Positions 1-64,000 of a stretch of 64,000 nucleotides of DNA are shown here, piece after piece (within the stretch, counting starts at the first letter, position 1; each line of letters begins with the position of its first letter). This DNA is from Isoetes taiwanensis. Taxonomy: Eukaryota; Streptophyta; Lycopodiopsida; Isoetales; Isoetaceae. The position numbers and the translations under genes were made by a program. The notes under the pieces are model-generated. The model made no database searches and was not told the DNA's origin. It worked only from the letters and a program-made list of their open reading frames with translations. The stretch is from contig JAJEKV010000003.1 of the NCBI GenBank assembly GCA_021234155.1, positions 15,794,386-15,858,385 of the forward strand, given 5' to 3'.

Positions 1-10498
<10,498 letters not shown>

Positions 10499-10616
10499 GC
10501 GATAACAGTGATGGTAATGGATCTGCACACCCACAATGCATCGTGCATATCTCCTCCCACCCGTGCGTAATGTATATCCCTCATATATGGTATACAATCT
10601 CCTACTGCCACCTCAA

Positions 10617-10680
10617 TGGTGGTGAGTGTGGTGAGTGTGATGTGGTGTGAGTGGTGAAAGATTTGTGGTGGTGGTGACCA
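10617..10680 (+). repeat. GTGGTGAGTG-type degenerate minisatellite
   Basis: A short run of GTGGTGAGTGTG-like units about 10 to 12 bp long. It resembles the longer GGTGAATGTG arrays inside the Gypsy remnant at 13.2 and 14.9 kb, so it may be a scrap of the same element. Confidence 0.6.
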
Positions 10681-11416
10681 CTCCCAACAATGGCGACCAC
10701 AATGGGAAAATGTGCCATTCCATGGCGGAACAACCTGATAAACTATACTAATATGGTCCTTGGGACATATCCCCAAATCACACATTTACATGTATGTTTA
10801 GAAAAAAAATTACCCTCCTAAAAATCAAATGACTGATACAAAACAAATTGGTCAAAATGACAATGATGAAACACCAGCCCTCTGTAACTATGGCAAAATT
10901 TGAAGCGATATCTTGAGTTCCATAACTTCTGTTTGACCTGCACTATAGCTCTTTGGATTATTATGGAAACTACATCCATTGATGTAGGATAGATCATATA
11001 TTATTGAATTGTCACCATCTGTTTTACAGAGAAAAATGACTTCTTGTAACCAAAGGTTCTTCATAAATCCTCGTAATTGGACTATGCAAAACTAAATCCC
11101 TTAGAATCGCTTCCTTTTCAAAATAGGAGGCTGAGATCCCTGCCATTTAGGGATTAAGAAAACAATTCCTCCCCGGAAGTCATCCCCGGAAAGCCCACAC
11201 AGTACCACTTTATCAATGAAATGGGGCCTTCCCATAGGCTTTGAATTTAGATAGAGTGCTTCTTGAGTGGTCTGCCTGTTACCAATTGCCCTTCCTCAAA
11301 TGGATTGACAACACGTAACTTGTTTTTGATAAGCTTTACTACGATTTTATGCCTCATATTGGAAGTCTCTTTCTTCTTGTCTCATCTCTTGCAATTGCAA
11401 CAAATCATCCATCCTA

Positions 11417-11640
11417 TTATGCACTTGATTTGGAGGTGGGAACTTTCCCTAAATTCTCATAATAGCGTAGCTCCACAAAATGAACACCATGGAATGTCAA
11501 ATGAATAGGCATCATGGCTTGCACTCCATAAATCAATTCAAATGGTGTAAATCCACAGCCCAGCCAACTTGTAGGTACACCTATGAAACTCCATAAGGCA
11601 CATGTAAATACTGTATATATTGGCATACCAAGATCCACGG
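11417..11640 (-). pseudogene. Gypsy integrase C-terminal fragment
   Basis: The minus-strand reading contains GFTPFELIYGVQAMMPIHL, the hallmark just after the integrase core in Ty3/Gypsy elements (typically TPFELVYG followed by LP). The reading runs straight from the RNase H-side sequence into this motif with no room for the HHCC finger or DDE core, so most of the integrase is missing. Confidence 0.85.
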
Positions 11641-11649
11641 TCTCTCAAA

Positions 11650-13060
11650 TGAATCCTTGTAATACTCCATTATCCTGAAATACTACTTGGTCGGTTTTGT
11701 TTCCTCTTCTATTTCCAGCACCACTACTCAAATAGGCACTTGGATTATGAGCTCATTTGAGCCATCTTAACATACTTCAACTCAAATTCTTGTATGATAA
11801 GAGCCCATCTTGTAAACTTAGGATCTCGGACGGAGTCTTGTTGTAAATGCATGGCAATGGATTCACATTTATATGAATGTATGATATCTTTGTACAATTG
11901 TTGAATTCCATTGTGAAGGGAAGAAGATAAATCTAGAATTTATTCAAGATCCACTTCAATGCCAACCCAAGATGCTCCACATCGTCCATTTACGCTCTTG
12001 TGGAGTTAACAACACTGCTAGCATAGTAATTCACATTATAATGCTTTTGCTGATTTTTTTGACATAGTGTAACATAAAGCTTGTTCCCAAATTGTGAAGA
12101 ATAAATGAAATGGCTCACTTATTCTTGGAGGAATCAACAAAGTTTCTCTTTCAATTGACCAAAGGCACCATTCAAATTGCTTCTTGAGCCTCCTCCTTCT
12201 ATCTAAGATTCTGCCCTTGCTTCATACAATCCACAAGTGGTTTGGGTTACTTTAGCAAAATTGTGCAAATACCTCATACCTAAAACTGAGCTGGCCATAT
12301 AAGCTTCTCACTTGTGACATTTGTAAGTGATTTCACCTTCTCCAAGGCTGCAATCTTACCGGGATCACTTGTAACCCATTTTCTAAAACATAATTGCCCA
12401 ATAGTTTTCCCTTCTAGTGAAGAAAATACACTTAGGGGATTCAAACTTATGCCATACAATCGGCATAGATCAAGAACTTTTTCTGAGATGATCCAAGTGA
12501 TTCCTTCTTGGATTAGAAAACATTGTTAAATCATCTATAAAAACTCTTAAAGAAGTCTAAAATATCATAAAAAAGCATGTGTCATAGCTGTTTGAAACTG
12601 GATGGAGCATTTGTGAGGCCAAAGGTAATACCTTATAAGCATAGATGCCAAAAGGTGTTGAAAAGCCATTATTGCTTGATGTGGTAGATAAATTTGGATC
12701 CTATTATATCTGAGTAACCATCAAAAAGAATAGGCCTGATTTCTAACAATATCCAACAAGGTGTCTATGAATGGTGTAGAAAAATGATCTCTTTTAGTAG
12801 CTTTGTTGAGATTTACGTAATCAATGCATACTTTCGGATTGTGATATTTGGCTTTCTCACTGGTACAATAGAATTGATCAATCTGAATTTGGCAGTGCAA
12901 TAAATTCCGCCTCTAAAAGCTTCTGACTTGACCTTTACTTGCTCCTCTATGCATTTGGACTCATTCTCCTTTGAGCTTGTTGAATTTGGTTTTAATCCTT
13001 GTTTGAAATTAATGGTAGGAACCACAACCTCTGGTAGAATGTCTTTCAATTCTCTTTGTA
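11650..13060 (-). pseudogene. Gypsy RT/RNase H, copy A
   Basis: On the minus strand near 12.83-12.78 kb the RT motif beginning CIDYVNLNKATK is readable with shifts, followed by the FLDGYSG-like region. Downstream near 12.33 kb is the segment equivalent to the RT thumb-to-RNase H junction (VTSDPGKIAALEKVKSLTS-like). It is broken by multiple frameshifts and is not translatable as one protein. Copy B at 13.4-14.8 kb is its tandem partner. Confidence 0.75.
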
Positions 13061-13199
13061 ATTTCTTGCCAAAGCATCCACGAATTCTCTTAATAAAGAT
13101 ATCAAATCACCTTCCTCCTCTTGAGTAAGATCTCCTCCAATAGTAACCAATTCTTCTTGATTTCCTTGAGAAATATTGATGTTCTTGACTGAATGTGTT

Positions 13200-13345
13200 G
13201 ACTATAATAAATGTGGTGAGTGTGGTAACATGTGGTAAATGTGATGACTATGGTGAATGTAGTGACAAGATGAATATGATGAATATGGTGTGATGATGAA
13301 TGTGATGTTGTGGTGAATGTGGTGTTGTGATGAATGTAATGACTT
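13200..13345 (+). repeat. GGTGAATGTG minisatellite, copy A
   Basis: About 145 bp of degenerate units such as GTGGTGAATGTGATGA. On the minus strand it reads as His/Thr-rich peptide. It sits just upstream, in element orientation, of RT copy A and is part of the 1.75-kb duplicated unit. Confidence 0.9.
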
Positions 13346-13399
13346 GTAAGTCTTGTAAAATGTGTATATATTGGCATACCAAAGATCCACGGTCTCAAT

Positions 13400-14830
13400 G
13401 AATCCTTGTAATACTTTCCATTATCAGAAATACTACTTGCTGGTCTGTTTCCTCTTCTATTTCAGCACCACTACTCAAATAGGCACTTGGATTATGAGCT
13501 CATTGAGCCATCTTAACATACTTCAACTCAAATTCTTGTATGATAAGAGCCCATCTTGTAAAACTTAGGATCTCGGACAGTCTTATTTGTAAATGCATGG
13601 CAATGGATTCACATTTATATGAATGTAGATATCTTGTACAATTGTTGAATTCCATTGTGAAGGAAGAAGATAATGTCTAAATTTATTCAAGATTCCACTT
13701 CAATGCCAACCCAAGATGCTCCACATCGTCCATTTCCTCTTGTGGAGTTAACAACACTGCTAGCATAGTAATTCACATTATAATGCTTTGCTGATTTTTT
13801 GACATAGTCTTAACGACCAAAGCTTGTTCAAATTGTGAAGAATAAATGAAATGGCTCACTTATTCTTGGAGGAATCAGCAAAGTTCTCTCTTTCAATTGA
13901 CCAAGGCACCATTCAAATTGCTTCTTGAGCCTCCTCCTTCTATCTAAGATTACGCCCTTGCTTCATCTGATCCACAAGTGCGTTTGGGTTACTTTTAGCA
14001 AAAATTATTTAAAATGTCCTCATACTAAAATTTGGACTGGCCATATAAGCTTCTCACTTGTGATACATTTGTAAGTGATTTCACCTTCTCCAAGGCTGCA
14101 ATCTTACCGGGATCACTTGTAACCCATTTTCTAAAACATAATTGCCCAATAGTTTTCCTTCTCTAGTGAAGAAAATACACTTAGCGAGATTCAAACTTAT
14201 GCCATACAATGGCATAGATCCAAGAACTTTTCTGGGAGATGATCAAGTGATTCCTTCTTGGATTCGAAAAATTGTTAAATCATCTATAAAAACTCTTAAG
14301 AAGTCTAAAATATCATAAAAATTTGAAATCTGGATGGAGCATTTGTGAGGCCAAAAAGGTAATACCTTATAAGCATAGATGCCAAAAGGTGTTCGAAAAG
14401 CCATCATTGTGCTTGATGTGGTAGATAGATTTGGATCTGATTATATCCCCGAGTAACCATCCAAAAAAAAGAATAGGCCTGATTTCTGCAACAATATCCA
14501 ACAAGGTGTCTTTGAATGGTGTAGAAAATGATCTCTTTTAGTAGCTTTGTTGAGATTTACGTAATCAATGCATACTTTCGGATTGTGATATTTGGCTTTC
14601 TCTTTGGTACAATAGAATTGATCAATCTGAATTTGGCACTGGTACAATAAATTCAGCCTCTAAAAAGCTTCATGACTTGACCTTTACTTGCTCCCTCTAT
14701 GGGTGGACTCATTCTCCTTTGAGCTTGTTGGACCGGTTTTAATCCTTGTTTGAAATTAATGGTAGGAACCACAACCTGCGGTAGAATGTCTTTCAATTCT
14801 CTGTAATTTCTTACCAAAACATCCTGAATT
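13400..14830 (-). pseudogene. Gypsy RT/RNase H, copy B
   Basis: The minus-strand ORF at 14647-14441 contains VCIDYVNLNKATKRDHF followed by FFLDGYSGI. These are RT motifs of Ty3/Gypsy elements (CVDYRDLNKAT and FLDGYSGYNQI in relatives). Continuing downstream, LKERTLLIPPRISEPFHLF-like sequence marks the start of the regular RNase H. Several frameshifts interrupt it. Confidence 0.85.
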
Positions 14831-14943
14831 CTCTTAATAAAGATACCAAATCACCTTCCTCCTCTTGAGTAAGATCTCCTCAATAGTAACCAATTCTTCT
14901 TGATTTCCTTGAGAAATATTGATGTTCTTGAATCCAATGTGTT

Positions 14944-15130
14944 TGTAATAAATGTGGTGAGTGTGGTAACATGTGGTAAATGTGATGACTATGGTGAATG
15001 TAGTGAGTGAAGTAAGAATATGATGAATATGGTGGTGATTGATGAATGTGATGGTGTGGTGAATGTGGTGAGTGTGATGAATGTAATGACCGTGGTGCGG
15101 AGTTGATGTTGTGGTGAATGTGGTGACCGT
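14944..15130 (+). repeat. GGTGAATGTG minisatellite, copy B
   Basis: The longer counterpart of the array at 13.2 kb, with the same unit family (TGGTGAATGTGATGA). It separates the upstream RNase H domain from RT copy B. On the minus strand it reads as runs of His, Ser and Thr. Confidence 0.9.
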
Positions 15131-15164
15131 GGATGAACATGGACTAATGTGATTTACCTCATCC

Positions 15165-15601
15165 TCGAATTTCGCATACCACCAAGCTGCTTGCACCATT
15201 GCCGATTGTGCTAAAGCACCGCCATGATGTTTTGGTCCCTTGGAACATGTACCACAATGCACCCTTTGAAAATAGGGACTTAAAATTCATGGCTTGTTGA
15301 TGTAAGCCTCTCAAATTATCACTTAAAACCTGAAATTGATCCATAAGTTGTTGACACACCAACAAAAGAGCCTCAAAAAATAGTCAAACAATCAACATGC
15401 TTCTTCTTTTGCCAAAATCATCCCTTGAATAAGTGCATGATATTCAGTCCTCGTATTCTCGCTTTTGGTGCATGGTATACTCAATATAACAATCTTCTTC
15501 TTATGCCCATATATCAGAAATACTCCTACACCTCCATAATTCTTGAGCTTAGAGAATGCACCATCAAAATACATTTGTGCTTCCATAGTGGGTGATTGCA
15601 T
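15165..15601 (-). pseudogene. RNase H domain upstream of RT (additional RNase H)
   Basis: The minus strand reads AQMYFDGAFSKLKNYGGVGV at the start, with the FDG carrying the first catalytic Asp. It continues with a KSENTRTEYHALIQGM segment (equivalent to the N-x-AEYEALI Glu region), then LVCQQLMDQFQVLSDN, and ends in a DALAQSAMVQAAW-like segment equivalent to the DALA carboxy motif. This is the pattern of the second, archaeal-type RNase H of plant Gypsy elements. At least two frameshifts are needed to read through it. In Tat-type elements this domain lies after the RT-RH block; here it lies before it. Confidence 0.75.
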
Positions 15602-15990
15602 TTATCCCATCCATGCTTGATGTCAAAATCAACATCTCTACTTGATGTTGATCAATATCTTTGCTGAAATAAAGTCCACCCATTGGTCTTTGAATGGACT
15701 CCTCCCTCATGTTTACAAGAGTCTCTTGTAACTCATCTTCATCAATACTTTCAAGTCTTTGGATATACTTTATCTCAGAAACTATGCTTTGTAAATGACA
15801 TATTTCGAAATTTGGGTACCTTTTAACCACTTGTACAAAGTCTTATCTTCCTTGTCACCCACTTCCAAGATATGAAAACAACTAAAATTTTGCTGCCCTA
15901 ACACCATAGCCTTCTCTTTGTTGATTTGTAGCTGCAGGTTGCTCAAAGAAGGATTGCAAAACAAGGTACCTTTGCTGATTTCAGAGGATG
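15564..15990 (-). pseudogene. linker between protease and RNase H of the Gypsy element
   Basis: Overlapping minus-strand ORFs include the acidic stretch ESIDEDELQETLVNM. They lead into the RNase H domain at their downstream end. There is no catalytic motif. The stretch is recognised only by its position between protease-like and RNase H-like sequence. Confidence 0.5.
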
Positions 15991-16029
15991 ATCTATAGTA
16001 GCCTTGTGTTCCTTTTGAAAGATATTCAT

Positions 16030-16351
16030 TTCACACTTCCTTCATGAAGTCTCGGCTTTTGTGGCATCTAACCATGTATGACTTAGCAACAAAGTATAAG
16101 TTTCAAAAAGATGCACACTCTCTGGAAATTTCAAAACCATGAAATCCAAGATTGCTTCAACCTCATATACCTTGCATAAGACATTTCTTATGACTCCCAT
16201 AGGTGCACCTATATGATTGAATCTTGAACATCATAGTTGTTGGTTCCATCATTTTCAATCCAACTTGAAGCATTATATGGTAGGCATCACATTCACTCCT
16301 TTGCCCGGTATCTATGTTGGCGTCTTTGATTAAATATCCATTGATACTCAC
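16030..16351 (-). pseudogene. Gypsy aspartic protease fragment
   Basis: The minus strand reads DTGQRSECDAYHIMLQVGLK, a damaged retropepsin active site (normally D-S/T-G-S/A) followed by the YHIMLQLGL segment typical of plant Gypsy proteases. Downstream, LLLSHTWLDATKAE-like sequence matches the LGRPWL region at the end of the fold. A small insertion disrupts the D-T-G context. Confidence 0.7.
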
Positions 16352-16352
16352 A

Positions 16353-16574
16353 TCACAAAGAAATGGCCCTGGATCCTTGGATTGGGGGTGGTGGCTCCAT
16401 TCTACTCTTTGATGGTATCATTTGACATGATTTGTTGATTTGAATTTCTGATTTTGTTCTTCCCCTAATTCTTGCAAACAAATTGGGAGAATAATGCATC
16501 AATTGCTCAAGAGTAATTGTGATTTTAGTGGCCAAAACTTGGCTGATTACATCATCTTCATTCAATTTCCTCAT
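16353..16574 (-). pseudogene. ORF before the protease (gag/pro region)
   Basis: A 73-codon minus-strand ORF sits directly upstream of the protease fragment. It has no zinc knuckle and nothing that I can place. It is kept only because it is collinear with the element. Confidence 0.35.
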
Positions 16575-16779
16575 CCACCATAGGAGGCATCACTATGGGC
16601 TGATTTTCTTATATACCGAAACTGTTTTTGTGGGTAGCACATTGAATTGCACCTTCTTAGGTGCTTACACCTTCAAAGCTTATCCCTTCAAAGCCTTTGG
16701 AAAGAAGTCTTACTCTTCTCCGCTATCGGCACTACTTTGGTTCTTGGACTACCTTTTGTGATCTCAGAGCTGCATTTAC

Positions 16780-18310
16780 TTCTCCAATCTCTTCTTCTGG
16801 TTTGAAATGGGTCCTTTGTCACCTCATTGAAATTTCAAAAGCAAAGGCTATATGAGTATGGCAAAAATGATAAAAGAGGCAATTTTTCAAAGGATCATAT
16901 ATGAAATTTGTAAAATGGTCTAGGTGAAAATCTCAAAGGGTATGCACATGGCAAAATGATCAATATGAGATAGAAATGAGCGTTGAATGGGAAAATGAAA
17001 AATGGCTAGGAGTTGAGTAATATGATAAAAGTTCGAGGGAATAGTTGTATAGAGAAATGACTAGAGGGTTTAAATAAAACTCTAAGGCTATGAAATGGCA
17101 ATGGGCAAGATCAAATGTAAGTTGGGGGATGGAAATAGAAAGGCAAAAATGATGCTAGAACTTGAGGTACCATAACAAGGGTTCTTCCAAACTCTAGTTC
17201 CATAACTTCCAAACTTCAACCAAGTATCTTCCAATCTTCAACCATGCAGTCTTCTAGTGCATCAAATTTGATTTCAATATCAATGTCAACTATCAAGGTC
17301 TTCCACTGATCCCTAATGATATAGGGACATCCTATGTACACTACCCATACATTTGTTTGACCATGTTCTTCGTGGTGCAAGCTTGAAGCAATATAATGCT
17401 TTTTAAAAAGAAAGCTTAATGCATGATGAGCATCAGCGGGGACATGTTCTCCCATGTTCTTTGGTAAAACTTGTAAAAGGAATAATGTATTTAACTTTTC
17501 ATACTAAATAGAGAATTTTCATTTATGTTTTTCTCCAATCTCTTCTTCTTTTTGAAATGGGTCTTTGTCCCATTTCGGTGAAATTTCAAAGCAAAGGCTA
17601 TATGAGTAAGCAAAATGATAAAAGGCAAAATTTTTCAAAGGATCATATATGAGAAATTTGTAAAATGGTCTAGGTGAAAATCTCAAAAGGGTATGCACAT
17701 GGCAAAATGATCAATATGAGATAGAAAATGAGCGTTGAATGGGAAAATAAAAAAATGGCTAGGGAGTTGAGTAATATGATAAAAGTTCCAGGAATAGTTG
17801 TATAGAGAAATGACTAGAGGACTTAAATAAAACTCTAAGGCTATGAAATGTGGCAAGGAAAGATCAAATGTAAGTTGGGGATGGAAATAGAAAGGCTGTA
17901 AATGATGCTAGAACTTGAGGTACCATAACAAGGGTTCTTCCAAACTCTAGTTCCATAACTTCCAAACTTCAACCAAGTATCTTCCAATCTTCAACCATGC
18001 AGAGTCTTCTAGTGCATGATCTATCGTCAAGGTAAGTTCCCTTCCAAATTTGATTTCAATATCAATGTCAACTATCAAGGTCTTCCACTGATCCCTAATG
18101 ATATCCTGACCTCCTATGTACACTACCCACTTCTGTTGCTTGACCATGTTCTTCGTGTTGCAAGCTTGAAGCAATATAATGCTTTTAAAAAGAAAGCTTA
18201 ATGCATGATGAGCATCAACAGGACATGTTCTCCCATGTTGCTGGTAAAAACTTGTAAAAGGAATAACAGACGAACTTTTCATACTAAATAGAGAATTTTC
18301 ATTTATGTTT
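16780..18310 (-). repeat. 0.75-kb tandem duplication
   Basis: 16780-17529 and 17531-18310 are two head-to-tail copies. Both start with TTCTCCAATCTCTTCTTCT and end with AGAGAATTTTCATTTATG. As in the 1.75-kb duplication, they differ mainly by single-base insertions and deletions. Each contains a minus-strand ORF (next entry). Confidence 0.93.
17216..18282 (-). pseudogene. duplicated unknown ORF of the retroelement
   Basis: Two related minus-strand ORFs, 17216-17455 (79 codons) and 17947-18282 (111 codons), share ADAHHALSFLFK-like and IIRDQWKTLIVDIDIEIKF segments. The longer copy adds ALEDSAWLKIGRYLVEVWKL. They lie upstream of the protease in element orientation, so they may come from a gag-like or extra ORF. 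No zinc knuckle or known domain is visible. Confidence 0.5.
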
Positions 18311-20267
18311 TAACCAAATATCATCAGAATATTGCACACATGCTTCTTGAGCTATAAGTACAAACAAGAGTTTTAAGAAGAGAATTTACCAAAGCGTTTT
18401 TAGCTATGAAACATTGTTCATAGCTAAGGAAATGCTCAAGACGTTAAAATGTGTCCTCATACTTCTGGGCCTTCAAACTTAACAACCCTGTTAGAATTCA
18501 TGTTTCCAATGGTTCCAAGATTTGTGGCATTAATTTTTTAGTATTCCTAGCATCAAGGGAGGCAGAATATCCAAAATAGCAAGGTTTAGGGGCAGATCAA
18601 AGGACGGGAACAAAAGGAGAGGGTGGCATCCACATCGTGAAACAACCATCAAACTATGAACCATTTACCCTAGAAGGAGAATCTTAAAGTAGGGGCTCTC
18701 GACTCTTGCATACCATGAATTATATTCTTTTTTCTAAAATTGAGTATAAACCATTGGCAAGTGCCATAAAAAATAATTGAAGTGTATGGGCATTCTAGAT
18801 GTACATTAGTACATACATTCGTACACAAATTGGGGGGGGGTCATCCACACTATGAGACAAGCATCAAACTATGAAGCATTTATCTAAGAAGGAGAACCTT
18901 AAAGTAAGAGCTCTCGATTCTTGCATGCCATAAAGTGGTGTTCCATTGATTTTGAATGAATGAGTACAATGACCCATAGAGGTACACAATAATGAACCTC
19001 AAATGAGTAAAAAATAGCATTTTAGGTCATCTAGTCAAATTCGAGAGTAATACAAATCCTTTATAGTGAGTCTAGGCCTCCAATAGATATGTCATTCGGA
19101 AATGAATCCATAAGATTGTCGCCCCACCGGGTCCAAACCCCACGAACAGAAAAACCGCCACCCGTCCAATTTAGCCCCAACAAGTTTTGCATTTAAGGTC
19201 TCCCCGGGACATGATCGAGGGGGACCTGGAGGCCATAAGGTCAAAGGGGGAGGGAGGGGAAGGGCACCAACACTCGGGAATCACAACGCGAGGATTTGGA
19301 TGGAGGAGCACTAGTGGAGATGACTCCAGAGTGATACAACCCCGATGCGTATAAGGGGAAGGAAACGAGGTCGGCATGAGGAACATGTACACCAAAAACA
19401 GGGCATATGGGCTAAGCGTCGACCACAAAAACCGAGGGGGCGACCAGGGAGGGTAAACATAAATTTTTCGATTTTTCAAAGAAATCCTTGCCATAAGCAT
19501 ATGATTGCTAGAATATACACTTTACAAAAGATAAGATGAGACAAAGCAAGATTGAAGATTGCCTCGTCCCGAAAGGCAATGCCAAAACAAAACGCATATC
19601 AAACAAAGAGAGAATTGTAGATTTCTAAATACATATTTCATGACCACCTTATTCTTATCTGTCTCTGTTGAAAGTCCTCCTAGATGGACCAAGCTGCATC
19701 ATCCAGACGTATGATTTTTGCATAAATCAACTTCCATTGCATGCTTTTAAAACTTTGGTAAGTACTTGGTTTCTTTGCATTTATGCAAAAATCGCTAGAG
19801 CTTCATTATTACTATGATGTTGCACACTGTTAAACATGTTGCACGTCCTGCACATGTCGTGCAATAGCTAGACCAGAGTTGGCATAGAAATGCATCCTAC
19901 AATCAACAAGTAACACGTGAGGTGGAAATCCAATTTAAATACAAGCAGATAATCAGTTTAAGACAACAGAGATGTCTGAAGATCTACTTATAAGAAAATG
20001 GACACGGGCATTTTTGATATGTAATCTAAATTTGTCTGAGGCGGCTTGTAGTCTAGAATAACAGAAATGAGGTAGCAAAGTTTTCATAAACCGACTAGAA
20101 AATAATCGAAAAGACTGGTCTCAAAAGAATTTTATACATTTTATAGAGAGCCACATGATAATATGGCAAATGTGACATGAATAACGTCTTTCTTGTTCAT
20201 CAATCAACACACCTCAGGTGCCTTCTGGAGAAGGCATTCTATTTTTGGTACACTTGTAATCTTCTTT
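18311..20267. other. gene-empty interval with small repeats
   Basis: No recognisable gene. It holds a direct repeat pair (18621-18717 and 18833-18931, sharing CATCAAACTATGAA and TTGCAT) and a G-rich patch at 19.1-19.5 kb. ORFs over that patch (for example 19171-19500 minus) are proline- and serine-rich and unrecognised. Confidence 0.55.
18621..18931 (+). repeat. 100-bp direct repeat pair
   Basis: 18621-18717 and 18833-18931 align at roughly 80-85 percent by eye. Shared blocks are CATCCACA, ATCAAACTATGAA, AAGGAGAA and CTCTCGA. They are separated by about 115 bp. Confidence 0.75.
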
Positions 20268-21477
20268 TCAATATAATTTCCTCAAAGACAAACACCATTC
20301 AAGGGTTTCCTTCCGACAATCAATGTTACCTTCCTTTGAACTCACGGTGCTAGAAAAAAGTTGATATGGTACAAGACAATACTTCAGGAACATAGCATTT
20401 GTGGTCCTTTTACATCTTTTTTTTCTTCCATCAAGAATCCTGGATATTTGCAATCCTCTACTAAATGCTTGATTAAATAGTAAAGCGTTTGAAACTTCGG
20501 ATACAAAGGGAAACCAAGCAAGGATGGCAACTGGGGTAAAAAGGACTAAGGCCATGACAAATTCATATGCTTTCGAGCAAGAGATCTTACATAATCCCAA
20601 GTGTTGAAACGCGATAAGTAATGGTCTTGTTGCAAGACTAACCTGTTGATTGTAATTTCAGTCGACTGCACATTGCATACTTAATCAAATGACATGGCTC
20701 TATAATTACCTGCAATAATATCTAGCCTGTTGGCATGAATGCAAAAATGCTGACGAAAAGGTCAACGAGAGTTAAATCGACCACCACAAAAAGAATAATT
20801 ATGATTGAAACAAATCCAACAAACTGCAGAGCCTTTAGTAATCTGAACATTAGTAGAAGGTCACCACTGAATCTTTTTCTGCCCATTGAGACAATCTACA
20901 TATGTAAAGACAAGCTCAATCTCAGAAAATTACAAAAGATACAAAAACAAATAATAACACATGGCAAAAATACAACCTTCAACACAATGAGCACAGCCCC
21001 AACAACGAGCAAAAAGAGACCATAAATCTGCAAGACAATGATGATTCAAAGCTCAATTAATTGATAAAAATCCATGGCAATACCAAATAGGTTTCATGCT
21101 TACGGTTAAACTCTTATGGCCATTTGCAACATGCAAATGGTAAACAAGTCCATATTGGTACAGAAGAAAGCGAATATTCAGTATTATTTCCATAAACCTG
21201 CCTCTAAGGCCTGCATGATTCATATACTCTTGCTCTTCATCCCACCGTGATTCCCAACTCTTTGATGCTGGAACTCCTATGCCTCCGGATTGTTGATCCA
21301 TTTATTCCAATCATCCACAATCTTTTTGCCACTCAAATTTGGATGGGTTGAACAAAAATGGGGCAAATAACCAGGTAGCAACCAAGAACCACATGGAAAA
21401 GGTAAACAAAATGTATACAACAACACCTTTTGCAGATGGGCTATAGGCACTATAAATAATTAACAGCATGAGCAGCT
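20268..21477 (-). pseudogene. callose synthase (glucan synthase-like) C-terminal exons, frameshifted
   Basis: Four minus-strand exons encode the C-terminal membrane part of a plant callose synthase (1,3-beta-glucan synthase, plasma membrane). Exon 21477-21104 contains GVPASKSWES, EYMNHAGLRGRFMEI and LLYQYGLVYHL. A 51-bp exon at 21027-20977 reads IYGLFLLVVGAVLIVLK. Exon 20895-20727 reads IVSMGRKRFSGDL through IFAFMPTG. The last exon (about 20640-20268) contains YEFVMALVLFTPVAILAWF and LLFNQAFSRGLQISRIL. Most splice sites are good (GTAAGC donor at 21103; AG acceptors), but the donor after FMPTG is GC rather than GT. Exons one and four carry single-base shifts in short homopolymers, such as CGAAAGC where the family needs CGAGC. 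The N-terminal and catalytic parts are absent, so this is a fragment; consensus errors could explain the shifts. Confidence 0.9.
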
Positions 21478-22034
21478 CTATTCATGGCTCCTAGAATAAA
21501 CAGTAATTTTTGGCAAACTTTCCATGCCAAACTACAAAGCCTCTACCTGTGGGCCTGTACCAGACTATTGTTATCGATCATTTCTTACATGGAGGATGGA
21601 AGCAACCAATCGAGCTGACCACATGGTTTAACCGTTGAATGTATGCTAACCTCCTCGATTAAGCCCAAAGTCTCCAGAATTGACATTGTAACTCCTTAAC
21701 TTACTGACAGGAGCATGTATTCCTCCAGCTGATTAAGAATAAAGCCAAGTATTACCTTCTGAAAAATTCAACTCAGAAAGAGCTCTGACTGTCAAAGCAA
21801 AGATGAAATAGTGGAGTATCTTACAGATAAAACGAAAGAAAAAATACTGAAAAATTAACAAGTTTTTTTCACTGAAGCAAAACTTGGTTCTAGATGACGA
21901 AACCCATGTTCAAGAAGTCAGATATAAACAGTTAAGAATAATGCCAAGCTGTTTACTGAAACATATACTTTTAGAATTTCCCCCCATATGTGGTTTACTA
22001 GAATTTTCAAATGAATGTGGTTATCAAATCTTAC

Positions 22035-22128
22035 TTTTAGATCCCGATGAATCAAGCCCTTCACACTCCAAAATGTCAACCAGTTCAGCAGCATAGAACT
22101 TAGCTTCTTCCAATGAAAGCTGACCTTT
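22035..22128 (-). pseudogene. single exon of a PDK1-like AGC kinase
   Basis: The minus strand has a splice-bounded segment (acceptor TTTTTTAG, donor GTAAGA). It reads KGQLSLEEAKFYAAELVDIL, then after a shift GLIHRDLK. This matches 3-phosphoinositide-dependent kinase 1, where KGRLSEDEARFYSAE leads to the catalytic-loop HRD. A few residues between DIL and GLIHRD are missing, and the frame changes between the halves. No neighbouring kinase exons were found within several kb, so it looks like an isolated captured fragment. Another AGC kinase cannot be excluded. Confidence 0.7.
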
Positions 22129-22950
22129 CTAAAAAAGACAGACCATGAGGATATTCACGCATATGAAAATCATATTCATATTTCTTTCTCTACCTTCCCT
22201 ATCTGATCAAATAGCTCCCCTCCATGGCAGCACTTTAAGCCCATATCTGATTAGGTTAAATTCACGGACTGTAATCGCATGTTCTTTTTTAACAATTAAA
22301 ATAGGAAGAAATATGATATACACATTCACACAAAATGATTTTGCTTTCGTGTTTTACTTTCGTTGCAGAAACTGGGTTGTTCTCTTCTTTAAAATGCCTT
22401 CTGTATAATAAACATTTTGACCCGGCAGTGACCTGAATTTTACATTATGTAAAGCCGATCTTCTAGATACTAACCAACTAGCTAGGCACCAAGTCAGTGG
22501 ATACACAGAGAATGCGCATTCTGAAATGTAAAGCACAACTTCACAATGCCTGGATGGTCAAGATGGTCAAGTATCATCCGTTCCATTTTGACATTATTTA
22601 TCTTCTTCTCGCGTATAATATGGTGTTTCCCCAGTATCATTTTTCTTTACTTGAAGAACCTTCGAATGCAGGAAATAGTTACGAGAATCTAGGGGACCAA
22701 CATGAGCTAAATTACAGATAATTTGAACTAAACGAAAAAATGATAATCAAATTTGAAGTACTTCTGGATAAGATCCCATGTCAAGTAATCTTATGCGGAT
22801 AAAATCGTTGAATGTGTATGGCAGAGACGGCGCCCGCATAGGCAGACATTGAGGTTGAGGCTTGCACTCTCATGATGATCACCATCCAGTGCAAGACCAG
22901 TGGCCCAGCATCAGATTGCAGCTTCGATCTGCCCTGCCAGTTGCCCGATT

Positions 22951-23104
22951 AGAACGTCTGTGATTCAGAACGCACCAGACCGCCATTTTACAGGGACAGT
23001 CGGTTTGGAGTAGTCACAGCATATCCTAGGTATATTCCAGCATATACCTAGGATATGCCACAAACCCATTATAACTGAGGGTTTGCCCCTAGGGCAACCC
23101 AAAA
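22951..23104 (+). repeat. 155-bp direct repeat with palindrome, copy 1
   Basis: Starts AGAACGTCTGTGATTCAGAA and ends GGGCAACCCAAAA. It contains a near-perfect palindrome, 23019-23036 pairing with 23041-23058 around CATATCCTAGG/CCTAGGATATG. It is about 90 percent identical to 27046-27204 in the same orientation. The pair could be short LTRs or terminal repeats of a non-autonomous element. There are no clear TG/CA ends or primer-binding site. Confidence 0.85.
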
Positions 23105-24021
23105 CAACATCTTGATAGGGTATGATAATACACGGAACCATGGTTGAGCTAGGTTGATCTTGAAGGGTCGACTGGGTCCTATATGGTTGAATATATTACA
23201 AGTCTCTTATTTTACTTTTACTGTTGTTGTAAACGTGCGGTCTCATGCTCCAACTATGCAAGAGAGTCATGCAATGTGTGCACCAATATCGAAGCACGGG
23301 TCCCATGCTTTTGTCGTAGGAATTCCAGATAGCCAGCACCAGTATCAAGGCACGGGTTCCAGGTGTTCTAGGAATTGCAGATAGCTAGCTTGTCTCAGTA
23401 AGGAGGCAGGTTAAGTTGGTTGGATGACCACTTGATAAATTTAGATAGCTAGCTTGTCATTATGGTTGTAGCATAGATATCAACTTGGTCATGCCTACAA
23501 ATTTGTCATTCTACAACCGTGGTAATGTTGATTTTCAATGATAGAGCTGAATTGCATCTTATCAATGAGCAAAAAAAAAAAAATAACTATTTTAAAGGTA
23601 GACTTTTGTGAATGGTTCTAACATTTCATATGCTAGGAGGTTGTTGGTGCTAAAGCACAAGATATCATCAAATTACTCCACATATGCATTGAGGGGCTTG
23701 CATTTTGGCGTCATTACACTCTATTTAACTCACACTTCGCTTTCCAGGTCTAAGCGAGTTCAGCTCTTTCTATATAACATGTATCACCATCCTTGCTTTC
23801 TATTGCAAAGTGGCAAAGACCCTTCTAATTAGCATGGCGTTGGTTTATGAAGTAGAATAAGGCCGTATAAACATGTACTATCACGGCATGCATGCTACTT
23901 TAACTTCCAAATCTGCAGAAACATCATCAAAAATGTCTATAGTCCTAATGCTACAGAAAAACCTCTCTTGCAAATTGACAACATATTGCAGATATGGCTA
24001 AGATCATATGTAGTACATCTC
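23104..24021. other. gene-empty interval with a 57-bp duplication
   Basis: No gene recognised. Near 23281-23390 a unit of about 57 bp occurs twice (GCACCAATATCGAAGCACGG against GCACCAGTATCAAGGCACGG, both followed by GAATT.CAGATAGC). The rest is low-complexity AT-rich sequence. Confidence 0.5.
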
Positions 24022-25440
24022 CTAGGTCATAAAAGCAACCTGCATGTCCAAGAGGTCAATCATGCAATTAATGTGAACTATGTTTGGCATTAGACCATGA
24101 CAAACTTCCATATCTTTGAGATATTGGATGCCCTCTTCAACCAGGCCTGTACAAGTGAATGCAGTAAGAATAGCACTAAATGTCATTTCATTTGGCCTAA
24201 TGGCATTAGCTTGCATTTCCTGAAAACACTATGCAGCCAAGCCTGCAAAGCCACACTGGCAACTACGAGATCGAATTGCAACCTTGCCTCAATTATTTGC
24301 ACATGGATCCATCTTGCCTTTGTATGCATCTTGTCTTTCGCCAAGATATTCTTAAAATGCTCAAAATGTCACTTTGCCAGGAGGTATCCCACCTTGCTAC
24401 ATTGCCTCGAAGCATTCGAAAGCAAAGCATACTTGGCCATTCTGTCCATACCCTGCAATCATTGCATTCCATGAGACAACATCTCGATTCAACAAATTTT
24501 GAAAAGCTTTATGTGCTTGCTCCAAGCATCCACATTTAGCATACATATCAACAAGAACATTCCCGCAATCTTGTCAAGTAGGATCCCATTCTCGAATACT
24601 CACTCATGTATCGCCTACCCCTGTTTCTAAGGAACCCAAGATGCCATATGCTTTCAAGATCTTTGGAGAATGTAGCATTGCTAGGCTTTATGCCATCCCC
24701 GCTTCATTCTCTCAAAACAATTGAGGGTAACACAAACCTTGCCATCTTTCAAGATAACACGCAATTATTGCTCCCCGTGTCCTCATGTTCCAGCCTAGGT
24801 GTCCGTCGAAAATGCGGAGGCCACCTCCAAGTCCCCACATTTGGCATACATGTGAACCATGGCATTCGATACTACTACGCCGGTGAAACCCATTGTGGAG
24901 CACTGTTCATGAGCGCACGGCTCGCTTCTCTGAGAACCCATGTTTCCACATGCCTTTAATATGCTAGGCAATGTGAATACATATGGTTTTGTGCCTTCAA
25001 AGGACATTGAATTGTGAAATTGAAGAGTAATATCCATCTCACCAAATTTTGCATGTCTATCAATAACCATATTCCGTGTGTCTTGACTAGGTTTCTGACC
25101 TTCTTGAATGCTCGATTTGCATCAATTAAATTTCCATGAGAGGCAAATAGATGAATCAAGGGCTCAACTAAGAAGGCAACGAGTCTAGGTTAGAGTTAGC
25201 TAATAATGATGGTGACTTGCCTACAAATTGCCAAATCTCCATATCTTAAACATTCCTGGACCAAGCAATGAGCAAGATCTTTCTATATAGAAAAACCCTT
25301 ACCTTGTTGCTGATTATGTTCTGCAAACTGAAGGGCTTGATCAAATATTGAACGTCTACTGGCATCGTGGAAATGCGTAGCAGCAAAACCTGTAAGTGCT
25401 TTTAGTACTGAAGATTTAGTAACGGCGAATCAGCAAATTC
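24022..25440 (-). pseudogene. PLS-class pentatricopeptide repeat (PPR) gene fragment
   Basis: PPR proteins bind organellar RNA; this fragment cannot make one. On the minus strand in order: GFAATHFHDASRRSIFDQAL as a splice-bounded piece (about 25409-25320); then FASHGNLIDANRAF; then KPYVFTLPSILKACGNMGS and VVVSNAMVHMYAKCGDLEVA; then DVVSWNAMIAGYGQNGQ; then RPNEMTFSAILTAFTCTGLV with GIQYLKDMEVCHGLMPNIVH. These are the L, S and terminal P/E-like motifs of a plant PLS protein. At least five frame changes are needed and no start is seen. The fragment lies directly next to the second callose synthase exon copy. Confidence 0.85.
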
Positions 25441-25444
25441 AAGT

Positions 25445-25904
25445 TAAATTTGAGGCCTTGCCTAGACAATGCCTAAACAAATAATAGCACATGACAAAAA
25501 ATACAACCTTCAACACATAAAAATGCTTACAGTTAAACTCTTATGGCCGTTTGCAACATGCAAATGGTAAACAAGTCCATATTGGTACAGAAGAAAACGA
25601 ATATTCAGTATTATTTCCATAAACCTGCCTCTAAGGCCTGCATGATTCATATACTCTTGCTCTTCATCCCACCATGATTCCCAACTCCTTGATGCTGGAA
25701 CTCCTATGCCTCCCGGATTGTTGATCCATTTATTCCAATCATCCACAATCTTTTGCCACTCAAATCCGAATGGGTTGAACAAAAATGCGGCAAATAACCA
25801 GGTTGCAACCAAAAACCATATGGAAAAGGTAACCAAAATATATACAACAGAACCTTTTGCAGATGGGCTATAGACATTGTAAATAATTAACAGCATGAGC
25901 AGCT
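25445..25904 (-). pseudogene. duplicate of a callose synthase exon
   Basis: The minus strand 25904-25531 repeats the callose synthase exon seen at 21477-21104. It is uninterrupted from MLLIIYNVYSPSAKG through FEWQKIVDDWNKWI, GGIGVPASRSWESWWDEEQ and LLYQYGLVYHL. It keeps the AG acceptor and GTAAGC donor. Similarity to the 21-kb copy stops within a few bases of the exon start. Downstream, the 51-bp exon and the intron before it are deleted: sequence jumps from just past the donor into GTGTTGAAGGTTGTATT, the end of that small exon plus the next intron. This copy is in frame where the 21-kb copy is not. Confidence 0.9.
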
Positions 25905-25921
25905 CTTCAAATTCTGCCTGT

Positions 25922-26225
25922 GAGCGAAAATAGAACTAATAGTATGGCTCTCCTCCTTGAGATGCTATGCTAGCCCTACAAAGTAACAATGCTGCATAAG
26001 ACTGATAGTATGACTCCCTTCAGATGCTATGCTACCCCCAAAAAAGTAAACAATGAATCCTTCAGAGAAATAAAAACAATGAATCAAATTACTTTTGTGG
26101 AGCGAAAATAGAACTAATAGTGTGACTCTCCTCCTAAAGATGCCATGCTCCCCCAACAAAGTAACAATGTTGCATAAGACTGATAGTATGACTCCCTTCA
26201 AATGCTATGCACCCCCCTACAAAGT
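25922..26225 (+). repeat. about 180-bp tandem repeat, two copies
   Basis: 25922-26049 and 26100-26225 share GCGAAAATAGAACTAATAGT, CTCTCCTCCT, AAGTAACAATG and GACTGATAGTATGACTCCC. Inside each copy, CTCC..AGATGC.ATGCT also recurs. No coding content. Confidence 0.85.
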
Positions 26226-26429
26226 ACTTGATCTTTGCTAGTGCTTGCTTGGTTTATGATGTATCAATTTGTTCTACTTTCCTCCCCTTGCATCTTAAAG
26301 CAATAGACTTGTGCCACATTCTCTCACGCATGTTTCAAGTCCTTTCAGCGACTTTACATCTCACAATTAGCATTCCAACCCGAGTTAAGCGAACCATTAT
26401 CGTTGCATCATCTTTGTGCTCCATCGACC

Positions 26430-26990
26430 AATAAGTGTAAGATCTTTCTCTAGGAAGGAATGGCTCTCAAAAATGGGTGCCACCAAGTCTTGGGTCCTCT
26501 GCTCTAGTGCCTCCGTGATACAATGTTGTGGACCGGGCGCAGATTGCAAATCTCCTCATCCCATAATATTAGAATGCTATCACTGAGAACAAACTTGCAA
26601 TCACTGAACCCCGCAGGACTATCACCTGGCTTGACCCTTAAGACTTTCATAAGATGCTCAACAGGATCTACCCCATTCCATGAAGAACCAGACCCTCATT
26701 TGAACATTCTTAATTTGCAGGAAAATGGATTTGTAATGCTCTACCACAAAAAAATTTGGCATCCCTTATGTGGTTTCCTTCCTCAAGAATGAATATCAAA
26801 TCATGCATTGGTTCTTGCAAGTTGCTGTTATGGGTGCCAGCGCTCAAAGTTCCAGCAGGAGAATTTCCCTTCCAAGCATGAGCCCTTAAATTTGGATGAA
26901 CAATTGTCATCTTTAGAATCCCGTCTCTCCAGCCTGACAAATCTCTTGCTCTAGACTTATCCAACACTCTCCATTCTGTCACCTCCTCGA
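26430..26990 (-). other. unrecognised exon-like ORF in the gene-fragment cluster
   Basis: Minus-strand ORF 26982-26710 (90 codons) has ordinary, protein-like composition (NLRAHAWKGNSPAGTL, EPMHDLIFILEEGN) and is followed by shifted reading further downstream. I do not recognise the family. Because its neighbours are gene fragments, it may be another captured piece. Confidence 0.25.
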
Positions 26991-27045
26991 TTATGAAACA
27001 GGGCTAGCTTGCAATGAACGGGATATGGTAGAAAGTTACCCAGCT

Positions 27046-27204
27046 AGAACGTCTGTGATTCAGAACGCACCAGACCGCCAATTTACAGGAAACAGTCGGT
27101 TTGAAGCAGTCACAGAATATCCTAGGTGTATTCCAGCATATACCTAGGATATGCCATAAACCCCACATAAACAAGGGTTTGCCCCCCTAGGGGCAACCCA
27201 AAAA
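27046..27204 (+). repeat. 155-bp direct repeat with palindrome, copy 2
   Basis: Direct-orientation partner of 22951-23104, about 4.1 kb away. It has the same start (AGAACGTCTGTGATTCAGAA), the same CCTAGG-centred palindrome, and the same GGGCAACCCAAAA end. It ends 170 bp before the start codon of the INO80C-like gene, so it lies within that gene's likely promoter region. Confidence 0.85.
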
Positions 27205-27373
27205 TCCGAAAAACTCCATGTGTGCTGTGTTCTTTCTTTTTCGCTATGGCTCATAACATGAAACACAGAACCCACTTTATTTGGTTCAAACATGACCGTA
27301 GTTGATAAATAACGACCATCGAGCCGAGATGTACCTGTAATGAGAGATTCGAGGCGTAAGCTATTGCCGGAGA

Positions 27374-30300
27374 ATGAAAAGGAAGGCTGTTAACGAAGCT
27401 TGTGCATCCCCATCAACGCCGTCACCGGTACCATCGTCATGGAGCAGGGATGCTCTGCCAATGGGTGGGCATGCATCTGCTGCTTTGCAAGAGTTAGCTG
27501 AGACATCAGAAGCGTTGCTACCGGCTTTTCTTCCTTTCAAAAGGTCGCAATTACTGGAACGCTATCCTAAAGGGCAAGCCAGGGGCAGGCATTGGAAGCA
27601 TCTCAAGCAGATAATTCAAGCCGAGAACTTCCATCTTTATCCGCCTAATGAACCTAATTGTAAGCATTCTGCCTTCGTCAAAGCTGGGATGGGTATTTGT
27701 TACTAATTAATTTGGCTTCTAGACATTAATATCGAGGCTCCTCCTTCAATGTACCCTCCGAAGAAGTACTGTGATATCTCAGGCTTTGAGGTAAGTCATA
27801 CTACGTTGTTCTACTTAATTTATAATCGAACATGAGAGAATTTAGATTTTTAAATGCACTTCCTGGTCATTGAGCTAGAAAATAAAAGGAAAAAAGTCCT
27901 TTGTCATAAAGCCAGATAGTTGCGTCTACGTTGTTTCAGCAAGCAAACTGCACCTATGTTGGAGAAAAACACGTGTTCTCTGTAAAATCACTTCCAAATG
28001 CTATCTTACTGGCAGGAAAGTTGTAAGTTTACGCATCCAAATAGTGCATTACAACCACTTCAAAGTTGGAATAATCCTTACTGAACTTTCGTATTATGGC
28101 ATCTTTATTTTCTCGTTAGAAGCAACTTTATTTTAACTGTGATGGTATTTTATAATGTTATTGATGCCGGCGGCATGATTGGTGCCATCGAAGTAATATT
28201 CCTTTTCAATTAAAATAGGTCTAGCGGATTTTGTTACTTGAATGCTTTAGCATTTCTGTTGCCTGAAAATTTCTGCTTTACAGCCGAATTTAAATTTACC
28301 TCTATGCACTTGCGTGTGTACTGTTGGACACTGTGTAATGACTAATCAAGATGAAAGAGAACCGTCGAAGGAAAAATGATTAATCGTACATGGCGTAATG
28401 AGCCATGTTAGCATGATGACATGGATAATGCACCCACTCATCTAGGATACAAGTGTTCGTTTAAGTTTCATTATATTCTAACACATATGACTAACTTCCA
28501 CTTTCCTCAATGGCAGAACCCCTAGCAGAACTCATCTTCATTCCCACATTTCTGCACATGATAACTTAGCATTACCAATTGTGATTGGAAGCTTGATCAA
28601 GCTAATCAGTCAATTTCAATCTTGTGCCATAGAAAGGACCAAGCAAAGTTTGGTCATCATGCTTCCACTTTATTAAAAATCTGCATAGTGTTCTGAGTTT
28701 TGACACTAGTGATTATTTGACCTCAGCAGTGGAATGATTAATGCTGTACTGCAGCTAACATGTCTTATGCTTGTTTACGTTCTTGCAAGTTTTAGAACTG
28801 ATTCAACTTGAGCTGTTCCCATCTGACCTTAATAAGCATCTGTCCGTCAATTTCTTGCAATGTGCACATGTTTTACATGAACTTTAGAGTTCTTTGAAGA
28901 GCTTACAATGTCTCAATTCTCTTTATCTGCACTACAAGGGCTTTGAGATGGTCAAGAGCCTTGTCATCCGACTTCAGGACAATCTTCAGAGTCATTTTTG
29001 GAGAAGTTAGTCCCAAAGTTAGACCCATCTGAGACTAGGTTTCCTTCATTGATCCTCTCTATGCCCCATGATTAAATAAAATCTTTGAAATTTTCAATCA
29101 AGCTCTGCTTGTAACAATGCTTAAAACTTTGATGTAAGAACACAAAAACTGATCCAAACTCTCAGATTCTTGCGCTTTCAGAATTGCCAACCCAAGACCT
29201 CTAACCTACAACTGATCCTCAAGACAACTCTCTGGAAGCACCAGAACTCCTGAAATTTGACCAGCCTTTGGCACCTTCCAGAAAATAGGCTAGATCTTAC
29301 GGTCTTCTTCAAGTCTAACAAGCTAATCGGCATGCAGGCTTTTGAAATCCACAATCTGCGAGAAGATTATGTCTGACAATCTCTTCACTTTCACTCAAGA
29401 ATTCTTACAAATGGCACATCAGAGATGAGCCCAAATCTAATCAAGATGGAGGACGTAGGTAATCAAGAACGCCTAAGAACTTTCTCATTGAAATTTTTTG
29501 ATGTATAGTGGCACGAAGTGTTAGATAAAAAAAAAAGGAGGATTCCGAACTATTCCGTTAAATTCTTATCATCCTATTTACTCAAATATGCCACTAGGAT
29601 CCTAGTGTTCTTCCTGATTACTGAATGTTATACCTATTTTGTTCTGCACTAAATTGTTGTCGAAGATGCATTGTAAGTACAAACCCTTATGGAAAAGGAT
29701 GTCTTCCCATAGTGTCGAGGTTTTCCCGGAGTATAGGATCGACGTAGTCCAGAAGATCATCTACAGCCCAGAGGTTTTTAATTTTTTTGTTCAAGTTGAA
29801 GCTTCGATGGTAGCAGAAGTTCCCCTTTTGCAAAGCTCCAAGAGGAGTTTGGCTCCATTTGCTCATTTCCGCTTGAGTTGCTATGGCTGTCCCGGCACGC
29901 AAAGGTTTGCAACCTATGCAGGAGAAAAGTGGGTAATGCGACACCTTTAGCAGGTGAATATGAATTTCCAATCTGATAATCGGATCGGATGCTCCGAACA
30001 ATTCAAGAGTTTCAAAAATTACCATTTCCATCTCCATGTTGAGATTCAGATGATATGGATCGATCCATCGTGTCCTGAACCACAGAAGAGGATAGTGACT
30101 GTGTGTCATGAGTACCTGAGTATGACATTGGAGAAGATGACTTCCAAGTTTCAACTACAAAAGAAGATGGAATTGTTTTTTCAAAAATACTCTGATATTT
30201 TTTATTTTTCACATAAAGGAGATTAAGAGCAACACATTGTTTTTTTCAAAGAGGCTCATAATGGGCCATTTTTCCTTCGGAAGCACCCTTTTTAATATGC

Positions 30301-30957
30301 GTAGTGGCGTGTTCTTGCAAAACTTTGTGAAATAGCAATACAATTTTTCTTCTAGAAGTATGATAACGTTGCAATACAAATTTGCTTCTATCGTTGAAGT
30401 TCACTCATGGAAAAGCTATCTAGAGTAATATGAATGAATAAATTTGATTTCATGAGTGCCTTAGCCTTATGTGTTAATTGGAAAATCCAATCATAGCTTG
30501 CATCTGAATTATGTCCTTTCGAGCAACCTATGTATAAAAACTCTCTCATTTATTTCTCATCAAATTGACAAACATGACAACAAATGCGGTGCCTATGTGG
30601 CACTGCACTACCGTCTTGTAACATTTAAGAGTTTTAACAATTTCTGGTCCTGAAGTTTTCATAATTTTAGTTCATCTTTCCTTTTTATTTTGTTTGTATC
30701 CATTTCTGGCTCCAACAATCATTGTCACATAGAAAAGAAGGGTGCCGTCTTAGGTGTTCATGCATTTCTTTGCTTAAGTTTATCATTAAAGGTTCCTTTA
30801 TCTCTTTTAGTGGCTGTATTGGCAGGCTCCATACACTGACCCAAGAACAAGACTTCGTTATGCAAATGCGGATGTTTTCAAAAGAATCAGAACCCTCTCA
30901 GATGAACTTGTGCAAGGCTATTTATCTCTTCGAAATGCTGCAGTTGTACTGAAATGA
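27374..30957 (+). CDS. INO80 chromatin-remodelling complex subunit C (Ies6-like)
   Basis: Three exons give a complete protein of about 161 residues: 27374-27659, 27723-27790 and 30826-30957. Introns have GT-AG borders (GTAAGC/CTAG, then GTAAGT/GCAG) and phases that keep the frame. Exon 1 holds a low-complexity N-terminus and the conserved [20 protein letters not shown] block. Exon 2 reads [20 protein letters not shown]. Exon 3 is the YL1-C-like domain ([38 protein letters not shown]). Length is near yeast Ies6 (about 166). In known systems this subunit works in INO80, supporting nucleosome remodelling with the actin-related protein Arp5. The ATG at 27374 is the only reasonable start. There are no frame defects. 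The second intron is about 3 kb and repeat-bearing. Confidence 0.93.
27791..30825. other. large intron 2 of the INO80C-like gene
   Basis: About 3.0 kb of AT-rich sequence. ORFs on both strands near 29639-30226 (plus 103 codons, minus 155 codons) overlap each other and match nothing I recognise. They are most likely repeat-derived or chance. An A-run at 29527-29538 could mark a retroposon tail. Confidence 0.6.
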
Positions 30958-31138
30958 TGCCGTGCGTTTCCAATACTAGGATCATTGTATCTATCTTGAG
31001 AGGTATTTTAATAGAACTCGGGGCAACCTTACCATTTACAATTTTCTAAGTTTGTTTGCAAATAATTCTGCGGAACACTATTCAGAAAGTTATTTTGTTC
31101 TCTTTCAATACCAGCTGGTCGGTTACTTGGAAGCATTT

Positions 31139-31301
31139 GGCAGCGTGTTTGTAGCTGCAGATTTTTTTTTTAAGTGAACAACAAGTTCCAAATTTAAAAT
31201 CTCTCCCCTGTACAAAATGTGAGCGCTCTAGGAAATAGAGAGATACAATGCATGAGTAAATAATACAGTGGTTAGCATCTCCTACTATAACATTTCTAAC
31301 A
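31139..31301 (-). repeat. LTR-like repeat, copy 1
   Basis: On the minus strand it starts TGTTAGAAATGTTA, contains CTCTCTATTTCCTAG and GCGCTCACATTTT, and ends near CTACAAACACGCTGCCAAA. It shares this layout with 31928-32156 in the same orientation. TG-initiated ends with this structure are typical of plant LTRs, but no coding region lies between the two. The 162-codon minus-strand ORF at 31082-31570 runs across it and is probably not a gene. Confidence 0.6.
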
Positions 31302-31927
31302 CCCCTCCATGTGATGATGACTAGCTCGATCCATGAGCTGTGCTTCACCTTCATTTGAGGTACAGCAAGCAAAAAGAACAAACTTAACCATAGCATGGCC
31401 ACTGTTGCCACGAAATCTCCATCTTCATATTGAGCAATGCATAGCTCAAAAGTATGATAATCCTTGAAGAGTTGGCATGATATTTTCCTTCCCATTAACC
31501 ATTCTCTTTGCTTTTCATCATGATGAACATACACATGCAAATCCAAGTAGTTACGGTGGTAAAACAGCAAATGTACACCTGTTGGTTTGAGCTCCAGAAT
31601 TCTGTTTTAGAACAAAGTTGGAGCTGGTTTGAAGGAAGATAAAGATCCCTATAAGCTTAAGATGCATGAAGGAGAAGTAATACCTGATTTTCAGAATGTG
31701 GATGTCTATAACCGAGTGTCAGCATCCTGCTTGACCCATAACAGTAAATGAACGTGAGATATCCAAGTATTGGGCAAGTTATGTTTCTTGTCTAATCTTC
31801 CATCATGTGGACAGCATGAGCATTGCTACTAACCTTGGTTATGAAGGAAGAGAAATCATGTGTCATCATATCAGTTACAGTTTAAAAGTATGTACTCATC
31901 CAAGGTAACTCCAACTGATGCTCCATA

Positions 31928-32156
31928 GGAAGCATTTCGCAACATGTTTGTAGCTGCAGATTTATTTATATATATGTGAAATAACAAGTTCCAAATTCCA
32001 AATTTTCCCTCTGTAGAAAATGTGAGCGCCCTAGGAAATAGAGAGACAAAATGCATGAAAGGTAAACTGTAGCAGCTCCTTTATATGGGAGATGCCACGT
32101 CATCAGATGATGACTAGTCAAGCCTAGTCATCAGGTCAAATCCTAACATTTCTAAC
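31928..32156 (-). repeat. LTR-like repeat, copy 2
   Basis: Minus-strand start TGTTAGAAATGTTAGGATTT. It has a TATATAAAGGAG-type box about 75 bp in (CCCATATAAAGGAGC), then TCTCTCTATTTCCTAGGGCG and the shared end CTGCAGCTACAAACATG. It is longer than copy 1, which lacks the TATA-containing stretch. It could be a solo LTR or part of a short non-autonomous element. Confidence 0.6.
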
Positions 32157-32697
32157 ACACCTCCATGAGCTAATGACTAGATTGATTCAAAATATGGCCA
32201 TTAGGCTAAATTTTGCATGCTAAGGGCAACATTGGATATGGTAAGTTGACAAAGAATGCCAACGAGAAAGCACCAATCTAGAAAGTGAAAAAATGCAGGT
32301 CGTTGTGAATGCTTCATCAGATGGCAGCAGTTTCATTTTGCTTACAATGTGGTGGTGTGGTGAGCACCAACGGGTAGACATGCATTTTGGTGTGACCAAT
32401 TATCTTTCTAAAAGTTTCAATTTAGCCGAACACAAAAGAGATGAAGCAAAAAACCTTAAAGAAGTTCATTTATGTTCAAACAATAACGCCAAATTGTATT
32501 GCAGTTGAAATAGCTGTTTATTTCTGTGACCTTCCCTTCAACATTGTACTTACAATTGTTTAGTAATATTGAGATCGTCTCGTTGACTACTAAATATTAT
32601 AGTTGGGAAGTGTCTTTTTTCCCCCTAAATATAAGTATTGATGAACGTCAAAGTGAGATTGTTTCATATCATGCAATTTATCACATACGTTGTAGTA

Positions 32698-33129
32698 GGA
32701 AAATTACCAAAATATCATATTAAAGTTTGCCAAAATTATCAAAATGCCACTGTATTTTGGGAAAGTTGGCAATAACGTTTTCTTAACGATCTGAATGCAA
32801 ATGTGCCCTTAGAGGAATTGTAGATTAAGCTGAGATTTTTCCAACAAGCATAAGATCATCTTGATTGGAGATAAAAATTTCAAGTTATAAGCTCTTGAGT
32901 TCTTCAGAATTTGAGAAATGAAAAATCTCATAACTTGAGATTGTGGTCTTAGAATTGAATGATCTTATGCTTCTTGGAAAAATCTCAACTTAAACTACAA
33001 TTCGTCTGAAGGGCACATTTGCATTCAGATCATTGGAAAAACGTTATTACTAATTTTTTCAAAATACCACTGGGTTTAGTAACATTTTGGTAATTTTGGC
33101 AAACTTTAATGGTATTTTGATAATTTTCC
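32698..33129. mobile_element. foldback MITE with long terminal inverted repeats
   Basis: Left end GGAAAATTACCAAAATATCA and right end (as complement) GGGAAAATTATCAAAATACC begin inverted repeats of about 170 bp. These also share CTGAATGCAAATGTGCCCTT and GAGATTTTTCCAA..AGCATAAGATCAT. Only a short spacer separates the arms, so the element of about 430 bp can fold into one hairpin. No ORF. I could not identify a target-site duplication, so the superfamily is open. Confidence 0.88.
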
Positions 33130-33667
33130 CAAAAAGCATTTAAGTTTATTGTTGTGTTAAATGTCTTACAGTCAAATAGCATGCTCCAAATGTTCATATC
33201 ATTAAAGTTCACACGCATTTCAAATATTCATATCACTAAAGTTCGCACGTGAAGCACTATTGGATATCATATATTAAAAAATAAGGTACACTTACAATGT
33301 TGCAAAATCTTATTAACTACACAAAATCATTGAGAAGAAAATCATATTAGCAATTTAAACCATGTCGTTATATGTTGCCGCTAAGTCAATATACTGAGGA
33401 AGATAGATATGATCAAATACATATCATACATTCTAAGTTGTTAGAAAAACTATCTGAAATGGTCATGTTTTAGTACCATGCAAAAAAATATGGTTAAAAT
33501 TAATAGTCATATTATTATTATCAACCTTTTTAATTTGGGATTTTCCGGTTTGGTGAGAAAGGGTTTTGGTTTTTTTTTAAGCATGATTTCCTAAGATTAT
33601 TGGCATTTATGTCGTCGGAAAATATTCCGGTGCTTCCAAAAATCGCTAGCAAATCTTTTGTGTGGTG

Positions 33668-33811
33668 GATCACGCCCTAGATGCAGTGGCTGAGGTTTGA
33701 TCACTTGATCCTACGATAATCTCTCGATCTTTATGGTTGGATCACGCCCTAGATGCAGTGGCTGAGGTTTGATCACTTGATCCTACGATAATCTCTCGAT
33801 CTTTATGGTTG
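33668..33811 (+). repeat. perfect 72-bp tandem duplication
   Basis: 33668-33739 and 33740-33811 are identical units starting GATCACGCCCTAGATGCAGT and ending CGATCTTTATGGTTG. Identity of the two units implies a recent event or an assembly artefact. It lies just upstream of the unknown ORF at 33.88 kb. Confidence 0.97.
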
Positions 33812-33877
33812 AGAGTTAACACGGTTTTACGGCTATTCCTTCTCACTCTCACGGGAGCAAAGGACCAAGGCACAGTG

Positions 33878-34319
33878 ATGGCAGAAGACGCGAACCTAGC
33901 TTCTTCTCCTGCGAACTCTGCTGCTGCTAGTGCTAGATGCTTGGGTGCTTTTGCCGACAAGAGCTCGAGCCAGCACATAGTGGAACTCGACTTTGAAGAA
34001 TGTGGATCTACCATGTATTTCTGTCATTCCTTTCCTCATGCAACCTTATTTTTGTTGAGAGGCCGATTTGATGCTACTCCAACCGCGAACCAATTTGGCC
34101 AATTTGGGTTCAAGAATCCTCTTTATATGAGGAATGGAGGTAATTTTTTTGTAACTTTCTTCATCGTAGCTTCTGCAAAATTCTTTGTTACTCTCTATTT
34201 ATGAAGTTTCAAAGCAAGATGATGCATTCGATTGCCAATTCTTATTCAAAAATTTTGTACTAATAAGGATGCAACAACAGGTTGCTGATGAGGCAGAGCA
34301 TCGGTTGAGAAACTCCGAG
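33878..34319 (+). CDS. unknown two-exon candidate gene
   Basis: Reading from ATG at 33878, the ORF runs MAEDANLASSPANSAAASAR, then FEECGSTMYFCHSFPHATLF and GQFGFKNPLYMRNGG to a possible GTAATT donor at 34140. A second splice-bounded piece, 34281-34319, reads VADEAEHRLRNSE before a GTAAAA donor. The N-terminus is Ala/Ser-rich. I do not recognise the family and found no continuing exons, so it could be a gene start, a fragment or chance. Longer reading from 33809 would run back into the 72-bp tandem repeat. Confidence 0.3.
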
Positions 34320-36062
34320 GTAAAAATACTGCCCTGCCTAGAAGTTCTGGCTTTCAATCCAGCCCTGATGTTTACGTTTTGGTGTCCAAAATACATATCT
34401 GAAAAGTTTTGACGTTAAAGGCTTCTTCATGTGCGCCTATGAATGTTCTCTATTATGGGCAGAAGATCTCACATGTGAGCAAATACCTCAGGAAGGCAAA
34501 CAGAAGGATGTTATTCAAACAGCACAGGCTTTTCAAACCACAGGCTTCCCATCCTCTTGCTGTGGTGCTTCAAATATAAGATGATGAGTGTATTGGAGGA
34601 TAATAAGTGCAAAGCTACTCTCTCTTAAGCTTGAATACATATAGGTGCTGAATGTTGTTTGTGTAGGCTTAGATATGACAGCAGATGCCAAGGGAAACCT
34701 ACTAGCAAATTTATTTCTGGAGGATACTGACGTGGAGTTGCCAAGGCAGATAAGATTTGCGCTGGCCTATTATTATCAGAATTAAGCCTTATCTTGGTCT
34801 ATTATTATCAGAATTAAACCTTAGCCATCCAGTTTAACTTATGGAAGTTTTGATATAGGCAGCAATTGAATGCAAGAACTTGCAGTTGGAGAGCCACACA
34901 TCATATTCTTATAAGTGGCTCAACATTTGGCAGGCATTAACATCTCTTCAGAGAAACCTCAGTCATGCAGGAACCTTTGTGTTCAAAGATAAATGAAGTT
35001 TCAAAGACAGTTTCAATATCATATGGTGGCTTAGCAATGTATCACCAAGAACATTATGTGTAGACAGTGATGTAGCAGCTCCGTGCAAGGAGAAAGAACA
35101 ACCGGCTTTAAGGTGTTATTTAGTTTATCTATTGGTTCTCCTGCTTCCAGACAAGACGGTCAATATGATGAATATAAGAGGGATTATGGCAAAAGTTTAG
35201 AGAAAATAATGGAATGATATACAGGGAAAAACTTCTATGCTTGAGAAAACTCAGTTTGCCATCTTTGAAGTTTACGACGGTTTCTTGAGCATCTCATACA
35301 CCATAAGTGTCATCTCAGTAACTGGAGTGAGGTAGAATGGTTTGAGAATTTGGTTGTTGTAAATGGAATTGAATCAAGAGCTGAGGATATTATTCTTCCT
35401 AAAAGAATGTTAAATATCCCATCCCAATAAAGACTGATGGTGCTGGCACAAATCTTCTTAAAATATGCTGTTAGATGTTTTAGTCAAGAATAAAACAAGT
35501 TTTAGTAGTTCTTCATTTTCTTGCCAATGTCATTTTCCGCATGACAATCTGGCTCATTCTTTTTAGTATGTAGAACAGAGTTATTCTTAGTACAGCTCTA
35601 TCTAATGCTATATTTGTGTTGGTATACTAAAACAGTTTTTACTACAGTGAATGCTCTCTTATAGAGGTATGTTGCATTTATTTCTCTTTGCTCTTATATT
35701 AAAGTGACTACACACAAATGGACTACTAAAGTAAATGGACTACTAAAGTTTTCTTTTTTCACAAGATCCTGAAATGGCTATCTTTTGCTCACATGCTATC
35801 AACGTATGAAGGCAATTCAGTTCTTGGTGATTCACAACATAGAGCACAAAGGAATTCTAGCATTTTCTCATGTTCTTTTCATGTAACATGTTCATATAGT
35901 ATGTCCTTGATTATTAGCTTTTCTTTGTTTTTTGGATTGCAGGAAAGCCTAGGCTAGCTAACCTAAGATGTGGCAAAATTGGAAAATGATTTTTGCTTCT
36001 TACCCTTATTTCGAAATGGAACCATTTGCATAAAGAAAAATAACATCTGAGGAAAAATGCCG

Positions 36063-36155
36063 AGTAGAAGGTATTTCTATTTAAAGGTTATCCTATCTAT
36101 GTAATATAGTAGAAGGTATTTCTATTTAAAGATTATTGTCCTATCTATGTAATAT
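36063..36155 (+). repeat. tandem duplication, 45-48 bp unit
   Basis: Two head-to-tail copies of AGTAGAAGGTATTTCTATTT..CCTATCTATGTAATAT. The second copy has a 3-bp longer middle. Confidence 0.93.
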
Positions 36156-36899
36156 AATTGAGCCTATTTGTTTACTTCATCTGGTGCACAAAATTGAATT
36201 CCTCATCACTAAAAATGGGCAGTTAGATCTTTTTATCTGTTACTTAAAGCAAGTTGATTTTTTCTGAACAGAGAGACTTGGCAAGAAATATTCAAGTGGA
36301 AGAATATCTGAGACAATTATTGTTGCTTAGATTTCTCACAGTGTTTTAAGTTTGTGTTTGTGCATGTTCTCTATAAATGCAATTTGTCAAGATATTTTGC
36401 TATACGAAATATTCTGCAAAAAATTAGTTGCTAGATGAAAATCCTTCATAGGTTGGTTGATCCAGAACTTCTAGGATTATCCCTTTCTTTTATTATGTTC
36501 GTTGTTTGAGGTCTGACTTGATTTTTTACTAATTGGTTTCGCAGGTCAATTGTTGCAAGTAGATTATACATTTAAGATGTTGGTGGCTTTCTGTTTTTGA
36601 AACTACTTCCTTTCAGCAAATAAAGAGGTGCCCTGCATTTGTTTTTTCTGTTTAATGTGCCATTTGTTTTCATGCGTGTGTATACTATGTTGTGTTCATC
36701 GCCCTCATATAGAGTAGGTAGGATGTGACCAAGAATCACGAAAATGTAACAACAGCGCAGAGAATTATAGCTCCCAACACTTGAATATTGGAACGATTTT
36801 AATTTCCAAGAGTTAGGACTTTATAATATTTTGATTTGAAATACATGCCTTTAGGTTGGTGTTCTTATTCACCACTAGCTCTATATTGACAACATCTTT

Positions 36900-38330
36900 A
36901 TTTGTTGGTCTCATAGATCTGATTGTCCTCCTGTGAGCGTGAAGTAGATGGAAGTTGAAATTTCGATGAAAAGCGGAAGCGGCAACGGCAGCGGCTAGGG
37001 CGGTGGCGGAGGTGAGGCTACCGCCGCTTCACCTTGCTTCCGGATTAGCAGCGAGGCATGAAGAAGCAAAGATCTGGAGTTGGATGCCAGGCCATGATGC
37101 TTTCTAACCGCAAGATTGATTATCACAGGTTTTCTCCAGATTTTTCCAGGGATGTAGTTTGTAGGCGATCTTCAACTTTGGGTCAGTCTTGGTTGCATTT
37201 CCCACTCTTTCCTTGCAGTTCTCGAAGGATTCCTTTGATTTGGGTCGACACAGGATGGATGGGATTTATGCGGGCTAAGCTGGATCAAACTGAAGCGAGC
37301 TCATGTTCGGTTTAGTATGGGGTAAGCTTCATCTCAAGAGGTAAAGTCTTGCGGTTACGTGAAGTATCTTGGATTTACTCTTACCCTTTCTTCTTTGGCG
37401 GAAAGACAAAATATGTATTAAGAACGGTCGGGCACTTTTGGGGCTTTCTAGTTTTATGCAAATAAATTCTTTGGATTTGTTTTGAATAGAATAGCCGAGC
37501 TAGGGATATGATGTGGCAGGGGAAGATTACACATCTTTGCAGGGCTTTTTGAGGGAGGAGGGCTGGTGGGCATATTTTTTGTCTAGCCGACTTCAATTGG
37601 ATTGTCTACCCCGACAATGCGGCATTTTATTTGATGCAATTCACGGTGAGTTTTTGAGTAAAGGCGAGAGACCGAGAATCCATGAAGCGGTGGCGGCTTC
37701 TATGAGCAGAGTGGCGGTGCTCTTCTTACCTTGATTTGTTTCTTTATTTCACTTCTTTGTATCTCGGTAAGAGTAAAATGCGACTTGTGGTATAGCCGGT
37801 CTTCTATCTTTGCTTCAAAAGTAGTATATCTGGGTAGATTTGGTGGTAGTTGCCATGATTAACAAAATGGATGTGCTTATTTATCAAGGATGTATGGGCT
37901 CCTTGATGGGACAATGGAAGTGGAAGACTCCCTTACAGGGTGACCCTTTCAGTGGAGATTGCCGAGCTAGGGGGCTATACAGGAGCTTCCATATCCTGCA
38001 CCAGGCTTTTAGGGGAGGAGTCTGGCGGCTGGGCTTGTACTAAGCCTAGCTAGCTTTAGGCTATCTGTGACCCCGACAATGCAGCACTCTACTATGCACC
38101 TCAGACACAACATTTTGAGAATCAGGTTTCTTTAACCACTGTTAGCTATCTTATATTTCTTTTGTTTTGCTGTTACTCGTTTGAATAAGTTTTAGTTCAT
38201 AGTTCATAGAGGATGAAGAGGTTGAGGTTACTCTTGTAGTAATCCTCTGTGAAGTCTGAAACATTGTACTCTGTACTTTTTATTATATAAAATATAAAAA
38301 CTTCCTTTTCTCCAAAAAAAAGAAAAAAAG
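36900..38330 (+). mobile_element. possible 5'-truncated LINE 3' end
   Basis: The stretch ends with GAAACATTGTACTCTGTAC, then TTTTTATTATATAAAATAT and an A-rich tail at 38308-38330, as do many plant LINE 3' UTRs. Two divergent internal blocks share CCGAGCTAGGG and CCCCGACAATGC.GCA (37492-37625 and 37961-38090). No reverse transcriptase motif is readable, so the call is weak. Confidence 0.3.
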
Positions 38331-40664
38331 ATTGGCCTCCTGTAGGTTAATAAAAGCAATCATTCTATTAACTAATTCTTAAGGTTAGTTAAACGTGTTA
38401 CTATTTGCAAGGTCTAATTGCACTTCTATTTGATGCCCATATTATTTTGCAGGTTGAATGAGGAGAGACAAGCATGATAGAGGCAGAGTGCTTATTGCCA
38501 AGAAAGGCATTGCAGGATTCTAACAACATGTGTTTTGTACTGCTGTCTGATAGGTAGTGATATGTAGCCTCATTGTAGCGTTGTAAAGTATTATAGATCA
38601 CCACAATATTAGTGTATAACCCAAGGCTTATAAATGATCAATATTGTTACTTCCTGGTATAATTCAACAATTTAAGCTTTATATATATGAATTTTAAGGT
38701 ACTTCACCAAGTCCATCTAGAAATTGCTCCCACCCTAGCATATCGTAGCAATATCAAGCATTTCAATATTAAGCATTGGTGCACAAGGATTGTCACATGG
38801 GTAATATTACATTTCAAGCTCCAGACAAAGGAACATTGAAGCCCTTCATCAAGCCCATCTCCAAAGTGCCACTTTAGTCACCTCTTGCTTCCATCATTGA
38901 AGGGACCAACAAAATGTTGCAATATCAGATATTTCAAGATTAGTGCTCCTTGGACAAATGCCCACCGCATTGTCAATGGCTTCTATTTCATGTCCCCTAG
39001 AAGAGAGAAATCAACAAATATGAATTTTTCAATAAATAACCTAGAATAGAACAAATATTGACTCCTTTTCAAATCTAAGCGGGAATAGAACAAATATGTA
39101 TTTTTGAGCCACTGAACATATTGTCTCCATTCTTCTATACCTCTCTTGATCCCTTTCAAATTTAGCAAGATCATTCCCCATGCCCAGAATTTCATGTCTA
39201 CTTATATTGTTCTTATCCTTGGTTTTTAAGCGATGCAATGCGATGAATGCAAAGGATTATATAAACATTTTTGCCTTCAAGGAAGAACTATTTCATTTTC
39301 TACTTTGTAGCATGTATGATGTAGTTTATCCAAGTTATATTTATCATCGACATTTGCGCTACATGTATCTAAGTATTTCTACAACATCATCATTGCCTAC
39401 AACAGGCCCGTAACTATGCCCGGCAACGCTGGGCACCCGTTACTAGTCATATTTAAACCAAGTACATTTACCATGTTGTGTATTGATGATTAAATCACTA
39501 TAAAGCATCATGACTATTATGCACTTAAAATTACCACGTCAATATACTAAGGAAGACAGATGTGATCGAATAGTATCCACTAAACTTGACATACTAAATA
39601 TTGATGAATATCATATATTTTAATTTAGTAAAGAGGCCAATTAAAATTGCCATGTTTACATACCATGCCACAAAACAATGTTGATTTATTACCTCAGAAA
39701 AATATATTGGCGAACCATAGTAGATATGGGTTGTAAACTTTTATACCAACAAACATGTACTTATCTATGGATTCAGTTTTCACCATTAACTCACTAAAAT
39801 AAAGTCATATAGATTCAATTTTGGGGACTTGTGGAAGGGTCCTTTAAGGGTGGATTTGAGTGTAACAGTTAGTATATCTAGAATGAATATATGGGACAAT
39901 TTATATGTCAGAGTTTATAATTTTTTGGATAGTGATTGTATTGTAGGAATGGTTTCTCAAGAGCATAGGTCGGAATTAGAACATCTACAACTGCAATAGT
40001 CTTCAGAATAAATATGGCAACCCATAATCTGTGAATTTCCATCCAAAACATAGCCTCGATTGGACTGACTATAAGCCACCTGGTGGTGTTATCATGTGCA
40101 AAGATTTACGCGATACCCGTTTATGCTGCTTTAGGAATATTGATAGTTGTTTAAAAGACGTCGCTAAGTTGCATTTCAAGTAGCATGCAAAGGAAGTTCC
40201 ACGTGAGTTTATGGAGTGGGGCAAGAATGCGTGTTCTATGTATGCCAAATACTTTGTGCTCTACCATGGTAGAAAACAATGATCGACTAGCCTTTGCTAC
40301 ATGATTGCTCACATGTTAAGAACTAAGGATAACACCACTGCCCATGAAGTTAGTATTGTCATTGAGAATGTCCTCAGGCGTGTGATGGCTCCTGTTTTTA
40401 TGCTGCTGAAATGGCAAAGTATACTGCCATAATTATCTCATGGATATCTTTATTATTCTGGAAGGGTCTTTGATTGTTAGTTAGCGCCATATGTTTAGAG
40501 CAAAAATAACATGTTAGGGCTCTCTTTGTTAACAAGTTGAAGGCTTCGTGTGATCTTGCACGATATCGACCTGCTTGAAATCCCATGTGTTCATCTATAG
40601 TTGTGATGTATGTCAGACTATGAACATATACTACTTTTGACGTGCGCTTCCATATTTGTAGATA

Positions 40665-40975
40665 TAATGTATAGTACTACTATGTTGGTAGTTGGGGAAG
40701 GTTTTCTTTGTAATATATTAAATTTGTAGAGGAAGCTTTGTTCGTAATGTGTAGTACTACTTTATTAGTGGTTGTGTAAATTTTCCCTCCTAATACATAA
40801 GCTTGCAATAGAATAGAATATATTTTTATTAGACCAAATAGCCTAAATAGCCTATGGGTCCCAAAGAAAGAGAGCACCTATGGGACCAAATAAAAAGAGC
40901 AGCAAGCTTTGTTCGTAACGTGTGGTACCATATTGGTGGCTGTGTGAATTTTCCTTCGTAATAAATATGTTTGCA
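40665..40975 (+). repeat. 60-65 bp unit, three dispersed-tandem copies
   Basis: Units at about 40665-40725, 40744-40810 and 40911-40975 share GTAGTACTAC, T.TTGGT.G.TGTG and a TTTTCC..CGTAATA block, and GAAGCTTTGTTCGTAA between them. They diverge by 15-25 percent by eye. Confidence 0.7.
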
Positions 40976-41359
40976 GTGGATGGTTCTATGGTTTTTGCTC
41001 TGCCATAAGGTTTGAAGGATCCTAGAATATGAGGTCAGTTCTTTTTTACATAATGAATGAAAAGATATTCAAGCACATAACCTCTTGTGTTTTAGGTACA
41101 AGCTTTATCACAAGATAAACACATTTAAATTATTCATAAACATTATAATTTCTTCTCTATTATGGGCAGAGGGCGACCCTCCTGGCGCTGTATTCTTCGG
41201 AAAAGAAAATTTAAAACAATAAATTCCTATTAATTATAGTATATTACAAATATATGCATTCTATACAGCCTAGCCCCTTCTAATTTCATAACATTGTAAT
41301 AAACTGAAATAGCTAGGTAACATGTCACAACTAGTGGATAAAAATTTTCCAACCAAGTT

Positions 41360-43542
41360 TCATGGCCTATATCGAGATGATCCTCGTCTAGCAATATTTG
41401 CCTTATGTTGAAGTCCTTTTAAATGAGAGGATTGTCTCACTGAAGATGGTAATGCTCCAGAAGATGCCAATAGAACGACCACTCCCATCAGAATCAAAGA
41501 CCTGATAGCCATTATAACAACTTCAATTTCATTGAACCAGACATGTACAACAAAGACCAAGCAGGAAGAAACGACCATCACACCATCCAATAAATAGTAA
41601 CTTCCGTGCTGTAGGAAGGGACTCCCCTAGTGCAAAGATTCCAACAATTACACCAACCAGCATAGATGCAACAGCAGCGCATGTGGAGATAATCACTGCC
41701 CTTCCTTCCTTGAGACCTTTAGTCTGCAAATGGAGTCCCATTCTTTCGTCAATATACTACAAAACATCTATCCAAACGTTATTAAGGTAATCCATTGCTT
41801 TGACATTGTAGTGGTTATACCCCCTGCCCAGAGGATGCTTAACTAAGATTCTGCAGGAGGAGTTTCATATTGAAAACGGACTTGAATCACCAATAACAAC
41901 AGGTATATATAGATCAGAGAAGATTAGATGCCAACAAATGACCAATGCAAACTCACCTGGAAAAAGAACCCACAACTGCTGCAAGCCATACCAACACCTA
42001 ATCCAATTAGTATACAAAAAGTTGGAAACCCATTAACTGCCAAGTTAAATCCCAACTTGCAGAAGGCAGCTGCCAATCTGCATGGAAAAGATGTTGCGCA
42101 TAGTTAAAGCCTGCCAAGCAACAAGCTTCTAATCACAACATCATCTCTACCCGAAAAGAATGCCAGCCTCAGTTCCTGCAATTAACTCTTCCATCACCTC
42201 AAGATGGCTCTACAATACAGAATAAAAATATAAAGCAGACAAAAACATCAAGCATAGAAATGGCATATACATTAATAAATAACACTTAAACCAGCATTGA
42301 AAGCTCTGATGTAGGAGAGCCAAGAGAATCATAGCCATGACGCCGTTGCCTTTGAAAGTGCACTAGCCATCTTTCTAAGAGCCCCTAATGAAATAAAACA
42401 GAGGGTTTTAAAATAAATAAGTCAAAGCACGAAAGAAACTCATAACAGCTTCAATGGCCTAAAAAACTTTACGATGCCTAGTTAATGGCTAATACACATG
42501 TTACAAACTGGGCATCCGTTTTTTTCCCTGTAATATTGAATCTTCAGCTTAGCATAAGGCTTGTCAAATGGTTGATTTATGACGATCAATCAATGATCAA
42601 AGATAATCTAATAAAGCACTTACAATAATCAAAGTGGAAGCGCATACAAACAGGAGAAGCCGCACTGGGGATATGTTGCTCTCAATCTGTGTTTCACCAA
42701 CCATTCCAACACCTGGGAATGCCATCAAGATCACATTTGCATACTAAGCCCATAGCAAATGAAGAACGTGTTATTAAGTTAATCCACTATTAATAATTGC
42801 AGACCACACATCAGACATGACGAACAAGCAAAACAATTGCTATTGACGTAGATATGAAGAGTAGGCTCAAATGTATCCTGGCTACTCAGAATCCATATCA
42901 TGTTTTGTTTATGATCACGAAAGTAAACAAACTCTAAAAAAAGCATACTTACAAACTGTTCCAATGATGGTCATAGTTACACCAATCCAGTCAAGGCCAT
43001 GCATTTCTTCCTGCAAATAACAATGAGAAAACAGAGCCAGTACCGCCATCCCACAACCAGAAACAGGCTGAATAATTGAGACCTGTGCAGCAGAGCAACA
43101 AGGTAAAGCAATGCACATGGTAAACACAATTAAAAAAAAAAATACTCACACTTCCTGGCTGGCCTATTTGTGGACCAGCCAAGGAACGGTTCATTGAAAG
43201 CTTTACATAAAGTTGGGTTACCAGAAAAATTGGTAAAGGTAACATAGCTCAAAGAAAAAAAACAGGTGATTCAAAAGAAGTGTTAACCAATATAATCCTG
43301 ACTCACGCAACAGGACATAGTTTATCGAACAATTCTGCTCCCAAAAACCGTGTTGGTGTATTTATATCCTTTGCAATATTCTTTGTATTGTCCTCAATGA
43401 TATCCAGCAATAAAGAAGCATAAAAAAGAGAGAGAGAATTTACTGGTGCTTCTGCTACAGCCTTTACCATCAAGATCCCCCCAAAAATGTCAATAATAAT
43501 TCCACTGACCCAGGTTTTGCTTGATAAATAATGCTGTAAAAC
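41360..43542 (-). CDS. NIPA-type magnesium transporter, 5' part not found
   Basis: Eight minus-strand exons join in frame: 43542-43444, 43082-42953, 42712-42624, 42384-42292, 42209-42151, 42077-41957, 41723-41584 and 41501-41360 (stop at 41360). All introns have GT-AG ends. Motifs: [20 protein letters not shown], then [70 protein letters not shown] and [11 protein letters not shown]. This is the NIPA/DUF803 family (related to plant NIPA9), polytopic membrane proteins implicated in Mg2+ movement. The final helix ([15 protein letters not shown]) is followed by a basic tail. The first one or two transmembrane helices, with the start codon, were not found up to about 47 kb. The resolved part has no frame defect. 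Confidence 0.9.
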
Positions 43543-44980
43543 CTAATCATGATAAAGGTAACTGAATGAGAAAAGGTTATGCTTAAAGGCATAGTTATAA
43601 CACTTTAGAATACAAATATATTAACTCATAGACTATTAGTGGCTTCTCTGACAGGAAATTATTGAAGGCTAGTGTAGTTCAACCACGTGATAATCTAATT
43701 ATACGCAGCTTCTTGAGCCGCCTGTGCTTCCATAACAACTAATACTCTTGTTTTGCAACTACATGAGTTGGAAAGCTGTTCATGATCGGTATGGATGGCC
43801 AAATGGCAGAAAAAAATCTATAATCATGCCTCATTATCTCTTTGCTGGTTTACTTTAGTGACAACTTAAGTAGCCTACAAATAGTTTTGTCAAGCTTAAA
43901 ACATAGGGTATAACTATAACTATTTTTTGGCAAAGCTCCAAATATCTCAATGCTTGAACGTGCACCACATAAAACTATTGATGCCATCCATAACAGTTGT
44001 GCAAGCATCGTTTTGGTAAACCTTATATTTATCATCTACCAACAGAACAGTCTAATTGTATGTTTCTCTGACCTTTATCTTAGGGAGCTAAAAACTTCTA
44101 AGAAGATTTCTGTGCATACTGTACTTTGCATGTCTATTCAATGTAACGAGCAGTTGAGGATCATCCTATTATCTGCAACTAATGTTGACCCCTAGAAAGG
44201 TATAAAGGACGCCACCTAGCCATAGGACTGACGTTAGAGACGTAGAATGACCAATCTGAAGGATTTCATAAATATCAGGCTCTTCCATATAGCCAAGCTC
44301 ATGAAATGCTTCGCAAAATGTACGCGCCTCAATTTCTGCCATTCTATATTTTCCGCGTTGCAATCACTTTTCAGCATAAACTTGAATGAATTCTAACTCT
44401 GATCCCTAAACCGCTGTTGGAATTGTGCCTATTTTCATCTGTTTACCTTAAAAGTGAGGCTCAGGCGTGGAAGACCCCTCGTCCCTTGCTTCTGCAGCGC
44501 CTTACCGATGCTACTGCTCGATGAGCCAACTGCAGCCTGTACCACTGCCTTCCACATTGTGCCTGCTCAACCGCGTAAATGTCCAGCTGCCTGTTGCACT
44601 AGATGTCGGTTGAGGGATTGTGTATGTGCGATGGTTTTATTGATTGAGGCCTTTTTTCGACGACAGGGCAGTCTTATTTTATGGCTGTCACATAATTATA
44701 AACACCCTTTTGGGCTCCATGTCATACTTGAAGACATGTCTTAAAAAAACAGTTTTCTATTATTATTAGACACGTCTTATTGATACAAGATTTTGTCGCG
44801 GCGGCCTTCGCCGCCGCTGTTCAATGCCTTTTAGTTCATGGAGTATGATGTTGCCAATAAGTAAAAAAAGAAAAAGGTTAGCTTGCTTATTATGGTTGTA
44901 AGTAACAAACAAATTGTGTAGAAGTCTCAAATCTCAAGCGGTAGCTTAGCGTTTTGAATTGTCCACTAGCCGAGTTTATG
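43543..44980. other. interval upstream of the NIPA-like gene
   Basis: It should contain the missing first NIPA exon if the gene is complete, but none was recognised. The minus-strand ORF 44363-44169 (IEARTFCEAFHELGYMEEPD) looks protein-like but is unidentified. A GC-rich hairpin, GCGGCGG pairing with CCGCCGC, lies near 44799-44818. Confidence 0.4.
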
Positions 44981-44988
44981 TATACAGG

Positions 44989-45073
44989 AAAGGCAATCTA
45001 CTTGCCTTCCCTGGCATGTCAACAGAGCGCGGAGCCCTGTTGACATGCCAGGGAAGGCAAGTAGATTGCCTTT
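44989..45073. repeat. perfect 37-bp inverted repeat (11-nt loop)
   Basis: 44989-45025 is the exact reverse complement of 45037-45073, and one mismatch further out the pairing continues for several bases. The loop is 11 nt (45026-45036). Each arm itself contains a smaller hairpin, GGCAA-TCTAC-TTGCC. The same small hairpin occurs at 52852-52880 beside a related MITE. Confidence 0.97.
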
Positions 45074-45079
45074 ACTGTT

Positions 45080-45336
45080 ACGTGGAAAACACTTAGGGAT
45101 CATTCTGCGCCCAGTAAAATCCTTCAGAATGCAAGGTAAACTCTTGGAATGCAGGGTAAAAGAGCCGGAATGTGGAGTAAAACCTGAGAATGCATGTAAA
45201 AAGGTTGCAGCAGCCCGCCATCGCAGCTCCGTCGTTCAACGCAAAATTTTACTTACATTCTTGTTTTGAAACGCCGCCACGTGGCATGCTACTACTGGCG
45301 GATGTGGCAGAATGATCCCTAAGTGTTTTTTACGTG
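45080..45336. mobile_element. MITE-like element 1 of a hairpin-flanked family
   Basis: About 257 bp. Inverted ends: left CGTGGAAAACACTTAGGGAT followed by CATTCTGC; right, read as complement, CACGTAAAAAACACTTAGGG followed by ATCATTCTGCC. On the left side inside the end there are four degenerate units of about 20 bp with core GGAATGCAGGGTAAAA (45125-45200). No ORF. Element 2 at 52626-52847 has the same plan in inverted orientation. Confidence 0.88.
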
Positions 45337-47690
45337 TTCGGAATACATACTCTCAATCGAGTGCTTGCTGCTTAATTATATTAGGTTTTTACACTGCTAA
45401 AATGTGTCTAAAAGGCAAGTTTATGTGTCCAATTTATATATTCTCAATCAAGTACTGTTTGATTATATTAGGTTTCTACATTTTTTTGAGGAGTTAAGGG
45501 CACAACATGTGCTTCCTAGCTATTGTCAAATAGCTACGATTCATTTTATTTTTTCCAACATGATATTGCAAGGACTATACAATACATCATAAGTTACCAA
45601 ATGTATGGGGGGCAATGGAAATTGGGGAGCCCTCTAAAGTTAGAGAGTATTGAAACTCAAACGCCACTAGGAAGCTAGCTTGCTCTTTTATAGTTGTATC
45701 GCCATTATCTCAAGAAAACTTGGCTTATTGTCTCAAGTTTATCCTTACATGACGTTTTAAGGGCCATCCTTCTGCCAAGAAGGCCATGTGTTGTAATAAT
45801 ACTGAGTGCCACATATAGAACAGTTGTGAAATAAGCCACAGAGATAAGTAAAAGCTTACACTGTACACCTAGGCATTGCAACACGGTAAAGGATTTTTAT
45901 TGATAAAAGCCCCTACACACTTAGATTCGAAGATCATCCATTCGTACCTGGTCCAACGGAGACTCAGCCGCAATACTGCAACCAATTGCAACGAACGACA
46001 CCGTTTCTTTCTTGGTCCTCATAACATAAGTTACTGGATCATCCGTTTGTTTGCAAAATCCAATATCAGAACCTTCATCTTGCAGAATTCTAAGCAAAAA
46101 AAAGGTAAAGAACAGAAGACCCTTTCAAATCTAAAGGCCTCGCTCAACAAATCTGCAAATACCTTGCCTCAATTGGCTCCTTAAGAATGGCCAGGAGAAA
46201 TAGAAACAAAAAGGAAGCAGCCACATATGAGAGGTGTGAATGGGGCAGTCCAACAGCCACGGGATACTGAATCAACAGCTCCTCATAACTATGTTTAAGG
46301 AACTTCAAGGAATTCGCACAGAAAAAACTGTGCCCCATCACACTTCTTTTAATTTGGAAGTAAGAAGCTCCTATTTCTTTTGCACAGTGACCAAATCCCC
46401 TTTCACAAATCATGACTCAACAGTCAGTTGCATCAGGTAAGGATTACTCTTGGCAATGTCATCCACTGAAATAGAGCTACATCTGCAAATTTGGTTGCCA
46501 TGGCAAAGTCGGAAGAGAAACGTCCACAAAAAGAAAATGAAATCTCGGCAAACCATTCAAACTCCAGTTCAAAAGCTTAGCTATGAAGTGAAACCTCCAA
46601 AGACTGTCGAACTGTTGCTAATGGGCATGAAGCCGAAAATAAACGATTGCTTCAAATTTCAAGGTACGCACAGAACTTCCTTAATTGTAGCGCTGATCAA
46701 ATCGGAGCTTTGTGATGCCTTCCTAAACCTCAATGAAAAAAATGCTCAAAACAGACCTAACCTGAATGCCGATTAAACTGAACCACACCATTTATCCACG
46801 GCTGGTACATCCGAGCATGGTCGCCTACAACTACAGTGTTGATTTAAGCAGCACCCATTATATATAAAGCTGAAAAATAGGCCGAAGAATTGGTTGGAAA
46901 CTTCGAGAAGAGATATAAAAGCTTCTCGAATACCATACCGTGTTCTAGAATATACATGTCACATGATCGAAACTTCCAGAAAAAACTGTCCAATTTAGTT
47001 CATAATTTTCCATAAAAAATACAGACAGCTAAGCTGCCCCTTACCTTCCATATTACAATTATATATTAGAGATAAGACATGTCTTATATTCACAATTTTC
47101 CACTACACAAAAATGTTGTCCCGTGGACCATTTGGTCCATGGACCAGAAATGTCCACCATACCCCTTTGCACTCAATCCCATAATCCCATAATTCGCCCC
47201 ATCTATTTATCATTTTCAACTTCTAATTGCATAGTCTTATTGTCAACTTGATTTCCTATGATCTCCCAAAAATTGGTGGCAAACGGATTTGTGTGCAGCA
47301 TTTTTGGATGATTTGAAAAAGGCCAAAATTGGCCTTTTTTAGAAATCTTCCCACTCATTATTCCCGTTGCGTGCCCTTTTTTGTTTTAGTTAGTTAGGTA
47401 TCTTCCCCACAGGAGAAGCAATGACGGCAGTCCCGCCAAACAAAAATGGCGCGAATGAAGGAGGAGGGATCGTGATTTTATGAACGGCGAATATAACGCC
47501 ACCTCAGATCATTCCTACGGCTGAGATTACAGCCCCAAATATTGCCGTTTCTTCCCTAAAAGTAGCTCTGATAACAGAGCTTTGGAGAATGCCGGATACT
47601 TGTCCCTTCGATCCTTTTTTTCTCCCACGATTCTTCACCATTTAGCCTCAAATTTGTTGCAACGGGTAGCTCACGCAAGAGGAAACTAGG
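45337..47690. other. interval before the piggyBac ORF
   Basis: No identified gene. Minus-strand readings at 46413-46144 and about 46100-45950 (ILQDEGSDIGFCKQTDDPV, VSFVAIGCSIAAESPLDQ with a GTACGA donor) look like possible exons of an unknown gene. A 14-bp palindrome TAAGACATGTCTTA is at 47073-47086, a CACTA-like terminus at 47101, and a hairpin AAAAAGGCCAA/TTGGCCTTTTT near 47319-47342. Confidence 0.4.
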
Positions 47691-47713
47691 AGATGATTTT
47701 TTCAAGCAATTAG

Positions 47714-50090
47714 TTGGTCGAGAAATCTTGGTTCCGACTCTTGAATTTGGAGCAGAGTGGGCACATGAAAAGTTCTTCGAATTTGCTTCAGAAGTTACTC
47801 TTCCAGGTCGGATTTGCTCATACAATTGCAAGAAGAAGCTCTTTGAGATATTTTTTGAAGAAGACAATTATGCAGTTAAATTGGGGGCAAATTGAAAGAT
47901 TTTTAGTTCCAGAGGTTGAAACAGCCAATGAAAAGCTTGAGAAAATGGAGAATCATCCTGAAAAGACCCTTCTTGCAGCCAAAGGGAAAGGTATTCTAAG
48001 CGAAAATGAAGATTCAAAGGCAAATGAGGAGGATGAAGATACAGATTTGTTGGATGATATTCCTATTGGTGAACACAGGTAAGGAATCGAGTGGCCAAAT
48101 TTGAGTAATTCTTTCAGTCAATTTCAGAAAAGAAGAGATAGTCTGGATTTCATTGATCACATGCATTTCTTATATGAAAGGGAAAGACAGAGTAGCCCTT
48201 ACAAACATGTTCTTCCTGATGGTATAAAACTGATGACCCCTATTGAAGCACAGCCTTTCAATACTCTTTTACCTAGTATGAAACCAGTGGTCTCTGATGC
48301 CCATCCTCTAAATACCAGCCACCAGACATTGCTGATAAAGCAGTAAATACTGAGGCCACGGTTAGTGATGCTTCCAAAACAGTAAATGCAGAATCTTCCC
48401 ATAATCTTCATGGATGTTTTGATCCTCCACATCCCATTTACCATACTTTTGCTGCTATGGAAGATGTAGAAGATGATATAGATAATGTTGAGGATGTCAT
48501 AGAGGATGCAGATTATGAACCTTTAGAAGATCAAGCCATTGAGAAGGAGGATGAACCTACTAAAAAACGTGGCAGACCTAAGAAGAAGAAGTGCATGGCT
48601 AATATAAAGAAAGAGGGTAGTAGAGGACGTGGTCGTCCACACAAGGATTCACTTGATGATGGTAAAGCCTCTTCCAGGAATGCAAAACTACTTGAGGATC
48701 CAAGTATTGTAGCTTCTACATCAGCAAATGGGGAAGAATTTGCAGAGGATGTCATTTATTCAAGTGATGAAGACAATGAGCTCCATGAATTTGATGATTT
48801 ACAGCTTGAAAGAGAGGGTTCTGCCTTACGGGATGACGTAGATGAGGATGAATTGCCTGGAGCTGAACCTAGCACTGCTGCATGGACACTTGGTAGTGGT
48901 TCTTTGCCTCATAATCTACTGCAAAAACTTCCTCCTTATGAGTGTGAAAGGGGTCCAGCCTTTAGAACAAAAAGAATGTCTCCTCTCCAACTTTTCACGT
49001 GCTTCTTGTCCCATGCAATGATGTCCCAGATTTGCCAAGAGACTAATCGATATGCCGATGAGGTAAGAGATAAGAATAGAAGAAAATTTCAGTCAGTTAG
49101 AAGCTGGTCCCTTGTGGATGTTAGCACTTTGTTCAGGTTTTTGGGTCTCGTTATTGCTATGGCATTGAATCCATACAATAGACTTCAGTCTTATTGGCAA
49201 TCGGGTGAAGTAGGAGCTGTTAATTGGCCAAATTTTGGCAGGTTTATGTCACTTAAAAGGGCTCAGCAAATCAAGAGATTCTTTCATCTCAGAGATAATA
49301 ACCTACACCCATTGGACAAGACAACCAGAGGATACAAAGTTTATCAAGTTGAGAATGTTAAAAAAGAGTGGAACAAGAGATTTTTTGATCTTTATACAGC
49401 AGGAAAAGAGGTAACTGTGGACGAAAGAATCATACCTTCTCGGAATGCAATGAACCCCTTACGTATCTATAACCCAAAGAAGCCACACAAATTTGGGATT
49501 CAGTTATGGACCCTTTGTGATTCTGCAACAGGTTACTGCCTGCAATTTGAGATATATGACAAGTTGAAAAGAGAGGAGGGCTTGGGATTCCACGCAGTGT
49601 CAAATCTAGTGAAAAAGCTTGGACCAGGCCATCATGTATTCTTTGACAGGTACTTTACAAGCATGAAGCTGCTGCAATGGTTGTCGAAGAGAAAGCTAGG
49701 TGGCACCGGAACTGTTAATCCTAACAAAACCAAAATGTTTCCTATAAAAATGCTTAAGTTTGAGGGCAAGAAGAAGGAAATCCCCAAAGGTTCTCATAAA
49801 TTTGCATATTGCAAGGATTCTGGTGTTGTAGTATCTGCATGGCAAGACAAAGAGGCAATACTTTTTGCCTCCAATGTGCACGGAGTAGAGATGTCTTCAG
49901 TTATGCGCTTGTTGGAGAGAGGCAATCGCCAATGTGTGTGGCTGCTCCGAAAATTGCAGTGGCATACAATGAGCATAAGGCTGGTTGCGATGTACATAAT
50001 AAGATGTGCTTGGCATCTAATTACAGTTTGGAGAAAGAGCTTATTTCATGGAAATGGTGGCATGCATTGTTTTGGTCCTTTTTAGATTTT
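47714..50090 (+). pseudogene. piggyBac-type transposase with AT-hooks, frameshifted and 3'-truncated
   Basis: The main ORF (48457-50085) begins with an acidic stretch and two AT-hooks (KKRGRPKKKK, SRGRGRPHKD). The DDE_Tnp_1_7 domain follows: LSHAMMSQICQETNRYADEV, FRFLGLVIAMALNPYNRLQS, MSLKRAQQIKRFFHLRDNN, VTVDERIIPSRNAMN (first Asp), KPHKFGIQLWTLCDSATG, and HHVFFDRYFTSMKLL (second Asp). Near 49915-49930 the frame must shift to give PKIAVAYNEHKAGCDVHNKM, with the third Asp in the GCD that replaces the usual GVD. Homology ends at WWHALFWSFLDF (about 50090), without the C-terminal cysteine-rich domain. Acidic ORFs upstream (47714-48082, 48101-48346; LNWGQIERFLVPEVETANEK) probably are the N-terminus, split by a stop or an intron (GTAAGG at 48079). 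It could be a domesticated gene remnant. Confidence 0.92.
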
Positions 50091-50712
50091 GATCTGGGTA
50101 TTCTACCGATCTGGATATTCTGCCGATTGTGGTCGATCTGGATTTTGCAGCTAAGCTTGGAATTTTGGGAGATCTGCCAGATCTTGATGGAATCAACGAA
50201 ACTGAAAAGAGGTTTTTCAGAAACGAAATTTCAAAGATTAGATCTCTCCAAATTTTTTTTTTCAAAAGCATTCCTTCAACTATAGGTTGTATGAATTGAA
50301 TAGTTCTAGAAATTGTAGTTCTTTGTGTGAATTGAACAGTTCTGGAAATTGCAGTTCTGATGTGAAGATTAACAGTTCTGAAAATTCTGGAAATTCTGGC
50401 TTTTTCTTTCTACAACCAATGCTCTTCAATCCCGAAGGACATTCTTCCCATTTTCCTTAGATTCACATGTCCAGATCTGTCTGATTTCTCCACAGAGATC
50501 TTTGTGTTCTTGCTGTTCTTCCATGGAGATCTTAGTGTTCTTGCTGTTCTTCGTTTTTTATGTAATGCAGTGGAAAAGCAGAAAATATAAGAGGTGTCTT
50601 ATATATTAAGGACATGTCGCATAAATATTAGTGGAAAGGTTTTTATCTGAGACATGACATGGAGTCTTATATGCTATCTTATTGCATTGCGACAAACATA
50701 TTTTATTCATGC

Positions 50713-50801
50713 CATGGAAAAAGGGCCTGAGCTCGCAAGAAACTTTACAAAGTTTCTCAGTGAAAACCTATTTTTACTTTAAGTTAGGCCCTTTTTCCAT
50801 G
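50713..50801. repeat. 16-bp perfect inverted repeat
   Basis: CATGGAAAAAGGGCCT at 50713-50728 pairs exactly with AGGCCCTTTTTCCATG at 50786-50801, 57 nt apart. It could be the ends of a tiny foldback element or a cruciform. It lies about 620 bp after the piggyBac homology ends. Confidence 0.93.
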
Positions 50802-51505
50802 AGCTGCAAGTATTATATTTCAGTAAATGGATCGTGGCCACATAAATAAGGTCTTAAACTCGTTTTTCCATGACTAGGTTTAAGACATGTCTCATGAGGC
50901 TTCCTACAACAAAGTAGTCTTTTTTTTTTTCCGGGAGAAAACCCTTGCCATAAAATAAGACACCATTCTTCCATCAATCAAAACCACTTTGCTTCTTTTA
51001 TTTCTGCCTCAAATCATGCTCCACGCTTGGATCAAGAGGATGCGACATGTCTTATTTGTAGCAGTGGGGAAGTGCTCTTCATAAGAGATACAACAAATCC
51101 AATGTGGCAGTCACAAACACTGTCGCAAATATATACGACATCCACAGTTTGCCCTTGCTGTGGAGAAAGGGCCATAATCTTTATTTATATTATATTTATA
51201 TTTATATATATATATATCCTCCTATATATAAAATTACTATTTGGTTTTTGGAATTATAAATATCTAACTTTCCGGCATAGAATTAGAGTGGTTTTTGGTT
51301 TTTGGAATTATTGACTTTTTGGAATGATTTTTACGGTTGTGTTTTTCGGCCGCCCAAATTTTGACTACACCAAGCTCTTCTGTAGTGGTAAGCCCGCCAT
51401 CTCCAAGCCCGCTGTCGCCTGTGTGAGGTGTGAAAACTGATGAAAATCTCGTGAATCATTGCTTCCTCTTTCTCCTTCTTTCATGTCTTCTTCGCTACCG
51501 CTGTT

Positions 51506-51575
51506 ATTTCATGACGAACTCCCAAACTCTTCCCCAGCACATTTCATGACGAACTCCCAAACTCTTCCCCAGCAC
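51506..51575 (+). repeat. perfect 35-bp tandem duplication
   Basis: ATTTCATGACGAACTCCCAA through CCCCAGCAC occurs twice head to tail (51506-51540, 51541-51575) without differences. Confidence 0.97.
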
Positions 51576-52625
51576 GAGGAGTGGATTCATCAATCACTTC
51601 CTGTTGCAAATAATAAAAACATTTAACCCAGCTATACAGAAATTGACAGAAAAATCTGTCCAAAAACAGACCCAGAAATGCATATCCAATATAAAATCTA
51701 TCACAGAAATTTATCACAAAAATCTACCCACAAATTTTCAACTTAGGCTTACCGGAATCAGAGATCTTGGCCTCGCTTCTCCAGCCAAAACCACCATCTC
51801 AATCGTGCCCGAACTCGAAATTGTCTGTCCAAACAACTTAATCCTCGGATAGGACCCTGCCGTTTGCAATCTGGCTTCTGATGGCCAAGCCTTTCTTCCA
51901 TAATCCATTTCCTCACCTTCGACGTGTTTCGCCATATCTCTCTCCTCTGTAATTTCTTTAGGAGTTTCAGCACTGGGCAGATCTATCTTATCATGCCCTC
52001 CATCGTTCAGATCTTTTGCCTGTAATTTTCTCCTCTTTCAAGCGCGAAATGCTGGATCTGGTGCTTCCATTCATATAACTAGCCCCAGGTAATCTACGAA
52101 AGAATCTTGTTGCAGAGCCCATTTTCGGCTTAGATCAAGCTCACCTTTGAGGCCATAGTTGTGTAAATCCGTGCAAGGGGTAGTTGAGCAAAGATTTGGT
52201 TGCATGCGTGGGCAAGCAATCTTCGTAGCACAGAAGTATCATATGCGGATTTTTGGCTCTGGAATCAACCTTCCCCGAACGGAGTTTTGAAAAATTGCTG
52301 CACAGAGGCGCCAGAGGCAGCACAACATGCCACATATGTGCGTTTTGCTGTTAGATCTAAGAGCACACTCGGTGCTTGGCTTCCCAAAAACGGACCAAAG
52401 TTATCTACAAAATTCACAGACCAATTGAGGAGGATTGGCAGGAAAGCTAAAATCGAAACTTCTCAAGTCCGGCAGGGAAAAAGAGCAGAAAGGGTTAAAT
52501 AAGAAAGGAAGGCCTAAAAAAAGAGGGCATTTGTGGGCAACAGAGCTTGGGCATAGCTGTGGAGGGCGCGCGCAAAAATACGAAGGGAGAAAAACGAATA
52601 AAAAGTCCTTTGCTTTTCCCCAAAC

Positions 52626-52847
52626 CGGAAAAAACCATTGGGCTTCATTCTGCCTTCCCATCCAATCAGATCACGACACATGGCAAGTTTTCTTTATCTG
52701 AAAGTAGAGCAAGAATAGAGCAAGAACAGCGGCAGTTTTTTACCTTCCTTCAGCCGATTTTACCCTCCATTCCGTCGATTTTACCCTCCATTCTGTCGAT
52801 TTTACCTTGCATTCAGCAGCAGAATGAAGCCCAATGGATGTTTTCCG
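52626..52847. mobile_element. MITE-like element 2 of the hairpin-flanked family
   Basis: About 222 bp. Left end CGGAAAAAACCATTGGGCTT then CATTCTGCC; right end as complement CGGAAAACATCCATTGGGCT then TCATTCTGC. Near the right end are four 21-bp units with core TTTTACCCTCCATTC (52737-52812), the complement of element 1's GGAATGCAGGGTAAAA units. It is oriented opposite to element 1, and the related hairpin lies outside its right end. Confidence 0.88.
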
Positions 52848-52851
52848 TATA

Positions 52852-52880
52852 CAGGAATGGCAATCTACTTGCCATTCCTG
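52852..52880. repeat. perfect 12-bp-stem hairpin with TCTAC loop
   Basis: 52852-52863 pairs exactly with 52869-52880, with a 5-nt TCTAC loop. The counterpart inside the 44989-45073 palindrome has GGCAA-TCTAC-TTGCC preceded by AGGAAA and followed by TTCCCT, so stem positions differ. One pair (TGGCAA/TTGCCA here, AGGCAA/TTGCCT there) has changed on both sides. Confidence 0.95.
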
Positions 52881-52896
52881 GGATGGAAACAGGGCG

Positions 52897-52955
52897 ACGC
52901 ATATATATATATATATATATATCTATTATCTATTATTATTATTATATATATACAA
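52897..52955 (+). repeat. AT-rich microsatellite
   Basis: (AT)n followed by (TATTA)-like units directly after the MITE/hairpin block. No coding value; overlapping Ile/Tyr repeat ORFs are artefacts. Confidence 0.93.
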
Positions 52956-55900
52956 TTATATTATGGGTCCTATGGGGGGGTGAAAGTTTGTAGAGATTAT
53001 TCCTGGCCGTCGATTTATTGAGGTGTCGCCACAATGGCCGTTGGATTTGATGGGGGGGCATGCATGGGGCATAGATGGGGCATGCACCCCATCCCTGGGC
53101 CGTCGATCGGGCACGTGAGAAATCGTGGCCCTTGATTCTAAGCTTAAGGAAGGTGCAAGGAAGTTGCTAGTAAAGTTTGATCTCGGCCGTCCATCTCTGA
53201 GATGGACGGTCCAGACGGTGACACTTCAATCAACCCCAAGCAACCCCCTTTATTTGGGGCTTTTGATGTGGCCCGTTAGATCTAGGGATTCAATTGGGGC
53301 ATTTTATGTAGACCGTCCATCCTTGAAATTAGGGCATTTTCCTTCAACAAAAATTTGTGATCTTGGGGCATTGTTTGATATGACCATTATTAATTAATAA
53401 CTCACTGAAATTAATGTAGTTGCAGAGGTGGCACCACTTCAGGCCACGTATCTGACTCCTCACCACGAGATGGCAGGAAAAAAAAAAAAATCTTCTCTCC
53501 TCCTAAAATTTGCATCGTTTACCTCTAGACGTGTCAAAACCATGTCAAAGACCATTAATGGATATAAGCCAATATTCATTTATTGAAGGCAGCTTCTTCG
53601 TCTGCGATCCAGCCAGGGATTCGAGCTCCTCAAGGTTCTTGAGTGCAAAAAGAGAGCTGGTTATAGGAATTCGATGCGTGCTTCAACAACATCAAGAACT
53701 CCGGTAACCGAAGGTGCGTCAGGGATTTGTTTGGATTTGTTAGGCTATGGTGGACTTTCATTATTCGCATGGCCAGGAGCTTGGTCACTGGGGCCGATGC
53801 TCCAGGACAAGGTTTTTTTCTCGCTTTTGATCAGGTTTTAGAAGTGCCGAGATGAAATTTTGTTCGTGAACAAGGAAGCAACTTGCTTGAGCTTTGTATC
53901 GCCAGAATTGTGCGGTTCTTATTCTCTGAATCGTATGCTCTGTACTTCCCCTCCATATTCTTCAATCTTTTTTGGCCCAGCCGGTTCCTTTTGAGTTCTT
54001 TTTTTAGCTGGTTGCCAGGTACCAAGCGGTGTCAGCTCGAAAATTTTGATCGGCTTAAAGATTTTGGATCGTATGGATTTGGAGCCAAACTGCCCAAATC
54101 GCCCACATCAGAGGCTTGAAGGTTTGAATATCTGCCGGCTTAAGTATCATCGGATCCCCTTCTCAGTGAACTTGTGGAGGACGTGAATCTAGCATTCGCT
54201 TCTGTCTACTTGAAACACTCATCGTCTAATGATTGATCTGATGGAACAAAGAATTTTTTGGGTATCTGCTACGGATTTTAAAGTATAGGTATCTATGCTT
54301 CGGGAACAGGTCAGTCTTTTTTGCTAGATTTCGTACCTTCTTCAGTTACATGAAGTTGTTTTCCGTTGTTTCAGAACCGAAATGCAAAGAGAAACGAGCA
54401 AAAGCTGATGAGCGAACTACACAGATGACATTACAGGTATTTTCTATTTACCTAGGTGAATTTATGTTGCAGTCTGTTACAGTTGTCGATGGTCATAATA
54501 GCCTACAAACAAAGTTTCCCCAGTTGCTTCATGAGTTATAGAGACCTTGTGAAGCTTGTGAAGAGGACGTAAGTTTTTAAGTGTAGGTGGATGTAGAAGC
54601 GTATATGGTTCATATGTAACACAAGTTTACATTGTGGAAGCCTTAAACATCTATCATTGTTGTCATCATTTTGATGTACTGTATGAATGCAAGAAAGGAT
54701 AGCAGAAGTGCTATATGTTAAACTGTATTTGGAAAATTCACTAAATCCTATTGTTTCCATGTAAATCAAGCCATAATCTGCTAGATTTGCAAAGTTTGCA
54801 CCTTCATAAATTCTTTTAACTTCAGTATAACTTCTTGCGCTGTTGCTGGCAAATCTAGGGTCCTTGCCAGTGCACAATAGGGGAGTGCACAATAGGGGAC
54901 CTGTGTTCTTTGGAAGCCATGTCTTTATTTTGCACTAGGTATAAGTTCATGTTGTATATTGTTTATGCAAAATGTTGCTCAATGCATGCTTCTGTTATAA
55001 ATGCCAAGATGAATGACTCCCATTTCTATTTCTGATTTGAGAGGTTGTTTATTTGCGTGTTCTCATCCCTCTCTTTTTCTCCATTACATCATATTTTCAT
55101 GCTCGCTCCCCGTGTTGGATGTTCGCAAAGATGTTAAAATCTCGACGACGAGAGGTTGAAACCTCAACTTGATGTCGGAGGTCATTCAAAAGGGCGAGAG
55201 GCGTGCACAAACCGATTTGTATTTTTCGGCGCATTTAAAGAACAAAGAAGAGTTTGTCTTTTAAGTTTGTGTGTGCACAACAAATTTCTGTTTGGATGTC
55301 ATTCATAGCCATATTCGGATCTTATGGATCGTTTTGGCATGCGCCCATGGTTTTTAAAATATTATGTCCGTTTCTTTCTAGTGAAACCCATTTTCGATAA
55401 TCAATATTGTTGGTTTTCATTTGTGCGCTTGCTCCATCATAAGCAAATATGTGGCGTTGTATGCCCCCTATCCGTTAATCGCGTTTGTATCGGGGATGGA
55501 TAAACCAATGCTCTTTATTCTAGGTCGCATGGGAGGTAGATGGACAAACCAATGCTTTTTATTGCTAGAGGTAGAGTTGAGGATCTTCCACATCTTCTAG
55601 CCAAATTCATTGGGTGACAAACCAGATGATGAATGAGAACACCCGGATGTTGGGCTTCTACTTCACCTAGCATATCGTCAACTCTTATAACTTGGTCATT
55701 AATGTGTCAGTCCATATGTTTGATGTCGTAGCATATGCCTTCCTTCCGGATAGTTGCATTTGTGCTAACAGTTCAATGTCTCATAGTTCGGGTCTAACTT
55801 AATTCGTGTGCTTAATGCTTACCAAGTGTGTACAACAAACTAAAAGATGGAAGCTTTTTCGCACCAGAGTAATGCACTTGCATAACGATTCATCACCAAA

Positions 55901-58900
55901 AAGAAAGTTTGGGAGGTGATTTTTATTACCGCATTGAGAGGATCGCCAGAGTTTTTAAATGATTGAACTTCATAATGCCGGATCCAATGTTCGAGAGGTC
56001 CTTGATCATTCCCATTCAAGCTGCTTTTAACATTTATTATGAATTTACTCTCCTTTCCAAAAAGGGATCAATCACTAATTCCATCAAGCAGCTTTGTTCG
56101 ACCCTTTTGTTAGTGTTGCCATCCGGTTTATTCCATGTATCCCCTGCGGACACCGTGATTTTTCAAAGATGTCAACAAACCGCTTTTGGCCCCTTTTTGG
56201 GTGCCCTCTCATATGCTAAATGGAGTTTTTAAGACCCACACATGCGAACCCACAAGTGGTATAATTGTTACATCTTATAACTCATATGCTTCTTGCATCC
56301 GTTAAGAGCTTTGTACAAACCGCTAAAAACGTTGGAAGTGTATTTCAAGTAGAAACATGTCTTTCGCTAATGCAATCATAAATATGATTGCCAAAGAACA
56401 CGCCATCGCATTTTTATTCTTAAAAGATAAATGTTAATAACCATCTAGAATTCCTTTTCCCGGATATTCAGTTAGCTCTTGTTAATGACTTATATGAAAT
56501 TTGGGCGTGTCCCGTCATCCACCATCTCCCTCCGGATTGTAACCGCTTTTCGCTTTCTTTGGATATGCGGGGTGAGGGAAAAGGTAAACAAAAGACACAG
56601 AGGTCCCACCGATTCCAGCAACAAGTTTGTGTCCATCTTCTTTCCCCGTGTAAAACAACTAGATTGGCCAGATCCACTATATCTGTTGCTGTAGAAATCT
56701 TGACTAGACCCAGCAGATTGAGACCAAAGTAAGCATGCATGACTTCTAGCTACTAGCTATCAAAATAGCCTGAATAAACTCATCTCTCTTTATAATAAAG
56801 GAATGCATTTTTCTTGGTAGCTTAAGTGCGCTTTCATTATAGTCATTGCTATAGGAAACAAATAACTCTAATCTTCACACCTAATGTCGAATATTTCTAG
56901 CTAGGGGTTCATACAGCAAAGACAAATTTTTGAGATTTATATGTATGATGTGCAGGCGTTCAGTTATGAGAAATGTATGCGTGTTAAGTTTTCTGCACGG
57001 TTCTATTTTATGGCTCTTGTTTCATGTTGCCTTTTGGTGATGACGTTTTCCAGGTTGATTTTCAGGAGTTTAAGGAGTTTAAGTCGGGGGAAATTCGAAA
57101 GTTACAATCTTAAATAAACTCATTAAGTCACTTTAAATTGCCCTTTAAAGCCACTAATGCTAAAATTTGGCAAATGACACGACCTCAACTTAGAGGTACT
57201 CGTATAAATTATGTCCATAAACAGGTTTGAGCTTTTATGTTTGGTTTCTATTTGTAGTTTGAGAGGGTGAAAACGTCACAAATGAAATTCATTCTGCTTT
57301 TGCTGAGAGTTCTAGCTGTTTGGTTTAAAACATTTGGCACTTGAAAAAAAAAAGGAAAGAAGAACTATTTTGGGCAATAAGATCTGCAATGTCTTGAACA
57401 CTCAACTCTCATGTGTGAATTCGATATCTTTTACTTATTTGTTACCAACGTAACCTGCCCAAGCACCGAAAACATGTAATTTTCCAAGTGGAAATGCCCT
57501 TTGATGTCTTTGTGAATGTGAAGGGAGGTTGCATAGTTTTCATAATCTTGCTGTGCTTATGAAAATTATGCAAGCCCAGTTAATCTTTGATAATAAAGTG
57601 TGCCTGTGAAGTTGGACAACTTGTCCTGTCTTGCATTCAACTTATAATCTAAAATGGTTTGGCTTTAGTGCAGTTTGCATTTAAAATATTTTTAGCTTTT
57701 AGTGCCTTTAGTGCATTTGCATGGTTTGGAAATAAACATTATTTGTATACCATCTAGATCAAATGCAAATAAGTGAGGTTTCATAATTTAAATTAAGGTG
57801 TGTGAACTTCATTTGCAGTGAAAATTTATGAGGTTCATTATAGACTAGACATTCATTTTTTCTTTTTTCTTTTTTTATTTTAATCCCTTAATCTGAGGCA
57901 AAATCTCTCTCATTGACCTTTAAACCATATCCCAAGACCTATTTGTTAAATGGTAATCTGCGGCCAAACAATTTCTGTTAATTTGTGGTCATTTTATGGC
58001 TAAGGTGTGATCTTGGTTCTTGGTCATTACCTTTGAAATCATGATCAACCCAATTATGAAATATAGTGTTGTTTTATATGTACATGTACGTTGGCTAAGG
58101 TTTGAGACTGCCATATACTTTATTTTAACATGAAAATATAAGCTAGACTAGAAAGTAGCTGAAGGAATTCCATCTCTGAAGCAGCTCACCTTTAACCTAA
58201 GCACCAAAATCCAAATTAAAAGCCAACTTCCTAAACGTGCACCACATAAAAGGAATGTGTCATAAGTTATCCCTTAATTGTGTTTTTCTTTGTATTTGCA
58301 TTGGCTTCATTCATATATACTCTTTAAGGTGAATATCTAGCACTAATGAGGTGACAATCAAACATCTCATCTATTTATTTTTTGCATGCATGTCGCACGG
58401 CAAAATGTCTTACGCATTAGAATCCCTATATTTACAATGTCCATGGGCCAGTAACATTGATTCTATAACTATGGCAATATGTTCTAACCATTGTTTTTTG
58501 TGACTTTTTGACAAATAGGGGGCAGGTTTAAGGGAGATGAAAATGCTAAATTTTCTTGGACTCGGGGCTACAAATATTGGTATACACACAAGTTTTTTTG
58601 TTGGTAATCACTATGTGTAATTTGTATCGCACGTTTAACCTACCAACATGAAGAAGTTGTAGTGTTATTGGTGATGTCTTCTTTGTGATGTTGGGGTTTT
58701 GCAATAGTCTGGATTCATTTAATTTGCCTGCTTTGTAAATTTGATCGTGCAACACATTTTTTCTCTTCCTTGTGGTCTTTTAACGTGAGGTTCTAAGTAT
58801 AAGTTCAAGTCAAATAAGCACTCCTCAACCAATTAACAACTTCTTGCTCAAATTCTCAATGGCTAACAATTTGAGTAAAATGATTGGTCTTAGTTTTCTT

Positions 58901-59635
58901 CATATTAAATTATTCAAGTTTACCATGATTTACAATTACCATGACGGCATAAGAAACTGTGTGGATCAAACCTACTAAAACATTAACAACTCAACTTCAT
59001 AATGAAGTTTAACGGTGTGTTGAACCACGATCATAACTTTCACATTAACTTAAAACCTTTATGCCAAAATATTCATAAAAAAATCTCAATCACAAACTAC
59101 CTGTCGATTTCGTATAATTCTTATAGTACAACTGACTGCTAGAGAATCTTCTAACAGGCTAAAGGACGAGTGTTTTAACAAGGGAATTAGGAGTTGAATG
59201 TGCAATGCAACATATTAGTTCCTATTTGGAGATGATCATCAAATAGCTATCAGGCAAGGGACTTAACTCAAAATTTCACAACTTTAGTCTAGATGCATAC
59301 TCCCATTTGTGTGACAGAACAATTGATTGATCCAACTTCCACTATTATTGATTTCTTCTAACTTAATTCTTGACACTGAACTTTAGGCACAGATATGTTT
59401 AAGCTTGGATTTTATCTCGGATCTTCATAAACCATGGCTAATAGGCCCATTAATAGTACAAAGACTTGTATATATATATCATTATAAAATTATAATGTGT
59501 GTCTTCAACGGAGCCTTAGATCAAACGATCGAGGATTTGATCAACCAATAGTGCAGATAACGTGTGCGTGTCTTCAACTAAAATTTCATTTTGACCATTG
59601 CTCCAATATGATTCAATCAATCCGACAGTCAAACG
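52956..59635. other. gene-empty interval
   Basis: No gene recognised. At 53185-53212 a hairpin built on CCGTCCATCTC/GAGATGGACGG lies in a patch rich in GGCCGTC and CCGTCC motifs (53000-53320), such as are seen near DNA-transposon ends. The ORFs at 53510-53707, 54350-54541, 54536-54892 (minus) and 55963-56232 have no known motifs. From about 55.1 kb the sequence resembles the T-rich decay of the first 10 kb. Confidence 0.55.
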
Positions 59636-61190
59636 GTGAAAGGGAAAAGGGGAAGGGAAAAGGAGAGGGGAAATTAAAGGAAAAGGAGGGAGAGAGAACC
59701 AACAAAAGGAAAGAAAGAAAGGGAAAAGGGGAAATAGGAATATGGAAAAATGGAAAAGGGAAATTTAAAATGAGAAAGGGGAAGGGAGAAAAGGAATAAA
59801 AGAAAGGCAAGGAAGGGGAAAACGGGAAAATGGAGGGTAAAAAGACCGATGACCAAAATTCCTCAATCCAATAGTAAAAAAGGGAAATGGGAAAAAGGAA
59901 AAAGGAAAAGGGGAAGGGAAAATGGAAAGAAGGAAAAAAAAAGATAAAGGAAAAAAATGAAGGAAAAAATGAAAAAGGAGAAAAGGGACAGGAAGAGGGA
60001 AAAGGAAAACAAAAAGGAAAAAAGGTAAAATGAGTAAGAGCAAAAAGAAACGAAGTGAAAAAGGTAAAGAAGAAAAGAACAAAAGAACAAAAGCCTGAAA
60101 GGAAGAAAAGGGAAAGAAGGAAAAAGGAAAGGAAAAGGAAAAGGAAAAAAGAAAGAAGGAAAAAAGGGGGTAGGGAAAAAAACGAAAAAATGGTACGGGG
60201 GAAAATGAAAAAAAAAAAAAGAGGGGGCAGGAAAAAGGGGAGAAAGAGCTAGGGGAAACTGTACAAATCTCTTATAAAGGGAAAGGACAATAAAAAACAA
60301 AAAAAAGAGAGGCAGAAAGGGGGGAAGGGAAGGGAAAAGATAGGATGAGGAAAATGGGAAAAGAGAAGGGGAAAGCACGGAAAAAGAAGGAAGAGGGATA
60401 AGGGTGAGGAACCAGGAAAAAAGAGGTAAAAGAGAGAGCGGGAAAAGAAAAAAGATAATGGATGGAGGATGGGCACATAGAAAAGGGAAGAGGTTTGGAA
60501 AAGGAGTAAAAAGGGCACATGAAAAAGGTGGGAAAAAAGGAACAGAAAAAAGACAAGGGAATGTGAAAGAGAAAAATTAAAAAGAAGGGGAAAATGAAAG
60601 GGAAAAAGAGCAGGAAAAATGGGGAAGGGGGAAAGGATAAAAAGGGAAGAAAAGGGAGAAAAAAAAAGGAAGGTGAAAAAGGGGGAAGGGAAGGGAATAA
60701 GGGCACGAGGAAAATGGGAGAGGGAAATGACAGATTAAGAGGAAAAGGGCACGGGAAAAAGGGGAAGAGGTGGAAAAGGAAGAGAAAAAGAAAAAGAGCA
60801 TGAAAAAGGAAAAAAGAAAAATAAATGATGAAGGAATGGGGAAGGATAAAGAGAAGAGGGTGGGGAAAGGAAGAAAATGGGCACATGAAAAAAGTGGAGA
60901 AATATAGAAAAAGGGCATGGAAAAAGGGAAAGAGAAAGAGAAAAGAAAAATGAAGGAGGAGGGTCGGGAAAGGATGAAAAAGGAAGGGAAAAAGTCTGTC
61001 AAGAAAAAAGAAAGAGAGAAAGAGGAGGGGGAAAGAGAAGCGAAGGGCAGGGAGGTTAGAAAAGAAAAAAGGAAAATAGAAAATGTGTAAGAAAAATGGA
61101 GAAAAGGGAAAGGGAAAATGTGTAGGAAAATGAAAATGGGAAACAAAAAGGGAAACACGGGATAAGAGCAACAAAAAGCAAAGGGAAGAG
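59636..61190 (+). repeat. 1.55-kb polypurine tract
   Basis: The plus strand is almost only A and G (GGGAAAAGG-like units) with occasional isolated pyrimidines, such as recurrent AAAGGGCACATGAAAAA blocks (60508, 60875) and related AAGGGCA(C/T)G blocks. There is no fixed period. Long minus-strand ORFs across it (up to 300 codons of Phe, Ser, Pro and Leu) are strand-bias artefacts. Such tracts can form triplex (H-DNA) structures in vitro; nothing here shows a role. Confidence 0.95.
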
Positions 61191-61624
61191 GAAGCAATGC
61201 CAAATGCACAAGAACTTTTTATAGCCCATCAACATTAGGCTCAGTTTCTAGATTATGAAAAGGAGTTAGAGCTGAACAGGTTTCTATCCAAATAGCTTCC
61301 CAACTTATGCCCAGCAACGCTGGCTGAATAAGAAAACTAACATAGTTTGTAACATTAGTACACTACATTAGAAAGATGGACGTATACCAAAGAACTCTTC
61401 CAGTTCGTAAGGTGTCAACACAGAAAAGGCATGATGACTGGACCAACAAGGCAAGAAGAATACGTCGAGTCAACAGGTAGACAAAAGAGAAGTCAAGACA
61501 ATAGCAGAGCAAAGATATCTCTCAAGGGATAAAATGGAATAAAGAGGAAAGGAACAAACATAGGGTGAAAAAAAACAAACATGAGATCAAAATGAAATGG
61601 ATGGAAAAAGGGATCGAGAATAGG
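61191..61624. other. short interval between polypurine tract and LINE
   Basis: No gene. It contains GCCCAGCAACGCTGGCTG near 61309, similar to GCCCGGCAACGCTGGGC near 39418. A-rich, with no other landmarks. Confidence 0.4.
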
Positions 61625-64000
61625 AAGGAAGGAAGGTTCTTTTATCGTCCACGGAGGCCAATCGGCCTATGGGACCCAAATTACACGGGTGCAGCAAGCC
61701 CGTTGCTACCCGGATTAAAAAACCCCCCCTTAGGAGGGAAAAACCGCGAAGAACAAACCTCGCCGGCAACAGACAAATATACATATATATATGAATTCCA
61801 AAGACCTAAGGTGCCTTCCAACTGCGGCGAGGTGAGTTGCAGATCCAAAACCTCCCGGAGGTAGGAGCCAAGGGATGAACCGATGCATGCATCATGAAGT
61901 AGCTCGCAGGGGCGCACTGTGCCGCAGTAAGAGAATGTAGCGAGCCGGACCGGACTATAGGTTGGACAGCTCGAAGGCATGGCTTCATTCTCAACAACCC
62001 CCGGCAATACCGACAAAGCCAAATAACCCAACCCAAAGAATCTCAAGCCGAAGATGGTGGGCCAGTTCCTCGCAATGGACGCCGATAATCCCATCATCTT
62101 CATGGGCAACCGAGAACACAGTAGTGTCAGGCCTCTAACTAGGGTGGGGTTTATGTGATGTTTGTAGTGTGCCACTTTTACCGTTCCAAAGCCCGGTGAG
62201 AGGTGAGCTTCCCCAGAAACAAGAGTCCGGGTACCCCCTTGCCTATCCCTACGGCTGATCTGCCTCAGGTGCATGCGTCTACGATGCAAGCTCGCCCACA
62301 TACAGCCACCGGGCTCTCTTTGTCTTTCCAACAAGCCCCCGAAGTCGCTATGGCTCATCGCCACACAGAAGCTGCGCGGGAGCCGAGTGTCGCCCATGTT
62401 GGCCACCTTCCGAAATAGACAATGTGCCTATTGAGGGTCGCGATGCCGCAGGGGCATGAATCATGCGCCCCCGCAACAAGATCCGGATATGGAACTGAGG
62501 GCTTGACACCGCGTTGGCCAAAAATGCCTTTCGACTCGCTTCAAGTCGCTCCAAGTCGCCAAAGACACCATCGGGCCCCACACCTCAACCCCATACAAAA
62601 GAATCGGGTTCGACCTGCCGTTCTGAATAAATGTGGACCGTGGCCCTGGGCCAAATAGCTGCCTCGGACTATTGTTTTGCATTATGCATGCTACTTGCCT
62701 TCCAACCTGGCCAACCGGGCTTAATGGATGCATCCCAATACATTGAGGACGGGAATTCCACCCCGTGTACTTGTGTAGCTGGGTGTGACTTCTACCATCC
62801 GCCCCTCTAGTAAGTGAGCCACGGAGGTGCCTGGGATGACGGAGGAGGATATGAGGACCACCTTAGTCTTCACGTTGACCCGCATGTCCGGCCGCCCGGG
62901 TAATGTGTCCGGGGCATCTAGGTGTGCCTGGATTCCCTCGGTGTATGGGCCAAGAGGTCCACATCATCCGCATAGCCGAAGCCGCCGATGACCCGGTGCA
63001 AGAGTCAGATACCGCCCCTCCCCCATTTCTCCAGCCAAAGCCTAACCGGTCAATGTAAAGTCCAAAGAGTGTAGGTGAGAGAGGACAATGCCTAACTCCA
63101 ATGCTACGGGCAAATGATCTGTCCTTTCGGTTGCATGCGCCTGCGGCAGCTCTCGCGGGTTTCAGTTCAATAATACTCGGATCCATAGTGGAGCCCCTAA
63201 ATGATGCAATCTCACCCACAACTTTTCGGCGGGACCAAAGTCTTTGCAAAGTCCACAAAACAAAGCAGCATGTGTCCTCCCCCGACGGTTGGGTTTCGAC
63301 CACGTGGTCCCGAGTGTGAAGATGTGATCAATGGTCGAATGCCTGGCGGAAGCCCCGCCCTGTAAGTGCCCCGACTTCCGGGCCGCTTATCGGATTACCT
63401 GCTGTTCGAGAATGCCCGCTGACGGTTTGGCACACCGAGTGACCATGATGGTTCGGGAATTGGTCGGATAAAGGTGGGTCCCCCGCCTTGTAGATCGGAA
63501 CAACCCCTCGCTATGGTCCATGACAAGGTGAAAAACCCTCTTGCCACTCGCTGTTGAAGGTCGCGGTCGGGGACGGGCACCATGGGCCGTCCCCGCCCAC
63601 TTTGAGCAACTCGCTTTGTGGCCAGCCAAAGTCCGGCCGCCTTCCCATTAGCCAGCGCCAGCCCTCTTCGACATCTTCTTCCGCGGATCACCAGGGTGGA
63701 CCATGTTGCGGGGAACATCCGTCCCCGCGGTTCCTGTGGGATCATAAAGCCGCTGTGTGGTCATGGCCCCACCGCAACGCAGTTGATGTTTTCAAAGATG
63801 CCGTGGGCCTACTGAGTACCCCCGCTAAAGCTCTAGGGCCCAAAGTGGGGGCTCAGGCGTCAACATTTCTCCCCTCGGTGAATTACCGTACCCTTGCTTT
63901 TGTTTCCTTTGAGGAAGGCATGGTAATGGCCGGTGGAATAATGAGCTCGGGCCCGGTATGATCCACGAATGAGGGCTATGAGTCGCGTTTGCGTTCTTTA
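61625..64000 (-). mobile_element. decayed LINE (non-LTR retrotransposon), runs off the window
   Basis: The minus strand reads GVRHCPLSPTLFGLYIDRLG (63.12-63.04 kb), the RT palm motif GVRQGCPLSP of LINEs with one residue lost. It is followed in another frame by GGFGYADDVDLLAHT near 62.98-62.94 kb, where YADD is the catalytic box. Further on come LLYGVEVWGPMVS, a CIMQ motif, and at the 3' end (61.7-61.63 kb) GGGTCCCATAGGCCGATTGG, typical of plant LINE 3' UTRs. It is GC-richer than the rest of the window and full of frameshifts. The 5' part, including endonuclease, lies beyond the window. Confidence 0.88.

Follow-up and report, generated by a model that had tools for sequence, protein, structure and literature searches.

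Two homologous blocks in the 64,000-nucleotide window (the whole stretch of DNA analysed here) were interpreted as copies of a single short non-autonomous DNA element (about 270-305 bp) that were inserted separately and have diverged. Judging from the sequence comparisons below, I give this reading a probability of about 0.65. Block A lies at positions 44984-45335 (352 bp), and block B lies on the opposite strand to A at positions 52624-52900 (only about 275 bp). In a preliminary description of this DNA, two homologous blocks of about 350 bp each were said to face each other across a piggyBac transposase gene, A being placed at 44989-45336. The inverted pair was confirmed near those positions, while the size holds for A and is too large for B. 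When A was aligned locally with the reverse complement of B, the score was 115. The maximum was only 32 among 500 dinucleotide shuffles and 34 among 1954 other pieces of the window compared on both strands. In a blastn comparison, A and B were aligned over 175 columns with 70% identity (E = 5e-16). Since these scores are far above those of the shuffles and of the other window pieces, the likeness is not due to chance between AT-rich sequences, a possibility that the preliminary description had named as fatal to the pair. Both blocks also fold into stable structures; the z-score was -13.1 for A (0 of 100 shuffles as stable) and -6.3 for B (0 of 200).

As shown in Table 1, the homology is modular. 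In the 5′ to 3′ direction of the element (the minus strand for A and the plus strand for B), the order is end 2, filler, four iterons, end 1, hairpin, and terminus. Common to A and B are the hairpin segment (score 55, with 0 of 1000 shuffles as good), inverted end 1 (score 24, 1 of 1000), the four iterons (score 60, 0 of 1000), whose units align in order, and inverted end 2 (score 26, 1 of 1000). On the other hand, the filler beside end 2 shows no likeness between the two blocks (score 14, with 521 of 1000 shuffles as good), and the sequences outside end 2 are not homologous (score 15, 896 of 1000).

Table 1. Features of blocks A and B and of the piggyBac sequence between them (positions in the window).
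Feature	Position	Strand	Remarks
Block A hairpin	44984..45078	-	Arms 44984-45028 and 45034-45078, 45 nt each, 96% complementary
Block A inverted end 1 (hairpin side)	45080..45108	-	27/29 to 45307-45335; homologous to B end 1
Block A four iterons	45127..45202	-	Starts 45127, 45147, 45168, 45188; homologous to B iterons
Block A inverted end 2 (inner side; presumed 5′ end of the element)	45307..45335	-	Homologous to B end 2, with no homology beyond
piggyBac, candidate extent	47066..50609	+	Inverted match 47072-47107 / 50566-50602, very tentative
piggyBac transposase frame	48298..50082	+	PF13843, E = 7e-50; ORF from ATG, E = 5.5e-50
Block B inverted end 2 (inner side)	52624..52653	+	Inverted match to 52819-52848; homology to A
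Block B four iterons, 21 bp apart	52737..52814	+	Units read on the minus strand; starts 52737, 52758, 52779, 52800
Block B inverted end 1 (hairpin side)	52819..52848	+	Inverted match to 52624-52653; homology to A
Block B 12-bp stem with 5-nt loop TCTAC	52852..52880	+	12/12 Watson-Crick pairs
Block B terminal tail after the hairpin	52881..52900	+	Homology to A ends at about 52896; (AT)n from 52901

It was found that each block has its own pair of inverted ends, as the preliminary description had proposed; those of B match at 26 of 30 positions without a gap or at 27 of 29 with one gap. When end 1 is compared with end 2 inside one block, there are 23 identities in 25 columns for A and 24 in 27 for B, while the ends compared across the blocks have 21, 21, 19, and 20 identities in 27-28 columns. 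Moreover, in the 17 ungapped end columns, all four A-B differences occur in end 1 and end 2 alike within each block. The same two homology edges, the unrelated fillers, and the paired end differences thus suggest that a block is a unit with its own matched ends. The better match of the ends inside the blocks than across them favours two independent copies over the ends of a composite element. The boundaries of the element rest on one comparison, that between these two copies.

The preliminary description gave each block an outer hairpin, which is complete only in A. The whole A hairpin matches its own complement at 88 of 95 positions. Each of its arms holds a smaller stem around TCTAC, and these nested stems pair at 11 of 12 and 10 of 12 positions. 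In contrast, B has a single arm with the nested 12-bp stem, which is followed by (AT)n. It was revealed that the outer arm of A matches the terminal 50 nt of B at 43 of 50 positions (E = 6e-12 with a two-block profile) and that the homology of B ends within a few bases of the centre of the A hairpin. Because of this coincidence, the hairpin centre would be the terminus of the element. The outer arm of A may be an additional copy, in inverted orientation, of the last 50 nt of the element, perhaps derived from a second copy. The large hairpin of A was probably formed when the terminal 50 nt of this second copy were joined tail to tail. Since both blocks have the homologous hairpin in the same position, it is part of the unit.

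Four iterated units of about 21 bp, also noticed earlier, are present in both blocks with a spacing of 20-21 bp. The A iterons resemble GAATGNAGGGTAAAA with 2, 0, 2, and 3 mismatches in order of start. TRF reported the B array as 3.9 copies with a period of 21 bp and gave no row for the A array. When up to three mismatches are allowed, the iteron motif has 32 matches in the window, eight of which are in the blocks; with up to two mismatches, six of the seven matches are in the blocks.

How might such an element move? No coding sequence was seen in the A/B unit, and thus its movement would depend on a trans-acting protein of an element located elsewhere. The iteron spacing of 20-21 bp corresponds to two helix turns, so that the iterons lie on one face of the DNA. 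The protein would bind the four iterons, then pair the two inverted ends, and cut or stop at the hairpin end. Rolling-circle elements of the Helentron/Helitron2 type are likewise laid out with a hairpin on one side only, beyond one of the inverted repeats. For this reason, a rolling-circle mechanism of the Helentron/Helitron2 type is preferred by analogy; it is unproven, and I would put its chance somewhat below even. The 5′ flanks of the blocks are 27% and 30% T and hence not T-rich, and the 3′ flank of B is an AT microsatellite. No Rep or helicase gene was identified by Pfam searches of 10 of the 174 listed ORFs of the window and a few others. In view of the excessive length of the inverted repeats, the T content of the 5′ flanks, and the lack of a known autonomous partner, the blocks are better called "built like" Helentron/Helitron2 than members of that group. 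It is also conceivable, if rather unlikely, that they represent a rolling-circle (Helentron/Helitron2-like) family of a probable land plant, in which the inverted ends are unusually long, the four iterons are helix-phased, and the terminal hairpin can become doubled tail to tail, as though copied via a hairpin-ended intermediate.

Ranked after the rolling-circle mechanism is the idea of ordinary cut-and-paste MITEs, Mutator-like or hAT-like for example, in which the 24-29-bp inverted ends are the boundaries of the blocks and the hairpin lies outside. It overlaps with the main reading and differs in mechanism. Long inverted ends are common in Mutator-like and hAT-like MITEs. In addition, the core of A is flanked by a perfect 7-bp direct repeat, TTACGTG (8 of 9 positions over 9 bp), which could be a real target duplication. 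However, this TTACGTG lies between the hairpin and end 1, in a stretch over which A and B otherwise run collinear. Since ACGT is palindromic and abuts the end inside the stretch shared by A and B, the repeat may be end sequence. No target duplication was found around B; the one repeat there is TTTTCC, and its right copy falls within an end of B itself. Moreover, the hairpin, as part of the unit, speaks against blocks bounded by the inverted ends. A cut-and-paste origin is less likely than not, though only a little less likely than the rolling-circle mechanism. The preliminary description had proposed a search for target-site duplications, which yielded one repeat of doubtful meaning at A and none at B. 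It had also preferred two insertions of a MITE-like family. The internal evidence (common edges, unrelated fillers, paired end differences, and the lack of a convincing duplication bracketing the pair) supports the two insertions, while the name MITE is not established in the strict sense: no duplication was found around B, and the one-sided hairpin suits an element of the Helentron/Helitron2 type no less well.

A and B face each other with their hairpins outward, as the ends of one element would. It was considered whether they could be two long inverted termini of a single 7.9-kb element, in which piggyBac is either a later invader or the transposase of the element itself. The presence of a transposase between A and B agrees with this, as does the fact that secure ends belonging to piggyBac itself were not found. 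The inverted orientation with the hairpins outermost on both sides agrees too, yet one in four random pairs would be arranged likewise. In contrast, neither block has homology to the other on the inner side beyond end 2, and a matching end pair exists inside each block, while the end-1 repeats of A and B are identical in only 21 of 28 columns. The A-B pair is not bracketed by a convincing target duplication; at the outer edges of the interval (stretches of 38 and 46 bp), the direct repeats were only (AT)n matches and two 5-mers inside the elements. A single composite element is thus improbable.

If A and B are two separate copies, what is the piggyBac sequence between them? The presence of the transposase, reported in the preliminary description, was confirmed (Table 1). 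The ORF has a DDE_Tnp_1_7 transposase domain and matches piggyBat (9c0f, E = 6.9e-25) and piggyBac (6x67, E = 3.9e-14). The C-terminal part of the domain was found only in another frame (49809-50285), with an E value of 0.014 and below the curated cut-off. Thus, the gene is broken or spliced. This is probably a separate, decayed transposon between the blocks. The candidate ends of piggyBac were aligned over 37 columns with 78% identity (E = 0.07), and two other matches had the same E value. There is a TTAG near the left edge and a TTAA near the right edge, and only 8 of 40 positions agree when the ends are anchored exactly there. Because of these ties and the poor anchored agreement, little weight is put on the candidate ends. 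Among 288 pairs with an exact TTAA on both sides, a design that leaves the TTAG candidate outside, the best agreement was 7 of 13. When 4896 relaxed pairs were compared, the TTAG/TTAA candidate was not among the 12 listed. Five sites in the window (44733, 47076, 50611, 50884, and 51044) carry the palindrome GACATGTC, all of them within 6.3 kb around the piggyBac frame; it is possibly a motif of piggyBac or of another repeat. PiggyBac copies are already on record for the fern Ceratopteris, in a repeat table of PMC6890710.

That A and B are non-autonomous derivatives of the intervening piggyBac element, as their proximity to it and the coral piggyBac-linked MITEs with conserved interiors described in an excerpt of PMC2872659 might suggest, is extremely improbable, because there is no TTAA within 30 bp of five block edges and the block ends are unlike the tentative piggyBac ends.

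The surroundings of the blocks were also inspected. When the A-B interval apart from piggyBac was searched against Pfam with eight queries that overlapped in part, a single match was obtained, and it was below threshold (E = 0.17). Two short open pieces on the minus strand between the blocks (45930-46416 and 51741-52037) have plausible splice signals and no Pfam match, and are perhaps exons of a host gene. A sub-threshold EamA/NIPA-like piece at 42918-43145 on the minus strand may be an exon from a gene for a membrane transporter. Farther away, two LTR-like direct repeats (21096-21479 and 25523-25906; 94.5% identical over 385 columns) are located 4.4 kb apart, and a PPR-like piece (24798-25121, minus strand) lies between them. 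A PPR_2 match in the window was just over its cut-off (E = 3.9e-7); with the sub-threshold EamA/NIPA matches, it points to a land plant as the host, although this falls short of proof. A tandem duplication of about 1.75 kb with 91% identity occupies 11603-15090.

Are there further copies? The two-block profile found none in the window beyond A, B, and the extra arm of A (best other E = 0.11). A MITE-like inverted repeat at 32785-33034 (arms matching at 24 of 25 positions, span 250 bp) was considered as a third copy and rejected as unrelated, its scores against the blocks being only 17-20. In non-plant collections, no matches were obtained in viral contigs for the hairpin, iteron-pair, and hairpin-plus-end patterns, in genome contigs for two hairpin patterns, or in plasmids for block A. 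Since exact patterns catch only close copies and the collections are non-plant, these negatives say little. A search of the window against Rfam gave nothing at curated thresholds. Among the matches listed in searches of the literature on Helentrons and Helitron-like elements, no plant family was recognised as A/B, and searches with motif strings of the blocks retrieved only papers unrelated by title. One paper, known from an excerpt (PMC10619864), was discarded, the word "piggybacking" being its sole match.

If the family is multicopy and moves by rolling circle, it may be a kind of short plant repeat that is missed by finders of target duplications and of CTRR ends alike, and the paired end changes could serve as a clue to its mobilising protein. 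If not, the blocks simply add another small repeat family beside a dead transposon.

Finally, the blocks were compared with known systems. They resemble plant MITEs (Mutator-like and hAT-like, from their generally known features) in being short and non-coding, with inverted ends and a stable hairpin fold, and differ in having no reliable target duplication and a hairpin outside one inverted end. The piggyBac superfamily is represented in the interval by its transposase, while the blocks themselves lack edge TTAA and show no piggyBac-like ends. In canonical Helitrons, the 3′ end is CTRR, which is absent from the tail shortly after the hairpin in both A and B. According to the available part of PMC5148889, Helitron2 elements such as FoHeli of Fusarium have asymmetric inverted repeats and a terminal hairpin, as A and B do. 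In contrast to the blocks, which have a hairpin at one end, FoHeli1 and FoHeli2 are described there with a hairpin at both ends; also, no Rep-helicase gene was seen among the window ORFs examined.

HINE/DINE-1 elements, which are non-autonomous Helentrons, offer a close parallel in layout. In the excerpts of PMC4067079 and PMC7492417, they are described as having no coding sequence and two inverted repeats of 11-15 bp, the first located at the 5′ terminus or close to it and the second inset from the 3′ terminus, with a palindrome between the 3′ repeat and the terminus and, in some, central tandem repeats. The inverted repeats of A and B are 24-29 bp, about twice that length. The iterons are short (20-21 bp), and the T-rich or TT target without duplication that is typical of HINEs is not clear in the blocks; duplication is absent at B and doubtful at A. 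On the other hand, if the termini deduced from the two copies are right, the 5′ inverted repeat of A and B is at or near the terminus and the 3′ one is inset. The palindrome corresponds to the 12-bp stem of B and to its two less perfect copies in A. Central tandem repeats, frequent but not obligatory in HINEs, are represented by the four units of each block. About 48-52 nt separate end 1 of B from the terminus, a distance inside the 38-60 given for mite HINEs in an excerpted source. A and B are at most a new family, probably built like kinds of element that are already known.
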